Shown here in pieces: positions 1 through 64,000 of a DNA stretch of 64,000 nucleotides. Under the pieces are notes generated by a model. It was not told the DNA's origin. It did not search any database and saw only the letters and a list, made by a program, of their open reading frames with translations. This DNA is from Actinomycetota bacterium (GTDB lineage Bacteria > Actinomycetota > Thermoleophilia > Gaiellales > Gaiellaceae), in assembly GCA_009702325.1 (NCBI GenBank), contig WLID01000001.1:124001-188000 (forward strand). The letters are read 5' to 3'. Positions within the stretch are counted from its first letter, which is position 1. Every line of letters begins with the position of its first letter. The position numbers and the translations under genes were made by a program.

Positions 1-2
1 CA

Positions 3-2048
3 GCCGGCAAACTCGCGCCCCTGCTCTCGAACACCTTCTCGGTACCCGGCACATCATCGGAGCACGTGAAGCAGGTGCTCGAGACCCACTTCGGCAACCG
101 AGCAGACGGAGCCTTCACCGTCGTGTTCGAGCTTGCGAGCCCAGCAACCCCCGCAACGCTCGCGGAGCTGCAAGCAGTCACCGACCGCGCCGCAACGGCG
201 ATCCCCACCGGCAAAGCTGGGCCAATCACCGCGGCAGGCACACATCTCGCCTACGGCGACATCGTCTCGACATTCGATCTCGCATCCGCCAAGGCCTACA
301 GCGATCCCCTGCGGACGGCGATCGGCACCCCCGCCGGCGTCACGCACAGCTACGTGACGGGGGCAGCAGCGATCCAGCACGACCTCGACCCGATCTTCTC
401 CCAAGACCTCAAGAAGGGTGAGGCGATCGCGATCCCCATCGCACTACTCGTGCTGCTCTTTGTCTTCGGCCTTTCGCTGTCGGTGACGATTCCACTCGTC
501 TTCGCGGCCTGCACGATCACGGGCACGCTCGGGCTCGTCTATTTCGTCGCGCAGCTCGCGGAAACGCCGACTTATGCCACGAACCTCGTCGAACTGATCG
601 GCCTCGGTATCGCAGTCGACTACTCGCTGCTTGTCGTCTACCGCTTCCGCGAAGAACTCGCTCTCGGCCGCACCAAAGACGACGCGATCGTCCGCACGAT
701 GCAGACCGCCGGCCGTGCCGTCATCTTCTCGGGCGCGGCCGTCGCCCTCGGACTGGCTCTCCTCGTTGCGATGCCGCTGCCATTCATGCGGATGCTCGGC
801 ATCGCGGGCTTTCTCATCCCGATCGTGTCGATCGCTGCCGCCGCTACGTTGCAGCCCGCGCTGCTCTCCTTCTACGGCCGCCGCGGCACCGCCCGCCGAC
901 GCATCCTTCCAGGCGAACCGGCCGACCCTGAACGCGGCATGTGGGCGCGGCTCGCCCGGTCGATCATGGCCCGCCCCAGGTGGTATCTGATCGGCGGCAC
1001 CGCCATCCTCATCGCCGCTGCCACCCCGGCCCTCTGGCTCCAGGTCACCCCGGGATCAACGTTCGGTATCCCTCGAACCCCCCAATCCGTGCACGGGTTT
1101 GACCTCCTCCAACAGCAGGTCGGCCCAGGTGCAATCGCGCCCACCCAAGTGCTCGTCGATGGCGGCCGACCAGGCACTGTCACCGACCCCGCCACGCAAG
1201 CAGCAATGGTGCGGCTCACAGCCTCCATCAGAGCCGACCGCGAAGTTGCGAGCGTCCTCTACGCTCCCGCGGGCCGCTACCTGGACCCGAGCCGACAGTT
1301 CGGCCAAATCATCGTCGCGGGCAAGCACGATTACGGCTTCCCGGAGGCGCAAGCGTTCGTCCACCGTCTTCGCAACACCCTGATCCCGAACGCGCATTTC
1401 CCCCCAGGCGTGACCGTGGAAGCTGGCGGCGCGGCACCTCAAGGCGTCGACTTCCTCCACCAGGCCTACAGCACCTTCCCGCCCTTGATCGCCGCCGTCC
1501 TGGCGCTCACCTACATCCTTTTGCTCCGCGCGTTCCGTTCGCTGCTTCTACCTCTCAAGGCGGTGCTGCTCAACCTCCTCTCTGTTGGAGCTAGCTATGG
1601 CCTTCTCGTCATCGTCTTCAAGTGGGGACTCGGACACTCTCTGCTTGGCCTCTACCACTTCGGGCAGGTCGAAGGTTGGATCCCGATCTTCCTCTTCGCG
1701 ATGCTCTTCGGCCTCTCAATGGACTACGAGGTCTTCCTCGTGACGCGCATGCGGGAAGCTTGGGATGATGGCGACGACAACATCACGGCTGTCGCCCACG
1801 GACTTGAGCGCACGGGCCGGATCATCACTGCGGCCGCTGTCATTATGTGCGCCGCTTTCGCTGGCTTTATGGCCGGCCGCATCGTTGGGCTGCAGGAGTT
1901 CGGACTTGGCCTCGCTGTCGCAGTGTTCGTCGATGCAACGCTTGTCCGCTCGATCCTCGTTCCGTCGCTCATGGCAGTGCTCGGACGATGGAACTGGTAC
2001 CTCCCGGTGTGGGTTGCGAGGCTCGTGCGGGTCGCTCCTGGTCGCTGA
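3..2048 (+). CDS. MMPL/RND-family transporter, 5' end outside window
   Basis: The reading frame is open from base 3, and the first visible residues (about 20 codons before the first GTG at 66) already match the periplasmic part of MMPL exporters (FSVPGTSSE-type motif), so the true start lies upstream. About 681 residues are seen. Two membrane domains are visible, each with the family's conserved Asp-Tyr pair (GIAVDYSLL in the first half, SMDYEVFL in the second) that carries protons in RND-type pumps. The long loop between them is the second porter domain. Known members export lipids or small lipophilic molecules across the inner membrane; the substrate cannot be read from sequence. No partner gene is visible downstream; the next 500 bases are non-coding. 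Confidence 0.9.
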   Translation, partial: AGKLAPLLSNTFSVPGTSSEHVKQVLETHFGNRADGAFTVVFELASPATPATLAELQAVTDRAATAIPTGKAGPITAAGTHLAYGDIVSTFDLASAKAYSDPLRTAIGTPAGVTHSYVTGAAAIQHDLDPIFSQDLKKGEAIAIPIALLVLLFVFGLSLSVTIPLVFAACTITGTLGLVYFVAQLAETPTYATNLVELIGLGIAVDYSLLVVYRFREELALGRTKDDAIVRTMQTAGRAVIFSGAAVALGLALLVAMPLPFMRMLGIAGFLIPIVSIAAAATLQPALLSFYGRRGTARRRILPGEPADPERGMWARLARSIMARPRWYLIGGTAILIAAATPALWLQVTPGSTFGIPRTPQSVHGFDLLQQQVGPGAIAPTQVLVDGGRPGTVTDPATQAAMVRLTASIRADREVASVLYAPAGRYLDPSRQFGQIIVAGKHDYGFPEAQAFVHRLRNTLIPNAHFPPGVTVEAGGAAPQGVDFLHQAYSTFPPLIAAVLALTYILLLRAFRSLLLPLKAVLLNLLSVGASYGLLVIVFKWGLGHSLLGLYHFGQVEGWIPIFLFAMLFGLSMDYEVFLVTRMREAWDDGDDNITAVAHGLERTGRIITAAAVIMCAAFAGFMAGRIVGLQEFGLGLAVAVFVDATLVRSILVPSLMAVLGRWNWYLPVWVARLVRVAPGR

Positions 2049-2106
2049 TCGCCGCGGGAGCTACTTCCGTTACGGGCTCGAAACGACCATCGAAAAGCGC
2101 AAGACG

Positions 2107-2132
2107 AAAGGCCGGTTTCAAAGGCCGGTGTC
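2107..2132. repeat. Two tandem 13-bp repeats
   Basis: Two adjacent copies, 2107-2119 and 2120-2132, of a 13-base unit starting AAAGGCCGGT differ at one position. The second copy runs into the left inverted repeat of the neighbouring element, so the duplication may be part of its boundary. Confidence 0.75.
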
Positions 2133-2315
2133 AGACACCATTTCCTGTCAAGTGTCTTCTGTCGCATCTTTGTAACGTTTTTCCTGCGGCGGCGGGGTGC
2201 CCAAGATGGCACCAAGACGTTTGTTGATGCGGATTTGCGGCGAGCATCGCCGTTCGGCGATTGATTCATTGTTGGTACAGCGCGCCTCTTGACAGAAATT
2301 GGTGTCTGACACCGG
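2125..2315. mobile_element. MITE/BIME-like inverted-repeat element
   Basis: A 28-base sequence at 2125-2152 is repeated in inverted orientation at 2288-2315 with 26 of 28 matches. Each arm carries its own 13-base palindrome, GGTGTCTGACACC, next to a CTTGACAG box. The roughly 135 bases between hold two perfect hairpins: GGTGCC/GGCACC at 2196-2213 and ATCGCC/GGCGAT at 2246-2261. No reading frame of note is inside. Terminal inverted repeats with internal hairpins and no gene fit a non-autonomous element (MITE), or a REP/BIME-type pair moved by a Y1 (IS200-like) transposase encoded elsewhere. No clear target-site duplication was found, so mobility is inferred. Confidence 0.6.
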
Positions 2316-2559
2316 GGTGTGGAGGCCGGGTGCGCGAGGTCGGGGCGAGGCGCGAGATTCGAACGAATTTCGTACAGGCGCGCTACGAATTCGAAACGGG
2401 CACGGCCGATGATTGAGACATGCGCACGCTCGCCGCAGTCAGCGGAACGCTGACCACGATCATCCTGCTCCTCCCGCACTGAGCTCGCTCAAGACGGAGC
2501 GCCGGCCGCGGCATGGTCCAGGCCGACCGAGCGGGCGCTACGCGTTCTAAGCTCGCCCG
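2316..2559. other. Intergenic region before the MFS gene
   Basis: No gene is supported here. A hairpin with one bulge lies at 2364-2393 (CGAATTTCGTA against TACGAATTCG) and could be an operator or a weak terminator. A 20-codon hydrophobic frame (2420-2482) has no ribosome-binding site and is not called. Confidence 0.5.
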
Positions 2560-3783
2560 ATGCGCCGACTGATCCACATCGCATTCGGGCCCGACCTCGA
2601 CAAAGCGATCCGACCCGTCCTGCTCGTCGGTTTCGGAGGCACGTTCGCGATGACGATCCTGTTCCCGTACCTCGGGATCTACGCGCTCCGAGAGCTCGGC
2701 GCCTCACAAAGCCAGCTCGCCATCACGTTCGTCGTCTCCGCCCTCCTCGCCGCCGCAGGCGGATACACCGCCGGCCACCTCTCCGACCGGATCGGCCGCC
2801 GCCGCATCCTGCTCGCCGGCTGGGTATGCACAGGAACCGTCCCGCTCGGCCTCGCGCTCGTCGGCCACCACGTCCTCATCGGACTCGCCTTCGTCGCCGC
2901 CTACGGCGCATCAGGCGCGCTTGGCGAATCAGCCGGCCAAGCGCTGATCGCCGACCTCGTACCACCCGAAAAGCAGTCCCTCGCGTACGCATCAGAACGG
3001 GTCGCCGAGAACCTCGGCGTCTGTTTCGGCCCACCAGTCGGAGCCCTCCTGCTCCTCGCCCACGACTGGCGCATCCTGTTCCTCACCGTCGTTGCCCTCG
3101 TCATCGGCGTCTTCGCAATCGCCTACCGGCTGATCCCGCACCGCGGCACCTACGCCCCCGCCGCAGGCACACCACGACCACCATCCCTTCCCATCATCCG
3201 TCGTGACCGCCGCTTCCAACTGTTCCTCACCTTCAACGTTCTTGCCGGCATGACCTACGTTGGCTTCGACTCCGTGTTCGCGATCTCGCTCACCGAATCC
3301 CACGGCTTCTCGCCCTCCCAGGTCGGGCTAATCCTCGTCGTCAACCCGATCCTGATCACGTTCACACAGGTACGACTCACACGACGGCTCAACAACGTCT
3401 CGCCCGCAATCAAGCTCACAGCAGCGATGCCCCTCATGGGACTGCCGTTCCTGTTCCTTGCCGTTAGCGACGCGCTACCGATCGTCGCGCTACTCGTCGT
3501 CGTATTCGTCCTCGGCGAGATGCTTTGGGTGCCATCAGCCCAGACCGTCGTCGCCGGACTCGCACCCGCCGAGATCCGCGGCGCCTACATGGGTTTCTAC
3601 GGCGGGACGTTCCAAGTCGCCTGGGCGCTCACCCCGTTCTTCGGTCTTCAGATCCGCCACAGCTTCGGCGATTTCGCGATGTGGATTGCGATTGCGGCGA
3701 TCTCCGTGCTCGCATCCGCGGCCGGAGCGTTCGCCGCACGGGGTCCCAGGGTCGCCGCGGCGGTAGCATCGGCGACGCAATGA
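2560..3783 (+). CDS. MFS transporter, probable exporter
   Basis: A 407-residue membrane protein with twelve hydrophobic segments. The loop after the second segment carries the MFS signature (GHLSDRIGRRR, about residues 71-81), and the two halves are joined by a charged loop near residue 205. The architecture is that of drug or sugar efflux MFS proteins of 390-420 residues. The stop overlaps the start of the nucleotidyltransferase gene (ATGA at 3780-3783), so it is the first gene of the dTDP-rhamnose operon. That position suggests export linked to surface glycan or resistance, but the substrate is unknown. ATG at 2560 was chosen because translation of the first membrane segment begins shortly after it and no in-frame start lies closer upstream. 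Confidence 0.88.
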   Translation: MRRLIHIAFGPDLDKAIRPVLLVGFGGTFAMTILFPYLGIYALRELGASQSQLAITFVVSALLAAAGGYTAGHLSDRIGRRRILLAGWVCTGTVPLGLALVGHHVLIGLAFVAAYGASGALGESAGQALIADLVPPEKQSLAYASERVAENLGVCFGPPVGALLLLAHDWRILFLTVVALVIGVFAIAYRLIPHRGTYAPAAGTPRPPSLPIIRRDRRFQLFLTFNVLAGMTYVGFDSVFAISLTESHGFSPSQVGLILVVNPILITFTQVRLTRRLNNVSPAIKLTAAMPLMGLPFLFLAVSDALPIVALLVVVFVLGEMLWVPSAQTVVAGLAPAEIRGAYMGFYGGTFQVAWALTPFFGLQIRHSFGDFAMWIAIAAISVLASAAGAFAARGPRVAAAVASATQ

Positions 3784-4550
3784 AGGGATTGATCTGCGCA
3801 GGCGGGAACGCGACACGGCTCGAAGAGCTCACACGCGTCACCAACAAACACTTGCTGCCCGTCGGTCGCTGGCCGATGGTCTACTACCCGCTGCAGCTGC
3901 TCCAGCGCGTCGGGGTCCACGAAGTTCTGATCGTCACAGGCAAGCAACACGCCGGCGACTTCATCGATCTCCTTGGTGACGGACGACTGACCGCCCGAGG
4001 GAGCGACGAGGTGCTCTTCGACCTCGACCTCTCGTACAAGGTGCAGGTCGAAGCAGGCGGCATCGCCCAAGTCGTTGGGATGGCACGCGACTTCGCTCGC
4101 GGCGAAAAGCTCGTCGTGTGCCTCGGCGACAACATCTTCGAGAAGGCGCAGGCCGACGCAATCGCAAACTGGGACAACGACGACGCCCTCGTCTTCGTCA
4201 AGGACGTGCCCGACCCGGAGAACTTTGGTGTCGTCGCATACGGCGACGACGGCACCGTCGTCGACCTCGTTGAGAAGGCGGGTGTCGTAGACATGCGGTA
4301 TCCAAGCCCGCCCTCGAACGACGCGGTGGTTGGCCTCTACTGCTACCCGCCTGACGTCTTCGACATCATCAGCACGCTCAAGCCATCCAGTCGCGGCGAG
4401 CTCGAGATCACCGACGTCAACCGCGAGTTCGTGCGTCAAGGCCGCCTGTCGGTAACACAGGTCGACGGCTGGTGGCACGACGGCGGCAAGCACTGGGGCG
4501 ACCTCGCCGATGTCGGTCGCCTGATTGACCAGACAGGTGCGAACCAGTGA
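3780..4550 (+). CDS. rmlA: Glucose-1-phosphate thymidylyltransferase-like nucleotidyltransferase
   Basis: A 256-residue enzyme of the NTP-transferase fold. It would join dTTP and glucose-1-phosphate to make dTDP-glucose, the first step of dTDP-rhamnose synthesis. The N-terminal nucleotide loop reads AGGNATRL instead of the usual AGGxGTRL; NKHLLP and the PMVYYPL segment follow as expected. GDN near residue 120 matches the metal-binding aspartate site. It is shorter than enterobacterial RmlA (about 290), like the short actinobacterial and archaeal forms. The ATG at 3780 overlaps the MFS stop and fits the family N terminus; a longer frame from 3525 is only read-through. It is followed by rmlC, rmlD and rmlB, which makes the rhamnose role likely. 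Confidence 0.85.
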   Translation: MKGLICAGGNATRLEELTRVTNKHLLPVGRWPMVYYPLQLLQRVGVHEVLIVTGKQHAGDFIDLLGDGRLTARGSDEVLFDLDLSYKVQVEAGGIAQVVGMARDFARGEKLVVCLGDNIFEKAQADAIANWDNDDALVFVKDVPDPENFGVVAYGDDGTVVDLVEKAGVVDMRYPSPPSNDAVVGLYCYPPDVFDIISTLKPSSRGELEITDVNREFVRQGRLSVTQVDGWWHDGGKHWGDLADVGRLIDQTGANQ

Positions 4551-5014
4551 TCCCCGGCCTCGAACGGCTCCCGCTCAAGCGGTTCGAAGACGAACGCGGC
4601 TGGTTCTCGGAGCTCGCCCGCGCAAGCGGACTGCCGAAGCCGATCCGCCAGGTCAACCTGTCGCGCTCTGCGAAGGGTGTGATCCGCGGCCTGCACTTCC
4701 ACGAACGAGGCCAAGACGATCTCTTCGTCTGCCTTGAAGGGATGGTGCGCGTCGTCGTCCTCGACCGCACGACGGGCGAGACGTTCACCGAAGACATCGG
4801 CGACGACAACCCGGTCGCGGTCTACGTTCCTGGTATTCACGCCCACGGGTACGAGGCGTTGACCGACTGCCTGTTCAGCTACCTCGTCACCGAGGAGTAC
4901 GACCCAGCGAACCCTGACGAGCACGGTGTCGCCTGGAACGACCCGCGCGTCGTCCACCTTTGGAGCACGCAATCACCGCTTCTCTCCGCCCGGGACACGG
5001 CCGCGGCGCTCTGA
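4547..5014 (+). CDS. rmlC: dTDP-4-dehydrorhamnose 3,5-epimerase
   Basis: A 155-residue cupin of the RmlC family, which epimerises dTDP-4-keto-6-deoxyglucose at C3 and C5. Visible family features are RGWFSE near residue 20, the IRGLHFH motif with the catalytic His near residue 51, and the YVPGIHAHGYEAL segment near residue 95. It is shorter than the typical 180-200 residues because of a short C terminus. The GTG start at 4547 overlaps the rmlA stop (GTGA), which implies coupled translation. Its 3' end overlaps rmlD by about 55 bases. Confidence 0.9.
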   Translation: MIPGLERLPLKRFEDERGWFSELARASGLPKPIRQVNLSRSAKGVIRGLHFHERGQDDLFVCLEGMVRVVVLDRTTGETFTEDIGDDNPVAVYVPGIHAHGYEALTDCLFSYLVTEEYDPANPDEHGVAWNDPRVVHLWSTQSPLLSARDTAAAL

Positions 5015-5787
5015 TCACGGGTGCCGGTGGCCAGCTCGGCCACGCACTCGCTGAGACGTACCCAGAGGCGCTCGCACTCACCCGCGCCGAGTGGGATGTC
5101 ACCTTTCCCGCGTCCGAGCTGCTGAAGCCCGAGCTCGTGCTGCACGCCGCCGCCTGGACGAACGTCGATGGTGCTGAGGATGATCCGCAGGACACGGCCG
5201 CGGTCAATGTTGGTGGCGTCCAGCATGTCGCCGAGCTCGGGGTGCCGTTCGTTCTCTACTCGACCGACTACGTGTTCGATGGGACGAAGCGCACGCCGTA
5301 CGTCGAGTCCGACCGTACGAATCCGTTGGGTATCTACGGTCGCACGAAGCTGCACGGTGAGGCAGCGTCGGGTGAGCACGTGTGGATCGTCCGCACCTCC
5401 TGGCTGTTTGGCGCCACCGGCAAGAACTTCGTGCGCACGATGCTCCGGCTGGGCGCCGAGCGCGACGAGGTCGCCGTCGTCGACGATCAGCGCGGCTGCC
5501 CGACCTTCGTCGGCCACCTCGCACAGGCGACCGCCGCGATCACCGAGCTTCCCTACGGCGTCTACCACGTTGCCGCCGACGGTGACTGCACATGGGCCGA
5601 CTTTGCCGAAGCGATCTTCGAAGATGCCGGCCTCGACTGCCGCGTGCGGCGCATCACAACGGCGGAATTTGGGGCGCGCGCTCCGCGGCCCGTCTACTCC
5701 GTCCTGCGCTCCGAGCGCGGGGCGCCTGAGATGCCGCATTGGCGTGACGGGTTGAGGGAGTGTCTCACCCTCCTCGGCGCCCGGTAG
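4960..5787 (+). CDS. rmlD: dTDP-4-dehydrorhamnose reductase
   Basis: A 275-residue short-chain dehydrogenase that performs the last, NAD(P)H-dependent step to dTDP-L-rhamnose. It shows the Rossmann motif GAGGQLG, the YSTDYVFDG segment of RmlD, and the catalytic YxxxK as YGRTK. The TTG at 4960 is the only plausible start before the Rossmann strand; it makes the gene overlap rmlC by about 55 bases. That is unusually long, and the real start could be slightly later at a rare codon. Ten bases separate it from rmlB. Confidence 0.9.
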   Translation: MEHAITASLRPGHGRGALITGAGGQLGHALAETYPEALALTRAEWDVTFPASELLKPELVLHAAAWTNVDGAEDDPQDTAAVNVGGVQHVAELGVPFVLYSTDYVFDGTKRTPYVESDRTNPLGIYGRTKLHGEAASGEHVWIVRTSWLFGATGKNFVRTMLRLGAERDEVAVVDDQRGCPTFVGHLAQATAAITELPYGVYHVAADGDCTWADFAEAIFEDAGLDCRVRRITTAEFGARAPRPVYSVLRSERGAPEMPHWRDGLRECLTLLGAR

Positions 5788-5797
5788 CCTTCCCGCG

Positions 5798-6790
5798 ATG
5801 CGTGTTCTTGTTACCGGCGGTGCCGGCTTCATCGGTTCGCACTACGTGCGTCTGCTTGCGGCGCAGGGTGACGAGGCGGTCGTTCTCGACAAGCTCACCT
5901 ACGCGGGCAACCGCGAGAACATCGCCGATGTTTCGCACACGTTCCATCAGGGCGATATCGCCGACCCGGTCGCGGTCGCGAAGGCTGCGGAAGGGTGCGA
6001 TGCGATCGTCAACTTCGCTGCCGAGAGCCACGTCGACCGTTCGATCATGGGCCCGGCCGAGTTCATCCTCACCGATGTTCTCGGAACCCAGGTGCTGCTC
6101 GACTATGCGCGCCACCACAACCTGCGCTATGTGCAGGTGTCGACCGACGAGGTGTACGGCGACATTCCGCTTGAGGCAGCCCCCTCGACCGAGGACGCGC
6201 CAATCCGGGCTTCCAGCCCGTACTCGGCCTCGAAGGCTGGTGGCGACCTGCAGGTGCTGGCCTACGTTCGTACGTTCGGCGTCAACGCGAGCATCACGCG
6301 TGGTGCGAACACGTACGGCCCACAGCAGTACCCCGAGAAGCTGCTGCCGCTCTTCATCACGAATGCCTTCGACGGCCTTGAGTTGCCTGTCTACGGCGAT
6401 GGTCGGCAGCGCCGCGAATGGCTGCATGCCGAGGATCACTGTGCGGGCATTGATCTCGTGCTGCGCAAGGGTGGGGCGGGCGAGATCTACAACGTCAGCG
6501 GCCAGGAACGCGAGAACATGGATGTGATCCGCGGGATTCTCGACCACACGGGTGCCAGCCCAGACCTTCTTCGCCACGTCGCCGATCGCCCTGGCCACGA
6601 CCGGCGCTACGCGATCGATTCGACGAAACTTCGGTCGCTTGGCTGGGCTCCCCGGCACACCCTCGACGGCGGTGGACTGGCCGACACAGTTGCGTGGTAT
6701 CGCGACAACCGTGCGTGGTGGGAGCCGATCAAGTCGGGCGAGTATCGCGCGTACTACGAGGCGCAGTACGGCAATCGCCTCGGTTCCTGA
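5798..6790 (+). CDS. rmlB: dTDP-glucose 4,6-dehydratase
   Basis: A 330-residue extended SDR that converts dTDP-glucose to dTDP-4-keto-6-deoxyglucose with bound NAD. It has the N-terminal GGAGFIGSHYV nucleotide motif, the YVQVSTDEVYGD segment (catalytic Thr-Asp-Glu) and the PYSASKAG motif with catalytic Tyr and Lys. The C-terminal NVSGQERENMD segment is family-typical. It closes the rmlA-C-D-B run, so the four genes supply the complete pathway. An imperfect inverted repeat (AACGGG/CCCGTT, 6823-6845) lies after the stop but has no T-run. Confidence 0.94.
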   Translation: MRVLVTGGAGFIGSHYVRLLAAQGDEAVVLDKLTYAGNRENIADVSHTFHQGDIADPVAVAKAAEGCDAIVNFAAESHVDRSIMGPAEFILTDVLGTQVLLDYARHHNLRYVQVSTDEVYGDIPLEAAPSTEDAPIRASSPYSASKAGGDLQVLAYVRTFGVNASITRGANTYGPQQYPEKLLPLFITNAFDGLELPVYGDGRQRREWLHAEDHCAGIDLVLRKGGAGEIYNVSGQERENMDVIRGILDHTGASPDLLRHVADRPGHDRRYAIDSTKLRSLGWAPRHTLDGGGLADTVAWYRDNRAWWEPIKSGEYRAYYEAQYGNRLGS

Positions 6791-6861
6791 GCGGAATTCA
6801 CCCTGATTCCAAAGGATTCGCTAACGGGTTCCGTTGGGGCCCGTTGCTACCGTGACCCATC

Positions 6862-8685
6862 GTGCTCCGGCGCGCCCTGCCTGTAATTGCGCTTGTTGCG
6901 CTCGGCGCCCTAGGCGCGCTCGCGGCATCGGTCGTCGCCCTTGGGTCGTTTCGTGACACGACCACGGGCTCGTCGACCGACGTCACCACTACGACGACGA
7001 TCCCGACGGGAACGGTGCCGACGCTGCCCGTGACAACGGTGCCGCTCACAACAACGGCGCCCACGACGACGGCGCTGACTACGACAGCGCGAACGACGAC
7101 TGCCTCGACCACGTCCACCACTGCGACGACCTCGACAGTCCCCACCTCGACGTCAACGACGTCTGCGGTGAGCGCGTCACCCACCACGATCGTGATTGAC
7201 GGACATGGCTGGGGCCACGGCATGGGCATGAGTCAGTGGGGCGATTACGGCTATGCCAAGCACGGGTGGACGTACACCCAGATCCTCACCCACTACTACA
7301 CCGGGGTCACGGTGGCGGCGAAGCCGGAAGTGCCGGTTCGTATCCTGCTTTTCGACGGGGTGAAGCGAGTCGCGCTTACCTCCGATTCGCCCTGGAAAGT
7401 CACAGATGCGACTGGTGCTTCGGTTGCGCTCCCGGCAGGAAAGCTCGTTCTCGGTGCCGATCTGATGATCTCGGGCCGAGCGTTGACGGGCCCGCTGACC
7501 TTCGAGCCGGGAACGACGCCGCTGACTGTCGGTACACGGAGCTATCGCGGCAGTGTGGTTGCGACGTCGACCGGAACGAAGCTTCAGATCGTCAACCGCC
7601 TTGGACTTGAGCAATACGTGGGTGGTGTTCTTGGCTCCGAGGTTCCATCGTCATGGCCGGCCGAGGCCCTGAAGGCACAGGCGGTCGCTGCGCGGTCCTA
7701 TGCGCTCGCGGAGCTGACGACCGTCGTCACCGCTCGCGCGTACGACCTCTTCAGCGACACCCGTAGTCAGGCATACCTGGGTATCGCCGCGGAGACCCCA
7801 ACGACGCTCGCGGCCGTGTCGGCCACTGCCGGCCAGGTGATCCTCTCGGGCGGGCAGGTTGCGACGGCCTACTACTCGTCGAGCACTGGTGGGCGAACCG
7901 AGTCCTCACTTGATGCGACCGGCAAAGACATTCCGTACCTGCAGTCGGTCGATGATCCTTACGACACGTTTTCTCCGAACCACAACTGGGGCCCCGTTCT
8001 GGTCGATGGTGCAAAGGCCGCAAAGGCGCTCGGCGTTCCGGGCGGCCTGATCGACCTCCAGGTCACGAACGGACCTACAGGTCGTGCGCAGAAGGTCGTT
8101 GCGGTGTCACCGACGGCATCGACGACGTTTCGTGGCGAGACGATCCGTTCTGCACTCAGCCTGCGGTCGACGTGGTTCTCGGTGCGGTGGCTCGCGCTCG
8201 CGAAGACGCAGACCCTCCCGGCAGGCAAGGTGACCTCTGTGACGCTCACAGGCGTCGCACGCGGCTTCGCGAGTGTTCAGCTTGAGGCGAAGGCGTCTGG
8301 ATCGGCCTGGGCGCTCGTAGGGCCTGTGACGCCTGCCGCAGACGGCTCGTTCTCGATTGCGGTGCGTCCGACTGTGACGACGCTTTACCGGCTCGTCACG
8401 GGATCGATCCATGGGGCGCAGGTCACCGTTGCGATCGCACCGGTCGTGACGGCTGCTGCTGCCGCCGGAACGGTGACGGGAACCGTCGCACCGACCGCCG
8501 CCGGACTGCCGGTTGAGCTGCAGCTCCGCACCGGTTCGAGCTGGCACACGATCGTTGCAAGCACGACCGACGCCGCCGGTGGGTTCTCTGTCGGCGCGCA
8601 GCTCGCGCCAGGGACCTACCGCGTCCGTTGCGTTCCAGGCGGTGGTCTGTCGCCAGGGCTCTCGGCACTCATCGTGATCACGTGA
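6862..8685 (+). CDS. Secreted SpoIID/LytB-domain protein
   Basis: A 607-residue exported protein. Residues 1-30 form a signal or anchor segment, followed by a Thr-rich low-complexity linker to about residue 105. Next comes a GHGWGHGMGMSQWG motif, then the SpoIID core with SEVPSSWPAEALKAQAVAA; Glu260 matches the catalytic glutamate of SpoIID, which cleaves peptide-free glycan strands in peptidoglycan. In Bacillus SpoIID the His-rich GHGVGMSQ motif is C-terminal; here it precedes the core, an order seen in actinobacterial members. The C-terminal 180 residues look like beta-sandwich repeats. The GTG start at 6862 gives the signal segment. The stop overlaps the start of the subtilase gene. Confidence 0.85.
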   Translation: MLRRALPVIALVALGALGALAASVVALGSFRDTTTGSSTDVTTTTTIPTGTVPTLPVTTVPLTTTAPTTTALTTTARTTTASTTSTTATTSTVPTSTSTTSAVSASPTTIVIDGHGWGHGMGMSQWGDYGYAKHGWTYTQILTHYYTGVTVAAKPEVPVRILLFDGVKRVALTSDSPWKVTDATGASVALPAGKLVLGADLMISGRALTGPLTFEPGTTPLTVGTRSYRGSVVATSTGTKLQIVNRLGLEQYVGGVLGSEVPSSWPAEALKAQAVAARSYALAELTTVVTARAYDLFSDTRSQAYLGIAAETPTTLAAVSATAGQVILSGGQVATAYYSSSTGGRTESSLDATGKDIPYLQSVDDPYDTFSPNHNWGPVLVDGAKAAKALGVPGGLIDLQVTNGPTGRAQKVVAVSPTASTTFRGETIRSALSLRSTWFSVRWLALAKTQTLPAGKVTSVTLTGVARGFASVQLEAKASGSAWALVGPVTPAADGSFSIAVRPTVTTLYRLVTGSIHGAQVTVAIAPVVTAAAAAGTVTGTVAPTAAGLPVELQLRTGSSWHTIVASTTDAAGGFSVGAQLAPGTYRVRCVPGGGLSPGLSALIVIT

Positions 8686-10298
8686 GAGTCGCGATCGCGG
8701 GTGTCGTGGCAGCGCTGTTGCTGCCGGGTTCGGCGATTGCGGGAAGGTGGGCGGTCGGCGTGCCTGCGCATGGAATGGCTGTGGCCCGCGCGGCCCTGCC
8801 GGCAGCAACGGTTCTCGTTCCCGGACGAACACTGGTCGTGGTCGGTTCTCGCCCAAACCTTGCGGGGGCTCGCTACATCGAACGGCTCGACACGGCCGAG
8901 CGAAAGGTCGCCTTCGCCAACACGGAGCCGTACGCGGCGGAGCAATGGAACATCGACGCGATTCGGGCGTGGACGTACTGGGCAGACCCGCCGCAGCTGC
9001 ACACCGTGAGGGTCGCCGTGATCGATTCGGGGCTCGACGCGAACCATCCGGACTTTCTGGGACGTGTCGCGGCTGGGCGCTCGTTTGTCGGATCGCCGTG
9101 GACAACGGACGCAGACGGGCACGGGACGTTCGTGGCGGGAGAGATCGCCGCCGATGCCTTCAACCACATTGGGATTGCGGGAGCGGCGTTCAATGCCGAG
9201 CTGCTTGTCGCGAAGGTCGTTGACGACGACGGGTCGGTGTCGCTCGAAGGCGAGATTCAGGCGATCCATTGGGCTGTAAACAACGGTGCGCGGGTGATCA
9301 ACCTCAGCCTTGGCGGTGTCAGGGATCCTCTCGACCACTCGTTGGATTCGTACTCGCCTGCAGAGGCGGATGCAGTGGCGTACGCCTACTCGCGCGGCGC
9401 CGTCGTTGTGGCGGCTGTTGGCAACGGCCCTCAATCTCCCACGACGCCCTGGAACTACGCCGACTATCCCGCCGCGCTCCCGCACGTTCTCGGGGTTGGG
9501 GCGATCCAACGCAACGGTGTCGTTCCGGACTACTCGAACCGCGACGAGACGTTCCTCGATCTGACAGCGCCGGGTGCCGCGATGTTCTCGACGATTCCCC
9601 GCGCGTTGATCGACGCGCACGTTCCGCAGTGTCTTGATGTCGCCTACTCAAACTGTGGCCCGAGCGAGTTCCGGGGGGCGATCGGAACGTCGTTTGCGGC
9701 GCCGGAGGTCTCGGCGGCCGCCGCCCTCGTGCTCGGTGCAAATCCCGACCTCAGTGCCGACCAGGTTGTGTGGCTTCTCGAGCGTTCCGCGGCCGATCAG
9801 ACGGGCGCGACAGGTTGCACGAGCTGTTCCGACGGACACGACGCGCTCACTGGCTGGGGGCTCGTTGATGTCGCGGAGGCGTTGCGCCGGGCGACCGGAC
9901 CGATGCCTGTGCCTGACGGCTTCGAGCCCAACGACGGCGTGGGACGGGTGGCGCGGCAGGTCGCCCCGCCGAAGCGATTCCACGCCGCGGTCGATTGGTG
10001 GGATGACGTCGACGACGTGTACGCCGTATTCATGCACGTCGGTGATGTGCTCTACGCCCGTGTAACGCCTGATCGAACTCGTGCGAGCGTGCAGCTCACC
10101 GCGTCGGAGCCGCTCACGGCTGGGAGCCATCGCGCCGGCCGCCGCCCTGCGGTGATCCGCGCGGTTGCGGTGGGAAAGCAGCTTCGGGTTGTTGTACGCG
10201 CGAACGTGCGCGGCACCTACTACGTGCGTGTCACAGCGGCGGTTCGCTCTCGCACCCCGATCGGCTACGCGATCGCGATTTCGGCGAGCCGACGCTAG
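8682..10298 (+). CDS. Secreted S8 (subtilisin-like) serine protease
   Basis: A 538-residue exported peptidase. The GTG at 8682 overlaps the SpoIID gene stop (GTGA) and places a hydrophobic signal peptide (AGVVAALLLPGSAIAG) at the N terminus; longer frames lose this. The catalytic triad is complete: Asp115 in VIDSG, His147 in DGHGTFVAG and Ser337 in GTSFAAP. A CTSCSDGHD segment near residue 385 resembles the TGxG(D)...G(W)GLVD end of the fold. The last 120 residues form a separate beta-rich pre-peptidase-like C-terminal domain. It is likely co-transcribed with the SpoIID protein, so the pair may act together on the cell envelope; the substrate is unknown. Confidence 0.92.
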   Translation: MRVAIAGVVAALLLPGSAIAGRWAVGVPAHGMAVARAALPAATVLVPGRTLVVVGSRPNLAGARYIERLDTAERKVAFANTEPYAAEQWNIDAIRAWTYWADPPQLHTVRVAVIDSGLDANHPDFLGRVAAGRSFVGSPWTTDADGHGTFVAGEIAADAFNHIGIAGAAFNAELLVAKVVDDDGSVSLEGEIQAIHWAVNNGARVINLSLGGVRDPLDHSLDSYSPAEADAVAYAYSRGAVVVAAVGNGPQSPTTPWNYADYPAALPHVLGVGAIQRNGVVPDYSNRDETFLDLTAPGAAMFSTIPRALIDAHVPQCLDVAYSNCGPSEFRGAIGTSFAAPEVSAAAALVLGANPDLSADQVVWLLERSAADQTGATGCTSCSDGHDALTGWGLVDVAEALRRATGPMPVPDGFEPNDGVGRVARQVAPPKRFHAAVDWWDDVDDVYAVFMHVGDVLYARVTPDRTRASVQLTASEPLTAGSHRAGRRPAVIRAVAVGKQLRVVVRANVRGTYYVRVTAAVRSRTPIGYAIAISASRR

Positions 10299-10939
10299 GC
10301 GCCGAGCAGTTCGTCGTCAGGCACGTCGCGGAGCACCCGCGCCGGGTTACCGACAACAACCTTGCGTGGCGGAACGTTCTTCGTGACGACCGCTCCCGCA
10401 CCAACGAATGCCTCTTCGCCGATCTCGATCGCGGGGCAGAGGATCGCTCCACCACCCACGCGGGCGCCCCGACGGATCGTCGGGCCCTTAATCAGTTCGT
10501 GGCGTCGCTCGGTGCGACCCATGAAGTTGTCGTTCGTTGTGACGACGCACGGGGCGATGAACACGTTCTCCTCGAGCGTCGAGTAGGCGGTGATGTAGGC
10601 CTCCGCCTGGATCTTTGTCATCGACCCGATCGTCGTGTCGTTCTCGACGAGTGAGCCGCGACCGATCACGACATCGTCGCCCACCGTGACCCGCTCTCGA
10701 ACGCACGACTGGTCGCCGAGGATCACGCGAGCTCCGATCGTCGACCCGGCGAACACGATTGCGCCGGTGGAGACGATCGTTCCATCGCCGATCACCGTTG
10801 GTGGCAGCGGCTCACGCTTCGCGGTCGAACGCGGCGAGAGTGATGGCTGCTTCCCGACGACCGCTCCTTCGAGCACCTTGACGCCCTCGCCAAGAACGGT
10901 GCCGGGATAGACGATGGCGCTCGGATGGATCTCGGCCAC
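10295..10939 (-). CDS. Left-handed beta-helix acyltransferase, WbpD/WlbB-like
   Basis: A 214-residue protein made of hexapeptide repeats (I-G-x-x-x-x type) of the left-handed beta helix, ending in VVVGNPARVLRDV, typical of sugar N-acetyltransferases. Such enzymes acetylate the 3-amino group of UDP-amino-uronic acids. It is the last gene of a minus-strand operon with a Gfo/Idh/MocA oxidoreductase two bases upstream, the classic partner of WbpD/WlbB. Its stop codon and that of the convergent protease gene share four bases (CTAG at 10295-10298). The exact substrate is inferred from neighbours. Confidence 0.8.
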   Translation of the reverse strand: MAEIHPSAIVYPGTVLGEGVKVLEGAVVGKQPSLSPRSTAKREPLPPTVIGDGTIVSTGAIVFAGSTIGARVILGDQSCVRERVTVGDDVVIGRGSLVENDTTIGSMTKIQAEAYITAYSTLEENVFIAPCVVTTNDNFMGRTERRHELIKGPTIRRGARVGGGAILCPAIEIGEEAFVGAGAVVTKNVPPRKVVVGNPARVLRDVPDDELLGA

Positions 10940-10941
10940 GG

Positions 10942-11928
10942 TTATGCGCCCTTTGCGGCGTCGAGTGACTGCTGGAGCGACTCGAGCGCCTGGACGACAA
11001 CGAGCCCGTCGCGTGCCTCGACCCCGGAGCCGCCCTCGCGAACGAGGCGCAGGAAGTGCGAGACCTCAAGCTTCAACGGCTCGTCGTTTGCGATCTTCGG
11101 GCTGAAGATGTCGCCGGTGCGCGTGCGCCACTCGCCGTAGGTCGATGACGGCTCCTCAGGAGCCTTCTCGTAGACGGTGATCTTGCGCTCAAGCTCCATG
11201 TCGTCGAACACCGCCATCTTGTCGCGACCAACGACGGTGATCTTGCGCATCTTGTGCGGGTCGAGCCACGAGAGGTGCAGGTGGGCGATCTTGCCGCTTG
11301 GGAAGCGCAGGTAACAGAAGACGACGTCTTCAACGCCGGGCGTGAGGAACGAGTTGCCGTGCGCGACCGCCTCGATCGGCTCTTCGCCGATCAGGTAGAG
11401 GATCACCGAAAGGTCGTGGACGCCAAGTGACCAGAGGGCATTCTCGTCCTTGCGGATCTTGCCGAGGTTCTGCCGGTTGCCGTAGATGCAAAGCACGTCG
11501 CCGAGCTCGCCGCTGTCGATCAGCTGCTTCAGCTTCAGCACGCCGGGGTGGTAGAGCAGCAGGTGTCCTGGCATCAGCACGAGACCCTTCGCTTCGGCGA
11601 TCTCGACGAGCTCAGCCATCTCCGACTCACGCATCGCCGGCGGCTTCTCGACGAAGACGTGCTTGCCGGCTTCAAGCGCCTGCTTGGCGAGTGCGTAGTG
11701 CGTTGGCACGGGCGTTGCGATCACGACCGCCTCCAACGCGGGGTCGGAGATCATCGCCTCGAACGAGTCGGTCAGCTGTGCCTGCGGGAACCGTCGGGCG
11801 AACTGTGCGCCACGGTCGGTTGAGGCGTCGCAGATCCAGGTGAGGTTGGCGAGGTCATCGACGTTGCGGACGAGGTTCTGCCCCCACGCGCCGAGACCAG
11901 CTTGTCCGACGTTGACGAGGTCGCTCAA
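10942..11928 (-). CDS. Gfo/Idh/MocA oxidoreductase, WbpB/WlbA-like
   Basis: A 328-residue NAD(P)-dependent oxidoreductase. The N-terminal Rossmann motif is GQAGLGAWGQNLV, and GKHVFVEKPPA carries the family's Glu-Lys-Pro. The start is a TTG at 11928 that overlaps the stop of the upstream sugar dehydrogenase (TTGA); the longer frame to 12084 lies inside that gene. Members beside a UDP-sugar 6-dehydrogenase and a beta-helix acetyltransferase (WbpB, WlbA) oxidise C3 of UDP-GlcNAc uronate. That role is proposed from context; the family also includes many unrelated sugar oxidoreductases. Confidence 0.82.
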   Translation of the reverse strand: MSDLVNVGQAGLGAWGQNLVRNVDDLANLTWICDASTDRGAQFARRFPQAQLTDSFEAMISDPALEAVVIATPVPTHYALAKQALEAGKHVFVEKPPAMRESEMAELVEIAEAKGLVLMPGHLLLYHPGVLKLKQLIDSGELGDVLCIYGNRQNLGKIRKDENALWSLGVHDLSVILYLIGEEPIEAVAHGNSFLTPGVEDVVFCYLRFPSGKIAHLHLSWLDPHKMRKITVVGRDKMAVFDDMELERKITVYEKAPEEPSSTYGEWRTRTGDIFSPKIANDEPLKLEVSHFLRLVREGGSGVEARDGLVVVQALESLQQSLDAAKGA

Positions 11929-13193
11929 AGCTTCCAGACCTTTCCGAGATCCTCGTGACCGCGGGTTGCGTTGCGGAAGTCGACGGTCACCTTGGAGCGA
12001 CGCACGACGTCGGCGTAGTCGATCGTCGAGTGTGCGGTGACGATCGCGACGCAGTCGTGATCCTCCGGGGTGAGCGGTGAGCACGTCAGCCCTTCGAACT
12101 CGGAAACGAACGGATCGTGGAAGGCGACGTTCGCGCCCGCGTTCTTCAGCAGGTGGATCAGCTTCTCGGCCGGGGTCTCGCGGCAGTCGCCGATGTCGGC
12201 CTTGTAGGCGACGCCGAGCACGAGCACCTTCGAGCCCGATAGCGACTTCTGCAGGGTGTGGTTCAACGCCTGCGAGATCACCGAGCGGCAGAAGTACGGC
12301 ATGTTGTTGTTGACCTCACCGGCGAGCTCGATGAACCGCGTGCTGAAGTCGAACTCGCGTGCCTTCCACGAGAGGTAGTACGGGTCGAGCGGAATGCAGT
12401 GTCCGCCAAGGCCAGGGCCCGGCTGGAACGGCATGAAGCCAAACGGCTTCGTTGCCGCGGCTCCGATCACTTCCCACACGTCGATGTTCATGCGGTCGCA
12501 GAGCTGTGCGAGCTCGTTGACGAGCGCGATGTTGACCGACCTGAAGATGTTCTCGAGGAGCTTGGTCAGCTCCGCGGCTTCGGGCGTCGAGACGATGTGC
12601 ACGGTGTCGATCGCGGCGCGATAGACGTCGGCCGCCGCTTCGCAACAGGCGGGCGTCAGGCCGCCGAGCACCTTCGGTGTTGTCTTGGTCGTCCAGTCGG
12701 TGCGGCCCGGATCGACGCGCTCGGGCGACATGGCGAGGTGGAAATCGACTCCGGCGGTCATGCCGCTTCCGGCTTCTAGGATCGGCTTCAGGATCTCGCG
12801 GGTCGTGCCGGGATAGGTCGTCGATTCGAGGACGATGATCTGTCCCTTGCGAATGACGGGCGCCAGGCTGCGGGCTGCGCTCTCAACGTAGGAGAGGTCT
12901 GGTTCGCGCTGCTTGGTGAGAGGCGTCGGCAGTGCGATCAGCACAGCTGCGGCCTCGGCCGCGCGTCCGTAGTCGGTTGTTGCGACGATCCGGCCCGCGG
13001 CGGCATGCGGTGCAAGCAGCTCGGAGGCGACGTCTTCGATGTGGCTTTCACCACGGTTCAGCGACTCAACGACGCGCGGATTGATCTCGATCAGCAGGAC
13101 GCGACGGCCCGCATCGGCGAAGGTCTGGGCGAGTGGCACACCGACGTAGCCGGCGCCAACGATTGCGACGTCGAACGTATCCGCGCCGCTCAT
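11925..13193 (-). CDS. UDP-N-acetylglucosamine 6-dehydrogenase-like (WbpA/WecC family)
   Basis: A 422-residue nucleotide-sugar dehydrogenase that oxidises the C6 hydroxyl to a carboxylate in two NAD-dependent steps. It has the N-terminal VGAGYVGVPLA Rossmann motif, the central helix ENIFRSVNIALVNELA, and the catalytic Cys in GLGGHCIPLDPYYL. The C-terminal nucleotide-binding domain starts near KVLVLGVAYK. The ATG at 13193 fits the family; a longer frame upstream would run into the 2-epimerase gene. It lies 19 bases downstream of that gene and overlaps the next gene by four bases, so it is translated as part of one operon. Confidence 0.9.
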   Translation of the reverse strand: MSGADTFDVAIVGAGYVGVPLAQTFADAGRRVLLIEINPRVVESLNRGESHIEDVASELLAPHAAAGRIVATTDYGRAAEAAAVLIALPTPLTKQREPDLSYVESAARSLAPVIRKGQIIVLESTTYPGTTREILKPILEAGSGMTAGVDFHLAMSPERVDPGRTDWTTKTTPKVLGGLTPACCEAAADVYRAAIDTVHIVSTPEAAELTKLLENIFRSVNIALVNELAQLCDRMNIDVWEVIGAAATKPFGFMPFQPGPGLGGHCIPLDPYYLSWKAREFDFSTRFIELAGEVNNNMPYFCRSVISQALNHTLQKSLSGSKVLVLGVAYKADIGDCRETPAEKLIHLLKNAGANVAFHDPFVSEFEGLTCSPLTPEDHDCVAIVTAHSTIDYADVVRRSKVTVDFRNATRGHEDLGKVWKL

Positions 13194-13212
13194 GGGTGAA
13201 TTCTCCAAATGG

Positions 13213-14244
13213 TCACGGCGACGAAGCGTACAGAGCGGCCGCGATGCGCTCAGAGGCATGCCCATCGCCGTAGAGGACAGGGCGGTCTTTCGGCATTGTC
13301 GCGCGGGCGGCTGCGGCGAGGATCGCGTCGGGGTCGGAGCCGGCAAGGACGTTGGCTCCAGCGGCGATCGTGTCGACCCACTCGGTGTTCTCACGAAGCG
13401 TCACGCAGGGCACGCCGTACCAGTACGCCTCCTTCTGAAGGCCGCCTGAATCGGTAAGGATCAGGCGGGCCTGCGAGGCGAGAGCTGAGAAGTCGAGGTA
13501 GCCGAGCGGGCCGATCGTTTCGAACGCGTGCGGGATCGTTGTAAGCACCCCTGCGGTGCGCGGATGTGCCGGGAAGACGAGCGGGCCTTCAAGACGATCG
13601 AGTGCCGAGGCGATCCGCGCGAGCCGGTCCGGATCGACGTTCGCCTCGCGGTGGATCGTTACGACGGTGTAACCGCCCGGCTGAAGGCCGAGGCGGGTGA
13701 GGACGTCGGAGCGCTCGCGCGCGAGCGGAGCGAAGAGGCGGGTCGCGTCTGCCATAACGTCACCGACTACGACGCTGCGGCCGGGAACACCTTCGCTGCG
13801 GAGCTGTTCGGCCGCGCGTTCGTCGGGACAAAGCAGCAGGGTCGAGGTGCGATCGACCGCAATGCGATTCCGTTCCTCCGGCATCGTCAGATCGAACGAC
13901 CGTAGGCCGGCCTCGATGTGTGCGACCGGGATCGAGCCTGCTGCCTCCGCCCCGGCAACCGTCGTGTTGGTGTCGCCGTAGACGAGCACCCAGTCGGGCT
14001 GCTCGCGGGCAACAATCGCGGCAAGCGGTTCCACCATCGCCGCAGGATCAGCCGTGCGAAGGCCCAGCGATTCCTGGGGTGGGGCGATCCCAAGCTCCTC
14101 GAAGAACACGTCGGAGAGCTCGCGATCGTAGTGCTGGCCCGTGTGAACAAGCACCTCTTCGATCCCTGCCGCGCGCAGCGCTGCACCGAGCGGAGCGGCC
14201 TTGATGAACTGTGGCCGGTTGCCTACTACAGTGAGTACCCGCAT
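13213..14244 (-). CDS. wecB: Non-hydrolysing UDP-GlcNAc 2-epimerase-like (WecB/WbpI family)
   Basis: A 343-residue GT-B-fold enzyme that inverts C2 of UDP-GlcNAc or UDP-diacetamido-uronic acid. Conserved segments are GNRPQFIK (start), HTGQHYD, VYGDTNTT, AHIEAGLRS and TIHREANVD. It is the first gene of the minus-strand operon and starts about 25 bases from the tRNA-Lys gene on the other strand. A GTG one codon upstream (14247) is an alternative start. With the three genes behind it, either UDP-ManNAcA or UDP-ManNAc3NAcA could be the product; the family alone does not separate these. Confidence 0.9.
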   Translation of the reverse strand: MRVLTVVGNRPQFIKAAPLGAALRAAGIEEVLVHTGQHYDRELSDVFFEELGIAPPQESLGLRTADPAAMVEPLAAIVAREQPDWVLVYGDTNTTVAGAEAAGSIPVAHIEAGLRSFDLTMPEERNRIAVDRTSTLLLCPDERAAEQLRSEGVPGRSVVVGDVMADATRLFAPLARERSDVLTRLGLQPGGYTVVTIHREANVDPDRLARIASALDRLEGPLVFPAHPRTAGVLTTIPHAFETIGPLGYLDFSALASQARLILTDSGGLQKEAYWYGVPCVTLRENTEWVDTIAAGANVLAGSDPDAILAAAARATMPKDRPVLYGDGHASERIAAALYASSP

Positions 14245-14269
14245 CACGGGTACACTACGCGCGCTTCAC

Positions 14270-14342
14270 GGGCCGTTAGCTCAGTTGGTAGAGCAGGGGA
14301 CTCTTAATCCCAAGGTCGAAGGTTCGAGCCCTTCACGGCCCA
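14270..14342 (+). tRNA. tRNA-Lys (anticodon CTT)
   Basis: A 73-base cloverleaf: acceptor GGGCCGT/ACGGCCC, D arm GCTC...GAGC, anticodon loop CTCTTAA with CTT at its centre, T arm GAAGG-TTCGAGC-CCTTC and discriminator A. The CCA end is not encoded. The 3' end is a common integrase target, and a tyrosine integrase lies 3.5 kb downstream. Confidence 0.97.
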
Positions 14343-14435
14343 TCCAGATCTGAACGCGCGGCCCTCACGGAGCGCGCGGCCCGCAGCGTTCGAGATTCGG
14401 ATCTTCGCAACCGTCGCGTAGAAAGGAGCACTCGC

Positions 14436-17285
14436 ATGTCAGCAGGGGTTTCGGCTCGGTGGATCCGGCGTCTGGCCGCTGTCTGCGGCGCCGCAGTCGG
14501 TGCGGCAGGGCTGATCGCTCCCGGAGCGCTTGCGGCCGGGCAGCTTGATGGCATCGCCGTCGGGAGCGGGGCGGGGTCGGCTGGTGGAAAGATTGCTGTC
14601 CAGATCGACCTGGCGAGCGGAGCGAGCCGCGTCGTGTCGGGCCTAGCCGCCGATTTCAAGGCTCCTGCAAGTGTTGCTCTGGGTGACGTCACCGGTGACG
14701 GCCGCGCCGATCTGGTCGTCGGCGGAGGGCAGGGTGGCCCGCCGTCTGTGAACGTGTTCGACGGAGCAACGGGAGCCCTCGAGCTGACCTTCCTCGCCTA
14801 TGCCTCTAGGTTCAACGGTGGCGTGCGCGTTGCGGTCGGTGACACCGATGGTGACGGCCAGCCCGAGCTGATCACGGGGTCAGGCCCGGGTGGTGGCCCG
14901 CAAGTCAACGTCTACAAGGTGACGTGCGCTGCGGGCAAGAGTTGCGACGTTAGCCTTGTCAAGTCGTTCTTTGCCTTTAGCGCACCGAGCTTTACCGGCG
15001 GTATCTACGTTGCCGCCGGCGACACCAACGGCGATGGGAAAGACGAGATCGTCGTCGGCGCCGGAGCCTCGGGCGGGTCGCGCGTCCAGGTGTTCGCTGC
15101 GCCCTTCACGACGCCGCTCAACGATTTCTTCGCCTTTAGCCCGGCTTTCATTGGTGGAGTGAAGGTCGCCGTAGGTGACGTCAATGCTGACGGCAAGGGT
15201 GAGGTCATCACCGCGCCTGCCACGCGTGGCGGCTCCAACGTCAGGGTCTACTCCGTCTACGGGAGGGGCAATTCCCCGAGCCTGCGCCTCAACTGGTTCG
15301 CGTTCGGCACGCAGGTGATCGGTGGTTTCTCGGTGGCTAGCGGACAGTTCGACGCAGTACCCGGAGCCGACATCGCTGTTGCGTTCGGGTCGAAGCTCCG
15401 GACGTTCAGCGGGCGCTCGAATGCGCAGATCTCCGAACTCATGTTGCCGCTGGGGTTGGACGACACGGAAAGCATTGCGGCCGGCAAGATCCCTGAACCG
15501 GCATCGGCGCCGGCACCCGCTTCGCGCCAGTTCCGTGTCGGGGTCGCAGAGGATGCCGGGAAGTACGCCGACGACGGCGGCCGTGCTGTCGCGCGCGACC
15601 TCACGGCGCTTGGCATGCAGGAGCAGCGCTGGACGCTGCAGTTCGACCCAGCGAGGCCGACCGTGATCGCCGAGTCCGCCTTTCTCGATCGTGCGGTGCC
15701 GGTGGCTGTGCAGAACCGCATCCGGATCGTGCTGTCGCTCTTCCAGTTGAAGGCGGCCGCGCCCGAGCCTGGCGCGTTCTGTGACTGGGCGGTGGCTGTT
15801 GCCCGGCGTTACACGTCGATCAGAACGTTCATCATCGGCAACGAGGTCAACGCCACCCGGTTCTGGTCGCCGCAGCACACCGCTGACGACCAGGACGCCG
15901 GCCCGCGCAGCTACCTCGCTGTGCTCACCGCCTGCTACGACGCGTTGAAAGCCGTGAGCAGCGACATCGACGTGATCGGCATGGGCCTTGCGCCGCGCTC
16001 GGTCGACGCAAACTCGACGAAGCCGCTTGATTTCATCCGTGCGGTTGGCCGCCTCTACCGGGCCTCGGGGCGCACGAAGCCGATCATGGATGCGCTGGCA
16101 GTGCATCCCTACCCGAACCCGAATGCGAGTCCGCCGCCCGCTCCCGACGCAGCCGCCTACCAGGACGCCGGCTTCTATGGCATCCCGCAGCTCGACCGGG
16201 TCAAGCAGGCGGCGTTCGATGCCTTTGACGGCACCGGGCAGCCCGGCCCGCTGAACGGCCTCTCGCTCGTGATTGACGAGGTTGGCTACCAGACCAACAC
16301 CGACGGCAACAGCCAGTACGCCGGCAAGGAAGGCTCACCGGTCGTCAGCGACGAGCTGCAGGCCACCTACCACGCGCGCATCGTGTCGCTGTACGCCTGT
16401 GACCCGCTCGTTTCCGATGTCCTGTTCTTTCACCTGATCGACGAGGCGCAGCGCAATCCCGACGCCACCAGCGGCGGTTGGCAGTCAGGCCTGCAGCGGC
16501 CAAATGGCGAGGCGAAGCCTTCGTCTGACGCGGTCAAGGCGGCGATTGCGGCGGGCTGTAAGGGCGACACCGTTGCCTGGGTACCAGCGGGCAAGGTGGA
16601 ACTGACGCCGGTCTCGGGAGGGTCGACGCCGACGGCTGAGCAGCAGCAGCTGAATCGGCTCGAGGAGGCCCTGCCCTCGGCCTCGGTCGATGGCCCGGTC
16701 TTCGAGCTGATCACGTTGCCCGCCAACCTCAAGCAGGCTGTCATTGGCCGGTCTGTCCCGCGTCAGATCACGGGCCCTGACGGGAGCCAGCAGTGGCTCT
16801 TCGACCCGGGCGAAGCGTTCTGGCAGACCGATCTGAAAACACAGACCGACATCATCCTGACGACCTGGACGTTTGGCGGGCCCTCGGGCGCGGCAGCGCT
16901 CACGGAATTCATAATCGCACTGGTTCTCCAGACCGACGTCGCCAACCGTTCAACGGTGCAGACCATCTGCAAGAATTTTGAACTGGCTGGCTTCCTCGTC
17001 TGCAAGGGGCGTGGCCTGAGCGCCCGTCGTCCCGTGCCCGCCGTCAAGCTGTACGCCAGCGGTAGCGCGACGCTGAAGAAGGGCGCGCGGCTGACAGTGA
17101 AGATGAAGCGGACGGCGAAGGTCGTTCCGGGCATCTACTTCACCCTCGTCCGCGTCCAATCAGCAACAGATCCGAAGAAGTTCGGCTTCGTCGTCTCGCG
17201 GCCGTACAACGTCACCGCCGCCAAGCTGAAAGCCGACCGCGCGCCCAAGCAGACGAAGACGCCAACGAAGAAGAAGAAGAGCTAG
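14436..17285 (+). CDS. Secreted FG-GAP repeat protein with glycoside hydrolase-like domain
   Basis: A 949-residue exported protein. Residues 1-34 are a signal peptide (cationic start, Ala-rich core). Residues 35-350 hold at least five FG-GAP/VCBS-type blades with calcium-loop patterns such as GDVTGDGRADLVVG, GDTDGDGQPELITG and GDTNGDGKDEIVVG, which predict a beta propeller. Residues 365-710 resemble a clan GH-A TIM barrel: IIGNEVN (Glu470) could be the acid/base and LVIDEVGYQT (Glu615) the nucleophile, in the usual order and spacing. The last 240 residues are unrecognised and end in a Lys-rich tail. An AGAAAGGAG ribosome site precedes the ATG. No known family covers the whole protein; a role in binding or cutting surface glycans is inferred. 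Confidence 0.75.
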   Translation: MSAGVSARWIRRLAAVCGAAVGAAGLIAPGALAAGQLDGIAVGSGAGSAGGKIAVQIDLASGASRVVSGLAADFKAPASVALGDVTGDGRADLVVGGGQGGPPSVNVFDGATGALELTFLAYASRFNGGVRVAVGDTDGDGQPELITGSGPGGGPQVNVYKVTCAAGKSCDVSLVKSFFAFSAPSFTGGIYVAAGDTNGDGKDEIVVGAGASGGSRVQVFAAPFTTPLNDFFAFSPAFIGGVKVAVGDVNADGKGEVITAPATRGGSNVRVYSVYGRGNSPSLRLNWFAFGTQVIGGFSVASGQFDAVPGADIAVAFGSKLRTFSGRSNAQISELMLPLGLDDTESIAAGKIPEPASAPAPASRQFRVGVAEDAGKYADDGGRAVARDLTALGMQEQRWTLQFDPARPTVIAESAFLDRAVPVAVQNRIRIVLSLFQLKAAAPEPGAFCDWAVAVARRYTSIRTFIIGNEVNATRFWSPQHTADDQDAGPRSYLAVLTACYDALKAVSSDIDVIGMGLAPRSVDANSTKPLDFIRAVGRLYRASGRTKPIMDALAVHPYPNPNASPPPAPDAAAYQDAGFYGIPQLDRVKQAAFDAFDGTGQPGPLNGLSLVIDEVGYQTNTDGNSQYAGKEGSPVVSDELQATYHARIVSLYACDPLVSDVLFFHLIDEAQRNPDATSGGWQSGLQRPNGEAKPSSDAVKAAIAAGCKGDTVAWVPAGKVELTPVSGGSTPTAEQQQLNRLEEALPSASVDGPVFELITLPANLKQAVIGRSVPRQITGPDGSQQWLFDPGEAFWQTDLKTQTDIILTTWTFGGPSGAAALTEFIIALVLQTDVANRSTVQTICKNFELAGFLVCKGRGLSARRPVPAVKLYASGSATLKKGARLTVKMKRTAKVVPGIYFTLVRVQSATDPKKFGFVVSRPYNVTAAKLKADRAPKQTKTPTKKKKS

Positions 17286-17337
17286 AAGCAGCCCCTCCAC
17301 AGGGGTACGTGATCGCATTGCTGGGCGCACGACTTTG

Positions 17338-17649
17338 ATGGCCCAGCAAGGCCGCACCCGCAGCGAACGTGCCAGCTGCCCGCAGCCGCCATCGACGTCT
17401 GACCTGAAGACCCCGACGATTTCTGTGCGCCCGCCTGCATCGCAACTACTGGAAACTCCGGGAGCGCTACTCACTCGCTCGGACTTGCGCGCGCTCGGTC
17501 TAGAAAGACGCGGGATCGACTCAGTGTTTCGGACGTTGCCGGTCGTCTTCTTACCGGGATACTCGACGGGGATGGTGAAGGCTTCGGACTACGTCGCCCT
17601 GCTTGAGAAGCAGACGTTCTCTAAAGATCGCGTCCGTCCTCGGCCATGA
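17338..17649 (+). CDS. Small excisionase-like DNA-binding protein
   Basis: About 103 residues from the ATG at 17338; the real start may be later. The C-terminal 60 residues read as a winged-helix-like unit (LLTRSDLRALGLERRGIDSV, then PVVFLPGYS and SDYVALLEK), the pattern of small excisionase/MerR-like proteins found just upstream of actinobacterial integrases. The N-terminal 35 residues look unstructured. The gene lies 153 bases before the integrase on the same strand, so a role as recombination directionality factor is the best guess. No homologue can be named with certainty. Confidence 0.5.
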   Translation: MAQQGRTRSERASCPQPPSTSDLKTPTISVRPPASQLLETPGALLTRSDLRALGLERRGIDSVFRTLPVVFLPGYSTGMVKASDYVALLEKQTFSKDRVRPRP

Positions 17650-17756
17650 AGGAGCAGACCGCAGGCAGCCCGATCTGTCATCAAGCGCCCGGCAGGAACC
17701 GCGCTAACAACTCCCGCCGGGCCAGTCCGGCGCCCCTAGAGGAGGAGACGACCGTG

Positions 17757-17810
17757 ATGTGGAGCTTGTCTCTGACCAGCCGTCCGACTGGTGCGGCCGA
17801 GCGTGGCTAG
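17757..17810 (+). CDS. Possible 17-codon leader peptide of the integrase gene
   Basis: A strong GAGGAG ribosome site (about 17741-17746) precedes an ATG at 17757 (and a GTG just before it). The frame has 17 codons and ends with TAG at 17808-17810. That stop overlaps the probable integrase start GTG at 17803 (GTGGCTAG). The integrase start itself has no clear ribosome site, so translation may be delivered by this leader. The product sequence matches nothing known. Confidence 0.35.
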   Translation: MWSLSLTSRPTGAAERG

Positions 17811-18873
17811 TGCCTGGATCGAGCCGTTCTCAACCGGCAGCGAGAAACGCCGTTACCGAGTTCGTTATCGGCTCGGTGGGGCTGAGACGAACCCACAGTA
17901 CGGCGGGAAATTCTCGACCAAGCAAGAAGCGAAGGCGCGCTGCCAATGGATCGAAGGCGAGCTTGCAGCGATGCGTGTTCCTGACCTGAAAAGACTCGTG
18001 ACCGAGCAACCGAAGGCGCCGACGTTCTCTACGGTCGCGAAGGCTTGGCAGGCAAGCCGCGTCGATGTGCGCGACTCAACAAAGGTGCAGCACCAGGTCG
18101 CACTTGGCCGTGTCCTTCCTGATCTCGGCACCCGCCGTATCGACGAGATCACCGTCGCGGACGTCGCCGCTCTCGTAGTCAAGATGACGGGTAAGGGACA
18201 AGCGCGCGAGACGATCCGCAAGTCGGTGACTGCACTGAGCATGGTGCTCGACTTCGCCGGGATCACACCGAATCCGGCTAGGGACAGAATCCAAGTGCGC
18301 CTACCTCGCCAAGAGAAGGAGACCCCTGAACCACCGACCGCCGACCACATCGAAGCCGTCGCATGGTTCATGCCGCACAACTACCGACTCGCACTCTGCG
18401 TGCTCGACCACACCGGCTGCCGCGTCGGTGAGATGGACGCCGCCAAGATCGGCGACCTCGACGAACAGCGCCACGGTTGGCTCATCCGCGCCAGCGTCTC
18501 GAAAACCAAGCGCGCCCGCTGGGCAATCCTCCCCGACACCCTCTGGGACGCTCTCATCGCCACCCTGCCACCGCGCGAAGATCGCGATGCCAACACCTCC
18601 CTCTTCAACGTGACAGACGACCGGCTCCGCATGGCGATAGCCCGTGCTTGCAAAGCCGCCGCTGTCCCGCGCTTCAGTCCTCACGGGTTACGTGACCGCC
18701 GCATCTCGCTCGGACACAAGGCCGGTCTGTCCTGGGCAGAGATCGGCGACAGCGTCGGACAGCAGTCACGAAAGGTGACCGCAGACACCTACGGCTTCGT
18801 CATCGCCGACTACCGCGAAGTCGACTACTCGACCGTCCTCAGAGAGCCACAGACGACAGAGACGCTCAGATGA
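17803..18873 (+). CDS. Tyrosine recombinase (phage-type integrase)
   Basis: A 356-residue site-specific recombinase. After an N-terminal arm-binding-like segment (RRYRVRYRLGG) and a SAM-like core-binding domain (about 75-165), the catalytic domain shows Arg in TGCRVGEM, Lys in VSKTKRARW, the HGLR box (SPHGLRDRR) and the nucleophilic Tyr in TADTYGF. The second conserved His/Trp position reads as Gln-Gln (VGQQSRKV), a deviation also seen in some active members. The GTG at 17803 gives the usual start; GTG at 17791 is possible. It may have integrated at the tRNA-Lys gene upstream, or be a resident remnant with no cargo but its neighbours. Confidence 0.88.
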   Translation: MASAWIEPFSTGSEKRRYRVRYRLGGAETNPQYGGKFSTKQEAKARCQWIEGELAAMRVPDLKRLVTEQPKAPTFSTVAKAWQASRVDVRDSTKVQHQVALGRVLPDLGTRRIDEITVADVAALVVKMTGKGQARETIRKSVTALSMVLDFAGITPNPARDRIQVRLPRQEKETPEPPTADHIEAVAWFMPHNYRLALCVLDHTGCRVGEMDAAKIGDLDEQRHGWLIRASVSKTKRARWAILPDTLWDALIATLPPREDRDANTSLFNVTDDRLRMAIARACKAAAVPRFSPHGLRDRRISLGHKAGLSWAEIGDSVGQQSRKVTADTYGFVIADYREVDYSTVLREPQTTETLR

Positions 18874-19208
18874 TGCTCCCCCCGATGCTCCCCTGCCGGC
18901 AGAAAAAACGCTATTAGCAGGGATGTTTGAGGCCAACACGGCCCATTCATTACGCCGCCGCATAGCTTCTGCTTTGGCGAGCCCAACCGCGAGCAACTCT
19001 TTTCACTTTGCGCGGGATCTTTACAGCCCAGCCAGTGGTGACTCGGCTACAAGAGCGGTCTGCCTCATACCACCTCGGTCGCTGTCGCAACGACGCGACG
19101 CGTGCGCTGCGATAACCCGCAGTTGCTGACCCGAGTTGAGATGCCTCAAACCATGCGGCCTCTGGAATCGACCCAACGTCGTTCAACCAGCATGGAAGGG
19201 AAGTCCAC
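18874..19208. other. Intergenic region after the integrase
   Basis: No gene is supported. The segment begins with two ATGCTCCCC units a few bases apart and a CCCTGC/GCAGGG inverted repeat (about 18889-18922). It also holds the 10-base match to the tRNA-Lys 3' end listed separately. The last 20 bases carry the GGAAGGGAAG ribosome site of the ferritin-like gene. Base composition is slightly more AT-rich than the flanks. Confidence 0.5.
18937..18946 (+). repeat. Possible attachment-site remnant matching tRNA-Lys end
   Basis: CACGGCCCAT here is identical to 14334-14343, the last bases of tRNA-Lys plus one. It lies just outside the integrase gene, where the far att site of an element inserted at the tRNA would be. 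Ten bases is short enough for chance, so this is only a candidate. Confidence 0.25.
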
Positions 19209-19874
19209 ATGTCAGATCTCCTCACGCTCGAAGCACTTGATGTCGACGGTGCGATCCGCGAAACCGCCGACGCCGCAGGCCACTCGCGGGGTGCGTTCCT
19301 CACGAAGGCGGGAACAGGGATTGGTGCGCTCATTGCCGGCGGTGCGCTACTCGGTGCCCTGCCAGAGATCGCCTCGGCCGGTGTATCGAGCGGCGACATC
19401 AAGATCTTGAACTACGCGTTGACGCTCGAGTACCTGGAGGCCTCGTTCTACGCAGAGGCCGTGAAGAAGGGTGCGTTGACGGGCGAGACGAAGGCGTTCG
19501 CGAAGGTTGTTGCGGGCCACGAAGCCGCACACGTCACCGCACTCAAGGGGACGCTGGGCGCGAAGGCCGTGGCACGTCCGAAGTTCGACTTCGCTGATAC
19601 GACCTCAAGTCAGGCGAAGTTCCAGGCGACATCTGAGGTGCTCGAATACACGGGCGTTAGCGCCTACCTTGGGCAGGTCGGCCACATCAAGTCAGGTGCG
19701 GTGCTCGCTGCGGCCGGATCGATTCTTCCGGTTGAGGCGTGGCACGCCGCCTGGATCGCGGACATTCGGCGGCATGGCGGCGCGCCGCATCCAGCCCCGG
19801 TGGCATTCGCTGCCGGTAAGACGATGGCGCAGATTCTCGCCGCGGTGAAGGCAACCGGCTTCATCGTCGTCTAG
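19209..19874 (+). CDS. Ferritin-like domain protein, exported or membrane-anchored
   Basis: A 221-residue protein. Residues 28-55 hold a hydrophobic export segment after SRGAFLTKAG, resembling a Tat signal that keeps only one of the two arginines. The rest is a four-helix bundle of the ferritin-like/desiccation-related family: EYLEASFYAEA, GHEAAHVTAL, EVLEYTGVSAYLGQ and PVEAWHAAW supply the carboxylate and His ligands for a di-iron site. Known relatives are stress-linked, but their reaction is mostly unproven. The ATG follows a clear GGAAGGGAAG ribosome site. The gene stands alone and is closed by a strong hairpin shared with the convergent small gene. Confidence 0.8.
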   Translation: MSDLLTLEALDVDGAIRETADAAGHSRGAFLTKAGTGIGALIAGGALLGALPEIASAGVSSGDIKILNYALTLEYLEASFYAEAVKKGALTGETKAFAKVVAGHEAAHVTALKGTLGAKAVARPKFDFADTTSSQAKFQATSEVLEYTGVSAYLGQVGHIKSGAVLAAAGSILPVEAWHAAWIADIRRHGGAPHPAPVAFAAGKTMAQILAAVKATGFIVV

Positions 19875-19928
19875 CGCTCCGCAGGTTGGGACGACGGCGC
19901 CTACGCGCGCCGTCGTCCCGGCGGAGCG
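19875..19928. terminator. Long bidirectional hairpin
   Basis: CGCTCCGC (19875-19882) pairs with GCGGAGCG (19921-19928), and inside it a 13-base perfect stem at 19888-19900 pairs with 19907-19919 (GGGACGACGGCGC arm, six-base loop). There is no T-run. The hairpin sits between two convergent genes and overlaps the last codons of the minus-strand one. Confidence 0.65.
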
Positions 19929-20116
19929 GGCATCGGGCCGGTTGCAAGGAACAAGGCGAGAACGATCAGCACAGCCCCGATGCCGAACAGCGTCATGCCC
20001 GCCGTGACAGCGTCCGCCAGCCATGAGAGAATCAGTCCTAGGGTGACCAAACCGATCCCCACCGTTCGGCTTGAGCGACGAAGACGGTTGATCGTTCCAA
20101 TGCGTGTTGTTGCCAC
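19901..20116 (-). CDS. Small two-helix membrane protein
   Basis: 71 residues with two hydrophobic helices (about 19-36 and 42-60) and a cationic N terminus and tail. It is not recognised. It is transcribed away from coxB (66 bases between starts) and toward the ferritin-like gene. The C-terminal codons (RRRA) are part of the long hairpin at 19875-19928, so coding and termination functions overlap. The GC-rich codon pattern and hydrophobic layout support a real gene. Confidence 0.6.
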   Translation of the reverse strand: MATTRIGTINRLRRSSRTVGIGLVTLGLILSWLADAVTAGMTLFGIGAVLIVLALFLATGPMPAPPGRRRA

Positions 20117-20182
20117 GGTTCGCCTCCTCGTCGGAACGGTTCTCCCTGCACGCGTCTCAGGTTTCGTTTAGGGTACGCGCCC

Positions 20183-21190
20183 GTGACTCGGGGATCGATT
20201 TTCAAACTGTTCGCGTACGCCGTCGTTGCTGGTGCCATAACGACCGCCGTAGCCGTTTTCATTCCGTGGCTGCCGACTGCTGCAACACGTCAGGCAGACC
20301 GCATGTGGTTCTCCATCTGGTTCGCGGAGATCATCGCGATCGTCGTGTTCGCAGTTGTTGCTGCCGCGCTTATCTACTGCGTCGTCGAATTCCGCGTAAA
20401 GCCGGGTGACACGAGCGATGGGCCTCCTACACACGGCCACACGATGCTCGAGATCATCTGGACGGCAATCCCGACGGTCATCGTTATCGCGATCACCATC
20501 GTGGCCGCCATCGTCATTCACGACAACGGCAAGGCTGGCACGAATCCGCTGGTGATCAAGGTGGTCACGCAGCAGTTCACCTACCAATTTGAGTATCCGA
20601 ACGGGAAGACGTTCAACATCCTTCGGCTTCCGAAGGACCGCAACGTCAAGCTGGACTTGTCCTCGAAGGACGTCATCCACTCGTTCTGGGTGCCTGCCTT
20701 CGGTCAGAAGACCGATGCAGTCCCGGGCATCACGACGTCAATCGTGATCACGCCGACGCGCACGGGGTACTACCCGATCATCTGTACCCAGCTTTGCGGC
20801 CTCGGTCATGCGCTCATGCGCAGCGAAGCAATCGTTTTGGAGTCAACCGAATACGACAGCTGGTACGCATCAGCCGGTGAAGCACCAGCTGCCGCTGCGG
20901 GTGGCACTGACGGTAAGTCCGTCTACACCGCCGCCGGCTGTGGCGCCTGCCATGTCTTCACCGCTGGCGGCTCCGCAGGCACGATTGGCTCGTCGCTCGA
21001 CAATCTCAGCGTCGACGCTGCGAAGGCAGGCGAAGAGCTCAACGACTTCATCCGTTCTTCCATCACCGATCCGGACACGTTCCTCGCGCCCGGCTACGCC
21101 AAGGGTGTTATGCCCTCGACGTACAAGTCCAGCATCTCGGGCGCTCAGCTCGACTCACTCGTCCAGTATCTCGCGGAGAACACGAAATGA
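20183..21190 (+). CDS. coxB: Cytochrome c oxidase subunit II fused to cytochrome c
   Basis: A 335-residue subunit II. Two membrane helices lie at about 10-30 and 45-72 and a third hydrophobic stretch near 95-115. The periplasmic CuA domain carries VIHSFWVPAFGQ and CTQLCGLGHALM, giving the Cys, His and Met ligands of the binuclear copper site. The C-terminal 80 residues are a cytochrome c domain with haem motif CGACH and a distal Met (KGVMPS). Electrons would pass from this haem to CuA and then to subunit I. The GTG at 20183 begins the first helix correctly. The stop overlaps coxA (ATGA at 21187). Confidence 0.95.
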   Translation: MTRGSIFKLFAYAVVAGAITTAVAVFIPWLPTAATRQADRMWFSIWFAEIIAIVVFAVVAAALIYCVVEFRVKPGDTSDGPPTHGHTMLEIIWTAIPTVIVIAITIVAAIVIHDNGKAGTNPLVIKVVTQQFTYQFEYPNGKTFNILRLPKDRNVKLDLSSKDVIHSFWVPAFGQKTDAVPGITTSIVITPTRTGYYPIICTQLCGLGHALMRSEAIVLESTEYDSWYASAGEAPAAAAGGTDGKSVYTAAGCGACHVFTAGGSAGTIGSSLDNLSVDAAKAGEELNDFIRSSITDPDTFLAPGYAKGVMPSTYKSSISGAQLDSLVQYLAENTK

Positions 21191-23112
21191 CCTCAGTCAC
21201 ACATGATCATCACCACGCTCCGGCGTCTCCTTCCGGCCTCCGGAAGCTGACCGCTCCCGGCTGGTATCGCGTTCTCTGGACCACGCCGCTTGTCGGTTTC
21301 ATCGGTCTCGGCATCGTCGGCCTGATCCGTTGGGCTGCCGATTGGGACCCGATCTGGAAGTCCGGGCCGCTCGCAACCGTCGGAACGGTGTCGTTCCCGA
21401 TGGGTCTGCTGATCGGTCTCGGCGGCTTCGATTTCTGGACGTACTACGCATCCGGCAAGAGGACGCGGCCTGATAGCCACGACGGCCATGGTGCGACGAG
21501 TTGGCGGGACTACTTCCGCATCAATACCGACCACAAGGTGATCGGCATCCAGTACACGGTCACGACGATGCTGTTCTTCGTGATCTCGGGCTTCATGGCG
21601 CTGCTGTTCCGCGCCGAGCTCGCGCAGTCGGGTGACCAGTACTTCAACCCGCAGACGTTCAACGTTCTCGTCACCGAGCACGCGATCCTGATGATCCTGC
21701 TCGTGATCATTCCGGCCTTTGCTGGCCTCGGAAACATCGTCATCCCGCTGATGATTGGCGCGGCCGACATGGCGTTCCCGAAGCTCAACGCGTTGTCGTA
21801 CTGGCTCCTGCCGATCGCCGGTGTCACGTTCATCGCGGGCATGTTCGCCCCGGGTGGCGGTCCTTCCGCTGGTTGGACGTGTTACGCGCCGCTCTGTGCG
21901 CATCAGCCGATGGGGAACATCTTCTTCAACATGGCTGTCCAGTGGGGTGGAGCGAGCTCGATCATGACCGCCCTCAACTTCCTGGTCACGATCATCACCA
22001 TGCGCGCACCGGGCATGACGTTCTGGCGGATGCCGCTCCTCGTGTGGGCGAACTTCTCCACATCGCTCCTCGTCGTGCTCGCAACGCCGTTCATCGCTGG
22101 CTCGCAGTTCTTCGTGCTCTTCGATCGCGTGATGCACACGAACTTCTTCGAGGCGGCCGGCGGTGGTTACGTGCTCGGGTACCAGCACATCTTCTGGTTC
22201 TACTCGCACCCAGCCGTCTACATCATGCTGTTGCCTGGATTCGGGATCATCTCCGAGGTGATCGCCGTCATGAGCCGCAAGCCGATCTTCGGGTACCGGC
22301 TGATGGCCCTGTCTCTGCTCGCCATCCTCGTGCTCGGGTTCTCGGTTTGGGCACACCACATGTACGTCGCCGGCATGGCCGGATGGTTGCGTGTGCCAAT
22401 GATGGCCAGCACCTTGCTCATCGCGGTGCCGACGGGCATCAAGATCTTCTCGTGGATCGCCACGATGTGGAACGGCAAGATCAACTTCAACACCCCGATG
22501 CTCTGGGCAACCGGATTCATCGCGACGTTCGTCATCGGCGGACTCTCGGGTGTGTGGCTGGGGGCCGTCTCGATCGACATCCCGGTCAGCTCGACGTACT
22601 TCATCGTCGCCCACATTCACTACGTGCTCTTCGGTGGCTCCGTCTTCACGATCTTTACGGGCATCTACTACTGGTACCCGAAGGTCACCGGACGGATGTA
22701 CAACGAGAAGCTCGGCAAGCTTCACTTCTGGATGACGTTCATCGGGTTCAACGCAACGTTCTTCCCGATGCACTACCTCGGCACGCAGGGCATGCCCCGC
22801 CGCGTTGCCGACTACGCGCCGCGCTTCCAGGAGTTGAACGCGTTCGCTTCGATCGCGTCGTATCTGCTCGGAGCCTCGACCGCACTGTTCCTCTTCAACA
22901 TGATCTGGTCATGGACGAAGGGTGAAGTTGTCGGCTCGAACCCGTGGCGTGCGATGACGCTCGAGTGGCAGGTCAGCTCGCCGCCACCGACCTTCAACTT
23001 CGACGAGGTGCCCCAGATCGTGGGCGGCCCGTACGAGTTCGGCGTCCCCGGCGCCCGGCATGCGATCCTCGGCTCGGCGCAGGCAGAGCCGGTAGCTACC
23101 GGCGGCCACTAG
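21187..23112 (+). CDS. coxA: Cytochrome c oxidase subunit I, YSHP (A2) type
   Basis: A 641-residue haem-copper oxidase core. Haem ligands His165 (VTEHAILM) and the VAHIHYV pair (His476, His478), CuB ligands His341, His390 and His391, and the crosslinked Tyr345 are all present. Helix VI reads WFYSHPAVY: the D-channel glutamate of A1 oxidases (HPEVY) is replaced by Ala and the Tyr-Ser pair of A2 oxidases precedes the His. The K-channel Lys419 (TGIKIFSW) and the D-channel entrance Asp194 (GAADMAFP) are kept. An extra N-terminal helix with a His-rich start and a long C-terminal tail extend the usual 540 residues. It reduces oxygen to water and pumps protons. Confidence 0.96.
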   Translation: MTSVTHDHHHAPASPSGLRKLTAPGWYRVLWTTPLVGFIGLGIVGLIRWAADWDPIWKSGPLATVGTVSFPMGLLIGLGGFDFWTYYASGKRTRPDSHDGHGATSWRDYFRINTDHKVIGIQYTVTTMLFFVISGFMALLFRAELAQSGDQYFNPQTFNVLVTEHAILMILLVIIPAFAGLGNIVIPLMIGAADMAFPKLNALSYWLLPIAGVTFIAGMFAPGGGPSAGWTCYAPLCAHQPMGNIFFNMAVQWGGASSIMTALNFLVTIITMRAPGMTFWRMPLLVWANFSTSLLVVLATPFIAGSQFFVLFDRVMHTNFFEAAGGGYVLGYQHIFWFYSHPAVYIMLLPGFGIISEVIAVMSRKPIFGYRLMALSLLAILVLGFSVWAHHMYVAGMAGWLRVPMMASTLLIAVPTGIKIFSWIATMWNGKINFNTPMLWATGFIATFVIGGLSGVWLGAVSIDIPVSSTYFIVAHIHYVLFGGSVFTIFTGIYYWYPKVTGRMYNEKLGKLHFWMTFIGFNATFFPMHYLGTQGMPRRVADYAPRFQELNAFASIASYLLGASTALFLFNMIWSWTKGEVVGSNPWRAMTLEWQVSSPPPTFNFDEVPQIVGGPYEFGVPGARHAILGSAQAEPVATGGH

Positions 23113-23116
23113 TGCC

Positions 23117-23926
23117 GTGCCTCACATCCTCGTGATCGCGAACGAGACAGCTGCTTCCCCGGCTCTCTTTGACGCGCTGCGCTCGCGCAGCGAAGAAGAT
23201 GGTCTGACCGTGACGGTTATCGCCCCGGTGAATGAGCCGCGCCACGGATATGTCGTCTACGAAGACACACGGCGCGCCTCGGCAGGTCGTCGGGTTGAGC
23301 GTCTACGCAATCGTCTGGTTGACGTCGGCATTCCGACCCAGGCGTTCGCTGTTGAGACGGGCCCGGTGCAGGCTGTGAAGGACGCACTCGTCCAGCTGAC
23401 GCCCGCCCCGAGCGAAGTCATCATCTCGACCAACGCTCCCGAGCGCTCGAGCTGGCTTCGTCGTAACGCCGTCGCTGACATCGAGAAGGCTGCCAACGGC
23501 CTTGCGGTCAAGCACCTGATTGCCGAGGACGACAAGACGCCGACCACCGAGAAGAACGTTCTTGTGGTCGCCAACGAGACGGTCGTCTCGCGCGACCTTC
23601 TCCAGGCGATCCGCGCTCGGCACGCTGCCGGCGAGGCGAGCTTCTTGATCATTGCGCCGCAGAGCGACGCGGAGCACCATCCTGAGGCCGAGCGCCGACT
23701 TCGTCGCGCCGTCTCCGTCCTTCGCACCGATGGGATCGACGCACACGGGCAGGTCGTGCATCCCGATCCATACACCGCGATCCTCGAAGCAGCCGATGAC
23801 GAGGTCATCGACGAGATCATGATTTCTACGTTCCCTGGCCAGCGCTCCGGCTGGCTCCGCCGTGATTTGGTGGAGCGAGTTCGCAAAGAGACTGGCCTTC
23901 CCGTCGACCATGTGGTGTCCGAATGA
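23117..23926 (+). CDS. Tandem universal-stress-like protein within the cox operon
   Basis: A 269-residue soluble protein made of two similar halves. Each begins with a beta strand and turn of the form LVIANET/LVVANET, contains IAP about 30 residues later, and ends with a conserved IST...RS.WLRR segment (near 103-115 and 240-250) followed by a helix and a VKHL/VDHV strand. This is an alpha/beta Rossmann-like layout similar to universal stress proteins, but the usual ATP-loop GxxGSS is not visible. It sits between coxA (4 bases) and coxC (overlapping ATGA), so it must be co-expressed with the oxidase. Its role is unknown; a regulatory or assembly function is only inferred. Confidence 0.75.
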   Translation: MPHILVIANETAASPALFDALRSRSEEDGLTVTVIAPVNEPRHGYVVYEDTRRASAGRRVERLRNRLVDVGIPTQAFAVETGPVQAVKDALVQLTPAPSEVIISTNAPERSSWLRRNAVADIEKAANGLAVKHLIAEDDKTPTTEKNVLVVANETVVSRDLLQAIRARHAAGEASFLIIAPQSDAEHHPEAERRLRRAVSVLRTDGIDAHGQVVHPDPYTAILEAADDEVIDEIMISTFPGQRSGWLRRDLVERVRKETGLPVDHVVSE

Positions 23927-24540
23927 GCGCAGCAGCAGAAGCACACGAACATCACGGCCCTCCGCCGATCCATTACAGCTCGCGGATCAACCCGGCCGTT
24001 CTTGGAATTTTCCTGTTCATCGGGTCGGAGATCATGCTCTTCGGCTCGTTCTTCACGGCCTATTTCTTCGACCGTATCGTTGCGAATCCGGCTCAGTGGC
24101 CACCGCTGAACGAGGCGGGTGTGCCGTTTGAGCGGCCATGGTTCCTCGCGCTCATCAATACGTTGATCCTGGTTACGTCGAGCTTCACGATCCATTGGGC
24201 GACCGTCTCCTGTAAGAAGGGGAACCGCGCCGGGCTGCAGGCTGGGATGGTGCTCACGTTCCTTCTTGGTCTGACGTTCCTGCTCACCCAGGTCATCGAG
24301 TACCACCGGATCGGGTTCAACACGAACGACACGGCCTTTGCTGCGACGTTCTTCGGCCTCACCGGTCTTCACGGATGCCACGTGTTCATCGGCCTCCTGA
24401 TCCTGCTCGTCATCACGATCCGTGCCTTCCGCGGACACTTCTCGCCATCGGCTCATCACGGGCTCGAGGTGGGCGGTATCTACTGGCACTTCGTCGACGT
24501 CATGTGGATCGTCGTCTACGTCACCGTCTACGTGCTCTAG
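23923..24540 (+). CDS. coxC: Cytochrome c oxidase subunit III
   Basis: A 205-residue, five-helix subunit III. Features are the conserved Glu in FIGSEIMLFGSFF, LTGLHGCHVFIGL, and the C-terminal EVGGIYWHFVDVMWIVVY helix that marks the family. It lacks the first two helices of mitochondrial subunit III, as is common in actinobacteria. A His-rich N terminus (HEHHGPPP) precedes the first helix. It is coupled by a 4-base overlap to the upstream USP-like gene. Confidence 0.95.
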   Translation: MSAAAEAHEHHGPPPIHYSSRINPAVLGIFLFIGSEIMLFGSFFTAYFFDRIVANPAQWPPLNEAGVPFERPWFLALINTLILVTSSFTIHWATVSCKKGNRAGLQAGMVLTFLLGLTFLLTQVIEYHRIGFNTNDTAFAATFFGLTGLHGCHVFIGLLILLVITIRAFRGHFSPSAHHGLEVGGIYWHFVDVMWIVVYVTVYVL

Positions 24541-24552
24541 GGGCTGCGAACC

Positions 24553-24933
24553 GTGCGCAAAGCTTTCATCATCGTTCTCGCTGCAACCGGTCTTCTGACC
24601 GCAGGATGCGGCGCCGTCGGCATGGTCAAGTCGGGCGATGCCGCCCGTGGCAAGACGCTCTACGCCGAGAAGTGCGGCAGCTGTCACGTGCTGAAGGACG
24701 CGGGCGCAACCGGCACGATCGGTCCGAACCTCGACGACTCTTTTGGCCCCGCCTACTGCCACGGCTTCAAAGAGCAGACCGTGCGCGATGTCGTCCGCGG
24801 CCAGATCGCTTACCCGGAGATGCCGATGCCGGCTGACATTCTCCGCGGCAGCGATGCAGATGACGTCTCGGTGTATGTCGCATCAGTTGCAGGCAGCAAC
24901 TACGACTGTGCGACCTACGCTGGCGCTAGCTGA
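24553..24933 (+). CDS. Cytochrome c lipoprotein
   Basis: 126 residues. The N terminus is a lipoprotein signal (cationic start, AATGLLTAGC lipobox, lipidated Cys19). The mature part is a class I cytochrome c with CGSCH near residue 41 and a Met in YPEMPMP as likely sixth ligand. It is the last gene of the cox operon, 12 bases after coxC, and probably carries electrons to the oxidase from a bc-type complex not present in this window. GTG start. Confidence 0.9.
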   Translation: MRKAFIIVLAATGLLTAGCGAVGMVKSGDAARGKTLYAEKCGSCHVLKDAGATGTIGPNLDDSFGPAYCHGFKEQTVRDVVRGQIAYPEMPMPADILRGSDADDVSVYVASVAGSNYDCATYAGAS

Positions 24934-24959
24934 GTCTGGGTCACAGCACGCAGGTTTTG

Positions 24960-24989
24960 GAACGGCGCCTACGGGCGCCGTTCTCTTTT
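24960..24989 (+). terminator. Rho-independent terminator of the cox operon
   Basis: A ten-base perfect stem GAACGGCGCC/GGCGCCGTTC with the tetraloop TACG, followed by TCTTTT. It stands 27 bases after the cytochrome c stop. Confidence 0.92.
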
Positions 24990-25130
24990 CCGGGCACCAG
25001 TCGACGACCCGTTGCCCGTCTCGTACGCGTGTGGGCGTTTCCTGCAGAGCGTGACGTCACCCTGGGGCGCGACGCCTAATCGGGAGCTGGCGTCGGCGAG
25101 CGCACGAAAGGTGCGCACAGTGCATTACGC

Positions 25131-25150
25131 CACGCGACGCGACGCGACGC
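25131..25150. repeat. Four tandem ACGCG units
   Basis: The five-base unit ACGCG is repeated four times without error in the 274-base gap between the cox terminator and the convergent minus-strand operon. Beside it (25168-25192) an eight-base stem CGCCCGCG/CGCGGGCG with a nine-base loop may end the minus-strand operon; no T-run follows. Confidence 0.6.
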
Positions 25151-25207
25151 GAAGGTGACGGGACAGAGCGCCCGCGGCCAAGCCACGCGGGCGGGATAGC
25201 GCCACCG

Positions 25208-25576
25208 TCAGCGCGAGGGAGCGGCGTCCGCAGCGACGCTCGTCGCAGCGTCGGGAGCGGTCTCAGCCTTGACCGAGTGTCCCTCACCGAGGGGCTCTAC
25301 AGGAGCGAGGGGGCTTGACGCCGCGAGCAATCCAGATTCGACGGACGGCATGTCGGTGGGGGCCAGGACGTCAGGCGTGAAGAGCACGTTTGTGTCATCG
25401 TCGCTCTTCGGTGCGGGCCGGGAGAACCACCAGCCAGCTGCGCCTGTGAGGAGAAGGAACACAGCGAGCCCCAACCAGCGGGCGATCTTCGCTCCAACGA
25501 CGATCAGCACGAAGTAGCCGATCAGTCCGACAAGGAACCTGAAGGCGCTCTCCTCGTTTCGCACAGGGTTTCGCAT
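25208..25576 (-). CDS. Small membrane protein, unknown function
   Basis: 122 residues. One hydrophobic segment at about 12-30 and a second at about 34-50 (ending GWWFSRP) are followed by an acidic, Pro/Ala-rich tail of some 70 residues that looks disordered. It is not recognised. It follows the TPR gene by only 3 bases on the minus strand, so it is the last gene of the tat operon. The position next to an anchored TPR protein suggests a membrane partner, which is inference only. Confidence 0.65.
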   Translation of the reverse strand: MRNPVRNEESAFRFLVGLIGYFVLIVVGAKIARWLGLAVFLLLTGAAGWWFSRPAPKSDDDTNVLFTPDVLAPTDMPSVESGLLAASSPLAPVEPLGEGHSVKAETAPDAATSVAADAAPSR

Positions 25577-25579
25577 CGG

Positions 25580-26476
25580 CTACTTCTTCAGCAGCGACTT
25601 GAGGGCCGACCGTGCCTGCGGAGCGAGCGGGTCGTTCGGTGAGAGCTTGAGGAACGCACGAATCGCCTTGACCGCGATCTTCTTGTTGGCATCGGCATTC
25701 GAGAGCTGTGAGGCCTGGCTCGCGATCTGGCCGAGGCGGAACTGTGTCGTCGCGTCCTTAGGCTGAAGAACGGCGAGCTTCTCGTACGTAGCGACGGCGT
25801 TCTGCTCGGCCGTGGCGAGGCTCTGGAACGCTGCGCTCGACTGGGTCGACAACACCCCGCTCGCGGCATTTGAAATCGGATCGAGCAGGCTGCCCTGCGC
25901 TGCGTACGCCTTGCCGAGCGATGAGTTCGAGTCCGGGGCGAACGCAGGATTGACCGACTGGTAGTTGTAGAGCGACTGCGCGATCGCGTAGTTCGTCTCG
26001 TAGTTCGACGCCTGTCGCAGATAGAGGCCCGCGAGCTCCTCAACCGCTGCCGTGTCCTTCGGCTTCAGCGCGACGTAGCGCGACAGCGCGTTCGTTGCCT
26101 CGTCGAGGTTGTTCTTCTGCTCAAGGCCCGTTGCGTAGGCTCGCCACGCCTTCGGGTCGGTCGAGTTCTTCTGCGTCGCCTTCTCGAGCTTTGAGATGTT
26201 CGCGCCGGTGCTACCCGAACCCTGGAACATGTTCTGGAGCACGTCGTTGAGCCCGTTTGAGCCGGAACCGACACCGAAGAGTACGAAGCCGGCAGCAAAG
26301 AAGACAGCGAGCAGCACGAAGACCCACTTCGCATGGCGGCGCAGCCGGTTGAAGAAGAGCTGATCCTCCCATGACGGGGCGGCCTTCTTCTTGCGCTTGG
26401 GCTGTGCGACAGTCGGGCTTGCTACGCGAGCATTCGGGCCCGTGCGGTGCTTGCGGTGCTGTGTACCTCGTGCCAC
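25580..26476 (-). CDS. Membrane-anchored TPR protein
   Basis: 298 residues. A basic N terminus (RKHRTGP, PKRKKK) leads to one membrane helix at about 50-70 (FVLLAVFFAAGFVLFGVG). The outside part holds three or more TPR-like repeats, recognisable from DPKAWRAYATGLEQKNNLDEATNALSRY-type spacing, which predicts protein binding. The GTG start at 26476 lies 55 bases inside the end of the amidohydrolase gene, an unusually long overlap; a start further in would remove the cationic region. No enzymatic motif is present. Confidence 0.78.
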   Translation of the reverse strand: MARGTQHRKHRTGPNARVASPTVAQPKRKKKAAPSWEDQLFFNRLRRHAKWVFVLLAVFFAAGFVLFGVGSGSNGLNDVLQNMFQGSGSTGANISKLEKATQKNSTDPKAWRAYATGLEQKNNLDEATNALSRYVALKPKDTAAVEELAGLYLRQASNYETNYAIAQSLYNYQSVNPAFAPDSNSSLGKAYAAQGSLLDPISNAASGVLSTQSSAAFQSLATAEQNAVATYEKLAVLQPKDATTQFRLGQIASQASQLSNADANKKIAVKAIRAFLKLSPNDPLAPQARSALKSLLKK

Positions 26477-27678
26477 GAAGTCTCTCCTTGGCGGTAGCGG
26501 GTCGTGCCGTCGACGATAGTTTCGAGAATACGGTCAGGCGAGCCACCAAACACGGCGGCGACGATTGGATCTTCTACCGGATCGTACGGACTTCCGGCGA
26601 TCGAGAGGACAGTGATGTCAGCGCGCGCTCCTGGCGCGAGTACCCCGACCTCGCCCGTGAGGTCGAGTGCGCGCGCCGCACCTGCGGTTGCGAGCTCCAG
26701 GGCGGCGGCCGCAGAGAGGGAGTCCGGGCGACGCTCCCGTCCTCGTGAGGCGTAGATCGCGGCACGCATCTCCTCCCACAGATCGAACGAGGGCGTGGAT
26801 GCGGGCGAATCGGTGCCAAGGCCCACACGCATGTCGGCCGCGAGGAAGTCGGCGAGCGGAGCGACGCCGCAACCAAGCAACGCGTTCGACCGAGGACAGT
26901 GGGCGACGGGCACATCGAGTTCGGCCAGAAGCGCGACGTCGGTGTCGTCGACCTCGACGCAGTGTGCGCAGAGGAGTGTTGGTCCAAGAACGGACTCGAG
27001 CGTCTGCACGGCACGCTTCCCCGTGGGTGGAACCAGGATCGCCGCATTCGCCGCAAGCGGACCAGCGCCGGACTCAAGCCAGTCGTTCTCATTGGCGCTC
27101 TCGGCGAGATGGGTGCCAACAGGAAGCCCGAGACTCAACGCCCACTCATACACCGCGATGCTGCACGTGAACGGTGCGTGCGGGGAGACGCCCAATGTTA
27201 CGAGCGGCGATGAGCCCGCCGCCTCCTGCTTCTGGGCAAGCTGGCTGGCGGCGCCGGCGGGGTCGCTGCCGAACACCTCGAGATAGACGATGGCGCGCAG
27301 ACCAAGCCGTGCTGCAGCCACAGCTGCGGCGCCAGAGAAGCTGTAGTCGGCGGTGGTTGTAATTCCAGCTGTGAGACAGTCGGCGGCACCGCGGCAGGCG
27401 ATCGCAACCATGTCGTCAAAGTCGAGCGCCCGCTTGCGGGTGATGTGGGTGCCCATCCACTGTCCAAAGGGTTCGCCATCCCCGAACCCGGCGTACACGG
27501 CGTACTCAAGGTGCGAGTGCGCGTTGACGAGCCCTGGAAGGATGATGGCGTTCTCGTAATGGCGCTCACCTCGTCCAGGTGAGACGTCGACGACACGACC
27601 GTCCTCCCACGTTACGCGCCCATCACGGATCGGAGCTCCGTCGGCGGGGATCACCCAGCCGGCGGAAAGCGAGTTCAC
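26422..27678 (-). CDS. Amidohydrolase, aminodeoxyfutalosine/SAH deaminase-like
   Basis: A 418-residue TIM-barrel metallohydrolase of the TRZ/ATZ group. Zinc ligands are visible as NAHSHLEY (first HxH pair), VGTHLAES and GTDSPAS (metal Asp); SPHAPFTCS and CAHCVEV complete the pocket. The C-terminal composite beta domain ends with VDGTTRYRQGE. This group deaminates adenosine-type substrates such as aminodeoxyfutalosine (menaquinone route, MqnX) or S-adenosylhomocysteine. No other menaquinone gene is near, so the substrate is open. The GTG start overlaps the tatC stop (GTGA), and its 3' end overlaps the TPR gene. Confidence 0.82.
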   Translation of the reverse strand: MNSLSAGWVIPADGAPIRDGRVTWEDGRVVDVSPGRGERHYENAIILPGLVNAHSHLEYAVYAGFGDGEPFGQWMGTHITRKRALDFDDMVAIACRGAADCLTAGITTTADYSFSGAAAVAAARLGLRAIVYLEVFGSDPAGAASQLAQKQEAAGSSPLVTLGVSPHAPFTCSIAVYEWALSLGLPVGTHLAESANENDWLESGAGPLAANAAILVPPTGKRAVQTLESVLGPTLLCAHCVEVDDTDVALLAELDVPVAHCPRSNALLGCGVAPLADFLAADMRVGLGTDSPASTPSFDLWEEMRAAIYASRGRERRPDSLSAAAALELATAGAARALDLTGEVGVLAPGARADITVLSIAGSPYDPVEDPIVAAVFGGSPDRILETIVDGTTRYRQGETSWHEVHSTASTARARMLA

Positions 27679-28445
27679 GTCGTGGTGCCGGCCGACTCAG
27701 CCGCCGACCGGCGGTCGAGCCACCGCGAAACCCAGATCGAGGCTTCGAAGAGAATCGCGAGTGGAACCGTTTCGACGATCGTCGTCACGGGATCGACGCC
27801 AGGGAGCGCAACACCGACACACGCAACGATGAAGTAGCCGATCCGCCGATTCTTGCGCAGCTTCTCGGTGGTCATCACTCCCATGCGCGTCAGACCGACG
27901 ACAAAGAGGGGAAGTTCGAAGACGATCGCCATCGCGAACAAGACGTGGATACAGAACGTCAGGAACGGCTTCGCCTGAATCTGGATGTCGTAGATGTCGT
28001 TGTCGTAGTTCGTCAGGAAGTGCTCGGCTGCGGGCAGTGCGACGAAGTAGCCGAATGTCACACCGGCAGCCATCAACAGGCCGGCGACGACCCCGAACAC
28101 CCGTAGGAGCACGGCGTGACGCGGATCGAACGCCGGAATGAAGAACGCCCACGCCTGCCAGATGATGAACGGCAGGGCGAGCAGGAAGCCGAAGTAGATC
28201 GAGATCCAGAGCGACGTCATGAACGGCTCGCCGACGTTCAGGGTCGTGATCTTCTGGTGGTGGTCAGGCAGCGTGATCACAAGCCAGTGGATCAGGTGCT
28301 TGTGGATCGTGAAGCCCAGGATGATGCCGACCGCAAGGACGGCAATCACTACAAATAGGCGCTGACGCAGCTCGTCGAGATGCTCGACGAGCGTTGCCTC
28401 CTCGCCGTGGTCGAGACGGCGCGGAAGCCTAGGCCTCGGCGGCAT
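27675..28445 (-). CDS. tatC: Twin-arginine translocase subunit TatC
   Basis: A 256-residue, six-helix protein that binds twin-arginine signal peptides and recruits TatA to form the export pore. The N terminus has the family's HLDELRQRL motif, and FxxPAFDPRHA plus the central YFVALPAAEHFL region match TatC. It lies 6 bases after tatA. A likely client, the DyP-like protein with SRRRLL, is encoded 4 kb away. No tatB is visible, which is typical of minimal TatAC systems. Confidence 0.95.
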   Translation of the reverse strand: MPPRPRLPRRLDHGEEATLVEHLDELRQRLFVVIAVLAVGIILGFTIHKHLIHWLVITLPDHHQKITTLNVGEPFMTSLWISIYFGFLLALPFIIWQAWAFFIPAFDPRHAVLLRVFGVVAGLLMAAGVTFGYFVALPAAEHFLTNYDNDIYDIQIQAKPFLTFCIHVLFAMAIVFELPLFVVGLTRMGVMTTEKLRKNRRIGYFIVACVGVALPGVDPVTTIVETVPLAILFEASIWVSRWLDRRSAAESAGTTT

Positions 28446-28451
28446 GGACGC

Positions 28452-28715
28452 TTAGACGGTTTCGGAGTGCCGCTCGGGCTCGTCAGCGACGGGCGGTGCG
28501 GGCGGGGCCGGCGGCGTTGTGGCGACCGGGGTCTGGGCCGGAATCTGGGCCTGAGTCGTGTCCGGCTTGTTGTTGCTGACGGAGTCCTTGAACTCGCGCA
28601 TTCCCGTGCCGAGCGAACGGCCGATCTCAGGAAGACGCTTGGCGCCGAAGAGCAGCAGAGCAAGCAGGAGGAGCAGAATGATTTCGGTAGGGCCGATGTT
28701 TGGCATGGGGGCCAT
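28452..28715 (-). CDS. tatA: Twin-arginine translocase subunit TatA
   Basis: 87 residues: a short periplasmic start, one membrane helix (TEIILLLLLALLLFG), the FGAKRLPEIGRSLG hinge with the family Phe-Gly, an amphipathic helix and a Pro/Ala-rich tail. TatA oligomers form the protein-conducting site of the Tat system. It is the first gene of the minus-strand operon; its promoter must lie in the 200 bases shared with the divergent sufC. A start at 28706 (third codon) is also possible. Confidence 0.93.
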   Translation of the reverse strand: MAPMPNIGPTEIILLLLLALLLFGAKRLPEIGRSLGTGMREFKDSVSNNKPDTTQAQIPAQTPVATTPPAPPAPPVADEPERHSETV

Positions 28716-28916
28716 CGTAGCAGGGCGAATCGTCCGTTTGGTTCAAGTCGCAGCATGCGAGAGTGTTAGGTCTCCCTACCGTTCGCGTTGGGGGACCGGC
28801 TACCATGGCGTCTCCCGTACGGCACCGACCAGACGGAGCCGGGGCAGAACGAAATGGCCATCGCCAAATCGGTCTGGCCTCCCCGACGGGACACTGGAGA
28901 CGAGGAGAACAGAGTC

Positions 28917-29684
28917 GTGGCACTGCTCGAACTGAAGGATCTGCACGTTTCGCTCGAAGACGGCACCGAGATCGTCAAGGGCGTAAACCTGAAGGTGGAC
29001 TCGAACGAAGTCCACGCGATCATGGGCCCGAACGGCTCCGGCAAGTCGACGCTCTCCTACGCGATCGCAGGTCACCCGGCCTACCAGATCACGCAGGGCC
29101 AGATCCTCCTCGACGGTGAAGACATCACCGAGACGGAAGCGGACGAGCGCGCCCAGAAGGGCCTCTTCCTTGCGTTCCAGTACCCGCACGCGATTCCGGG
29201 TGTCACGGTCACAAGCTTCCTGCGCAGTGCGATCAACGCCGTGCGCAAGGCAAAGAACGGCGGGGTCGAAAACCCGATCCCGGTTCCAGAGTTTCGGACG
29301 GAGCTCTTCGCGCAGATGGAGCGTCTCTCTGTGTCGCGCGAACTCGCGTCCCGCTATCTGAACGACGGATTCTCCGGCGGCGAAAAGAAGCGCGTCGAGA
29401 TCCTGCAGATGGCGATGCTGAAGCCCCGCATTGCCGTGCTCGACGAGACTGACTCCGGTCTCGACATTGACGCTCTCCGCATCGTCGCGGGTGGTGTTCA
29501 GGAGCTGATCGGCCCCGACATGGGCGCACTCGTGATCACGCATTACCAGCGAATTCTCAACTACATCAAGCCCGACTTCGTGCACGTGTTCGTCGGCGGC
29601 AAGATCGTCGAAGAGGGCGGCCCTGAGCTCGCGAAGAAGCTCGAAGAGTCGGGCTACAAGGAATGGGAAGGGGTGCCGGCATGA
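28917..29684 (+). CDS. sufC: Fe-S assembly ATPase SufC
   Basis: A 255-residue ABC ATPase that powers the SufBCD scaffold for Fe-S cluster assembly in the cytosol. It has Walker A (GPNGSGKST), the signature [11 protein letters not shown], Walker B with the ALDET-type DETDSGLD and the H-loop His in VITHYQR. The GTG at 28917 matches the family start ([10 protein letters not shown]) and follows a GAGGAG site; an in-frame ATG at 28854 would add 21 unrelated residues. The stop overlaps sufB (ATGA). No sufR or iscR-type regulator is adjacent. Confidence 0.96.
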
Positions 29685-31099
29685 CCCAGACCGAAAACGA
29701 AATCGTCGAAGGGATCGGCTCCGACTACGCGATCAAGTACGGCTTCCATGTCGCGGAGGACTACTTCTTCAAGTCCGGCCGCGGACTTTCCCACGAGCTT
29801 GTCGATGCAATCTCGTCGCATAAGAACGAGCCCGACTGGATGCGGAAGTTCCGCCACAAGTCGCTCGACTACTTCAATGCGCGCGCGATGCCGAACTGGG
29901 GTGGCGCGCTCAGCGAGATCGACTTCGACAACATCTACTACTACATCCGCCCCACCGAGAAGCAGGCTGACTCGTGGGAGGATCTCCCGGCAGACATCAA
30001 GGACACCTGGGACAAGCTCGGGATTCCGGAGGCGGAGAAGAAGTACCTCGCCGGTGTCGGTGCCCAGTACGAGTCAGAGGTCGTCTACCACAAGCTGCAG
30101 CAATCGCTCACCGATCAGGGCGTGCTGTTCCTCGACATGGACTCGGGCTTGCGTGAGCACGAGGACATCATCAAGGAGCACATCGGCACGATCATTCCGC
30201 AGAACGACAACAAGTTCGCCGCGCTGAATAGCGCCGTGTGGTCGGGTGGCTCGTTCATCTATGTCCCGAAGGGCGTCCACATCGAGATGCCGCTCCAGGC
30301 GTACTTCCGGATCAACGCCGAGAACATGGGCCAGTTTGAGCGAACGCTGATCATCGTTGACGAGGGTGCCTACGTGCACTACGTCGAGGGCTGTACCGCC
30401 CCGATCTACTCGAGCGACTCGCTCCACTCTGCGGTTGTCGAGATCGTCGTCAAGAAGGGTGGCCGTTGCCGCTACACGACGATTCAGAACTGGTCGAACA
30501 ACGTCTACAACCTCGTCACCAAGCGTGCGGTTGCACACGAGGACGCGACGATGGAATGGGTTGACGGCAACCTTGGATCGAAGTTGACGATGAAGTACCC
30601 AGCGATCTGGCTGGTCGGCGATCGTGCCCATGGCGAAGTGCTTTCGATTGCCTTTGCTGGCAAGGGGCAGCATCAGGACGCCGGTGGCAAGTGTGTCCAC
30701 CAGGCGCCGAACACGACGTCCGTCATTACGTCGAAGTCGATCTCGAAAGACGGTGGCCGCGCTGGCTACCGCGGTTTGCTGGAGGTCGCACACGGCGCGA
30801 AGGGTGCGAAGTCGAAGGTGGTGTGCGATGCGCTGATCCTTGATGACGAATCGCGGTCGGACACCTATCCGACAATTCGCATCGACGAGAACGACGTAGA
30901 CATCGGCCACGAGGCCACCGTGTCGAAGATCGGCGAGGAGCAGCTCTTCTATCTCATGTCACGCGGCCTGAGCGAAGCTGAGGCGAGCGCCATGGTTGTG
31001 TCGGGTTTCGTTGAGCCGATCACCAAGGAACTGCCGCTTGAGTACGCGGTGGAGATGAACCGGCTGATCCAGCTGCAGATGGAGGGTTCGGTTGGCTAA
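29681..31099 (+). CDS. sufB: Fe-S scaffold protein SufB
   Basis: A 472-residue scaffold on which Fe-S clusters are built. It shows the N-terminal [11 protein letters not shown]-type region, the beta-helix core with [19 protein letters not shown], and the C-terminal [18 protein letters not shown] helix shared with SufD. The Cys in EGCTAP is the proposed sulfur acceptor. It is coupled at both ends: an ATGA overlap with sufC and an 8-base overlap with sufD. Confidence 0.96.
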
Positions 31100-32273
31100 C
31101 GCCGAGGCTGCAGCACGGTTCGCCGAGCTGCCGGTCCCGACGACCCACGAGGAGCCGTGGCGGTTCACTGATCTGCGCGGGTTCGATCCTGCGTCGTATC
31201 CGGTCCCGACCGAGGCTGTTGGCAGCGCCGCTGTGTCGGTGCTGCCTGACCTTGCGGTTGCGGCATCGGCTGAGGTGAATGAGGCGGGCATCACGATCCA
31301 CGCCGACAACCTGCCTGCAGGCGTGCGCTTCGAACTCCTCGATGAGAGTGATCCGCGGCTGTACGGGCTCGTTGGCTGGACGGACAAGTTCACGGCGCAC
31401 AACGCTGCGCTTTGGAAGCACGGGCTGCTTGTGCAGGTTGCGAAGGGCGTTGAGCTTGAGAAGCCGCTCTATGTGCGGGTCGCCAACTCGGTTCCGGGTG
31501 GCGCACTATTTTGGCGTCTCCTTGTGGTCGCTGAAGAGGCGTCGCGGTTCACATTGATCGAGGAGTACGCGTCGTCGACTCCCGATCTGCCGAGCTACAC
31601 GAATGCTGCGATCGAGTTGTATGTCGAGCAGTCAGCCAAGCTTGAGTACGTGTCGGTGCAGAACCTCTCGCTTGAGACGTGGCATTTCGCCACCCACCAT
31701 GCGCGCGTTGAGCGCGACGCCGAGCTCGACTGGGTCGCCGGCGGGTTCGGTTCGAAGCGCGGCAAGATTCGGATTCAGAACGACCTGAACGGCCCTGGTG
31801 CCACCTCGCGGGTCACCGGCGCGTACTTCGCTGACGGCGACCAGCACCTCGACTACGACACGTTCCAAGAGCACATCGCGCCGAACACCGAGAGCGACTT
31901 CGCGTTCAAGGGCGCGCTTCGTGAGTCGGCGAAGGCTGTGTGGCGCGGAATGATTCGTGTTGAGAAGGACGCCCAGAAGACGAACGCCTACCAGGAGAAT
32001 CGCAACCTGCTCCTCTCCGACACGGCCCACGCAGACTCGATCCCGGGACTCGAGATCATGGCTAACGATGTCCGCTGCACCCATGGCGCGACGCTTGGCC
32101 GGGTCAATCGTGACGAGGTCTTCTACCTCATGGCTCGCGGGCTGTCGCGCGCAGAGGCAGAACGGCTGATCGTTCGCGGCTTCTTCCAGGACGTTCTCGA
32201 CCGCATCGAGCTTGAGCCGGTACGCGAAGCTCTTGGTGCGGCGCTCGAGTCGCGCATTCCGCAGGCGATCTAG
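31092..32273 (+). CDS. sufD: Fe-S assembly protein SufD
   Basis: A 393-residue partner of SufB. The N terminus has [12 protein letters not shown], the core shows the same beta-helix pattern ([33 protein letters not shown]), and the C terminus has [20 protein letters not shown]. The TTG at 31092 lies inside the end of sufB and follows a GGAGGG site at the proper distance. The gene order C-B-D differs from the more common B-D-C. It probably ends the first suf transcript. Confidence 0.95.
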
Positions 32274-32361
32274 CCCTCGTTGAATTCGGGCTGCCAGGGG
32301 TCGGCGATCTGGTACAACGGGTCCAGGTCGTCCCCCAAAGTACGAAAGGCGTGACCGTCTG

Positions 32362-33642
32362 ATGCCCGACAAGAATCCGCCCGACGACGTAGCTCCGCGT
32401 CTTTCACGTCGGCGCCTCCTCGCGGCCGCCGCAGCGACTGGTCTTGTCGCATCAACCGAAGGTGTCGCGCGCGCCGCGGAGTTCGCTGCTCCAACGACCG
32501 TCTCGCTCGGGACGCAGCCGAAGGGCCTGCCCGTCGGCCAGCATGTGTGGCCGTCGCTGAAGAACGACGCGGGTGGCAACCCGATCGACCCGAAGTACAA
32601 CCGCCTGCTCTTCTTTGACGTTCTGAAGGCTCCGACAGTCGCGTCGGTGCGCACCCTTGAGGCGGCGCTCCGCACCGTTGAACGAACCTATCCCTGGAAT
32701 GCATCGGGCGTGATGTTTACGGTCTCGTGGGGGCCGCACTACTTCGAGCGCGTGCTGAAGGTGGCAAGTCCGATTCCGCACCCGCAGCAGCTTTCTGACT
32801 TCGAGTATCCGATCTTCGACGGCTACGACGTGTGCATCCACCTCGCGAGCGACGACGAGAAGATCCTGGTTGCGATCCAGAACGCACTGACATCGGGCGC
32901 GTCGCTCAAAGGTGGCGCGAAAGCCGACCTGAGCAGCATCTTCCGCTGGCGCGAAACGCGCACAGGCTTTGCGGGCGACGGGATTCCGGCAGCTCACCAG
33001 ACGAACGTGACGGGCATCCCCGCTGGTGGTGTGGTGCCTGCAAGCTCGCCGCTCTTCATGGGGTTCAAGTCGGGCTATGTGAAGAATCAGGCGACGGAAG
33101 AGAGTGTCACGATCACGACCGGGGACTTTGCCGGTGGGACGACGCAGCACGTCAGCTACATCCGGCTGAAGCTCGACCGCTGGTATTCCGGCATGTCACA
33201 GGCTCAACGCGTGCAGCTGATGTTCGGGCCGCAGATCACGCAGGATCAGGTGAATGCGTTCAAGGACGACCCGCAGAGCAAGCCGGAAGCCCTGAACAAC
33301 GACGCCGTCACCTTCGGAATAGTTGGTCATGCGCAGGCGGCGGCGCGCGCTCGAACAACGTCAGGCCCGGTGATCATCCGCCGCGACTTCGACACGATCG
33401 ACGGCGGGGTGGCTGGCCTCCACTTCGTCGCTGTACAGAAGTCGATCGACGACTTTGTGACGATGCGGCAGGCTATGAACGCGACGAATGCGCCACGCCT
33501 GAACCCTGCGATCACCGCCACGACGAACAACGGCATCAACGAGTTCATGTTTGTCCTCCGCCGTGCGAACTACATCGTGCCGCCGCGGGCGAAGCGCTCG
33601 TTCCCGCTGTTTGCGTACCAGGCGCAGGCGCTCAGCGCGTAG
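32362..33642 (+). CDS. DyP-type peroxidase-like protein with Tat signal
   Basis: A 426-residue exported protein. Residues 12-40 are a twin-arginine signal (SRRRLLAAAAATG then an Ala-X-Ala site near 38). The mature part resembles dye-decolourising peroxidases: a GFAGDG element in place of GxxDG, GHAQAAARA with a possible haem-ligating His, RRDF, and GLHFVAVQKSIDDF near the C terminus. DyP enzymes use haem and peroxide, but the motifs here are divergent and no activity can be promised. It follows sufD by 88 bases on the same strand and could use the Tat system encoded at 27.7-28.7 kb. Confidence 0.7.
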   Translation: MPDKNPPDDVAPRLSRRRLLAAAAATGLVASTEGVARAAEFAAPTTVSLGTQPKGLPVGQHVWPSLKNDAGGNPIDPKYNRLLFFDVLKAPTVASVRTLEAALRTVERTYPWNASGVMFTVSWGPHYFERVLKVASPIPHPQQLSDFEYPIFDGYDVCIHLASDDEKILVAIQNALTSGASLKGGAKADLSSIFRWRETRTGFAGDGIPAAHQTNVTGIPAGGVVPASSPLFMGFKSGYVKNQATEESVTITTGDFAGGTTQHVSYIRLKLDRWYSGMSQAQRVQLMFGPQITQDQVNAFKDDPQSKPEALNNDAVTFGIVGHAQAAARARTTSGPVIIRRDFDTIDGGVAGLHFVAVQKSIDDFVTMRQAMNATNAPRLNPAITATTNNGINEFMFVLRRANYIVPPRAKRSFPLFAYQAQALSA

Positions 33643-33653
33643 CGCCGAAGCCG

Positions 33654-34019
33654 CTACTCGTCTTCGTCGGGAAGAGCTTCTTGCACCTTGTTGGCCATGC
33701 GCCAGGCGTCTTCGTGCGAGACGGCAAAGCGGCCCCACTCGGCGCCTTCGAATTCGACGACTGCTGTGAGGCCGGTGCGGTAGATCGCGTCGAAATCTTT
33801 GCCCCCTCGGCGACGGGTGGTGCCGAGCATGATCACGCCGGGGATGCCGGTTCCGGGAGCACGGATGCCGCGTACCTCAGTCCAGCCGTTTTCGATCGCG
33901 CGGATCTCTTTGACGTTCGCGAGTGGCGCCCGCGGGTTGGAGCGGCGGCATGCACCGAGCCTCTCCAGCCACGACAGGCGAACGACAACGTCCGCACCTT
34001 CTACAACAAGAATCGCCAC
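33654..34019 (-). CDS. Conserved small protein, PH-like fold suspected
   Basis: 121 residues with alternating beta strands and one C-terminal helix (EDAWRMANKVQEAL), the layout of bacterial PH-like domains. The segment RAPGTGIPGVIMLGTTRRRGGKDFDAIY is strongly patterned and reminiscent of actinobacterial conserved proteins of about this size. There is no signal or membrane helix. It is convergent with the DyP-like gene (11 bases apart) and lies 23 bases downstream of ettA on the same strand, so it may be co-transcribed with it. The function is unknown. Confidence 0.65.
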   Translation of the reverse strand: MAILVVEGADVVVRLSWLERLGACRRSNPRAPLANVKEIRAIENGWTEVRGIRAPGTGIPGVIMLGTTRRRGGKDFDAIYRTGLTAVVEFEGAEWGRFAVSHEDAWRMANKVQEALPDEDE

Positions 34020-34042
34020 GCCGAAAGCCTAGAGATTCGGAG

Positions 34043-35713
<1,671 letters not shown>

Positions 35714-35785
35714 AGGTTCCAATCTAGAGGCTGCGGGCCGGGCCTGCGCCGATGGCAGGCCCCATGAGGGCGGTACAGTAGTCGT

Positions 35786-37042
35786 GTGGCTGTGAGCGAG
35801 GTTTCAACGCTCGACGCGCACGCGTTGCGCGCCGACTTCCCGATCTTCGAGCAGGAGTTCCACGGACGCCCGCTGGCGTTCCTCGATTCGGCTGCGAGCG
35901 CGCAGAAGCCACGGCAGGTGCTCGACGCGATGACGCACTTCTACGAGACGTCGTATGCGAACGTGCACCGCGGTGTCTACGAGCTCGGCGAGCGGGCAAC
36001 GATCGCGCTTGAGCTTGCGCGCGAGAAGGTGCGCGGGTTCGTTAATGCGCCAACGGAGCGCGAGATCATCTTTGTTCGGAACGCAACCGAGGCGATCAAC
36101 CTTGTCGCGTACGCGTGGGGTCTTGCAAATCTGGGCCCCGGCGACACGGTGCTTGCCACCGAGCTTGAACATCACTCGAACTTTGTGCCGTGGCAGTCGA
36201 TTGCCAACCGCACCGGTGCGCGCTTCGCTTTTATCCCTCTGGGAGAGAACGGCGAGCTCGATCTTGATGCGCTCGATTCGTTCACCGACGCGAACGTGAA
36301 GGTGGTCGCGACGGGGTACGTCTCGAACTCGCTCGGGACGATCAATGACGTTGGTCGCATCGCATCGTGGGCGCACGCGCACGGGGCCATCTGCTTCGTT
36401 GATGCGGCGCAGGCAGCACCACATCGGGCGATCGATGTGCAGACGCTCGGCGCCGACTTCATCGCCGTGTCGGGCCACAAGATGGTTGGGCCAAGCGGCA
36501 TCGGCTTCCTTTGGGGTCGCTCAGAGCTTCTACACGCGACGCCACCGTTTCTCTACGGCGGCCACATGATCCGTCACGTCGGCGATCACGAGACCACATG
36601 GGCCGACCTTCCCGCGAAGTTCGAGGCTGGGACGGCACCAATGGCCGAAGCGGTTGGGCTTGGCGCTGCCGTCGACTACCTCTCGTCCGTGGGCCTCGAC
36701 GCGATCGAAGCGCATGAGCATCGTCTCGCGGCATACGCCCTGGGTCTGCTCGGAGAGATGCCCGGAGTCGAGCTGTACGGGCCTCCCGCCGACAAGCGCG
36801 CCGGCATCGTGAGCTTCAACGTGTTCACACCAACGGGTGAGCTCGTCCATCCCCACGATGTGGCGCAGGTGCTCGACCTCGACGGTATTGCCATTCGTGC
36901 CGGACACCACTGCTGCCAGCCGTTGATGCGCAAGCTTGGTGTCAGCTCCACGAATCGCGCCAGTTTCTACCTCTACAACACGGCTGACGAGGTTGACCGG
37001 CTCGCTGCCGGGATCCGCCGAGCCCAGGAGATGTTCGCGTGA
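35786..37042 (+). CDS. sufS: Cysteine desulfurase SufS
   Basis: A 418-residue PLP enzyme that takes sulfur from cysteine for Fe-S assembly. It has the EHHSNFVPW segment, the PLP lysine in SGHKMVGPSGIG, and the catalytic Cys in RAGHHCCQP. It begins the second suf block, 3.5 kb after sufD. GTG at 35786 or the GTG two codons later may be the start. The stop overlaps sufU. Confidence 0.96.
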   Translation: MAVSEVSTLDAHALRADFPIFEQEFHGRPLAFLDSAASAQKPRQVLDAMTHFYETSYANVHRGVYELGERATIALELAREKVRGFVNAPTEREIIFVRNATEAINLVAYAWGLANLGPGDTVLATELEHHSNFVPWQSIANRTGARFAFIPLGENGELDLDALDSFTDANVKVVATGYVSNSLGTINDVGRIASWAHAHGAICFVDAAQAAPHRAIDVQTLGADFIAVSGHKMVGPSGIGFLWGRSELLHATPPFLYGGHMIRHVGDHETTWADLPAKFEAGTAPMAEAVGLGAAVDYLSSVGLDAIEAHEHRLAAYALGLLGEMPGVELYGPPADKRAGIVSFNVFTPTGELVHPHDVAQVLDLDGIAIRAGHHCCQPLMRKLGVSSTNRASFYLYNTADEVDRLAAGIRRAQEMFA

Positions 37043-37464
37043 GCGAATTCGAACAGATGTATCGCGAAGTGATCCTCGATCACTACAAGAACCCCCGCAA
37101 CCACGGAATGCTCGACCCGAACGACGCACATGCTGAGGGCCAGAACCCGCTGTGTGGTGACGAGGTCGCGATCTCGTTTCGGTTTGAGGCCGATGGCGAG
37201 ACCGTCGCCGACGTCGGCTTCGAGGGACGCGGCTGCGCGATCTCGCAGGCGGCGACGTCGATGCTTACCGAACGCGTCCGCGGGAGGAAGATCAGCGAGC
37301 TCGCAGCGCTTCCGAAGGAGGAGCTGCTTGAGGAGATTGGGATTCCTCTTACCCCGGTGCGTATGAAGTGCGCGATCCTCGGCCTTGGTGTGATGAAGGT
37401 CGCCCTCCACCGCTCGAAGGGCACAGATCTGCCCGACGAGTGGGCTGGCCTAAACATCAGCTAG
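37039..37464 (+). CDS. sufU: Sulfur-transfer scaffold SufU
   Basis: 141 residues of the SufU type, which uses bound zinc to accept persulfide from SufS. Three conserved cysteines are visible in NPLCGDEV, GRGCAISQAATS and MKCAILG, together with the SufU-specific insertion between the second and third. The GTG start overlaps the sufS stop. The next gene starts 2 bases after the stop. Confidence 0.95.
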   Translation: MSEFEQMYREVILDHYKNPRNHGMLDPNDAHAEGQNPLCGDEVAISFRFEADGETVADVGFEGRGCAISQAATSMLTERVRGRKISELAALPKEELLEEIGIPLTPVRMKCAILGLGVMKVALHRSKGTDLPDEWAGLNIS

Positions 37465-37466
37465 CG

Positions 37467-37781
37467 ATGGGTGAGATCGTCGTTGGGCCGCTCTCGGAGC
37501 TGCCACCAGGTGAGGTGAAAGTCGTGTTCTCGGGTGTCGAGGCGATCGGCGTCTACAACTGCGACGGCGAGCTGCTTGCGATCGAGGATCGCTGCACCCA
37601 CGACGACGGGCCTCTCTGTGAGGGCGACTGGGATCCGGAGGAGTGTGCGGTGTACTGCCCACGGCATGGCGCCAAGTTCGACCTACGGTCGGGCAAGGCG
37701 CTTACGTTGCCGGCGTTCAAGGCCGTGCAGACCTTCCCAGTGCATGTTGACGGCGACATCGTCAAAGTCACTGTCCCGTAG
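37467..37781 (+). CDS. Rieske-type [2Fe-2S] ferredoxin
   Basis: 104 residues with the Rieske motifs CTHDDGPL and CPRHGAKFD, that is Cys-X-His and Cys-X2-His, which hold a 2Fe-2S cluster. Single-domain Rieske ferredoxins in the suf cluster of actinobacteria are thought to donate electrons or act in cluster transfer. The ATG at 37467, 2 bases after sufU, matches the family start; the longer frame is read-through. It abuts the tag gene with no gap. Confidence 0.92.
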   Translation: MGEIVVGPLSELPPGEVKVVFSGVEAIGVYNCDGELLAIEDRCTHDDGPLCEGDWDPEECAVYCPRHGAKFDLRSGKALTLPAFKAVQTFPVHVDGDIVKVTVP

Positions 37782-38372
37782 ATGACGGCCGAGCCGGTCC
37801 GGTGCTGGCAGACCGCTGATCCGCTCTACCAGGTCTACCACGACGCTGAGTGGGGTCGCCCGATCGTTGACGAGCGGGGCGTGTTCGAGCGCCTCTGTCT
37901 GGAAGGGTTTCAGTCGGGCCTTTCGTGGCTGACGATCCTGCGTAAGCGCGAGGGGTTCCGTGCTGCCTTTGCCGGGTTTGATCCCGAGGCAGTGGCGCGA
38001 TTTGGGGAACGCGACATCGAGCGGCTCCTCGGCGATGCGGGGATCGTCCGCCATCGCGGCAAGATCGAGGCGACGATTGCGAACGCGCGCGGGGTGCTCA
38101 TGTTGCGCGAGGCAGGGACACCGCTTCATGAGGTGCTTTGGTCGCACGCACCCGACGGCGCTCGCCCCGGCCCCGCGTCGTGGGACGGTTGGCCGTCGGC
38201 AACCCCCGAGTCGACGTCTCTCTCAAAGACATTGAAGAAGGCAGGGTTCCGCTTTGTTGGGCCGACGACGGCGTACGCCGCAATGCAGGCCTGTGGCGTC
38301 GTAAACGACCACTTGCTCGCCTGTCACGTGCGTGACGCCGTCGAGCGTGATCGCGTCGCCGTTCTCGGTTAG
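37782..38372 (+). CDS. tag: DNA-3-methyladenine glycosylase I
   Basis: A 196-residue HhH-superfamily glycosylase that removes 3-methyladenine from DNA. It has the TagI N terminus with RCWQTADPLYQVYHDAEWG (a zinc Cys and conserved Trp/His), the FERLCLEGFQSGLSW block, and the C-terminal KKAGFRFVGPTTAYAAMQACGVVNDH with conserved Phe-Val-Gly-Pro-Thr and His. It starts directly after the Rieske stop, so it is probably part of the suf transcript. A terminator-like structure follows. Confidence 0.93.
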   Translation: MTAEPVRCWQTADPLYQVYHDAEWGRPIVDERGVFERLCLEGFQSGLSWLTILRKREGFRAAFAGFDPEAVARFGERDIERLLGDAGIVRHRGKIEATIANARGVLMLREAGTPLHEVLWSHAPDGARPGPASWDGWPSATPESTSLSKTLKKAGFRFVGPTTAYAAMQACGVVNDHLLACHVRDAVERDRVAVLG

Positions 38373-38426
38373 CGAGGGCACGAAAGAAAGCCCGACATGT
38401 CCTCCGGTCGGCTCGCTACATTTTTT
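38371..38426 (+). terminator. Terminator-like structure after tag
   Basis: AGCGAG (38371-38376) pairs with CTCGCT (38412-38417) around an inner CC-GAC/GTC-GG stem, and TTTTTT follows three bases later (38421-38426). The stem is imperfect, so strength is uncertain. Confidence 0.6.
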
Positions 38427-38455
38427 CCAACCGCGGAAAGGAGGTGGTCCGGTTC

Positions 38456-38497
38456 ATGGAGTCTTCCAGTACGGGCAGTGGAGGTACGAGCTCGTAG
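38456..38497 (+). CDS. Possible 13-codon leader peptide
   Basis: ATG at 38456, 11 bases after the exceptional AAAGGAGGT site, opens a 13-codon frame rich in Ser, Gly and Thr (MESSSTGSGGTSS) that stops with TAG at 38495-38497. The stop lies within the perfect palindrome. The strength of the ribosome site is the only evidence. A second frame across the same site (ending at 38532) has no start codon near it. Confidence 0.35.
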   Translation: MESSSTGSGGTSS

Positions 38498-38656
38498 GAG
38501 CGCGTCCCCGGAACCTGACGGGAACCGCTTAGCCAGCGTAGGGGAGTACGCGTTACCGCGCCGCTGATGCACCCAGCCGCTACCGGCATAGCCGTGAGTT
38601 GCATGGAGCGATCGGCCGGAAGCGCTCCTGCGAAATCTCAGCTCGTTTACCGGATT

Positions 38657-38686
38657 GAGGGCCGCCACAAGCGGCCCTCTTTCTTT
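38657..38686 (+). terminator. Strong rho-independent terminator
   Basis: A nine-base perfect stem GAGGGCCGC/GCGGCCCTC with the loop CACAA, then TTTCTTT. There is no coding gene within 280 bases upstream on this strand, so it ends a non-coding transcript or attenuates one. Confidence 0.92.
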
Positions 38687-38723
38687 GTGACGGCGCTTCC
38701 GACGAGATCCGGGCCTCGAGCGT

Positions 38724-38752
38724 TTTACGTTGCGTTTACGTTCGCCTTGCGT
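38724..38752 (+). promoter_or_regulatory. 11-bp-spaced direct repeats, OmpR/PhoB-type box
   Basis: TTTACGT at 38724-38730 and 38735-38741, then CTTGCGT (5 of 7 matches) at 38746-38752: three heptamers with 4-base spacers, one helical turn apart. This is the geometry of direct repeats bound by OmpR/PhoB-family regulators. It stands about 87 bases before the secreted protein start. The regulator is not in the window. Confidence 0.55.
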
Positions 38753-38838
38753 CCCGTTGGCGGACAGGAGAGAGAGTTTCAACACGCACGGGGCACGTGA
38801 CGCCCGCTGCTCCCCTCTCCACGGAAAGGTTCCACGCC

Positions 38839-39201
38839 ATGAAGAAGCTCGCTGCTGCACTCACGTTGGTCGCGGCTCTCGCGTTCAGCGCTGTCTCGTT
38901 CGCTGCCGATTCGCCGACGACGACCACCGCGACGGCACCCGCGAAGGGTGGCGCGGCAGGCAATGGCGCCCTTGCTGCCCATCTCGCGCAGATCCAGGAT
39001 CGGGCAAGCAAGCTCTCCGCGAAGTGCGCTGCGCATCCGAACCCGAAGTGCACCGCCCGTAAGGCCGCGTTTGTCACAAAGCTGAACGACTTCGATGCGA
39101 AGCTCGCGACGCGCATCGCCGCGACGACGGGCCCGAAGAAGCTCGCGAAGCTCAACGAAGCGAAGACCGCCGTTGACTCGCTGATCAGCTCGCTCGGCTA
39201 A
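38839..39201 (+). CDS. Small secreted protein, unknown function
   Basis: 120 residues with a clear signal peptide (KKLAAALTLVAALAFSAVSFAA) and a Thr/Ala/Gly-rich short linker. The mature part is helical and cationic and carries two Cys close together (KCAAHPNPKC) that could form a disulfide. The ATG at 38839 follows GGAAAGG at good spacing; longer frames lack signal character. No family was recognised. It is preceded by an 11-bp direct-repeat operator, so its expression is probably controlled by a two-component regulator. Small helical secreted proteins like this may bind metal, wall polymer or stress ligands, but nothing in the sequence selects one. Confidence 0.75.
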   Translation: MKKLAAALTLVAALAFSAVSFAADSPTTTTATAPAKGGAAGNGALAAHLAQIQDRASKLSAKCAAHPNPKCTARKAAFVTKLNDFDAKLATRIAATTGPKKLAKLNEAKTAVDSLISSLG

Positions 39202-39265
39202 ATCCTGCCGCGAGTGTTTGCCGGTACGAGGGCCCCGGAGACGGGGCTCTCGACGTTAAGCGGCG

Positions 39266-39826
39266 CTACTCGAAGTTCTTGAAGTAGCGGCTCGGTGTCG
39301 GGCCGCGCTGACCCTGGTACTTCGAGCCCAGCGCTCCGGAGCCATACGGCTTCGCTGCCGGCTCAACGAGCTGCATGAACGAGAGCTGGCCGATCTTCAT
39401 CCCGTTGTAGATCGTGATCGGCAGGTTCGCGACGTTCGAAAGCTCAAGGGTCACATGGCCGTCGAAGCCGGGGTCGATGAACCCAGCGGTCGAGTGGATC
39501 AGTAGCCCGAGTCGTCCAAGCGAGCTCTTCCCTTCAAGTCGCGCCACGAGGTCGTCGGGCAGCGCCACGCGCTCAAGCGTCGACCCGAGGACGAACTCGC
39601 CGGGATGCAGGATGAACGGCTCGTCGTTGATCTCGACAAGCTCGGTGAGATCGGGCTGCTCTTCTTTGACGTCGATATAGGGGTAGAGGTTATTGCGGAA
39701 GACGCGGAAGAACCGGTCAACCCGGACATCGACGCTGGATGGCTGGAGCAGCGCGGGGTCGTACGGATCAATGACGATCCGGCCTTCGCCAATGAGTCGC
39801 TCAATGGTGCGATCAGGAAGAACCAC
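39266..39826 (-). CDS. dcd: dCTP deaminase
   Basis: A 186-residue trimeric enzyme of the dUTPase fold. It shows [10 protein letters not shown], the active-site [23 protein letters not shown] with conserved Arg and Glu neighbours, and the C-terminal [14 protein letters not shown] lid. It converts dCTP to dUTP; the close length match with the mycobacterial enzyme suggests the bifunctional form that goes on to dUMP, which sequence alone cannot prove. The GTG at 39826 matches the family start ([10 protein letters not shown]). The longer frame upstream, to 41044, is only antisense to gabT. Confidence 0.93.
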
Positions 39827-39910
39827 GCTGCGATTCTCGCACGTCTGTGAGTAAGAGCGCGCAGCAGTCTCTCGACCCGCGCAACGCTCGCGCTCGGTAG
39901 GCTGCCTTCC

Positions 39911-41233
39911 GTGGCTGCAACACGCGCGATCGAGATGAAGACGACCCTTCCCGGCCCCCGGTCGAAGGCCGTTCTTGACCGGATCGCAGCCGCGGTTGCG
40001 GCGCCACTCGCAATCACCTTCCCACTCGTGATCGAGGATGGTCGGGGCGCGACGCTCACCGACCTCGACGGGAACACCTTCATCGATTTCACCGGCGGCA
40101 TCGGGTGTCTCAACGTTGGGCACTCCCACGGCAAAGTCGTTGCGGCCGCGCAGGAGCAGCTCGACCACTTCGGCCACACCGACTTCACGGTCATCCCCTA
40201 CGAGATTTACGCGACGTTGGCTGAGCGGCTGAACGCGCTCGCCCCCGTCCGTGGCACCGCCAAGTCCGCGTTCTTCAACGCCGGGACTGAGGCGGTTGAG
40301 AATGCAGTCAAGTTCGCTCGCGCCTACACAGGCCGCCAGGCGATCATCGCGTTTGAAGGCGCCTTCCACGGTCGGTCGATGATGTCGCTCTCGCTGACGT
40401 CGAAGACCCATCCGTACAAGGCGGGATTCGGCCCGTTCGCGCCTGAGGTCTACCGTGTGCCGTTCCCGTACGAGTATCGGGGCGTGTCGGCAGCAGCGGC
40501 ACTCGCAGCGATCGAGAAGGCGATGCTCACACAGATCGCTGTCGAGAGCGTCGCCGCAATCATCTTCGAGCCGCAGCAGGGTGAGGGCGGGTTCGTCCCT
40601 GCGCCACAGGCGTTCGTGGAGGGGCTGCGCACGCTGTGCGACACCCACGGGATCGTCCTGATTGCCGATGAAGTGCAGAGCGGCTTCGGACGAACGGGCC
40701 GCATGTTTGCGATGGAGCACTACGGCATCGAGGCCGACCTCGTCACAGTTGCAAAGTCGATCGCCGCCGGCATGCCGCTCTCGGGTGTGATCGGAACCGC
40801 CGAGATCATGGACGCTCCCGGCCCGAGCGCGATCGGCGGCACCTACGTCGGCAACCCCGTCGCGCTTGCCGCTGCGGTCGCCGTGCTTGACGTGATCGAG
40901 GACGAGGATCTGCTTGCCCGGTCGACTGCCGTAGGTCAGACGATGCGTGAGCGGATGCTTGGCTGGCAGCAGCGTTTCCCGCAGATTGGGGACGTGCGTG
41001 GGCTCGGCTCGATGCTCGCGGTGGAGTTCGTTCGCGATCCGCACACCAAGGAGCCCGCCCCCGACATCGCGGCGAGGGTCGTTGATCTCGCCACCTCAAA
41101 CGGGCTGCTGCTTCTGACGTGCGGCCTCTACGGCAACGTGATTCGTGTGCTGGTGCCGCTTGTGATCTCCGACGCTGAGCTTGACGAGGCGCTCGGCGTG
41201 TGGGAAGCCGCGCTCAGCACGGCGCTCGCCTGA
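39911..41233 (+). CDS. gabT: 4-aminobutyrate aminotransferase-like class III transaminase
   Basis: A 440-residue PLP enzyme. Typical blocks are [31 protein letters not shown], the AFHGRS motif, [22 protein letters not shown] and the PLP lysine in [14 protein letters not shown]. This pattern fits GABA:2-oxoglutarate transaminases, though related diamine or ornithine transaminases share it. No succinate-semialdehyde dehydrogenase gene is adjacent. It is divergent from dcd (84 bases) and 19 bases upstream of the kinase gene, so those two may be co-transcribed. Confidence 0.87.
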
Positions 41234-41252
41234 CCTCGCTTAGGGCTGCGCG

Positions 41253-42638
41253 ATGACAGGCGCTGGCGAGCAACTCGCGGGGCGTTACGAGCTGCAGGAG
41301 TTGCTCGGTCAGGGCGGGATGGCAAAGGTCTACCGCGCCTATGACCACGATCTCGGCCGGCAGGTCGCGGTGAAGATTCTGGAGCCGCGGCTTCGCGATG
41401 ACCCCGACGCGATCGAACGGTTCCGCGACGAGGCGCGACGGGTCGCGGGGCTCGTTCACAGAAATCTGGTGACGGTGATCGACCGCGGCACCGCGGGGCG
41501 GGACGAGTTCATCGTGCTCGAACTTGTCCCTGGCGAGACGCTCAAGGAGCTTGTGCGTCGGCGCGGCAGCCTGCTTCCGAACGAGGCGGTTGCGATCGCC
41601 CTTGATATCGCAGCCGGACTTGGGGCCGCCCACGAACGTGGCCTTGTGCATCGCGATGTCAAACCACACAACGTGCTGCTGCACACCTCGGGTGTTGCCA
41701 AGGTGACCGACTTCGGGGTTGCTGGCAGCGGGGCGTCGGGAGGGCGTCTCTTTGGAACGTGCGACTACCTCTCGCCTGAGCAGGTGCGTGGCGAGGAACT
41801 TGATGCGCGGGCCGACGTGTACGCGCTCGGCGCGGTGCTCTACGAGATCCTCTCGGGGTCAGTCGTCTTTCCGGGTACGACGTTCGACGAGGTGGCGGTG
41901 CGCCACGCCACGGAGGTCGCTCCCAACGTTCGTGTTCGGAGGCCCGCCGTCTCGCTTGAACTCTCAGCGGTCGTTGCCCGCGCACTTGAAAAGAGCCCGA
42001 GCAGGCGCTTCGCCACGATGGCCGAGTTCGCCGCCGCCCTTCGGAGCTGCCCGGAGGCCGCCGACGAGGACACGCTCGAGAGCGTCACAGCGCCCTCACG
42101 ACGGCTTCGGATTGATTGGGCGATCGCGCTGCTGTCGGCGGGTGTGGTCGCCGCGATCGGGGTGATCGTGGCCGTCCTTGCCTCGGGCGGAAGCGACCTG
42201 CCAGGTGGCGGAACGACCGTTGTCATCGGGCGAACCTCCCCAATCGTCGCGACGGGTGCGTACGACCCATACGGCGATAACGACGAGCACGCGTCCTCCG
42301 CCGGGTTGGCGACGGATGGCGACGCCGCGACCGCGTGGCAGACATCCCACTACACGTTTCCGAATGGGGGGCTGGGCAAGCCGGGCGTCGGGCTGGTGAT
42401 TGACGCGGGCTCGACCGTTGCCCTCCGTCGGCTGATCATCGTGACACCGACCCCGGGCTTCCGTGCCGTAATCCGTGTGGGCGACTCGCCGGACGCGTTT
42501 GAGGAAGACGACTCGGCAAGCTTTGTCGCCACCCGCACGACAACTGTCGAGTTGAACGGGCTGCGGGCGCGCTATTACCTCGTCTGGATCACCGCCGTTC
42601 CAGCCGCGGGTGTCGCGAAAATCGCTGAAGTCGGCTAG
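41253..42638 (+). CDS. Membrane Ser/Thr kinase with extracellular discoidin-like domain
   Basis: 461 residues. The kinase domain (about 10-270) has the Gly loop GQGGMAKV, VAVKIL, catalytic VHRDVKPHNVLL, DFGV and a GTCDYLSPEQ activation end. A single membrane helix at about 290-312 follows. The outside part (330-460) resembles an F5/8 type C (discoidin) beta sandwich: YDPYGDNDEHASSAGLATDGDAATAWQT is the usual start of that fold. Such domains bind carbohydrate or lipid head groups, so the kinase may sense the wall surface. Its position outside the pknB operon, convergent with ddl (14 bases), is consistent with a related role. Confidence 0.85.
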   Translation: MTGAGEQLAGRYELQELLGQGGMAKVYRAYDHDLGRQVAVKILEPRLRDDPDAIERFRDEARRVAGLVHRNLVTVIDRGTAGRDEFIVLELVPGETLKELVRRRGSLLPNEAVAIALDIAAGLGAAHERGLVHRDVKPHNVLLHTSGVAKVTDFGVAGSGASGGRLFGTCDYLSPEQVRGEELDARADVYALGAVLYEILSGSVVFPGTTFDEVAVRHATEVAPNVRVRRPAVSLELSAVVARALEKSPSRRFATMAEFAAALRSCPEAADEDTLESVTAPSRRLRIDWAIALLSAGVVAAIGVIVAVLASGGSDLPGGGTTVVIGRTSPIVATGAYDPYGDNDEHASSAGLATDGDAATAWQTSHYTFPNGGLGKPGVGLVIDAGSTVALRRLIIVTPTPGFRAVIRVGDSPDAFEEDDSASFVATRTTTVELNGLRARYYLVWITAVPAAGVAKIAEVG

Positions 42639-42652
42639 GAGCGGATCAGGCG

Positions 42653-43690
42653 CTAGTACTTGAGCGACGTTCGACGAGCGTGGCGCTCAAGCGCCAGGTC
42701 GACGAGACGCTCGAGCAGTGCGGCGTACGGCAGACCCGAGGCGGCGAAGAGCTTCGCGTAGACGCTCGTCGCGGTGAAGCCGGGAATCGTGTTTAGCTCA
42801 TTCACAAGCACGGTTCCGTCGTTTCGCACAAACATGTCGGCGCGAGCCATGCCCTCGCATTCGGCCGCGATGAACGCCCGGATGGCGAGCTCTTGCACAC
42901 GTGCGGTCTGATCCGCTGTGATCCGCGCCGGCACAACGAGGTCCATCCCGCCCTCGTCGTACTTGGCGGAGTAGTCGTACCACTCGGCTCCCGTGACGAC
43001 AATCTCGCCCGGGAGAGACGCAATCGGCGATCGGTTCCCAAGCACGGAGACCTCAACCTCGATTCCCGGCACGAACTCTTCGACGATGATCTTGTCGTCG
43101 TGGGCGAATGCGAGCGCTACGGCTGCAGCGAACTCACCGTCATCGTGTGCCTTCGAGATCCCGACGGACGAGCCGAGGCGCGCTGGCTTCACGAACACCG
43201 GATAGCCAAACGGGTTCGCGGCTGACTCGCCTGAACGGAACGTCACATTCTCGGCAACCGGAATGCCCGCGTCGCGGAGCACCGCTTTGAAGAGATCTTT
43301 GTCCATGCAGACGGCTGACGCCGCGACGCCTGCGCCCACATACGGCACACCAGCAAGCTCTAGGAGGCCCTGCACCGTCCCGTCTTCCCCAAACGGGCCG
43401 TGGAGGACAGGGAACACGACCTCGACGTCACCGAGCGCCTCAGCCACCGAGCGGTTCGGCAGCCGCGTCAAGCCGGTGCCAAAGACCGCTGAGAGCGCCG
43501 ACGGTTCGTTGCTCGTCAGCTCTGCTCGTCCGGGCCCGATGGCCCAGGAGCCGTCGCGGGCAATCTCGATCACTGTCACCGACGCACCCGATTCTTCGAG
43601 CGCCCGCACGACAGAGCGTGCCGATGCGATCGAGACGTCGTGCTCACTCGAACGCCCGCCCGCGATAACCGCGACGCGTCGGCCGTTCAC
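42653..43690 (-). CDS. ddl: D-alanine--D-alanine ligase
   Basis: A 345-residue ATP-grasp enzyme that makes the D-Ala-D-Ala end of peptidoglycan precursors. It has the N-terminal GGRSSEHDVSIASA motif, LHGPFGEDG, the VKPARLGSSVGISK lysine loop, and the C-terminal NELNTIPGFTATS magnesium site. The ATG overlaps the pknB stop (43687-43690), which makes it the last gene of the kinase/wall operon. The usual murC-F division cluster is not in the window. Confidence 0.95.
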   Translation of the reverse strand: MNGRRVAVIAGGRSSEHDVSIASARSVVRALEESGASVTVIEIARDGSWAIGPGRAELTSNEPSALSAVFGTGLTRLPNRSVAEALGDVEVVFPVLHGPFGEDGTVQGLLELAGVPYVGAGVAASAVCMDKDLFKAVLRDAGIPVAENVTFRSGESAANPFGYPVFVKPARLGSSVGISKAHDDGEFAAAVALAFAHDDKIIVEEFVPGIEVEVSVLGNRSPIASLPGEIVVTGAEWYDYSAKYDEGGMDLVVPARITADQTARVQELAIRAFIAAECEGMARADMFVRNDGTVLVNELNTIPGFTATSVYAKLFAASGLPYAALLERLVDLALERHARRTSLKY

Positions 43691-45669
43691 GGTGTGGTGG
43701 TGGTGACTCCCGTCGTTGTGACGGGAGTGGTGGTGACGGGCGTTGTCGCGGGTGCCGTCGTGGTTGTCAGGGTGCCAACGGTGATCGTGACGATCGAACC
43801 TTGCTTGGCCGTTCCGCCGGGCGGCGACTCGGCCAGGATCAGACCGTTCTGACCCGATGTCGAAACGGCCTGGAAGACAACGGCCGGTTGGAAACCGGCA
43901 GCACGAAGCTGGTTGACCCCGTCGGTCTGGGAGAGACCCGTCACGTCGGGGACGTTCGCGAGCGCGGGACCCGTTGACACTGACAACGTCACACCCGATC
44001 CCGTCGCCGCCTTCGAGCCAGCCGGTGGATCCTGGGTGTAGACCGTTTCGGCTGGCTGCTCGGACGAGCCGTCCTGACGGATCACGACGAACCCATCGTT
44101 CTTCAACGCGGCGGAAGCCGTTGCAAAATCGGAGCCGACAACGTCAGGAACGAGAGCCGTCTTTGGTCCCTGCGACACGTTAATGCGCACCTTGGAACCC
44201 TTCACCGCCTGTTGGCCTGACGGTGGATCTTGGGCGATCACCGTTCCCGGAACGCCGGCCGAGTTGACCTCGTGAGGATCCGCGACGAGGCCGGCGTTTG
44301 TGAGCGCCGACACCGCCTGGTCAAGCGTGAAGCCCTTGACCGCCGGCACAGAGACCTTCGGCTTGCCCGTCGACACGAAGATTGTGACCGTCGAACCCTT
44401 CGCGACGCGGTCGTTCGGCGTGGGGTCCTGTTCAACCACTTCGCCCGCAGGAACCGTGTCGCTCGGCTCGAGCGTGACCTTGACGAGGAGGCCCTGGCCT
44501 TCAAGCTTGAAGGTCGCAAGATCCTTCTGCATCAGGCCGACGTCCATTACGGCGATCGGCTTGTTGGCGTTCAGCTGGTGCTGGATCCGGTCGTAGATCA
44601 GGTAGACCGCGACGGCGATCAGCAACGCACCAACGAGTCCGAGCACCCAGGGCCAAAGGGCCCGTCGTCGTCGCCTCTTCGCAGGCTCCGCGTAGTTGTA
44701 GAGGCCGGCCGGAGCGCGATAGCTCGGCGGTGCCGGAATCACGGGGCCCCCACCGGGTCGCACCACCATCGTTTCGGCGCCGGGCTCGACGGGTGCCATC
44801 ACGTTGGTCATGGCGTCTTCGGTGCGTTGTGACACGCCGCCACCGCGCGCGATGCGGGCGAGATCCTCGTCCATCTCGTCTGCCGACTCGTAGCGTTGCG
44901 CTGGATCCTTCGCGAGTGCTCGCATCACGACGGCGTCGAGTTCATGCGGAACGCCCGGACGGCGGGCAGATGGAGGATCAGGGATCGCCGTCAGATGCTT
45001 CATCGCAATTTCAACGGGAGCTTCACCCGTGAATGGCACGTCGCCCGTGAGGAGCTCGTAGAGCACGATGCCGAGCGAGTACAGGTCGGATCGCGGATCG
45101 ACAGCGCCCCCGCGTGCCTGCTCGGGCGAGAGGTACTGCGCTGTCCCGACAATCGAGCCAACCTCGGTCATCTGCGAAGCGCCGGAGCGGGCGATGCCGA
45201 AGTCAGTGACCTTCAGATGCCCCTTCTCGCTCACAACGATGTTGTGCGGCTTGATGTCGCGGTGAATGATTCCGTGGCGGTGCGCGAAGCCAAGCGCACT
45301 GAGAATCTGGCGGGCATAGTCGATCGCGACCGGAATCGGTGGTGGGCCGTTCCGCGTGATCAGCTCCTTGAGTGTGTATCCGCTCAGGTACTCCATCGCG
45401 ATGTAGTAGGTGCCCTCGGCCTGGCCGCGTTCGAAGATCGAAACGATGTTCGGGTGCGAGAGCCCCGCGGCGTTTTGTGCCTCACGCCGGAAGCGCTCGA
45501 CGAACTGCTCGTCGTTCGCGTGCCGGTCGTTCAGGAGCTTGAGCGCGACTTTGCGGCCGAGATCTTGATCCTCGGCGAGGTACACGTCGGCCATGCCACC
45601 AGCCCCGATCTTTTTCTGGATCAGGTACCGGCGGTCGAAAATCTGGTCGAGGAGTGGGTCGTTGGCCAT
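43687..45669 (-). CDS. pknB: Ser/Thr kinase PknB with four PASTA domains
   Basis: 660 residues. The kinase domain (about 12-275) has GAGGMADV, VALKLL, IIHRDIKPHNIV, DFGIA and GTAQYLSPEQA. A membrane helix is near 325-347. Four PASTA repeats follow (about 360-630), each ending with a QDPP/GSxV-type turn, and bind muropeptides or beta-lactam-like ligands. A Thr/Val-rich tail ends the protein. PknB controls cell wall synthesis and division in actinobacteria. The ATG at 45669 fits the family; a longer frame enters pbpA. Only one kinase (no pknA) is here. Confidence 0.96.
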   Translation of the reverse strand: MANDPLLDQIFDRRYLIQKKIGAGGMADVYLAEDQDLGRKVALKLLNDRHANDEQFVERFRREAQNAAGLSHPNIVSIFERGQAEGTYYIAMEYLSGYTLKELITRNGPPPIPVAIDYARQILSALGFAHRHGIIHRDIKPHNIVVSEKGHLKVTDFGIARSGASQMTEVGSIVGTAQYLSPEQARGGAVDPRSDLYSLGIVLYELLTGDVPFTGEAPVEIAMKHLTAIPDPPSARRPGVPHELDAVVMRALAKDPAQRYESADEMDEDLARIARGGGVSQRTEDAMTNVMAPVEPGAETMVVRPGGGPVIPAPPSYRAPAGLYNYAEPAKRRRRRALWPWVLGLVGALLIAVAVYLIYDRIQHQLNANKPIAVMDVGLMQKDLATFKLEGQGLLVKVTLEPSDTVPAGEVVEQDPTPNDRVAKGSTVTIFVSTGKPKVSVPAVKGFTLDQAVSALTNAGLVADPHEVNSAGVPGTVIAQDPPSGQQAVKGSKVRINVSQGPKTALVPDVVGSDFATASAALKNDGFVVIRQDGSSEQPAETVYTQDPPAGSKAATGSGVTLSVSTGPALANVPDVTGLSQTDGVNQLRAAGFQPAVVFQAVSTSGQNGLILAESPPGGTAKQGSIVTITVGTLTTTTAPATTPVTTTPVTTTGVTTTTP

Positions 45670-45673
45670 AGGA

Positions 45674-47179
45674 CTACGGATTCGTGTTCGACGGGGACGG
45701 GAGGATCGCCTGCATGATCGCCTTTGCGATCGGGGCGGAGACGGAGCCACCGAAGCCGTTCAGCTGACTCTCGACGACGACCGCGCCGGCAATGGTTGGA
45801 TTCTCGGCAGGAGCAAAGAAGATAAACCAGGCGTCGTAGACGTGGTCGACCCCTGTCTCCGCGGTGCCAGTCTTCCCGCCGACAGTGACGCCGGGAATCT
45901 GCGCCCGGGTGCCTGTGCCCGCCTGGACGACCGCAACCATCATGTCGCGGATCGCCTGGGCCGTCTCGGGGCTCGTCGCCTGCCGGTAGGGCTCAGGCTT
46001 CACCTTCACGATCGTCGACCCATCAGCGCCGACGACCTCCTTCAACAGGTGGGGGCGCATGATCACGCCATCGTTTGCGATCGCGCCAGCCACCATCGCC
46101 ATTTGGAGCGGCGTGACGAGCATCCGCTCCTGCCCGAACGCAAGACGGCCAGCGTCGATGTCGGTGTCGGGATTCTTCGGGGTGAAGAGCGTGCTGTGGT
46201 CGTACAGGCCCGACGCTGAGCGGGCCTCGCTCGGAGTTTCAAGGGGCGGCACCGAGTAGAAGCCGAACTTCCGGGCCTCTTCGAGGATCGCACCGCCGCC
46301 GAGCTTGAGGCCGATGTTGCAGAACACTGCGTTGATCGAGTGCTGGTAGGCGGTCACGAGGCTGACCTTCCCGTAACGCTCGGGGCCGTTTTGGTCGAGG
46401 GCATTCGAGACCTTCTTGCCGTACACGGTGCAGTACCCCGGGTCGATAAACGTTGAGCTCGGCGTGTACGTGCCGCTATCGAGTGCTGCTGCTGCGGTGA
46501 TCGTCTTAAACGTCGATCCCGGTGGGTAGAGCCCCTGCGTCGCGCGGTTGAGCAGCGGCGCTGCAGGACTGCAGGGCGCCTTGGTTGCCTGGATTGCGGC
46601 ATATCCCTTCGGCGTCTCGATCAGGTTCGGGTCGTATGTCGGGGTCGAGGCCATCGCGTAGATCCCACCCGTCTGTGGGTTCCAGGCAACGGCGGCACCG
46701 CACACCCCTTGCAGCATCGACTCGGCAACCTTCTGGGCCTTCACGTTCAGCGTCAGCACCACGTTGTTGCCGGTGATCGTCGTCCCCTTCAGCCGGTCGC
46801 CGAGCGTGGAGAAGATCGAACCGAGGTTTGCATCAGAGGCCGTGAGGTAGCTGTTGAGAGATCGCTCAAGGCCCGCCCGTGACCGGCTCTGGGTCGAGTA
46901 GCCAATCGCCTGCGACGCAAACCCGTGTGTCGGGTAGCGGCGGAAGAACAGCTTCTGGCCGCCAAGGGTCTGCGAGCTGTTCGTTGCGAGCACGGTCTTT
47001 CCATCGGCCGCGAGGATCAGACCGCGCTTGATCTCGAACTGCGCCACGCGCTGGATCTCGTTGTCCTGCCGGGTCGCGAGGCCGCTCGCAGCCCACGTCT
47101 GCCAGTAGGTGGTGCCGACGATCAAGGCGGCGAGGAGTACGAGTGCCGCAAGCGCGACAGCGGAGATCTGCCTGTTCAC
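45674..47179 (-). CDS. pbpA: Penicillin-binding protein (PbpA, class B transpeptidase)
   Basis: 501 residues. A single N-terminal helix (SAVALAALVLLAALIVG) anchors a dimerisation domain and a transpeptidase domain. Active-site motifs are complete: GSTFK (Ser-X-X-Lys), HSIN (Ser-X-Asn) and GKTGTAE (Lys-Thr-Gly). PbpA crosslinks peptidoglycan at septum or wall growth sites together with the SEDS protein encoded just upstream. It is 4 bases from pknB and 1 base from the ftsW/rodA gene. Confidence 0.95.
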   Translation of the reverse strand: MNRQISAVALAALVLLAALIVGTTYWQTWAASGLATRQDNEIQRVAQFEIKRGLILAADGKTVLATNSSQTLGGQKLFFRRYPTHGFASQAIGYSTQSRSRAGLERSLNSYLTASDANLGSIFSTLGDRLKGTTITGNNVVLTLNVKAQKVAESMLQGVCGAAVAWNPQTGGIYAMASTPTYDPNLIETPKGYAAIQATKAPCSPAAPLLNRATQGLYPPGSTFKTITAAAALDSGTYTPSSTFIDPGYCTVYGKKVSNALDQNGPERYGKVSLVTAYQHSINAVFCNIGLKLGGGAILEEARKFGFYSVPPLETPSEARSASGLYDHSTLFTPKNPDTDIDAGRLAFGQERMLVTPLQMAMVAGAIANDGVIMRPHLLKEVVGADGSTIVKVKPEPYRQATSPETAQAIRDMMVAVVQAGTGTRAQIPGVTVGGKTGTAETGVDHVYDAWFIFFAPAENPTIAGAVVVESQLNGFGGSVSAPIAKAIMQAILPSPSNTNP

Positions 47180-47180
47180 G

Positions 47181-48497
47181 TCAGTTCCTCGCGTTGGCGC
47201 GGTTGGAGATCAGGAGCAGCCCGGCGAGCAACACGAAGTTTGAGACGACCGATGACCCGCCGTAGGAGACAAAGGGGAGCGTGATGCCCGTGAGCGGAAT
47301 GAGCCGTAGGACCCCGCCAACGATGATGAAGGTCTGGAGCGCGAAGCCGAACGTGAGGCCGGCCGCAAGCAGCTTCGAGAAGCCGTCGTCGGCCTGGATC
47401 GAGATCTTCATTCCTCGTGCGACAAAGACCATGAAGACGAGCAGCATCGCCGCGGCGCCGATCAGCCCGAGCTCCTGTGCGAGCGCCGAGTAGATGAAGT
47501 CGGTGTTGACGAACGGAATCAGCGGCGTGCCGGTCGTCGTTGAGAACGTTCCCTGGCCAAAGCCGGTGCCGGCAAAGCCGCCGTTGCCGATCGAGTAGAG
47601 CGACTTCACAAGCTGGTACGACTGACAGTCCTGCCGCAGGGCCGGCTGTCCGGTGAGCGGACAGAACACCGGCTTCGTGGTCCACGGCTGCAACCAGATG
47701 ACCACGCGCTCGTGAACGTGCGGGATCTTCTCGTAGGCACCGAAGCCGCCGACAGCAAACAGGCCGACGCCGCCGAGGACGTACGAAAGCCGCGCTGTCG
47801 CGATGTAGAGCATCGAGAGGAAGATTCCGAAGTAGAGGAGAGCGGAACCAAGGTCGTTCGTCTCAACGAGGACGAGCATGCAGGCACCCCAGATCACAAG
47901 CAGCGGCCCGAGATCTTTCAGCCGTCCCTGGGCGAGAACTTCGCGCTTCCCCCGAAGGTAGGCGGCGAGAAAGACGATCAGGAAGATCTTCGCAATCTCG
48001 CCTGGCTGAAACGTGAAGCCGCCGATCGAGACCCACAGGCGCGCCCCGTTCACGGTCGTGCCGATGCCGGGAACGCGCGGAAGGAAGAGCAGGGCGATCG
48101 CTCCAACACCGAAGAGGTACTTGTACGACTCAAGGATCCGGTAGTCGCGTCGTAGGCCAACGAGCGTTGCCGCGAACAGCCCGACGCCGATCACGATCCA
48201 CAGACCCTGCTTGAACGCGTCTGTTGGGCCGAGCCGATAGATCTCCGTCAGTCCGATTGCCGTCAATAGTCCGGCCATCGGGAGGAGCGCCGGGTCTGCC
48301 TCGGGCACGGTCGCCCGTGCGATCACATGCGCGGCGAGGTACAGCGCGAAGAAGAACGCGGCATACCCGAGCGACCCCCACGAAACGACCGATGAGCGTG
48401 CGATGTAGACGCTCGCGAAGCCAATCGCGGTGAGTGCCGCGACCGTGACAAGCGAGACGAGTTCACGATTCCGCTCGGTCAGCGCGCAAGCCCCCAC
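47181..48497 (-). CDS. SEDS glycosyltransferase FtsW/RodA
   Basis: A 438-residue protein with ten or more membrane helices that polymerises lipid II glycan. The family signature is seen in FLIVFLAAYLRGKREVL, ETNDLGSALLYFG, and the C-terminal GITLPFVSYGGSSVVSNFVLLAGLLL. It is placed directly before pbpA, its class B partner, as in the mycobacterial rodA-pbpA order. GTG at 48497 is taken as start and overlaps the pstP end by 19 bases; a start closer to the pstP stop is possible. It may be RodA or FtsW; the operon favours RodA. Confidence 0.93.
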   Translation of the reverse strand: MGACALTERNRELVSLVTVAALTAIGFASVYIARSSVVSWGSLGYAAFFFALYLAAHVIARATVPEADPALLPMAGLLTAIGLTEIYRLGPTDAFKQGLWIVIGVGLFAATLVGLRRDYRILESYKYLFGVGAIALLFLPRVPGIGTTVNGARLWVSIGGFTFQPGEIAKIFLIVFLAAYLRGKREVLAQGRLKDLGPLLVIWGACMLVLVETNDLGSALLYFGIFLSMLYIATARLSYVLGGVGLFAVGGFGAYEKIPHVHERVVIWLQPWTTKPVFCPLTGQPALRQDCQSYQLVKSLYSIGNGGFAGTGFGQGTFSTTTGTPLIPFVNTDFIYSALAQELGLIGAAAMLLVFMVFVARGMKISIQADDGFSKLLAAGLTFGFALQTFIIVGGVLRLIPLTGITLPFVSYGGSSVVSNFVLLAGLLLISNRANARN

Positions 48498-49432
48498 ACG
48501 ACGAGTGCGACAACGACACCTGAAAGGGCGAGGACGACGAGCGCGGCGAGCGCCGTCTGGAGTGGGCCGGCACGCGGCTCCAGATCCTCGGCTCGGACGA
48601 TCATGGTGTCGCCGGCACCCAGCAGATGCTCGGGCAGACGGGTTTCGCCATGAAGGGTGTCCTCATCCACGCTGGCGAGCACGTTCTCCTCGGTGGGGTC
48701 GTCGCCCTCGACAAGTTCGAAGACAACGGCGGTGATGTTGTCCTCCCCTCCGTTGTCATTCGCTGCGCGGATCAGCTCGCGCACCGCGGTTCGCGTGTCA
48801 GCGCGATGCTCTGCGAGCACCCTCCGAATCGTCTCGCTTCCAACCATCGTCGTGAGGCCGTCGGAGCACAGCAGGAAGAGGTCGCCCGAGCGTGCCGCGA
48901 CTGTGAACGAGTCGACCTCGACCTCCGGCTCGGTACCGAGCGCGCGCGTAATCACCGACCGCTGCGGATGGATCTCAGCTTCGTCGGGGGTGAGCTCGCC
49001 ACGCCGCACAAGCTCGGCAACGAGGGAGTGGTCGTCGGTGAGCTGGTGGAGGCGATCGTCGCGCAGCATGTAGGCCCGTGAGTCGCCGACATGGGCGATC
49101 GTGACGCCGCCGTTTGGCTGAACGTATGCGACGGTCATCGTGGTTCCCATGCCTTGCACGGCAATATCGATGCTGGCTCGGTAGTGGACGCGCGCGTTGG
49201 CGGCTTGCACGAGCGCGACAATGTGGCCCTCGTGCTGGATGCCGTGCGCGGAGCCACTGCGGAAGCCCTCTTCGAGTGTCGCGGCGGCGAGTGCGGAAGC
49301 GACCTCCCCCGCCTGGGCGCCGCCCATCCCGTCGGCGACGGCGAAGAGCGGCGGAGCGCAGATGAACGCGTCTTCGTTACTTCGACGTCGGCGCCCGGGG
49401 TGGGTCTCGCCGTGTCGGTGGCCGACCCTCAC
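48479..49432 (-). CDS. pstP: PP2C-type protein phosphatase PstP
   Basis: 317 residues. The catalytic domain has SNEDAF, FAVADGMGGAQAGE, the GMGTTMTVA block, HVGDSRAY, DDHS and the metal Asp in GGEDNITAVV, matching PP2C/PPM phosphatases that reverse PknB. A C-terminal membrane helix (ALAALVVLALSGVVVALVVWG) anchors it. The GTG at 49432 overlaps the fhaB stop; a longer frame to 49960 is read-through of fhaB antisense codons. The extracellular tail known from mycobacterial PstP is absent: the protein ends a few residues after the helix. Confidence 0.95.
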   Translation of the reverse strand: MRVGHRHGETHPGRRRRSNEDAFICAPPLFAVADGMGGAQAGEVASALAAATLEEGFRSGSAHGIQHEGHIVALVQAANARVHYRASIDIAVQGMGTTMTVAYVQPNGGVTIAHVGDSRAYMLRDDRLHQLTDDHSLVAELVRRGELTPDEAEIHPQRSVITRALGTEPEVEVDSFTVAARSGDLFLLCSDGLTTMVGSETIRRVLAEHRADTRTAVRELIRAANDNGGEDNITAVVFELVEGDDPTEENVLASVDEDTLHGETRLPEHLLGAGDTMIVRAEDLEPRAGPLQTALAALVVLALSGVVVALVVWGLAR

Positions 49433-49911
49433 GCCTCGAACCGGAGGTCGGTCTCGCCGGTGCGGACGACATCTCCCGGAACAAGACGGTGAGCGCGGGT
49501 GATCTGGGTTCCGTTCACGAACGTCCCGTTGGTCGAGCCGAGATCTTCGGCGTAGACGCCGTCGCGGCGTGGCTCGAAGCGGGCGTGCCGTCCTGACGCG
49601 TATTCGTCGGAGGCGATCACGATGTCGTTGTTGGCAGAGCGGCCGACGAACACCGAGGTGGTGCCGATCGCGAACGTCGTGCCAGGAGTGATCGCCGGGC
49701 TCGTTGCGACGACGATGCGAGCGAGTTCGCGCGCGGTCGGCTGGGGGAGATACGCCGACGCCTGCTGCGGCGACAGGATCATCGATTCCTGTGGGAGACG
49801 CAGGTCGCGGGCAGCCGAACGGACGATCCGCCAGATGAAGACGTAGAGAAGGACGAGGAACGCGAGCTTCAGAACGAGGAGGGTCGTCTCGACCTGAGCT
49901 GAGGCGATCAC
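49429..49911 (-). CDS. fhaB: FHA-domain membrane protein FhaB
   Basis: 160 residues. An N-terminal membrane helix (LLVLKLAFLVLLYVFIW) is followed by a linker and an FHA domain with VGRSANNDIVI, SGRHARFE and LGSTNGTFVNG, the phosphothreonine pocket residues. FhaB (FipA) of mycobacteria is phosphorylated by Pkn kinases and recruits division proteins. It is coupled to fhaA and pstP by 4-base overlaps. Confidence 0.93.
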   Translation of the reverse strand: MIASAQVETTLLVLKLAFLVLLYVFIWRIVRSAARDLRLPQESMILSPQQASAYLPQPTARELARIVVATSPAITPGTTFAIGTTSVFVGRSANNDIVIASDEYASGRHARFEPRRDGVYAEDLGSTNGTFVNGTQITRAHRLVPGDVVRTGETDLRFEA

Positions 49912-50696
49912 GTCGAGGTCTGCTCCCGCGAGACGACGACATCCGTTGATCCGAGCACAAACCGCGTTCCTGGTTCGAGCTTCAGCCGCTGCACCTTGCC
50001 GTCGCTTGTCTCGATCCCGTTCGTTGAGCCGAGATCAACGAGCCAGTGGTCGTCGCCTTCGTGGACGATTTCGGCATGGCGCCGCGAGACGTTGGCGTCG
50101 GGGATCTGAATGTCGCAGTCGCTTGAGCGTCCGAGGACGACACGAGAGCCGGTCACCGCTCGTGTCGTTCCGGCGAACGCGAGCACGAGGCGCTCCACCG
50201 CGGGCGGTGTCGGAGCGACCGGTGCTGCCTCTCCGGGTTCGTGCAGAGGCGGCGGCTTGTAGATCATCGTCTCGCTCACCGCCGTTGATACCGGTGGGGC
50301 GGTCGATGCGGGGCGGTCGTCCGTTGGTGGCTGCACGAGACGGGTTGCGATACCGAATACCCCGAGGTCAAGCTCGTTGTCGGTCTCGAGCTTGACGTCT
50401 GGCGGGCCTGGCAGCACGTATCGCTCGCGGCGAGCGTGCTCGGCGAGGTAGTCGGTGAGCTCGCCACGAAGCGAGTTCTCGTATCCGGAGAACTGCTCGC
50501 GATCGGCGGTTGAGAGATACACCGTGTACTCGTTTGGCACGTACACGCGCGACACGCTCACGGTCTTGTGGTCATCCATCTCCTTGACCAGCTTGCGTGC
50601 GAGTTCAACGGGCTGGACGCTGCCACGGAAGGCGCGACCAAACACCCCTTCGAACAGGGACTCAATCTTGGCTTCGAGGGATCGGAGAACGCTCAT
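49908..50696 (-). CDS. fhaA: FHA-domain protein FhaA (DUF3662)
   Basis: 262 residues. Residues 1-115 are the DUF3662 domain (FEGVFGRAFRGSVQPVELARKL), a linker rich in Pro and Thr follows, and the C-terminal FHA domain has LGRSSDCDIQI, SRRHAEIV and LGSTNGIE. FhaA reads phosphothreonines on kinase substrates, including the peptidoglycan flippase MurJ in mycobacteria. It follows the polytopic kinase by 54 bases and leads the tightly coupled part of the operon. Confidence 0.94.
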   Translation of the reverse strand: MSVLRSLEAKIESLFEGVFGRAFRGSVQPVELARKLVKEMDDHKTVSVSRVYVPNEYTVYLSTADREQFSGYENSLRGELTDYLAEHARRERYVLPGPPDVKLETDNELDLGVFGIATRLVQPPTDDRPASTAPPVSTAVSETMIYKPPPLHEPGEAAPVAPTPPAVERLVLAFAGTTRAVTGSRVVLGRSSDCDIQIPDANVSRRHAEIVHEGDDHWLVDLGSTNGIETSDGKVQRLKLEPGTRFVLGSTDVVVSREQTST

Positions 50697-50750
50697 GAGT
50701 AACCACCAGGGGAGCTAGAACCGGGCGTCTGGACGCCGATTTGGCTTCGC

Positions 50751-52385
50751 TCAGTGTAGAGGGGAGGGTGTCCGGAGCCGCTCAAGCGTGAGGGCAGCGG
50801 CACTGATCCACGCGGCGACGACCAGCGGGATCACTGTGGATGTGGGGGCAAGGAGTGTCGTAGCGGCAAGGAGCGCAGCGCCGTAGAAGACGGCTGGCCA
50901 TGGTCCCTTCCTGCGCACGAGCGGGAGAGCCATCGCTGCGCCGGCAAGCACGACCGCCTCAGTGATGAGGGTCGGATGGACGGTCAAGAACTGCCAGATC
51001 GCCGAGGCCACCGCCCCCGGCCGATCGCTTCCGGCAATCCCGAGACCAAGCGGCGCTGGTTGATCGGTGAAGGGAAGCGTGCCGTGACGGAACCCAGCAA
51101 CTGCAGCGGCCACGAGAACAGCCATGGCTGTTGTGTAGGCCTTGCGAGCGCGGCCGGGCACCGTCTGGACAAGGATCGGAGCGAGCGGCAGGAGCCCGAC
51201 CGTGGCGAGGACAGGTCCAACGGCGAATGCCAGCCCGAACTTCGGCGAACGCCAGAAGAGAGCCAGCCATCCGAGCGCGACGAACGCGTAGGCGAGCGCA
51301 AGTCCCAGGGAGATGTTGGCGAGCGGAAACAGTGCTATGCCGAGCGCTGTCGCGAGCCCGGCCCTCGGGCGCAGGAAGGCCAATGCTGCGGCAGCGGCCG
51401 CGATTCCCGCAGGCCAGCTTGCGGGATAGAACGGAAGAGTCGCGGTGATCCAGCCCGTCCAGAGCGCGGCCAGGGCGGCGGGTGCCGCTCGACTGGCGAG
51501 CGCTGCCGGAGCAAGATCGATGGCTGCGGATGGGCGCACGCTCTTCGGTGCGGCAGCATGTCCCTTGCGGCGGCGTGGGAGGTTGCGGAGCTCGTCGGCG
51601 AGACTCTTCGCATCTGGTCGCCGTTCCGGACTCAGATCGAGCGCGCGGCCGATTGCGACGCGCAGCGCTTCAGGAAGGTCGGGCCGCATATCTTCGAGCG
51701 GAGGGGCACCCGATCGGATGCGCCGTGTCGTCTCGGCTGTTCCGCTGTCGCGGAATGGGTGGCGGCCCGCGAGCGACTCCCAAAGCATGACGCCAACGGC
51801 CCAGATGTCGGCTGCGGCGGTCGCGTTGTCGCCGCGGAGGCGCTCGGGTGAGACGTACGCGAGCGTTCCCGGAACATCACCGACGGCCGTCAAGGTGTCG
51901 AACTCGGCCATCTGCGCAAGGCCAAAGTCAAGGAGTCGGGCGTCGATCGTCGTGTTCTCAGCGAGGAGCACGTTCGCGGGCTTCACATCGCGATGGATGA
52001 TTCCGCGGCTGTGCGCGTGTCCGAGCGCGTCGAGCAGCTGGCAGGCCACTTCGACGGCGCCGCGATCGTCAAGCTCGCCCGCTTGCATCGCCTCGCGCAT
52101 CGTGCGGCCGGGGATGTACTCGTAGGCGATATAGACGTGGCTCGTGTCCCGCGAGAGGGAAAAGACGCGTTGACACCGGGGATGGCGGAGAGCGGCAGCC
52201 GCACGGGCCTCACGCTCGGCGCGAGCGCCGGCCTTCCCTTCCCGGGCGACCATCTTCAGTGCGACGTCAAGTCCGGTCTTCTCGTCCCGCGCAAGCCAGA
52301 CGTGGCCCATCCCTCCCGACCCGAGGGGACGCAGCGCCCGGTACCGGCCGAGGATGAGTTCATGCGCAAGCGCAGACGAAGACAC
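50751..52385 (-). CDS. Polytopic membrane Ser/Thr kinase
   Basis: 544 residues. The kinase domain (about 10-270) has GSGGMGHVW, VALKMV, IIHRDVKPANVLL, DFGLAQ and GTLAYVSPERL. Instead of a single helix and sensor domain, the C-terminal half (310-540) holds about seven to nine hydrophobic helices with short loops. There is no PASTA or other known sensor. It is first of the eight-gene minus-strand operon, so its targets may be FhaA/FhaB and wall enzymes; the transmembrane part could sense lipid or membrane state. No family name is recognised for this membrane domain. It starts 74 bases from the divergent gene at 52460. Confidence 0.85.
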   Translation of the reverse strand: MSSSALAHELILGRYRALRPLGSGGMGHVWLARDEKTGLDVALKMVAREGKAGARAEREARAAAALRHPRCQRVFSLSRDTSHVYIAYEYIPGRTMREAMQAGELDDRGAVEVACQLLDALGHAHSRGIIHRDVKPANVLLAENTTIDARLLDFGLAQMAEFDTLTAVGDVPGTLAYVSPERLRGDNATAAADIWAVGVMLWESLAGRHPFRDSGTAETTRRIRSGAPPLEDMRPDLPEALRVAIGRALDLSPERRPDAKSLADELRNLPRRRKGHAAAPKSVRPSAAIDLAPAALASRAAPAALAALWTGWITATLPFYPASWPAGIAAAAAALAFLRPRAGLATALGIALFPLANISLGLALAYAFVALGWLALFWRSPKFGLAFAVGPVLATVGLLPLAPILVQTVPGRARKAYTTAMAVLVAAAVAGFRHGTLPFTDQPAPLGLGIAGSDRPGAVASAIWQFLTVHPTLITEAVVLAGAAMALPLVRRKGPWPAVFYGAALLAATTLLAPTSTVIPLVVAAWISAAALTLERLRTPSPLH

Positions 52386-52459
52386 GCCGTTGCATCTACT
52401 TCACCGCAGCCTGAACTCCTTTGCGGGTGTGCAAAAGGCGGTAGGCTCTCAGACAGCCG

Positions 52460-53608
52460 ATGGATATCGACGACGACGACATCCAGTTCGACTTCTTCGA
52501 GGACGAACCCGCAACCACCGAGACATCGGGGTCGCGCGTACGCATGCCCCGCCGCCAGGCCGATCGGCCACGCCGCCGTTCAGTCGGACCGCCGCGCGGC
52601 GGCGCACCGCTCCTGCGGCTCGTGCTGATGGTCGTCTTCGTGGTGTTCCTTGTCTTGCTCTTCGGGCTGCTCGTGCAGTCGTGCGCGTCACAGTCACGGC
52701 ACGACGCCTACGCGCACTACATGTCGAAGGTCAGTGCGATCGCAGCCCAATCGGTAACGAGCGGGAAGTCAGTTGCGAACATCCTCACGACACCGGGCCT
52801 GTCGGTGACGCAGATCGAATCGAAGCTGCGCGGAATTGCCCAGGCAGAGCAGCAGAACGTGCTTGCCGCCGAGCATCTCAACCCGCCTGGGCGACTGCGC
52901 GAGATCAACCTGCATCTGATTGAAGCGCTCGAGCTTCGGGTGAGCGGCACAAACGGGCTCGCTGACACCTTCCAGAGCACTGCGAAAAATCAGACGTCGA
53001 GTGATTCGACACTGCTCGCAACCGAGGCCCAGCGGCTGCTTGCAAGTGACGTTGTGTGGGATGACCTGTTCAAGGGGCCCGCGATCGCTCAGTTCCAGAG
53101 CGACGGTGTGAGCGGGGTCAACGTCCCCGAGTCGCACTACATCGCGAGTGCCGACCTGGTGAGCGAGAAGTCGATGGGGCTCGTGCTTCAGCGCATCCGT
53201 GGCGCCTCGACCGGCGGGACGCCGACCGGTGTGCACGGCACAAACATTGTTGATGTGAAGGCCGAGCCTGGCGATCACGTTCTTGTCGCCGGCACGACAA
53301 ACACGGTGACGGCCACCACAACACTTGCGTTCACCGTTGATGTCGCCGACTCGGGTGACTCGCAGGAGGTTCAGATTGCGGTCACGCTCACGATCGATCG
53401 CAGCTCCGCAGACGGTGGGCCGATCGTGAAGACGCAGACGATTGACGTGATCAACCCGGCGCAGACGGTGCCGGTCACGTTCACCGATCTTGGTCGTGTT
53501 CCGTTCGCGACCGCGACCACCGTTCGGGTCGACGTTGCGACCGTCCCGGGCGAGAAGAACCGGGCGAACAACTCGGCGCAGTTCCCAGTCATCTTCTCGC
53601 TGCCGTAA
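52460..53608 (+). CDS. Single-helix membrane protein with CARDB-like domain
   Basis: 382 residues. An acidic N terminus (DIDDDDIQFDFFEDE), an Arg-rich stretch and one membrane helix at about 53-75 lead to an extracellular helical region (90-200). The last 110 residues are beta-rich and resemble a CARDB/adhesion-type Ig fold, with VEL-type strands such as TNTVTATTTLAFTVDVADSG. The function is unknown. It is divergent from the polytopic kinase gene and may share its control region. The downstream DUF4446 gene starts 5 bases after the stop. Confidence 0.72.
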   Translation: MDIDDDDIQFDFFEDEPATTETSGSRVRMPRRQADRPRRRSVGPPRGGAPLLRLVLMVVFVVFLVLLFGLLVQSCASQSRHDAYAHYMSKVSAIAAQSVTSGKSVANILTTPGLSVTQIESKLRGIAQAEQQNVLAAEHLNPPGRLREINLHLIEALELRVSGTNGLADTFQSTAKNQTSSDSTLLATEAQRLLASDVVWDDLFKGPAIAQFQSDGVSGVNVPESHYIASADLVSEKSMGLVLQRIRGASTGGTPTGVHGTNIVDVKAEPGDHVLVAGTTNTVTATTTLAFTVDVADSGDSQEVQIAVTLTIDRSSADGGPIVKTQTIDVINPAQTVPVTFTDLGRVPFATATTVRVDVATVPGEKNRANNSAQFPVIFSLP

Positions 53609-53613
53609 CGCCC

Positions 53614-54096
53614 GTGCACGTCGGCGCCGCAACAGCAGCCGTCATTGCCACCGTCGGGCTTCTGGTCGGCTTCGGTGGTTTGGCACTCGCGTGGGCATCC
53701 TGGCTCAAGATCTCGCGGACGCGCGACGCGCAGAAGCATGTTCTCGGGGGAAACCGTCGCGACGTCATCGACTTTGCCGTGTCGCTGCAGACGAGGATCG
53801 ACGATCTTCATCGGACGGTCGACGAGGTCGCTGCCGGCCTCGCTCGCCTCGATAGGCGCATCGACCAGAGCCTGACGAACGTCGCCGTCGTTCGCTATGA
53901 CGCCTACGAGGACACCGGCGGGCACCAGTCTGCGTCGATGGCACTGCTCGATTCAACACGAACTGGTGTTGTGATTACCGCCATCACTGGGCGCGAGCAC
54001 GCACGCATTTACGTGAAGGATCTTGAACGCGGCGTGTCGGCGATTCCGCTCTCGCCTGAAGAGAGCGATGCCGTCGAGCGCGCGATGGGTCGCTAG
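53614..54096 (+). CDS. DUF4446 family protein
   Basis: 160 residues: an N-terminal membrane helix (AATAAVIATVGLLVGFGGLALA), a coiled-coil (DDLHRTVDEVAAGLARLDRRIDQ), then a compact beta domain with VVRYDAYEDTGGHQSASMALLD and GREHARIYVKDLERG, which define DUF4446. Members are widespread in Firmicutes and Actinomycetota, often near parB or wall genes, and have no assigned activity. The GTG start follows the upstream gene by 5 bases, so they are probably co-transcribed. Confidence 0.85.
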   Translation: MHVGAATAAVIATVGLLVGFGGLALAWASWLKISRTRDAQKHVLGGNRRDVIDFAVSLQTRIDDLHRTVDEVAAGLARLDRRIDQSLTNVAVVRYDAYEDTGGHQSASMALLDSTRTGVVITAITGREHARIYVKDLERGVSAIPLSPEESDAVERAMGR

Positions 54097-54167
54097 ACCG
54101 ACCAACCTGTTTCAGTTCGGAAACGGCGCGCGTCAACCGCCGGGTTGGGCGGTAAAGTGAGCGGTGC

Positions 54168-54713
54168 GTGCAACACGTCCTGGTCCTGAATGCCAGTTAC
54201 GAGCCGCTCAACGTGTGCTCGCTTCGACGTGCGCACGTCCTACTGATCAAAGGCAAAGCTGAGGTCGTCGAAACACTCGAACGGCCACTTCGTGCTGCAG
54301 CAGGAACGTACCCATGGCCGCACGTGATTCGGCTGCTCACCTATGTTCGCGTTCCACGGATCGTGCAGCGTAAGATTTCGCGTCGGGCGCTCTTTGCACG
54401 TGACGGTTGGCGCTGCGTCTACTGCGGCACCGCCTCGGGGCGTCTCACGCTCGACCATGTGATTCCGCGTTCGCGTGGGGGTGGTTCCGAGTGGGAGAAC
54501 GTCGTTACTTCCTGTGCTCCGTGCAACCTGCGCAAAGGGAACCGGCTGCCGCACGAGATCAACATGGTGCTCCCGCAGCCGCCTCGCGCGCCGGCGCCCG
54601 TGCTGTTTATTCGTCTTGCGACGCCGAAGATCCCGCAGCGGTGGGAGCATTACCTCGCGTTGTACGGCCAAGCACAGTCACAGCCGCCCGAAGCCGTTTC
54701 GCTCGCGGCCTAA
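54168..54713 (+). CDS. HNH endonuclease family protein
   Basis: 181 residues. The C-terminal half carries an HNH fold: CVYCG and CAPCN zinc-type pairs, [11 protein letters not shown] with the catalytic His, and [19 protein letters not shown]. The N terminus ([23 protein letters not shown]) is the extension typical of the common actinobacterial HNH protein of this size. The cellular role of this widespread type is not established; repair or restriction have been suggested. GTG start. Its 3' end overlaps the convergent, frameshifted rhodanese gene. Confidence 0.9.
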
Positions 54714-55409
54714 CCGGAGGCGCGCGGGAGGTCGGTCTGCTCCCAGTCTGACCACGAGCCGGGGTAGAGACGGCTGTCGCGCCCCGCGAGGTGCAGCTTG
54801 TGGAGGACGGCGCATGCGGTGATGCCTGATCCGCAGTAGGCGACGAGGTCGCCTACTCGGAAGGTCGGGGAGCGGCTCATTCCATGGTGCGTTCAGTGCG
54901 CCGGGGATGCGGCCAGGGTAGGCATCGACGGGGTTTGGTTCGCCGCGGTAACGCGGCGGGAGGCGTGCATCCACGATCACGTGGCGATCGAGTGTCTGTG
55001 CGAGCGCGTCACGAGCGATCACGTCGTCGTCGCGCTCGGCGGGAACGAACGTCGCCGCCGTGATGGGCTCCTCACCTTCCGCGAGCGGGCCACGCCATGC
55101 TGCGAGATCGATGACCCCACAGGCGTCATGCCCGAAGTGACGGAGTAGCCACCAGAGACGTTCCGCCCCTGCCATCGACCCGTAGGCGACGACGAACACG
55201 CCCTCGCCAATGCCTGCCCTACTCGCCGCTTCCGCAAACTGCTCGGCGGTGGGGAGCGGGTGGCGGCCTTCGCCCGTCCGGGTCAGGTCAGAGAGGTCGT
55301 GCGCGACGTCGAGAAACGAGGCGCCGGGGATATGGCCTGCGAGGTATTGCGCCTGCCCTAGGGCGGGGTCATCGAGGGCCCAGCGACAGTCGACAAACTG
55401 GTAGCGCAC
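54710..55409 (-). pseudogene. Sulfurtransferase (two-domain rhodanese) with a frameshift
   Basis: The first 175 residues read as a thiosulfate/3-mercaptopyruvate sulfurtransferase: VDCRWALDDP, YLAGHIPGASFLD, HPLP, VVAYG and the second-domain [31 protein letters not shown]. After NAPW the frame loses all similarity and runs to 54678. In the next frame, from about 54880, a perfect continuation appears with [15 protein letters not shown] (active-site Cys loop), [11 protein letters not shown] and a stop at 54710. One extra base (or two missing) within about 54860-54885 explains this. It is either a real inactivation or a sequencing error; the second half shows no other damage. Confidence 0.85.
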
Positions 55410-55429
55410 GCTCGCAGGCTAGTCGTTCC

Positions 55430-55909
55430 TTAGTCGATTGCGACCGAACGACGTTCGATGGCGACGACGTCGCGCCACACGCCGTTGAGGCGGCCGATGC
55501 GCTCTCTGACGCCGATCTGACGGAAGCCGCAGCGCTCGTGCAATGCGAGGGAGGCGACATTCTCGGGGAAGATGCCCGACTGGATCGTCCAGATGCCGGC
55601 GGCCTCGGTTGAGACGATCAGGCCTTCGAGGAGGAGTCGGCCTACGCCACGACCTTGCGCTTCGGGTGCGACGTAGACGCTGTGCTCGATGACGCCTGCG
55701 TAGGCGCAGCGGTCGGAGATCGGGCTGGTTGCGACCCAGCCGACGACTGTGTCATCGGCGAGTGCAACGAACCGGTGCTCGTTGAGGTGCACGGTGTCCC
55801 ACGCCTCCCATGAGGGCACGTCGGTTTCGAATGTCGCGTCGCCGGTCGCGATGCCGGCGGCATAGATTCGGGCGACCTCCGACCAGTGTTCTGGCCGGAG
55901 GTCGCCCAA
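55430..55909 (-). CDS. GNAT-family N-acetyltransferase
   Basis: 159 residues of the phosphinothricin acetyltransferase group: YAAGIATGDATFETDVPSWEAW, VYVAPEAQGRGVGRLLLEGL with the acetyl-CoA loop (QGRGVG), and IFPENVASLALHERCGFRQIGVRERIG. Such enzymes acetylate the amino group of phosphinothricin, methionine sulfoximine or similar glutamate analogues. That fits its position 26 bases after glutamine synthetase on the same strand, since these analogues inhibit that enzyme. The TTG start at 55909 has no clear ribosome site, so the exact start is uncertain. Confidence 0.85.
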   Translation of the reverse strand: MGDLRPEHWSEVARIYAAGIATGDATFETDVPSWEAWDTVHLNEHRFVALADDTVVGWVATSPISDRCAYAGVIEHSVYVAPEAQGRGVGRLLLEGLIVSTEAAGIWTIQSGIFPENVASLALHERCGFRQIGVRERIGRLNGVWRDVVAIERRSVAID

Positions 55910-55935
55910 GGCGACGGGTGAAGCAGTCGTGTTCG

Positions 55936-56958
55936 TTACGTGGTCGGAACGGTCGCGATCGTCTCGAGAATCCGACCGGCGATCGCGTATGGATCACCCT
56001 GTGAGTTCGGGCGGCGATCTTCGAGGTAGCCCTTGTAGCCGTCGTTCACGAAGCTGTGCGGCACGCGAACCGACGCGCCGCGGTCGGCGACGCCGTAGCT
56101 GAACTTGTCGATCGACTGCGTCTCGTGGAGACCGGTGAGGCGCAGGTGGTTGTCCGGCCCATACACCGCGATGTGCTCGGCCTTGTACTTGTCGAACGCT
56201 GCCATCAGCGCTTCGAAGTACTCCTTGCCACCGACTTCACGCATGTGGGATGTCGAGAAGTTCGTGTGCATGCCGGAGCCGTTCCAGTCGACGTCCGCAC
56301 CAAGCGGCTTGCAGTGCCAGTTGACATCGACGCTGTAGGTCTCGCAGAGACGCAGGAGTAGGTACCGGGCGACCCAGACTTCGTCGGCGGCACGCTTGGA
56401 GCCCTTGCCAAAGATCTGGAACTCCCACTGGCCCTTTGCCACTTCGGCGTTGATGCCCTCGTGGTTGATGCCAGCTTCGAGGCACAGGTCGATGTGCTGC
56501 TCGACGATCTCGCGAGCGATGTTGCCGACGTTCTTGAAACCGACGCCGGTGTAGTACTCGCCCTGCGGCGGCGGGAAGCCACCCTCGCCGGGGAAGCCAA
56601 GCGGAGCGCCATCCTGGTAGAGGAAGTACTCCTGCTCGAAGCCGAACCAGGTGCCGGGATCGTCTGGGATCGTGGCGCGGCTGTTGCTTGCGTGCGGCGT
56701 GCCGTCGGGGTTCATGACTTCGCACATCACGAGAACGCCGTTGTCGCGAGCCGGGTCAGGGAACGCTGCGACCGGCTGCAGCAGACAGTCCGAGTTGCCG
56801 CCGGGGGCCTGGCGGGTCGAGCTGCCGTCAAAATTCCATACGGGCAGATCTTCGAGCGCCGGGAAGGCGTCGTAGTCCGCAATCTTCGTCTTGCTGCGCA
56901 GGCCTGCAACGGGCTCATACCCGTCGAGCCAGATGTATTCGAGCTTGTACTTCGCCAT
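55936..56958 (-). CDS. glnII: Glutamine synthetase, type II
   Basis: A 340-residue enzyme that makes glutamine from glutamate, ammonia and ATP. Its size and motifs are those of eukaryote-like GSII: YIWLDGYEP start, VWNFDGSSTRQAPGGNSD, WFGFEQEYFL with metal Glu residues, GINAEVAKGQWEFQ, NGSGMHTNFST and the C-terminal EDRRPNSQGDPY. GSII lacks the adenylylation control of GSI. The ATG at 56958 follows AGGAG at 8 bases; frames from 56988 are read-through. A promoter and terminator-like hairpin lie just upstream. The acetyltransferase gene behind it may protect it from inhibitors. Confidence 0.93.
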   Translation of the reverse strand: MAKYKLEYIWLDGYEPVAGLRSKTKIADYDAFPALEDLPVWNFDGSSTRQAPGGNSDCLLQPVAAFPDPARDNGVLVMCEVMNPDGTPHASNSRATIPDDPGTWFGFEQEYFLYQDGAPLGFPGEGGFPPPQGEYYTGVGFKNVGNIAREIVEQHIDLCLEAGINHEGINAEVAKGQWEFQIFGKGSKRAADEVWVARYLLLRLCETYSVDVNWHCKPLGADVDWNGSGMHTNFSTSHMREVGGKEYFEALMAAFDKYKAEHIAVYGPDNHLRLTGLHETQSIDKFSYGVADRGASVRVPHSFVNDGYKGYLEDRRPNSQGDPYAIAGRILETIATVPTT

Positions 56959-56988
56959 TCGGTTCTCCTCCCGTCGCCAAAAAAGCAA

Positions 56989-57026
56989 ACAAAAAAGCCC
57001 GACGCCCCACGTGGGTTGTCAGGCTT
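56989..57026 (-). terminator. Intrinsic terminator in the glnII leader
   Basis: On the minus strand AAGCCTGAC (57026-57018) pairs with GTCGGGCTT (57003-56995) with one G-U, an inner CCCACGTGGG stem, and TTTTTT at once after it; a second T-run follows. It lies 31 bases before the glnII start and downstream of the promoter listed at 57071-57098, so it would attenuate that transcript. Confidence 0.75.
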
Positions 57027-57070
57027 CGTCGCCTCGGATCCCCGCTCCAGGCGGAAGATCCTACGCGAAG

Positions 57071-57098
57071 GGTATAGGGGGTCCTGCGGACCCGTCAA
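57071..57098 (-). promoter_or_regulatory. Sigma70-type promoter of glnII with internal palindrome
   Basis: On the minus strand TTGACG (57098-57093) and TATACC (57076-57071) are separated by 16 bases, close to the housekeeping consensus. A perfect palindrome GGGTCC-TGC-GGACCC (57079-57093) fills the spacer and would place a repressor on the promoter. A stem GGATC..CCGC/GCGG.GATCC (57036-57061) starts near the expected transcript start. Confidence 0.7.
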
Positions 57099-57110
57099 AT
57101 GCGACCGCGT

Positions 57111-57365
57111 CTAGAGGAACGTGCGGATCGATTCGCGGTCGACGCGAAGGCCGATCACGCGTGTTCCGCCGTCGATCTGCTCAATCGACTCGGCAGGAAC
57201 GAGCCGCAGACGCCGCGGCAGAAACCCTGAGCGCACCGCGAGAGCGTCGGGCGTGTTTGGCGAGGAGCCGTACATCGGCGCCTCGACCTTGCCAATGACG
57301 CGACCCTTTGCGTCAGCGACGAGGTACCCAGCGGTGCGACGGAGATCGATGGCGATGGCGCTCAT
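57111..57365 (-). CDS. PRC-barrel-like small protein
   Basis: 84 residues in a short beta-barrel pattern: LRRTAGYLVADAKGRVIGKVEAPMYG and a C-terminal strand pair with RVIGLRVDR. This resembles PRC-barrel proteins, which occur as single domains near RNA-processing or photosynthetic genes and as general binding modules. The ATG at 57365 is chosen because residues before it in the longer frame look random. It is upstream of glnII on the same strand, but a promoter and terminator separate them. The partner is unknown. Confidence 0.65.
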   Translation of the reverse strand: MSAIAIDLRRTAGYLVADAKGRVIGKVEAPMYGSSPNTPDALAVRSGFLPRRLRLVPAESIEQIDGGTRVIGLRVDRESIRTFL

Positions 57366-57524
57366 GCTTGCAACGCTAGTTCCCGATTGCTCGGAAATCC
57401 CCTTCAAGACGTAAGCATTTCGCAAGAGATGGCGTGATGGTCGCTCTGCGCCACATGCTTCGTTGGAATGACACCACCCTGGACGCTATGACGACCCAAG
57501 ATCATGTGGCGCCGAGCACTCCGA
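57366..57524. other. Gap between PRC-barrel gene and membrane gene
   Basis: 159 bases with no supported gene. The region is less GC-rich than its flanks and probably carries the promoter of the PRC-barrel gene on the minus strand, but no convincing hexamers stand out. Confidence 0.4.
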
Positions 57525-57950
57525 CTACGAGGCGCCGGGCTTCGCCGACATGACCCACCACGCTGCTGCGAGGGCGACGATGTAGGCGAGTGTGAGGAAC
57601 ATGACGGCGCGTGATTGCCATGGGCCTCGCGGTGTCTTCGTCCAGGCGTACGCCGCACCGATGGCGGCGAGCAGGACGAGGATGGTGCCGTTGCCGATTG
57701 CTGAGCCGATCTTGAGCCAGCGTTCTGTTTCAGGGACGTCGCCTGCGTGTTCTGCCCAGGTGCCGAAGATGATCAACAGCAGCCAGGTGGGTAGAGCGAC
57801 GAAGAGGAGTGTCCGGAACGTGGCTGCGGCAAACAGTTCGGGGTTCTTGCCTGCTGCGCCAGAGCGGGAGAGCAGGAGTGCGGTGAGCACGGCTCCGAAC
57901 AGGAGTGTTGCCGTGAGAACGTGGACGAAGATTGGGAGTGAGTCGCTCAT
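57525..57950 (-). CDS. Four-helix membrane protein, DUF2269-like
   Basis: 141 residues with four hydrophobic helices (about 7-28, 50-70, 85-105, 115-135). VHVLTATLLFGAVLTALLL at the start places a His in the first helix, as in DUF2269-type and cytochrome b561-like small membrane proteins. The next upstream gene encodes a similar protein, and the two overlap by four bases, which suggests a heteromeric membrane complex. No redox ligand set is clear. The ATG at 57950 begins the first helix. Confidence 0.68.
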   Translation of the reverse strand: MSDSLPIFVHVLTATLLFGAVLTALLLSRSGAAGKNPELFAAATFRTLLFVALPTWLLLIIFGTWAEHAGDVPETERWLKIGSAIGNGTILVLLAAIGAAYAWTKTPRGPWQSRAVMFLTLAYIVALAAAWWVMSAKPGAS

Positions 57951-58426
57951 TGGCCTGGCTTCCACACCATGAGTGCAAGGATGACGATCACGAGAACGCC
58001 GCTGCCCCAGTTGAGCGCGAGGCTCTTGGTGTCGCGGAGGCGGGCGTCGAGTTCGATGCTTGGCTGATCACCGGTGCTGGCGAGCTTTTCGGCAAGCAGC
58101 CGCGTTTCTTTGTCGGCTTTGCCGCCGATGCCGCCGGCCGCCATTGCTGCGACCCACAGGACGATTGCGAGGATGATCCACGCTGCGCTGAAGCGGAATT
58201 CGTCGTCGCGCGCGATGAGGCAAAGGCCGAGTGTGAGCGTGATGATTGCGCCAAGCCCTACGAGCGGCACGGCGAAGCGTGCGATGCCGAGAAGCGCGGC
58301 GATTTCGCTTGGCTTGCTGCGGCCACGTGCGAGAAGGCTGACGATTGCGGCGAGCACGCCACCACCGAGAAGCAGGAATGCCCCGGTGATGTGAAGGGCA
58401 AGGATCCATTCGTATGCGGCAACCAC
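57947..58426 (-). CDS. Membrane protein, DUF2269-like, partner of the next gene
   Basis: 159 residues, four helices. ALHITGAFLLLGGGVLAAIVSLLA matches the opening of its neighbour (His in helix one). A GGIGGKADKETR loop and a C-terminal helix follow. The two genes are translationally coupled. The GTG at 58426 starts just before the first helix; frames further upstream run antisense to the sensor gene. Only 27 bases separate it from the divergent start at 58454. Confidence 0.68.
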   Translation of the reverse strand: MVAAYEWILALHITGAFLLLGGGVLAAIVSLLARGRSKPSEIAALLGIARFAVPLVGLGAIITLTLGLCLIARDDEFRFSAAWIILAIVLWVAAMAAGGIGGKADKETRLLAEKLASTGDQPSIELDARLRDTKSLALNWGSGVLVIVILALMVWKPGQ

Positions 58427-58453
58427 GATCGCGAAGCGTACCCTTCGGCGCGG

Positions 58454-59887
58454 ATGGATGTGCGCGAACGACACCTGCGGCTGTTGACCGAGACGATCGA
58501 GGCAGTCAATTCGACGCTTGACCTTGAGGAAGTTCTGTCGCAGGTTGCGTCCAAGGTCGCGAACGCGCTGCATGCCGATGCGTGCTTTGTCTATCTCTAC
58601 GACGATCGGGCGAATGAGCTCGTTCTGCGTGCAACGCACGGCACGAGTGTCGACGAGATGTCCCATCGTCCTCGGATGCGACCGGGTGAAGGCATCACTG
58701 GTTCGGCAGCGGCGCAGCGTGGCCCGGTGATGATCTCGGCGCAGGCCCATCTCGATCCGCGTTTCAAGAATTTCCCGAACCTGCCCGAGGATGAGTACGA
58801 GTCGATCTTGGCCGTGCCGATCCTTGCGCGCGGTGAACGGCTTGAAGGTGCTCTCAACGTTCGGACAAAGACTCCGTACGCGTTCACCGACGATGAGATC
58901 GAACTCTTGCTCGCGATCGCGGCGCAGGTCGCGCAATCGATTGAGCACGCGAAGCTGTACGCGGAAGCGCAACGGCGTGTGCAGGAGCTCGAGGCCCTCG
59001 CCCGCATCTCCGAAGCGGTGTCCGAATCGCTGTATCTGGAGGAGTCTCTCGAGGCGGTTGTGAAGACGACGATGGACGCGCTTTCGGCGACGGGGGCCGC
59101 GCTCGTGCTGGAGGATGGGAAGATCGCGTGGCCGGAAGGTCAGGCCGACGCGTATGCAATTCGGTCACCGCTCCGTTGGCGTGGTCGGACGATCGGCGAG
59201 CTCGTTGCTGATCGTGCGACGCCGTTCAGTGCAGAGGACGAGGAGATGCTCGCGTCGATCGCGCAGCATGCGGCGGTGGCACTTGAACATGGTCGCGCGG
59301 TTCTTCGCGGCGTGCTCGCCCAGGAGATCCATCACCGGGTGAAGAACAACTTGCAGACGGTGGCGTCGCTCCTGCGCCTGCAGGCACGCCAGCCTGGTGT
59401 CGATGCTCGGAAGGCGCTTGAGGATTCGGTCAATCGGATCCTCGCGATCGCCGCAGTCCACGAGGTGCTGACGGAGCGGCGCGACGACGACGCCGACCTT
59501 TCGGAGCTGCTGGAACGCCTTCGGGCAACCCTTGTACAGGGCGTCGGTGCGGGCCGGGAGGTCGATGCGAATCTTGCGCCGGTGTATCTCGCGGGGCAGC
59601 GAGCGACATCGCTCGCACTGATCTTCTCGGAGCTGCTTGGGAATGCGATTGAGCATGGCGGGCCGCACATCCGTGTCGATCTGACCGCTGAGGAAGGCGG
59701 GGCAGCGGCCCTGCTCACGGTGTCTGACGACGGGCCGGGGCTACCTACGACTCAGGTGGATGGCACGGGACTCTCGATTGTCCGCGCGTTGGTGCGGGAC
59801 GAGCTCCGCGGCACGCTGGAGTTCATTTCGGGCACGGGGCCAGGCGACGCGGGCATGCGCGCCGAGGTTCGCTTTCCGTTGGGCTAG
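58454..59887 (+). CDS. GAF-domain sensor histidine kinase, PdtaS-like
   Basis: 477 residues, soluble. GAF domain one spans about 20-165 (DACFVYLYDDRANELVLRATHG) and a second, shorter GAF-like segment spans 185-275. The HisKA_2 dimer helix has QEIHHRVKNNLQTVASLL with phospho-acceptor His293 or His294. The HATPase domain has ELLGNAIEHGG (N box) and DDGPGLP (G1). This is the layout of PdtaS of mycobacteria, whose partner is an ANTAR regulator; such a regulator lies 380 bases downstream. The ATG at 58454 is used; the frame extends back only as antisense of the DUF2269 genes. Confidence 0.9.
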   Translation: MDVRERHLRLLTETIEAVNSTLDLEEVLSQVASKVANALHADACFVYLYDDRANELVLRATHGTSVDEMSHRPRMRPGEGITGSAAAQRGPVMISAQAHLDPRFKNFPNLPEDEYESILAVPILARGERLEGALNVRTKTPYAFTDDEIELLLAIAAQVAQSIEHAKLYAEAQRRVQELEALARISEAVSESLYLEESLEAVVKTTMDALSATGAALVLEDGKIAWPEGQADAYAIRSPLRWRGRTIGELVADRATPFSAEDEEMLASIAQHAAVALEHGRAVLRGVLAQEIHHRVKNNLQTVASLLRLQARQPGVDARKALEDSVNRILAIAAVHEVLTERRDDDADLSELLERLRATLVQGVGAGREVDANLAPVYLAGQRATSLALIFSELLGNAIEHGGPHIRVDLTAEEGGAAALLTVSDDGPGLPTTQVDGTGLSIVRALVRDELRGTLEFISGTGPGDAGMRAEVRFPLG

Positions 59888-59917
59888 ACCCGCCGCGACG
59901 ACGCGGAGGGCCGGGTG

Positions 59918-60193
59918 CTATTCGCCCTGGGGAAGGAAACCGAAGTGGAAGTGGTCGCCGTGGGCTTCCACATCCAAGATCTGATCGTCGAGCAGCTCAG
60001 CGGCTGCGGGATCGAGGAAGACCCGGGCGCCGTCACGTTCGACGACAACGTCGCCGGCGGCTGGGCCGTCGGCTTCGTCCACCTGGATCTCGGCCTCGTC
60101 CTCGCCTTCGTCGATCGCGGTGAAGCGGAGACCGCCACCGTCCTCGCAGATCGGGCGGAGCGACTCGACGGCTTCGTCTGTGAGTTCAAGCAT
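59918..60193 (-). CDS. HesB/IscA-fold protein lacking the cluster cysteines
   Basis: 91 residues. MLELTDEAVESLRPI, GGGLRFTAIDEG, FLDPAAAELLDDQILDV and FGFLP follow the strand order of A-type Fe-S carriers (IscA/HesB). However, the Cys pair at the C terminus and the Cys near position 35 are missing; the only Cys is at position 16. It is strongly acidic. It therefore cannot bind a cluster the usual way and may be a scaffold or ligand-binding variant. It is transcribed opposite to the sensor/regulator pair that surrounds it. Confidence 0.75.
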   Translation of the reverse strand: MLELTDEAVESLRPICEDGGGLRFTAIDEGEDEAEIQVDEADGPAAGDVVVERDGARVFLDPAAAELLDDQILDVEAHGDHFHFGFLPQGE

Positions 60194-60269
60194 TCGGCAA
60201 CCCTAGCGCGTGCGCGCGTCATCGTGCGGTTGTGGGCGGCACAGGGCGGCCCGCTCCTACACTTCGTCG

Positions 60270-60839
60270 GTGCGCATCCTGATCGCCGAAGACGAAACGA
60301 TCATTCGCCTCGACTTGCGCGGCCTGCTCGAAAAGGCCGGGTACGAGGTTGTCGGCGAAGCGCGAGACGGTGAGGAGGCGGTTGCGATGGCGGCCGACCT
60401 TGAACCAGATCTCGCGATTATGGACGTGAAGATGCCGCGGCTTGATGGCATCGAAGCGGCGCGCCGGATCTTGGAGGCGCGACCGATCCCGGTCGTCATG
60501 CTGACGGCCTTCGGGCAGCCGGACCTTGTGGCGCGCGCGGTTGAGGTCGGGGTCTTCGGATATCTCGTGAAGCCATTCCGCGAGCAGGATGTCGTGCCGG
60601 CGATTGAGGCGGCGCGGGCGCGGTATGAGGAGCTCGCGGCGGTGCGTGGCGAGGTTGATTCGCTCAACGAGGCGCTGATCGCCCGGAAGGCGATCGAACG
60701 GGCGAAGGGGTTGCTGATGGAGAAGGAGAAGTTGACCGAGACCGACGCGTTTGCGCGTCTCCGGAAGGCAAGTCAGGTTTCCGGTCGCCCGTTGCGGGTG
60801 ATCGCTGAGGCAGTTATCGCGACGTTGGAGGTTTCGTGA
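60270..60839 (+). CDS. ANTAR response regulator, PdtaR-like
   Basis: 189 residues. Receiver domain 1-120 has EDE acid pocket, phospho-Asp in LAIMDVKMPR, Thr in MLTAFGQ and Lys in VKPFRE. A coiled linker leads to the ANTAR domain (about 130-188, ALIARKAIERAKGLLMEKEKLTETDAFARLRK), which binds paired RNA hexaloops to block terminators. GTG at 60270 is the start. The stop overlaps clpS by four bases (GTGA), so the two are translated together. Confidence 0.93.
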   Translation: MRILIAEDETIIRLDLRGLLEKAGYEVVGEARDGEEAVAMAADLEPDLAIMDVKMPRLDGIEAARRILEARPIPVVMLTAFGQPDLVARAVEVGVFGYLVKPFREQDVVPAIEAARARYEELAAVRGEVDSLNEALIARKAIERAKGLLMEKEKLTETDAFARLRKASQVSGRPLRVIAEAVIATLEVS

Positions 60840-61126
60840 GTACGGCAATGCCGCCGCTTGAGCGGCTCGACACTGGATCCGGCACAGGGCTTGGTGACGC
60901 GTGGCGGGTGATCGTGTTGAACGACGACCACAACACGTTCGAGGGTGTCGCGTTCGCACTTGCCCAGACGATCCCGGGCGTTGATTACGACAAGGGAATG
61001 ACGTTCGCGAATCAGATTCACGCGGCAGGCCAAGCGATCGTCTGGTCGGGACATCAGGAACTCGCGGAGCTCTACCACTCGGAGCTCGAGGCGAAGGGCC
61101 TGACTATGGCCCCGCTCGAGACCTAA
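60836..61126 (+). CDS. clpS: ATP-dependent Clp protease adaptor ClpS
   Basis: 96 residues. ClpS carries N-degron substrates to the ClpAP or ClpCP protease. Family motifs are WRVIVLNDDHNTFEGV with the Asn-Asp substrate pocket, AHxxG-like IHAAGQAIVW and ELAELYHSELEAKGLTM. GTG start overlapping the ANTAR gene stop. No clpA/clpC is adjacent. The coupling to a two-component regulator is unusual. Confidence 0.93.
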   Translation: MSTAMPPLERLDTGSGTGLGDAWRVIVLNDDHNTFEGVAFALAQTIPGVDYDKGMTFANQIHAAGQAIVWSGHQELAELYHSELEAKGLTMAPLET

Positions 61127-61127
61127 C

Positions 61128-61646
61128 GTGATGCGGAACGGCGTTCTCGTGCTCGCCGCGATCGTCGCCTGTGGCGCCTTCGTCAGCTTGGCACCGGGCT
61201 CAAGCCGGGCCAGCGCCGCGCTGCCCTGTCAGCTCGCGCTGGAGTTCGGCAGCCGCACGGGTGATCCGGGCAATCAGTTCCAGATCAACCTTGTGGTGGT
61301 TAACAAGGACTTCGTCACCTGTCGACTGACGGGGTTTCCGGCAGTCGAGTTGATTGGCCCGGTCGATCCTCTGCTCGGATCGATCTTCACCCTGCCTGAG
61401 CAGAGTGGCCGCTCGCAGGTGGTGGCGCTTCGCCCCGGCCAACGCGCCCACGCGGTGCTGACCGTCCTTCCGCCTGACCGCCAAAGCGCCCAATGGGCGC
61501 CTGGGTATGTGCGCGTTGTGGTGCAGACCGGTGCTGGCCCGAGCTTCGCAATGGCGTTGCCCTGGCGATTCGGTGCGGTGCTTCGGCAGGACGGTGCATC
61601 GCATCCCGGGACGTACATCGGCCCGCTAAGAAGCGGTGCAGGTTGA
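61128..61646 (+). CDS. Secreted DUF4232-like protein
   Basis: 172 residues with a signal peptide (VLVLAAIVACGAFVSLAPG) and a beta-rich domain starting ALPCQLALEFGS and including VTCRLTGFPAVELIG, the pattern of DUF4232 proteins, which occur widely as secreted or lipid-anchored proteins in actinobacteria. Two Cys (PCQL and VTCRL) could form a disulfide. The function is unknown. The GTG start follows the clpS stop by one base, so it may ride on that transcript. It is convergent with the ABC-F gene (25 bases). Confidence 0.75.
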   Translation: MMRNGVLVLAAIVACGAFVSLAPGSSRASAALPCQLALEFGSRTGDPGNQFQINLVVVNKDFVTCRLTGFPAVELIGPVDPLLGSIFTLPEQSGRSQVVALRPGQRAHAVLTVLPPDRQSAQWAPGYVRVVVQTGAGPSFAMALPWRFGAVLRQDGASHPGTYIGPLRSGAG

Positions 61647-61671
61647 GCGACCCTAGGGCCGCGTTCGCCGA

Positions 61672-63531
61672 CTAGTCCGCTTCCTGTTCAGCAAAGAGCG
61701 ACTCCCAGCGCGCGAGTAGACCCTCAAGTTCGGTGCGTGCCGCCGTGTGATCGGCGAGCAGCTTCGTGTCCGACCAGTTTTCGGCGAGCTTCCGTTCGAG
61801 TTCGGCCACCCGGGCTTCGGCCTTTTCGATGTCGCGCTCAACGAGTTCGACCGGCGTCAGCTTCGGCTTGCCGGGCCGGCCTGTAGCGGGCTTCGCCACC
61901 TTCGCGGGCTTTGCCGCCACGGGAGGGCCAGCGTCCTCTTCACGGTCGCGATACTCAGCCCAGCCACCCATGTAGGTGTGGAGCTTCCCGTTTTCGAGGG
62001 CGATCAGCCGTCCTGAAACGGCATCGAGCAGGGCGCGGTCGTGGGTGACGAGGAGGACGGCACCCGGAAACGCGTCGAGCGCTGCTTCAAGCGATTCGCG
62101 ACTTTCGAGATCGAGGTGGTTGGTCGGTTCGTCGAGGACGAGGAAGTTGGCACCGCTCGCGACGACGATTGCGAGCGCGAGGCGGCGTCGCTCACCGCCG
62201 GACAGCGCGGTGACGGGCTTCTCTTGCTCGTCGTAGCCGGAGAAGAGGAAGCGGCCGAGCAGGTTCTGAGCTTCAGGTCGACGCAATCCGGTTCCGGCGA
62301 CGGCGGCGTCAAGGACCGTTCCGCGCTCGTCGAGTTCGGCCTCATGCTGTGAGAAGTAGGCGATCTCGACGTCGTGGCCGGTGCGGATCACGCCGGCAGT
62401 GGGCTGGCGGCGGCCGAGGATCGTTTCGAGCAGCGTTGTCTTGCCCGCGCCGTTGTGGCCGACAAGGGCGACGTGCTCGCCGCGCTCAATCGCGAACGAA
62501 CCACCGGTGATCAACGTCTTGTCGCCCGCTGTGAGGGTGATGTTCTCGGCTTCAAGGACGACGCGGCCCGACCGCTTTGGCTTCAGAAACTCGAACCCGA
62601 GCGTCTTCCGCTCCTTCTTGGGAACCTCGACTCGCTCTTCCTTGAGACGATCGATCTGCTTCTGCTTCGACTGGGCCTGGCGCGCCTTCGTTGCCTTCGC
62701 ACCGAAGCGGGTGACGAACCGTTCGAGGCGCTCGATCTCGTCGGCCTGCCGATCGGCGGTGCGCTGCAGGTGCTGTTGGCGTGCGGCCTCTTCACGCCGC
62801 CACACGTGCCACTTGCCGGGGAAATACGTTGACTTTCCGCCTTCGAGTTCGAGCACCGCGGTCGTAACCGCCTCGAGGAACCAGCGGTCATGGGCGACGA
62901 GGATGACTGCGGCATCGATCGTGCGCAGCATCTCTTCAAGCCACTCCATCGACTCGATGTCGAGATGGTTGGTGGGTTCGTCGAGCAGCAGAAGATCCGG
63001 CTGGGCGGCAAGGGCGCGTGCGAGCGACGCTCGGGTCAGCTCGCCGCCCGAGAACGTCGAGAGGGGCCGATCGAGATCGTCGTCGGTGAAGCCAAGCCCG
63101 CGCACAACAGCGCCGGCCCGCGACCGCCAGTCGTAGCCGCCAGCGTGTTCGAGCCGAGCCTGCGCCTCGGAGTAGCGGCGGAGCGTTGCAGGGTCGTGGG
63201 TGCCGCCCGCCATCGCCTGTTCGAGAGTTCGCAGCTCGTCTTCGATCGCCGCGAGGTCGGATGTTCCAGCGAGAACGTAGTCGCGCAGGGGGCGCGGGCT
63301 CGCCGCGGGCGGCCGCTGGTCGTGGAGCGCGACGCGTGCGCCCTTCTCCCACGCGAAGTCGCCCATGATCGACGCCTCACCTGCGATTCCGCGCAGCAGG
63401 GTGGTTTTGCCCGCCCCATTTCGTCCTGCGAGCGCTAGCCGGTCGCGTCGTTCAACCTTGAACGAAACCCCGTCAAACAGGGGGGAGCCTGACAGTTCTT
63501 TCCGGAGATTTGATGCGATTACGATGGCCAT
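61672..63531 (-). CDS. ABC-F family ATPase, Uup/YfmR-like
   Basis: 619 residues. Two ABC domains with GRNGAGKTT and GHNGAGKTT Walker A, FSGGELTR and LSGGERRR signatures and LLDEPTNHLD/VLDEPTNHLD Walker B. The linker is charged and helical, and the C-terminal 70 residues form a coiled coil (DIEKAEARVAELERKLAE). This matches translation-factor ABC-F proteins rather than transporters; no membrane part exists. The ATG at 63531 matches the family start (IVIASNLRKEL). A second ABC-F protein (ettA) is present in the window. Confidence 0.92.
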   Translation of the reverse strand: MAIVIASNLRKELSGSPLFDGVSFKVERRDRLALAGRNGAGKTTLLRGIAGEASIMGDFAWEKGARVALHDQRPPAASPRPLRDYVLAGTSDLAAIEDELRTLEQAMAGGTHDPATLRRYSEAQARLEHAGGYDWRSRAGAVVRGLGFTDDDLDRPLSTFSGGELTRASLARALAAQPDLLLLDEPTNHLDIESMEWLEEMLRTIDAAVILVAHDRWFLEAVTTAVLELEGGKSTYFPGKWHVWRREEAARQQHLQRTADRQADEIERLERFVTRFGAKATKARQAQSKQKQIDRLKEERVEVPKKERKTLGFEFLKPKRSGRVVLEAENITLTAGDKTLITGGSFAIERGEHVALVGHNGAGKTTLLETILGRRQPTAGVIRTGHDVEIAYFSQHEAELDERGTVLDAAVAGTGLRRPEAQNLLGRFLFSGYDEQEKPVTALSGGERRRLALAIVVASGANFLVLDEPTNHLDLESRESLEAALDAFPGAVLLVTHDRALLDAVSGRLIALENGKLHTYMGGWAEYRDREEDAGPPVAAKPAKVAKPATGRPGKPKLTPVELVERDIEKAEARVAELERKLAENWSDTKLLADHTAARTELEGLLARWESLFAEQEAD

Positions 63532-63556
63532 AGCGATTTGCCGCAACAATGAGGGT

Positions 63557-64000
63557 ATGCGGCACGGTCTTCGTCGGAGAATGTTCTTCGCGAGCACGGG
63601 ACTTGCCGCGCTCATCGGCGCTGCGTTCGTCATTCTGATCGTTGCGATCGTGAACCTGCGTTCCCAATCGCGGACGGAGCGCCACTCGGAGGAAGTGATC
63701 GCGACCGCGAACAAGCTGGAGAAGCTCGTGCTCGACCTTCAGACCGGCGCGCGTGGCTACGTGATCAGCCATCACGGCGTCTACCTCAAGCCGTGGCAGA
63801 ACGCGAACGCCGCGTTCCCGGAGATCGCATCGAACCTGCTGAAGCTTGTGAAGTCGAACCCGACCCAGACCAAGCGGGCCAAGCGGATCATCGCGGGAAT
63901 CAAAGACTACGAGGTCACCTGGGCCGACCTTGTCATTCTCACCGCTGCTGAGAATCCGTCGAAGGCCCGGGCGCTTGTCATCACGGGTGTCGGTGAGCAG
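63557..64000 (+). CDS. CHASE3-domain membrane sensor, 3' end outside window
   Basis: 148 codons are visible and open to the end. The N terminus is cationic (RHGLRRR) and followed by a membrane helix (ALIGAAFVILIVAIVNL). The outside domain has LVLDLQTGARGYVISHHGVYLKPW, the hallmark of CHASE3 sensors (LETGxRGY), then helices with RAKRIIAGIKDYEVTWADLV. CHASE3 proteins continue into histidine kinase, chemoreceptor or phosphatase output modules; which one lies beyond the window is unknown. It is divergent from the ABC-F gene by 25 bases. Confidence 0.85.
   Translation, partial: MRHGLRRRMFFASTGLAALIGAAFVILIVAIVNLRSQSRTERHSEEVIATANKLEKLVLDLQTGARGYVISHHGVYLKPWQNANAAFPEIASNLLKLVKSNPTQTKRAKRIIAGIKDYEVTWADLVILTAAENPSKARALVITGVGEQ

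Follow-up and report, generated by a model that had tools for sequence, protein, structure and literature searches.

This study identifies, as read from the sequence, a conserved RNA gene at positions 38417-38688 of the forward strand of the window, that is, the whole 64,000-nucleotide stretch of Gaiellales DNA that was analysed (genome G000). Judged by homology, the RNA is a form of an actinobacterial small RNA known by name, Ms_IGR-5 (Rfam RF02471), to which we add a reading frame conserved throughout the phylum, the two registers in which that frame is read and the Gaiellales branch itself. We consider it probable, at roughly 60%, that the molecule is a free-standing actinobacterial small RNA that acts in trans and whose fold is set by ribosome loading. 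Its homology, the SD match to 16S rRNA, the conservation of the ORF across frames, the covariation of its helices, the promoter and the terminator are established at the level of sequence. The parts follow one another in the order -10 box, 16S match, 13-codon ORF, helix P1 with the stop codon, inner domain (P2/P4/P5) and intrinsic terminator.

38417..38422, forward strand: -10 box TACATT of the RNA's own promoter, predicting a transcription start near 38429
38436..38450, forward strand: SD1, GAAAGGAGGTGGTCC, pairing with the 16S 3' tail GGATCACCTCCTTTC over 15 nt with one G-U
38456..38497, forward strand: mini-ORF of 13 codons plus TAG, peptide MESSSTGSGGTSS; ATG at 38456, TAG at 38495-38497
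38480..38485, forward strand: SD2-like GGAGGT within the ORF, 9 nt before the stop
38486..38491, forward strand: P1a 5' strand, ACGAGC (covariation)
38494..38503, forward strand: P1b 5' strand, GTAGGAGCGC, holding the stop TAG at 38495-38497 (covariation)
38505..38545, forward strand: inner domain in its Gaiellales form, P2 and hairpin P4
38505-38509/38541-38545, forward strand: P2, TCCCC/GGGGA, enclosing P4 (covariation analysis)
38526-38528/38536-38538, forward strand: hairpin P4 (covariation analysis)
38549..38560, forward strand: hairpin P5, CGCG/CGCG (covariation analysis)
38622..38631, forward strand: P1b 3' strand, GCGCTCCTGC (covariation)
38641..38646, forward strand: P1a 3' strand, GCTCGT (covariation)
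38657..38687, forward strand: intrinsic terminator, a perfect 9-bp stem at 38657-38679 followed by the T-rich tail TTTCTTTG

The RNA gene and its neighbourhood

The original prediction, made from the letters of this DNA, was of a structured non-coding region closed by a nine-base perfect terminator, possibly a new small RNA. The term small RNA is supported: the sequence shows a promoter of its own, a covarying structure and the terminator as described, and transcripts of orthologues have been published for Streptomyces lividans, S. avermitilis and Mycobacterium smegmatis (PMC8079986, PMC8780764, PMC10454040). A terminator hairpin occupies the equivalent place in relatives, and the RNA region folds with a z-score of -2.46, four of 200 shuffled sequences being equally stable. 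The 5' boundary had been set at 38437; with a -10 box at 38417-38422 and a predicted transcription start near 38429, the RNA begins slightly earlier. Evidence against the reading preferred below comes from one Gaiellales genome (G031; loci L017 and L067), where the terminator lies directly 3' of P2, so that P1 lacks its 3' strand although the SD and ORF are intact. One MAG, MGR_bin78, carries two divergent copies of the RNA (L072 and L084), for which duplication or a mixed bin are possible explanations.

Named by sequence resemblance rather than by family tests, the upstream neighbours are sufS, a SufU-like protein, a Rieske-type ferredoxin and a DNA-3-methyladenine glycosylase I-like gene, while downstream of the RNA, on the other strand, lies dcd, also named by resemblance. 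Within the Gaiellales, dcd is the next conserved gene, on the opposite strand and at a variable distance from the RNA. Between clades the gene 3' of the terminator varies, and a comparison of clade neighbourhoods revealed no conserved same-direction gene behind it. These observations bear on a further suggestion of the original prediction, a peptide-controlled attenuator acting in cis on a downstream gene. A mini-ORF followed by structure and a terminator is indeed the layout of an attenuator, but the downstream genes differ by clade, dcd stands on the opposite strand, no conserved anti-terminator alternative came to light and the peptide varies over the phylum, all of which make this explanation highly improbable. 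What survives of the idea concerns the short frame, whose translation is very probably of importance to the RNA.

Just downstream of the RNA, positions 38840-39201 of the window encode a predicted secreted protein of about 120 aa, for which no homologue was found in the other fetched relatives at E 1e-8.

A divergent member of the Ms_IGR-5 family

Two covariance models, one built from Gaiellales sequences alone (R1) and one phylum-wide (R2), were used to follow the RNA through the Actinomycetota. Within the class, R1 recovers the RNA in 114 of 199 genomes, and across the phylum in 59 of 396, usually at one locus in each; R2 finds the RNA, nearly always in single copy, in 144 of 396 sampled Actinomycetota genomes. 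Rfam names the Mycobacterium- and Streptomyces-like loci (genera as inferred) RF02471, Ms_IGR-5, an Actinobacteria sRNA represented by ncMSMEG15794c in M. smegmatis and SLIV_16488 in S. lividans. An independent search with RF02471 arrives at the loci found by R1, among them those in families f5 and f10, which belong to the class of the window. On contig C1 of genome G269, R1 spans 5201109-5201240 and RF02471 5201054-5201239; on contig C18 of G092, a genome of the window's class in which RF02471 exceeds its cut-off, the corresponding spans are 4776-4892 and 4720-4891.

In the window, RF02471 gave no match at E values up to 5 and none reaching its curated cut-off of 45 bits, and it gave no match in G000 as a whole or in the other Gaiellales genomes searched. 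Because R1 and RF02471 coincide, and RF02471 stops short of the Gaiellales, the window RNA belongs to the Ms_IGR-5 clan as a divergent form that escapes Rfam. The earlier statement that the region fits no common RNA family is therefore correct for the window itself, as far as the Rfam searches go, but not for the family, the relatives of which are RF02471. Similarly, the word 'new' suits a Gaiellales form that is invisible to Rfam and possesses its own inner domain, but not the Mycobacterium and Streptomyces orthologues. The sole above-threshold Rfam match of the window is a tRNA gene at 14270-14342.

The Gaiellales RNA and Ms_IGR-5 share, in the same order, an SD block, an in-frame mini-ORF, GAGGUG, a stop, P1 and a terminator, with a GAGGU motif 9-10 nt before the stop. 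They differ in reading register, GGA GGT in the Gaiellales RNA and GAG GTG in RF02471 members, in the extra P2-P4 domain of the Gaiellales RNA, and in its simple terminator, which contrasts with the long branched one of mycobacterial Ms_IGR-5. In the open-access literature we found no account of what Ms_IGR-5 does, nor any mention of a mini-ORF running through the phylum, of its two registers or of a Gaiellales branch.

A 5' end complementary to the 16S rRNA tail

In 155 of 202 non-redundant members the pattern TANNNT precedes the SD block by 12-13 nt, where shuffled sequences lead one to expect about 21 over a wider range; other families have CANNNT as their -10 box. Since the box stands 12-13 nt before the SD block in most members, the 16S match would lie at the extreme 5' end of the transcript. 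The 3' end of 16S rRNA reads GGATCACCTCCTTTCT in two Gaiellales genomes, one Mycobacterium and one Streptomyces genome, and in all four the mature end is complementary to SD1. The lone departure from perfect complementarity, at window position 38447 (G for A, giving a G-U pair), is itself a G in 184 of 191 members. The SD1 block is kept phylum-wide, a conservation that is partly ascertained because the models weight SD1 heavily and one extraction step selected on it.

The 'extreme ribosome site' of the original prediction is well borne out. Its 15-mer, GAAAGGAGGTGRTCC, has a single occurrence in G000 and is present in 20 of 31 Gaiellales genomes, in each of them at this RNA. Only two extra matches were obtained, one being the 16S 3' end in antisense and the other a contig, from a genome with 5% contamination, that bears a copy of the RNA of foreign type; the reversed pattern gave none in the 31 Gaiellales genomes. 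Literature searches yielded nothing relevant on sRNAs complementary to the 16S 3' end.

Such a site could also belong to an RNA that soaks up free 30S subunits as a decoy or sponge, in which the 15-bp duplex with the 16S tail would lower initiation elsewhere and translation of the RNA itself would be incidental. This is consistent with the near-complete complementarity to the 16S tail, with the placement of the site at the RNA 5' end, with the uniqueness of the SD1 15-mer in the genome and with the many TTG, ATT, CTG and ATC starts, which would suit slow initiation. A decoy would not require a stop codon, however, and yet start, frame and stop are all conserved and the helix around the stop covaries; we regard this explanation as unlikely.

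A reading frame conserved in two registers

The 13-codon frame of the original prediction, ATG to TAG at 38456-38497, has counterparts throughout the family. A permissive start leads in frame to a stop in 190 of 191 non-redundant members; members share descent, so that such counts are not independent events, and the support lies in persistence of the frame through length changes and two registers. The starts are mostly TTG and GTG, with ATT, CTG and ATC also found and ATG rare. Because the permissive test allowed seven start codons, a stricter one was applied to the frame of ATG, GTG and TTG codons located 6-13 nt past the SD, and 152 of 164 such codons in phylum-wide members proved to be in frame with the stop. 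The distance from SD1 to the stop ranges from 38 to 57 nt, regardless of multiples of three. Among 36 held-out loci, mostly from unseen families and used in no model, the ORF was present in 36 of 36, with 33 of 37 start-like codons in frame.

The shared GGAGGUG motif is read GGA GGT in the Gaiellales and some other lineages and GAG GTG in most other families. The interval from AGGU to the stop is 9 nt in the GGA GGT register (117 members) and 10 nt in the GAG GTG register (74 members); that is, the stop shifts by exactly 1 nt, tracking the reading register. Stop codons interchange in kind (TAG 166, TGA 14, TAA 11). As the frame survives both length changes and two registers, what selection has conserved is translation and its end point, not one peptide, and the mini-ORF is very probably translated, over 10 to 15 codons. 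Published Ribo-seq of M. abscessus and M. smegmatis shows ribosome footprints on Ms_IGR-5 (PMC4974804), in support of this reading. In genus g30 (L036, L042, L044) and family f5 (L158, L204), a lineage-wide CTG or ATT start seems to be used, together with the strongest possible SD.

The same frame could alternatively belong to a tiny mRNA, dual-function or purely coding, with the 10-15 aa peptide as its product and with a structure that serves stability and translation control. The conserved ORF and strong SD fit such an RNA, as do peptide ends kept within lineages (SGG-x-x-x before the stop in Gaiellales, EV-x-x-x before the stop in most others) and the mycobacterial ribosome footprints (PMC4974804). 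The same motif is nevertheless read in different frames to give unrelated peptides in two lineages, the N-terminal half varies greatly, and such residues as are conserved are imposed by the RNA sequence of GGAGGUG/P1a, so that a coding function is fairly unlikely.

A covarying helix around the stop codon

Helix P1 comprises P1a and P1b, the second of which contains the stop codon in its 5' strand; ACC at 38649-38651, 3' of P1a, can in addition pair with GGT at 38483-38485. Conservation of the SD2-like motif may serve pairing, the motif being also part of P1a. The perfect 12-base palindrome to which the original prediction had pointed, TACGAGCTCGTA at 38485-38496, does exist, but it is kept only in very close relatives and forms part of P1a.

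The check proposed with that prediction, a covariation search in relatives, came out in favour of a structured RNA. A homologue of the RNA region was found in 49 of 61 related genomes, and in 30 diverse Gaiellales sequences 98.1% of pairs are standard, 12 pairs have two-sided changes and the covariation score is 0.216; none of 500 shuffles reached any of these figures, which are lost when the partners are slid. Across the phylum (102 sequences, R1-aligned), 94.3% of P1 cells pair, in an alignment that leans towards the model, and one P1 position is occupied by CG in 32 sequences, AU in 30, UA in 23 and GC in 10. Comparison of P1 duplex energy with shuffled 3' sequence was uninformative, since only 23 of 186 real sequences outdid every one of their 20 shuffles; column covariation and a cognate/non-cognate test were therefore used, and the latter showed, for 93 of 99 sequences, better P1 pairing by the cognate 3' strand than by non-cognate strands on average.

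The columns of P2 and P4 are gaps in 63-70 of the 102 phylum-wide rows, these helices being mainly a feature of the Gaiellales form. Competing pairings, P2 versus P3, were noted in the inner domain, and an alternative pairing of GGCG with an inner CGCC also fits the alignment columns. The 3' strand of P1 has, between P1a and P1b, a bulge GAAUCCA/CGAAUUCC that is conserved in many members (L165, L170, L173), the likeness of which to the 3' half of the tRNA T-loop may be chance.

A further alternative is a regulatory sRNA whose loops base-pair with target mRNAs, its ribosome site being incidental or serving turnover. A stand-alone transcript with a terminator would be expected of such a molecule, its orthologues have been published as sRNA in mycobacteria, and the loop GGGAAUCGCCUAGCCAGCG is strictly conserved in the Gaiellales. 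The most conserved elements are, however, the ribosome site, the ORF frame and P1, not the loops, and the inner loops are lineage-specific, which renders this explanation distinctly unlikely.

Proposed mechanism and significance

According to the reading that we prefer, a trans-acting RNA with a fold set by ribosome loading, the RNA would be made from its own promoter and ended by its own terminator, and its 5' end would pair with essentially the whole single-stranded 16S tail, so that 30S subunits should load very efficiently. The ribosome would translate 10-15 codons and halt at the stop codon within helix P1, where the SD2-like motif may hold the terminating ribosome; with the stop codon occupying the A site, this motif lies 7-8 nt before the P-site codon. 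With a ribosome loaded, P1 would be open; with no ribosome, P1 would be closed and the second motif hidden. Because P1 would open and close with ribosome loading, the fold of the RNA would be set by its being translated and not by the peptide made. The fold could thereby report ribosome loading, and we infer that the signal would pass to a downstream target through some free strand or through RNA stability. More tentatively, the RNA may be a phylum-wide housekeeping RNA that captures 30S subunits, runs the mini-ORF and parks the ribosome at the stop by means of the second SD, as a stand-alone sensor of ribosome state. To our knowledge, this type of regulatory RNA has not previously been described.

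The RNA is found in single copy across much of the Actinomycetota, including Mycobacterium and Streptomyces. The start-to-stop frame, kept in changing registers, provides a first concrete handle on the function of the family. If the RNA does read ribosome loading, it would represent a new bacterial way to sense translation capacity.

Comparison with known systems

Ribosome-mediated attenuators, of the trp type or the whiB7/wblC leader, place a short ORF before an RNA structure and a terminator. The window RNA resembles them in layout, and in both the position of the ribosome would alter the fold; unlike them, it has no regulated downstream gene, and its terminator ends a stand-alone RNA. The whiB7/wblC leader was itself considered on account of its mini-ORF and terminator layout and was rejected, as no WhiB gene was seen to follow the Mycobacterium or Streptomyces loci. 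tmRNA (RF00023) is likewise a structured RNA that is also translated over a short frame; it was rejected on finding no match at the locus and no tRNA-like domain, the tmRNA of G000 lying elsewhere (C6:27864-28227). Streptomyces scr2736 was set aside, S. lividans listing Ms_IGR-5 and scr2736 as separate entries.

The search for a direct Rfam identity of the window RNA returned only a sub-threshold match to CC2171 (RF01867), with 25.8 bits against a curated cut-off of 75; the SD and a hairpin account for the score, and the greater part of the model is deleted in the alignment. The CC2171-like sRNAs of alphaproteobacteria (L280, L281, L285; position ~509) are stand-alone RNAs that begin with the same extended SD, AAAGGAGGTGAT(C/T), and continue with a short ORF and a terminator. 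Their ORF, in contrast, has 24-26 codons and begins V-S-H-C, and they have no structure in common with the window RNA. The two are parallel in design and apparently unrelated, and CC2171 perhaps works alike; this parallel hints at a broader class in which supposed 'sRNAs' are in fact ribosome-loaded mini-ORFs.
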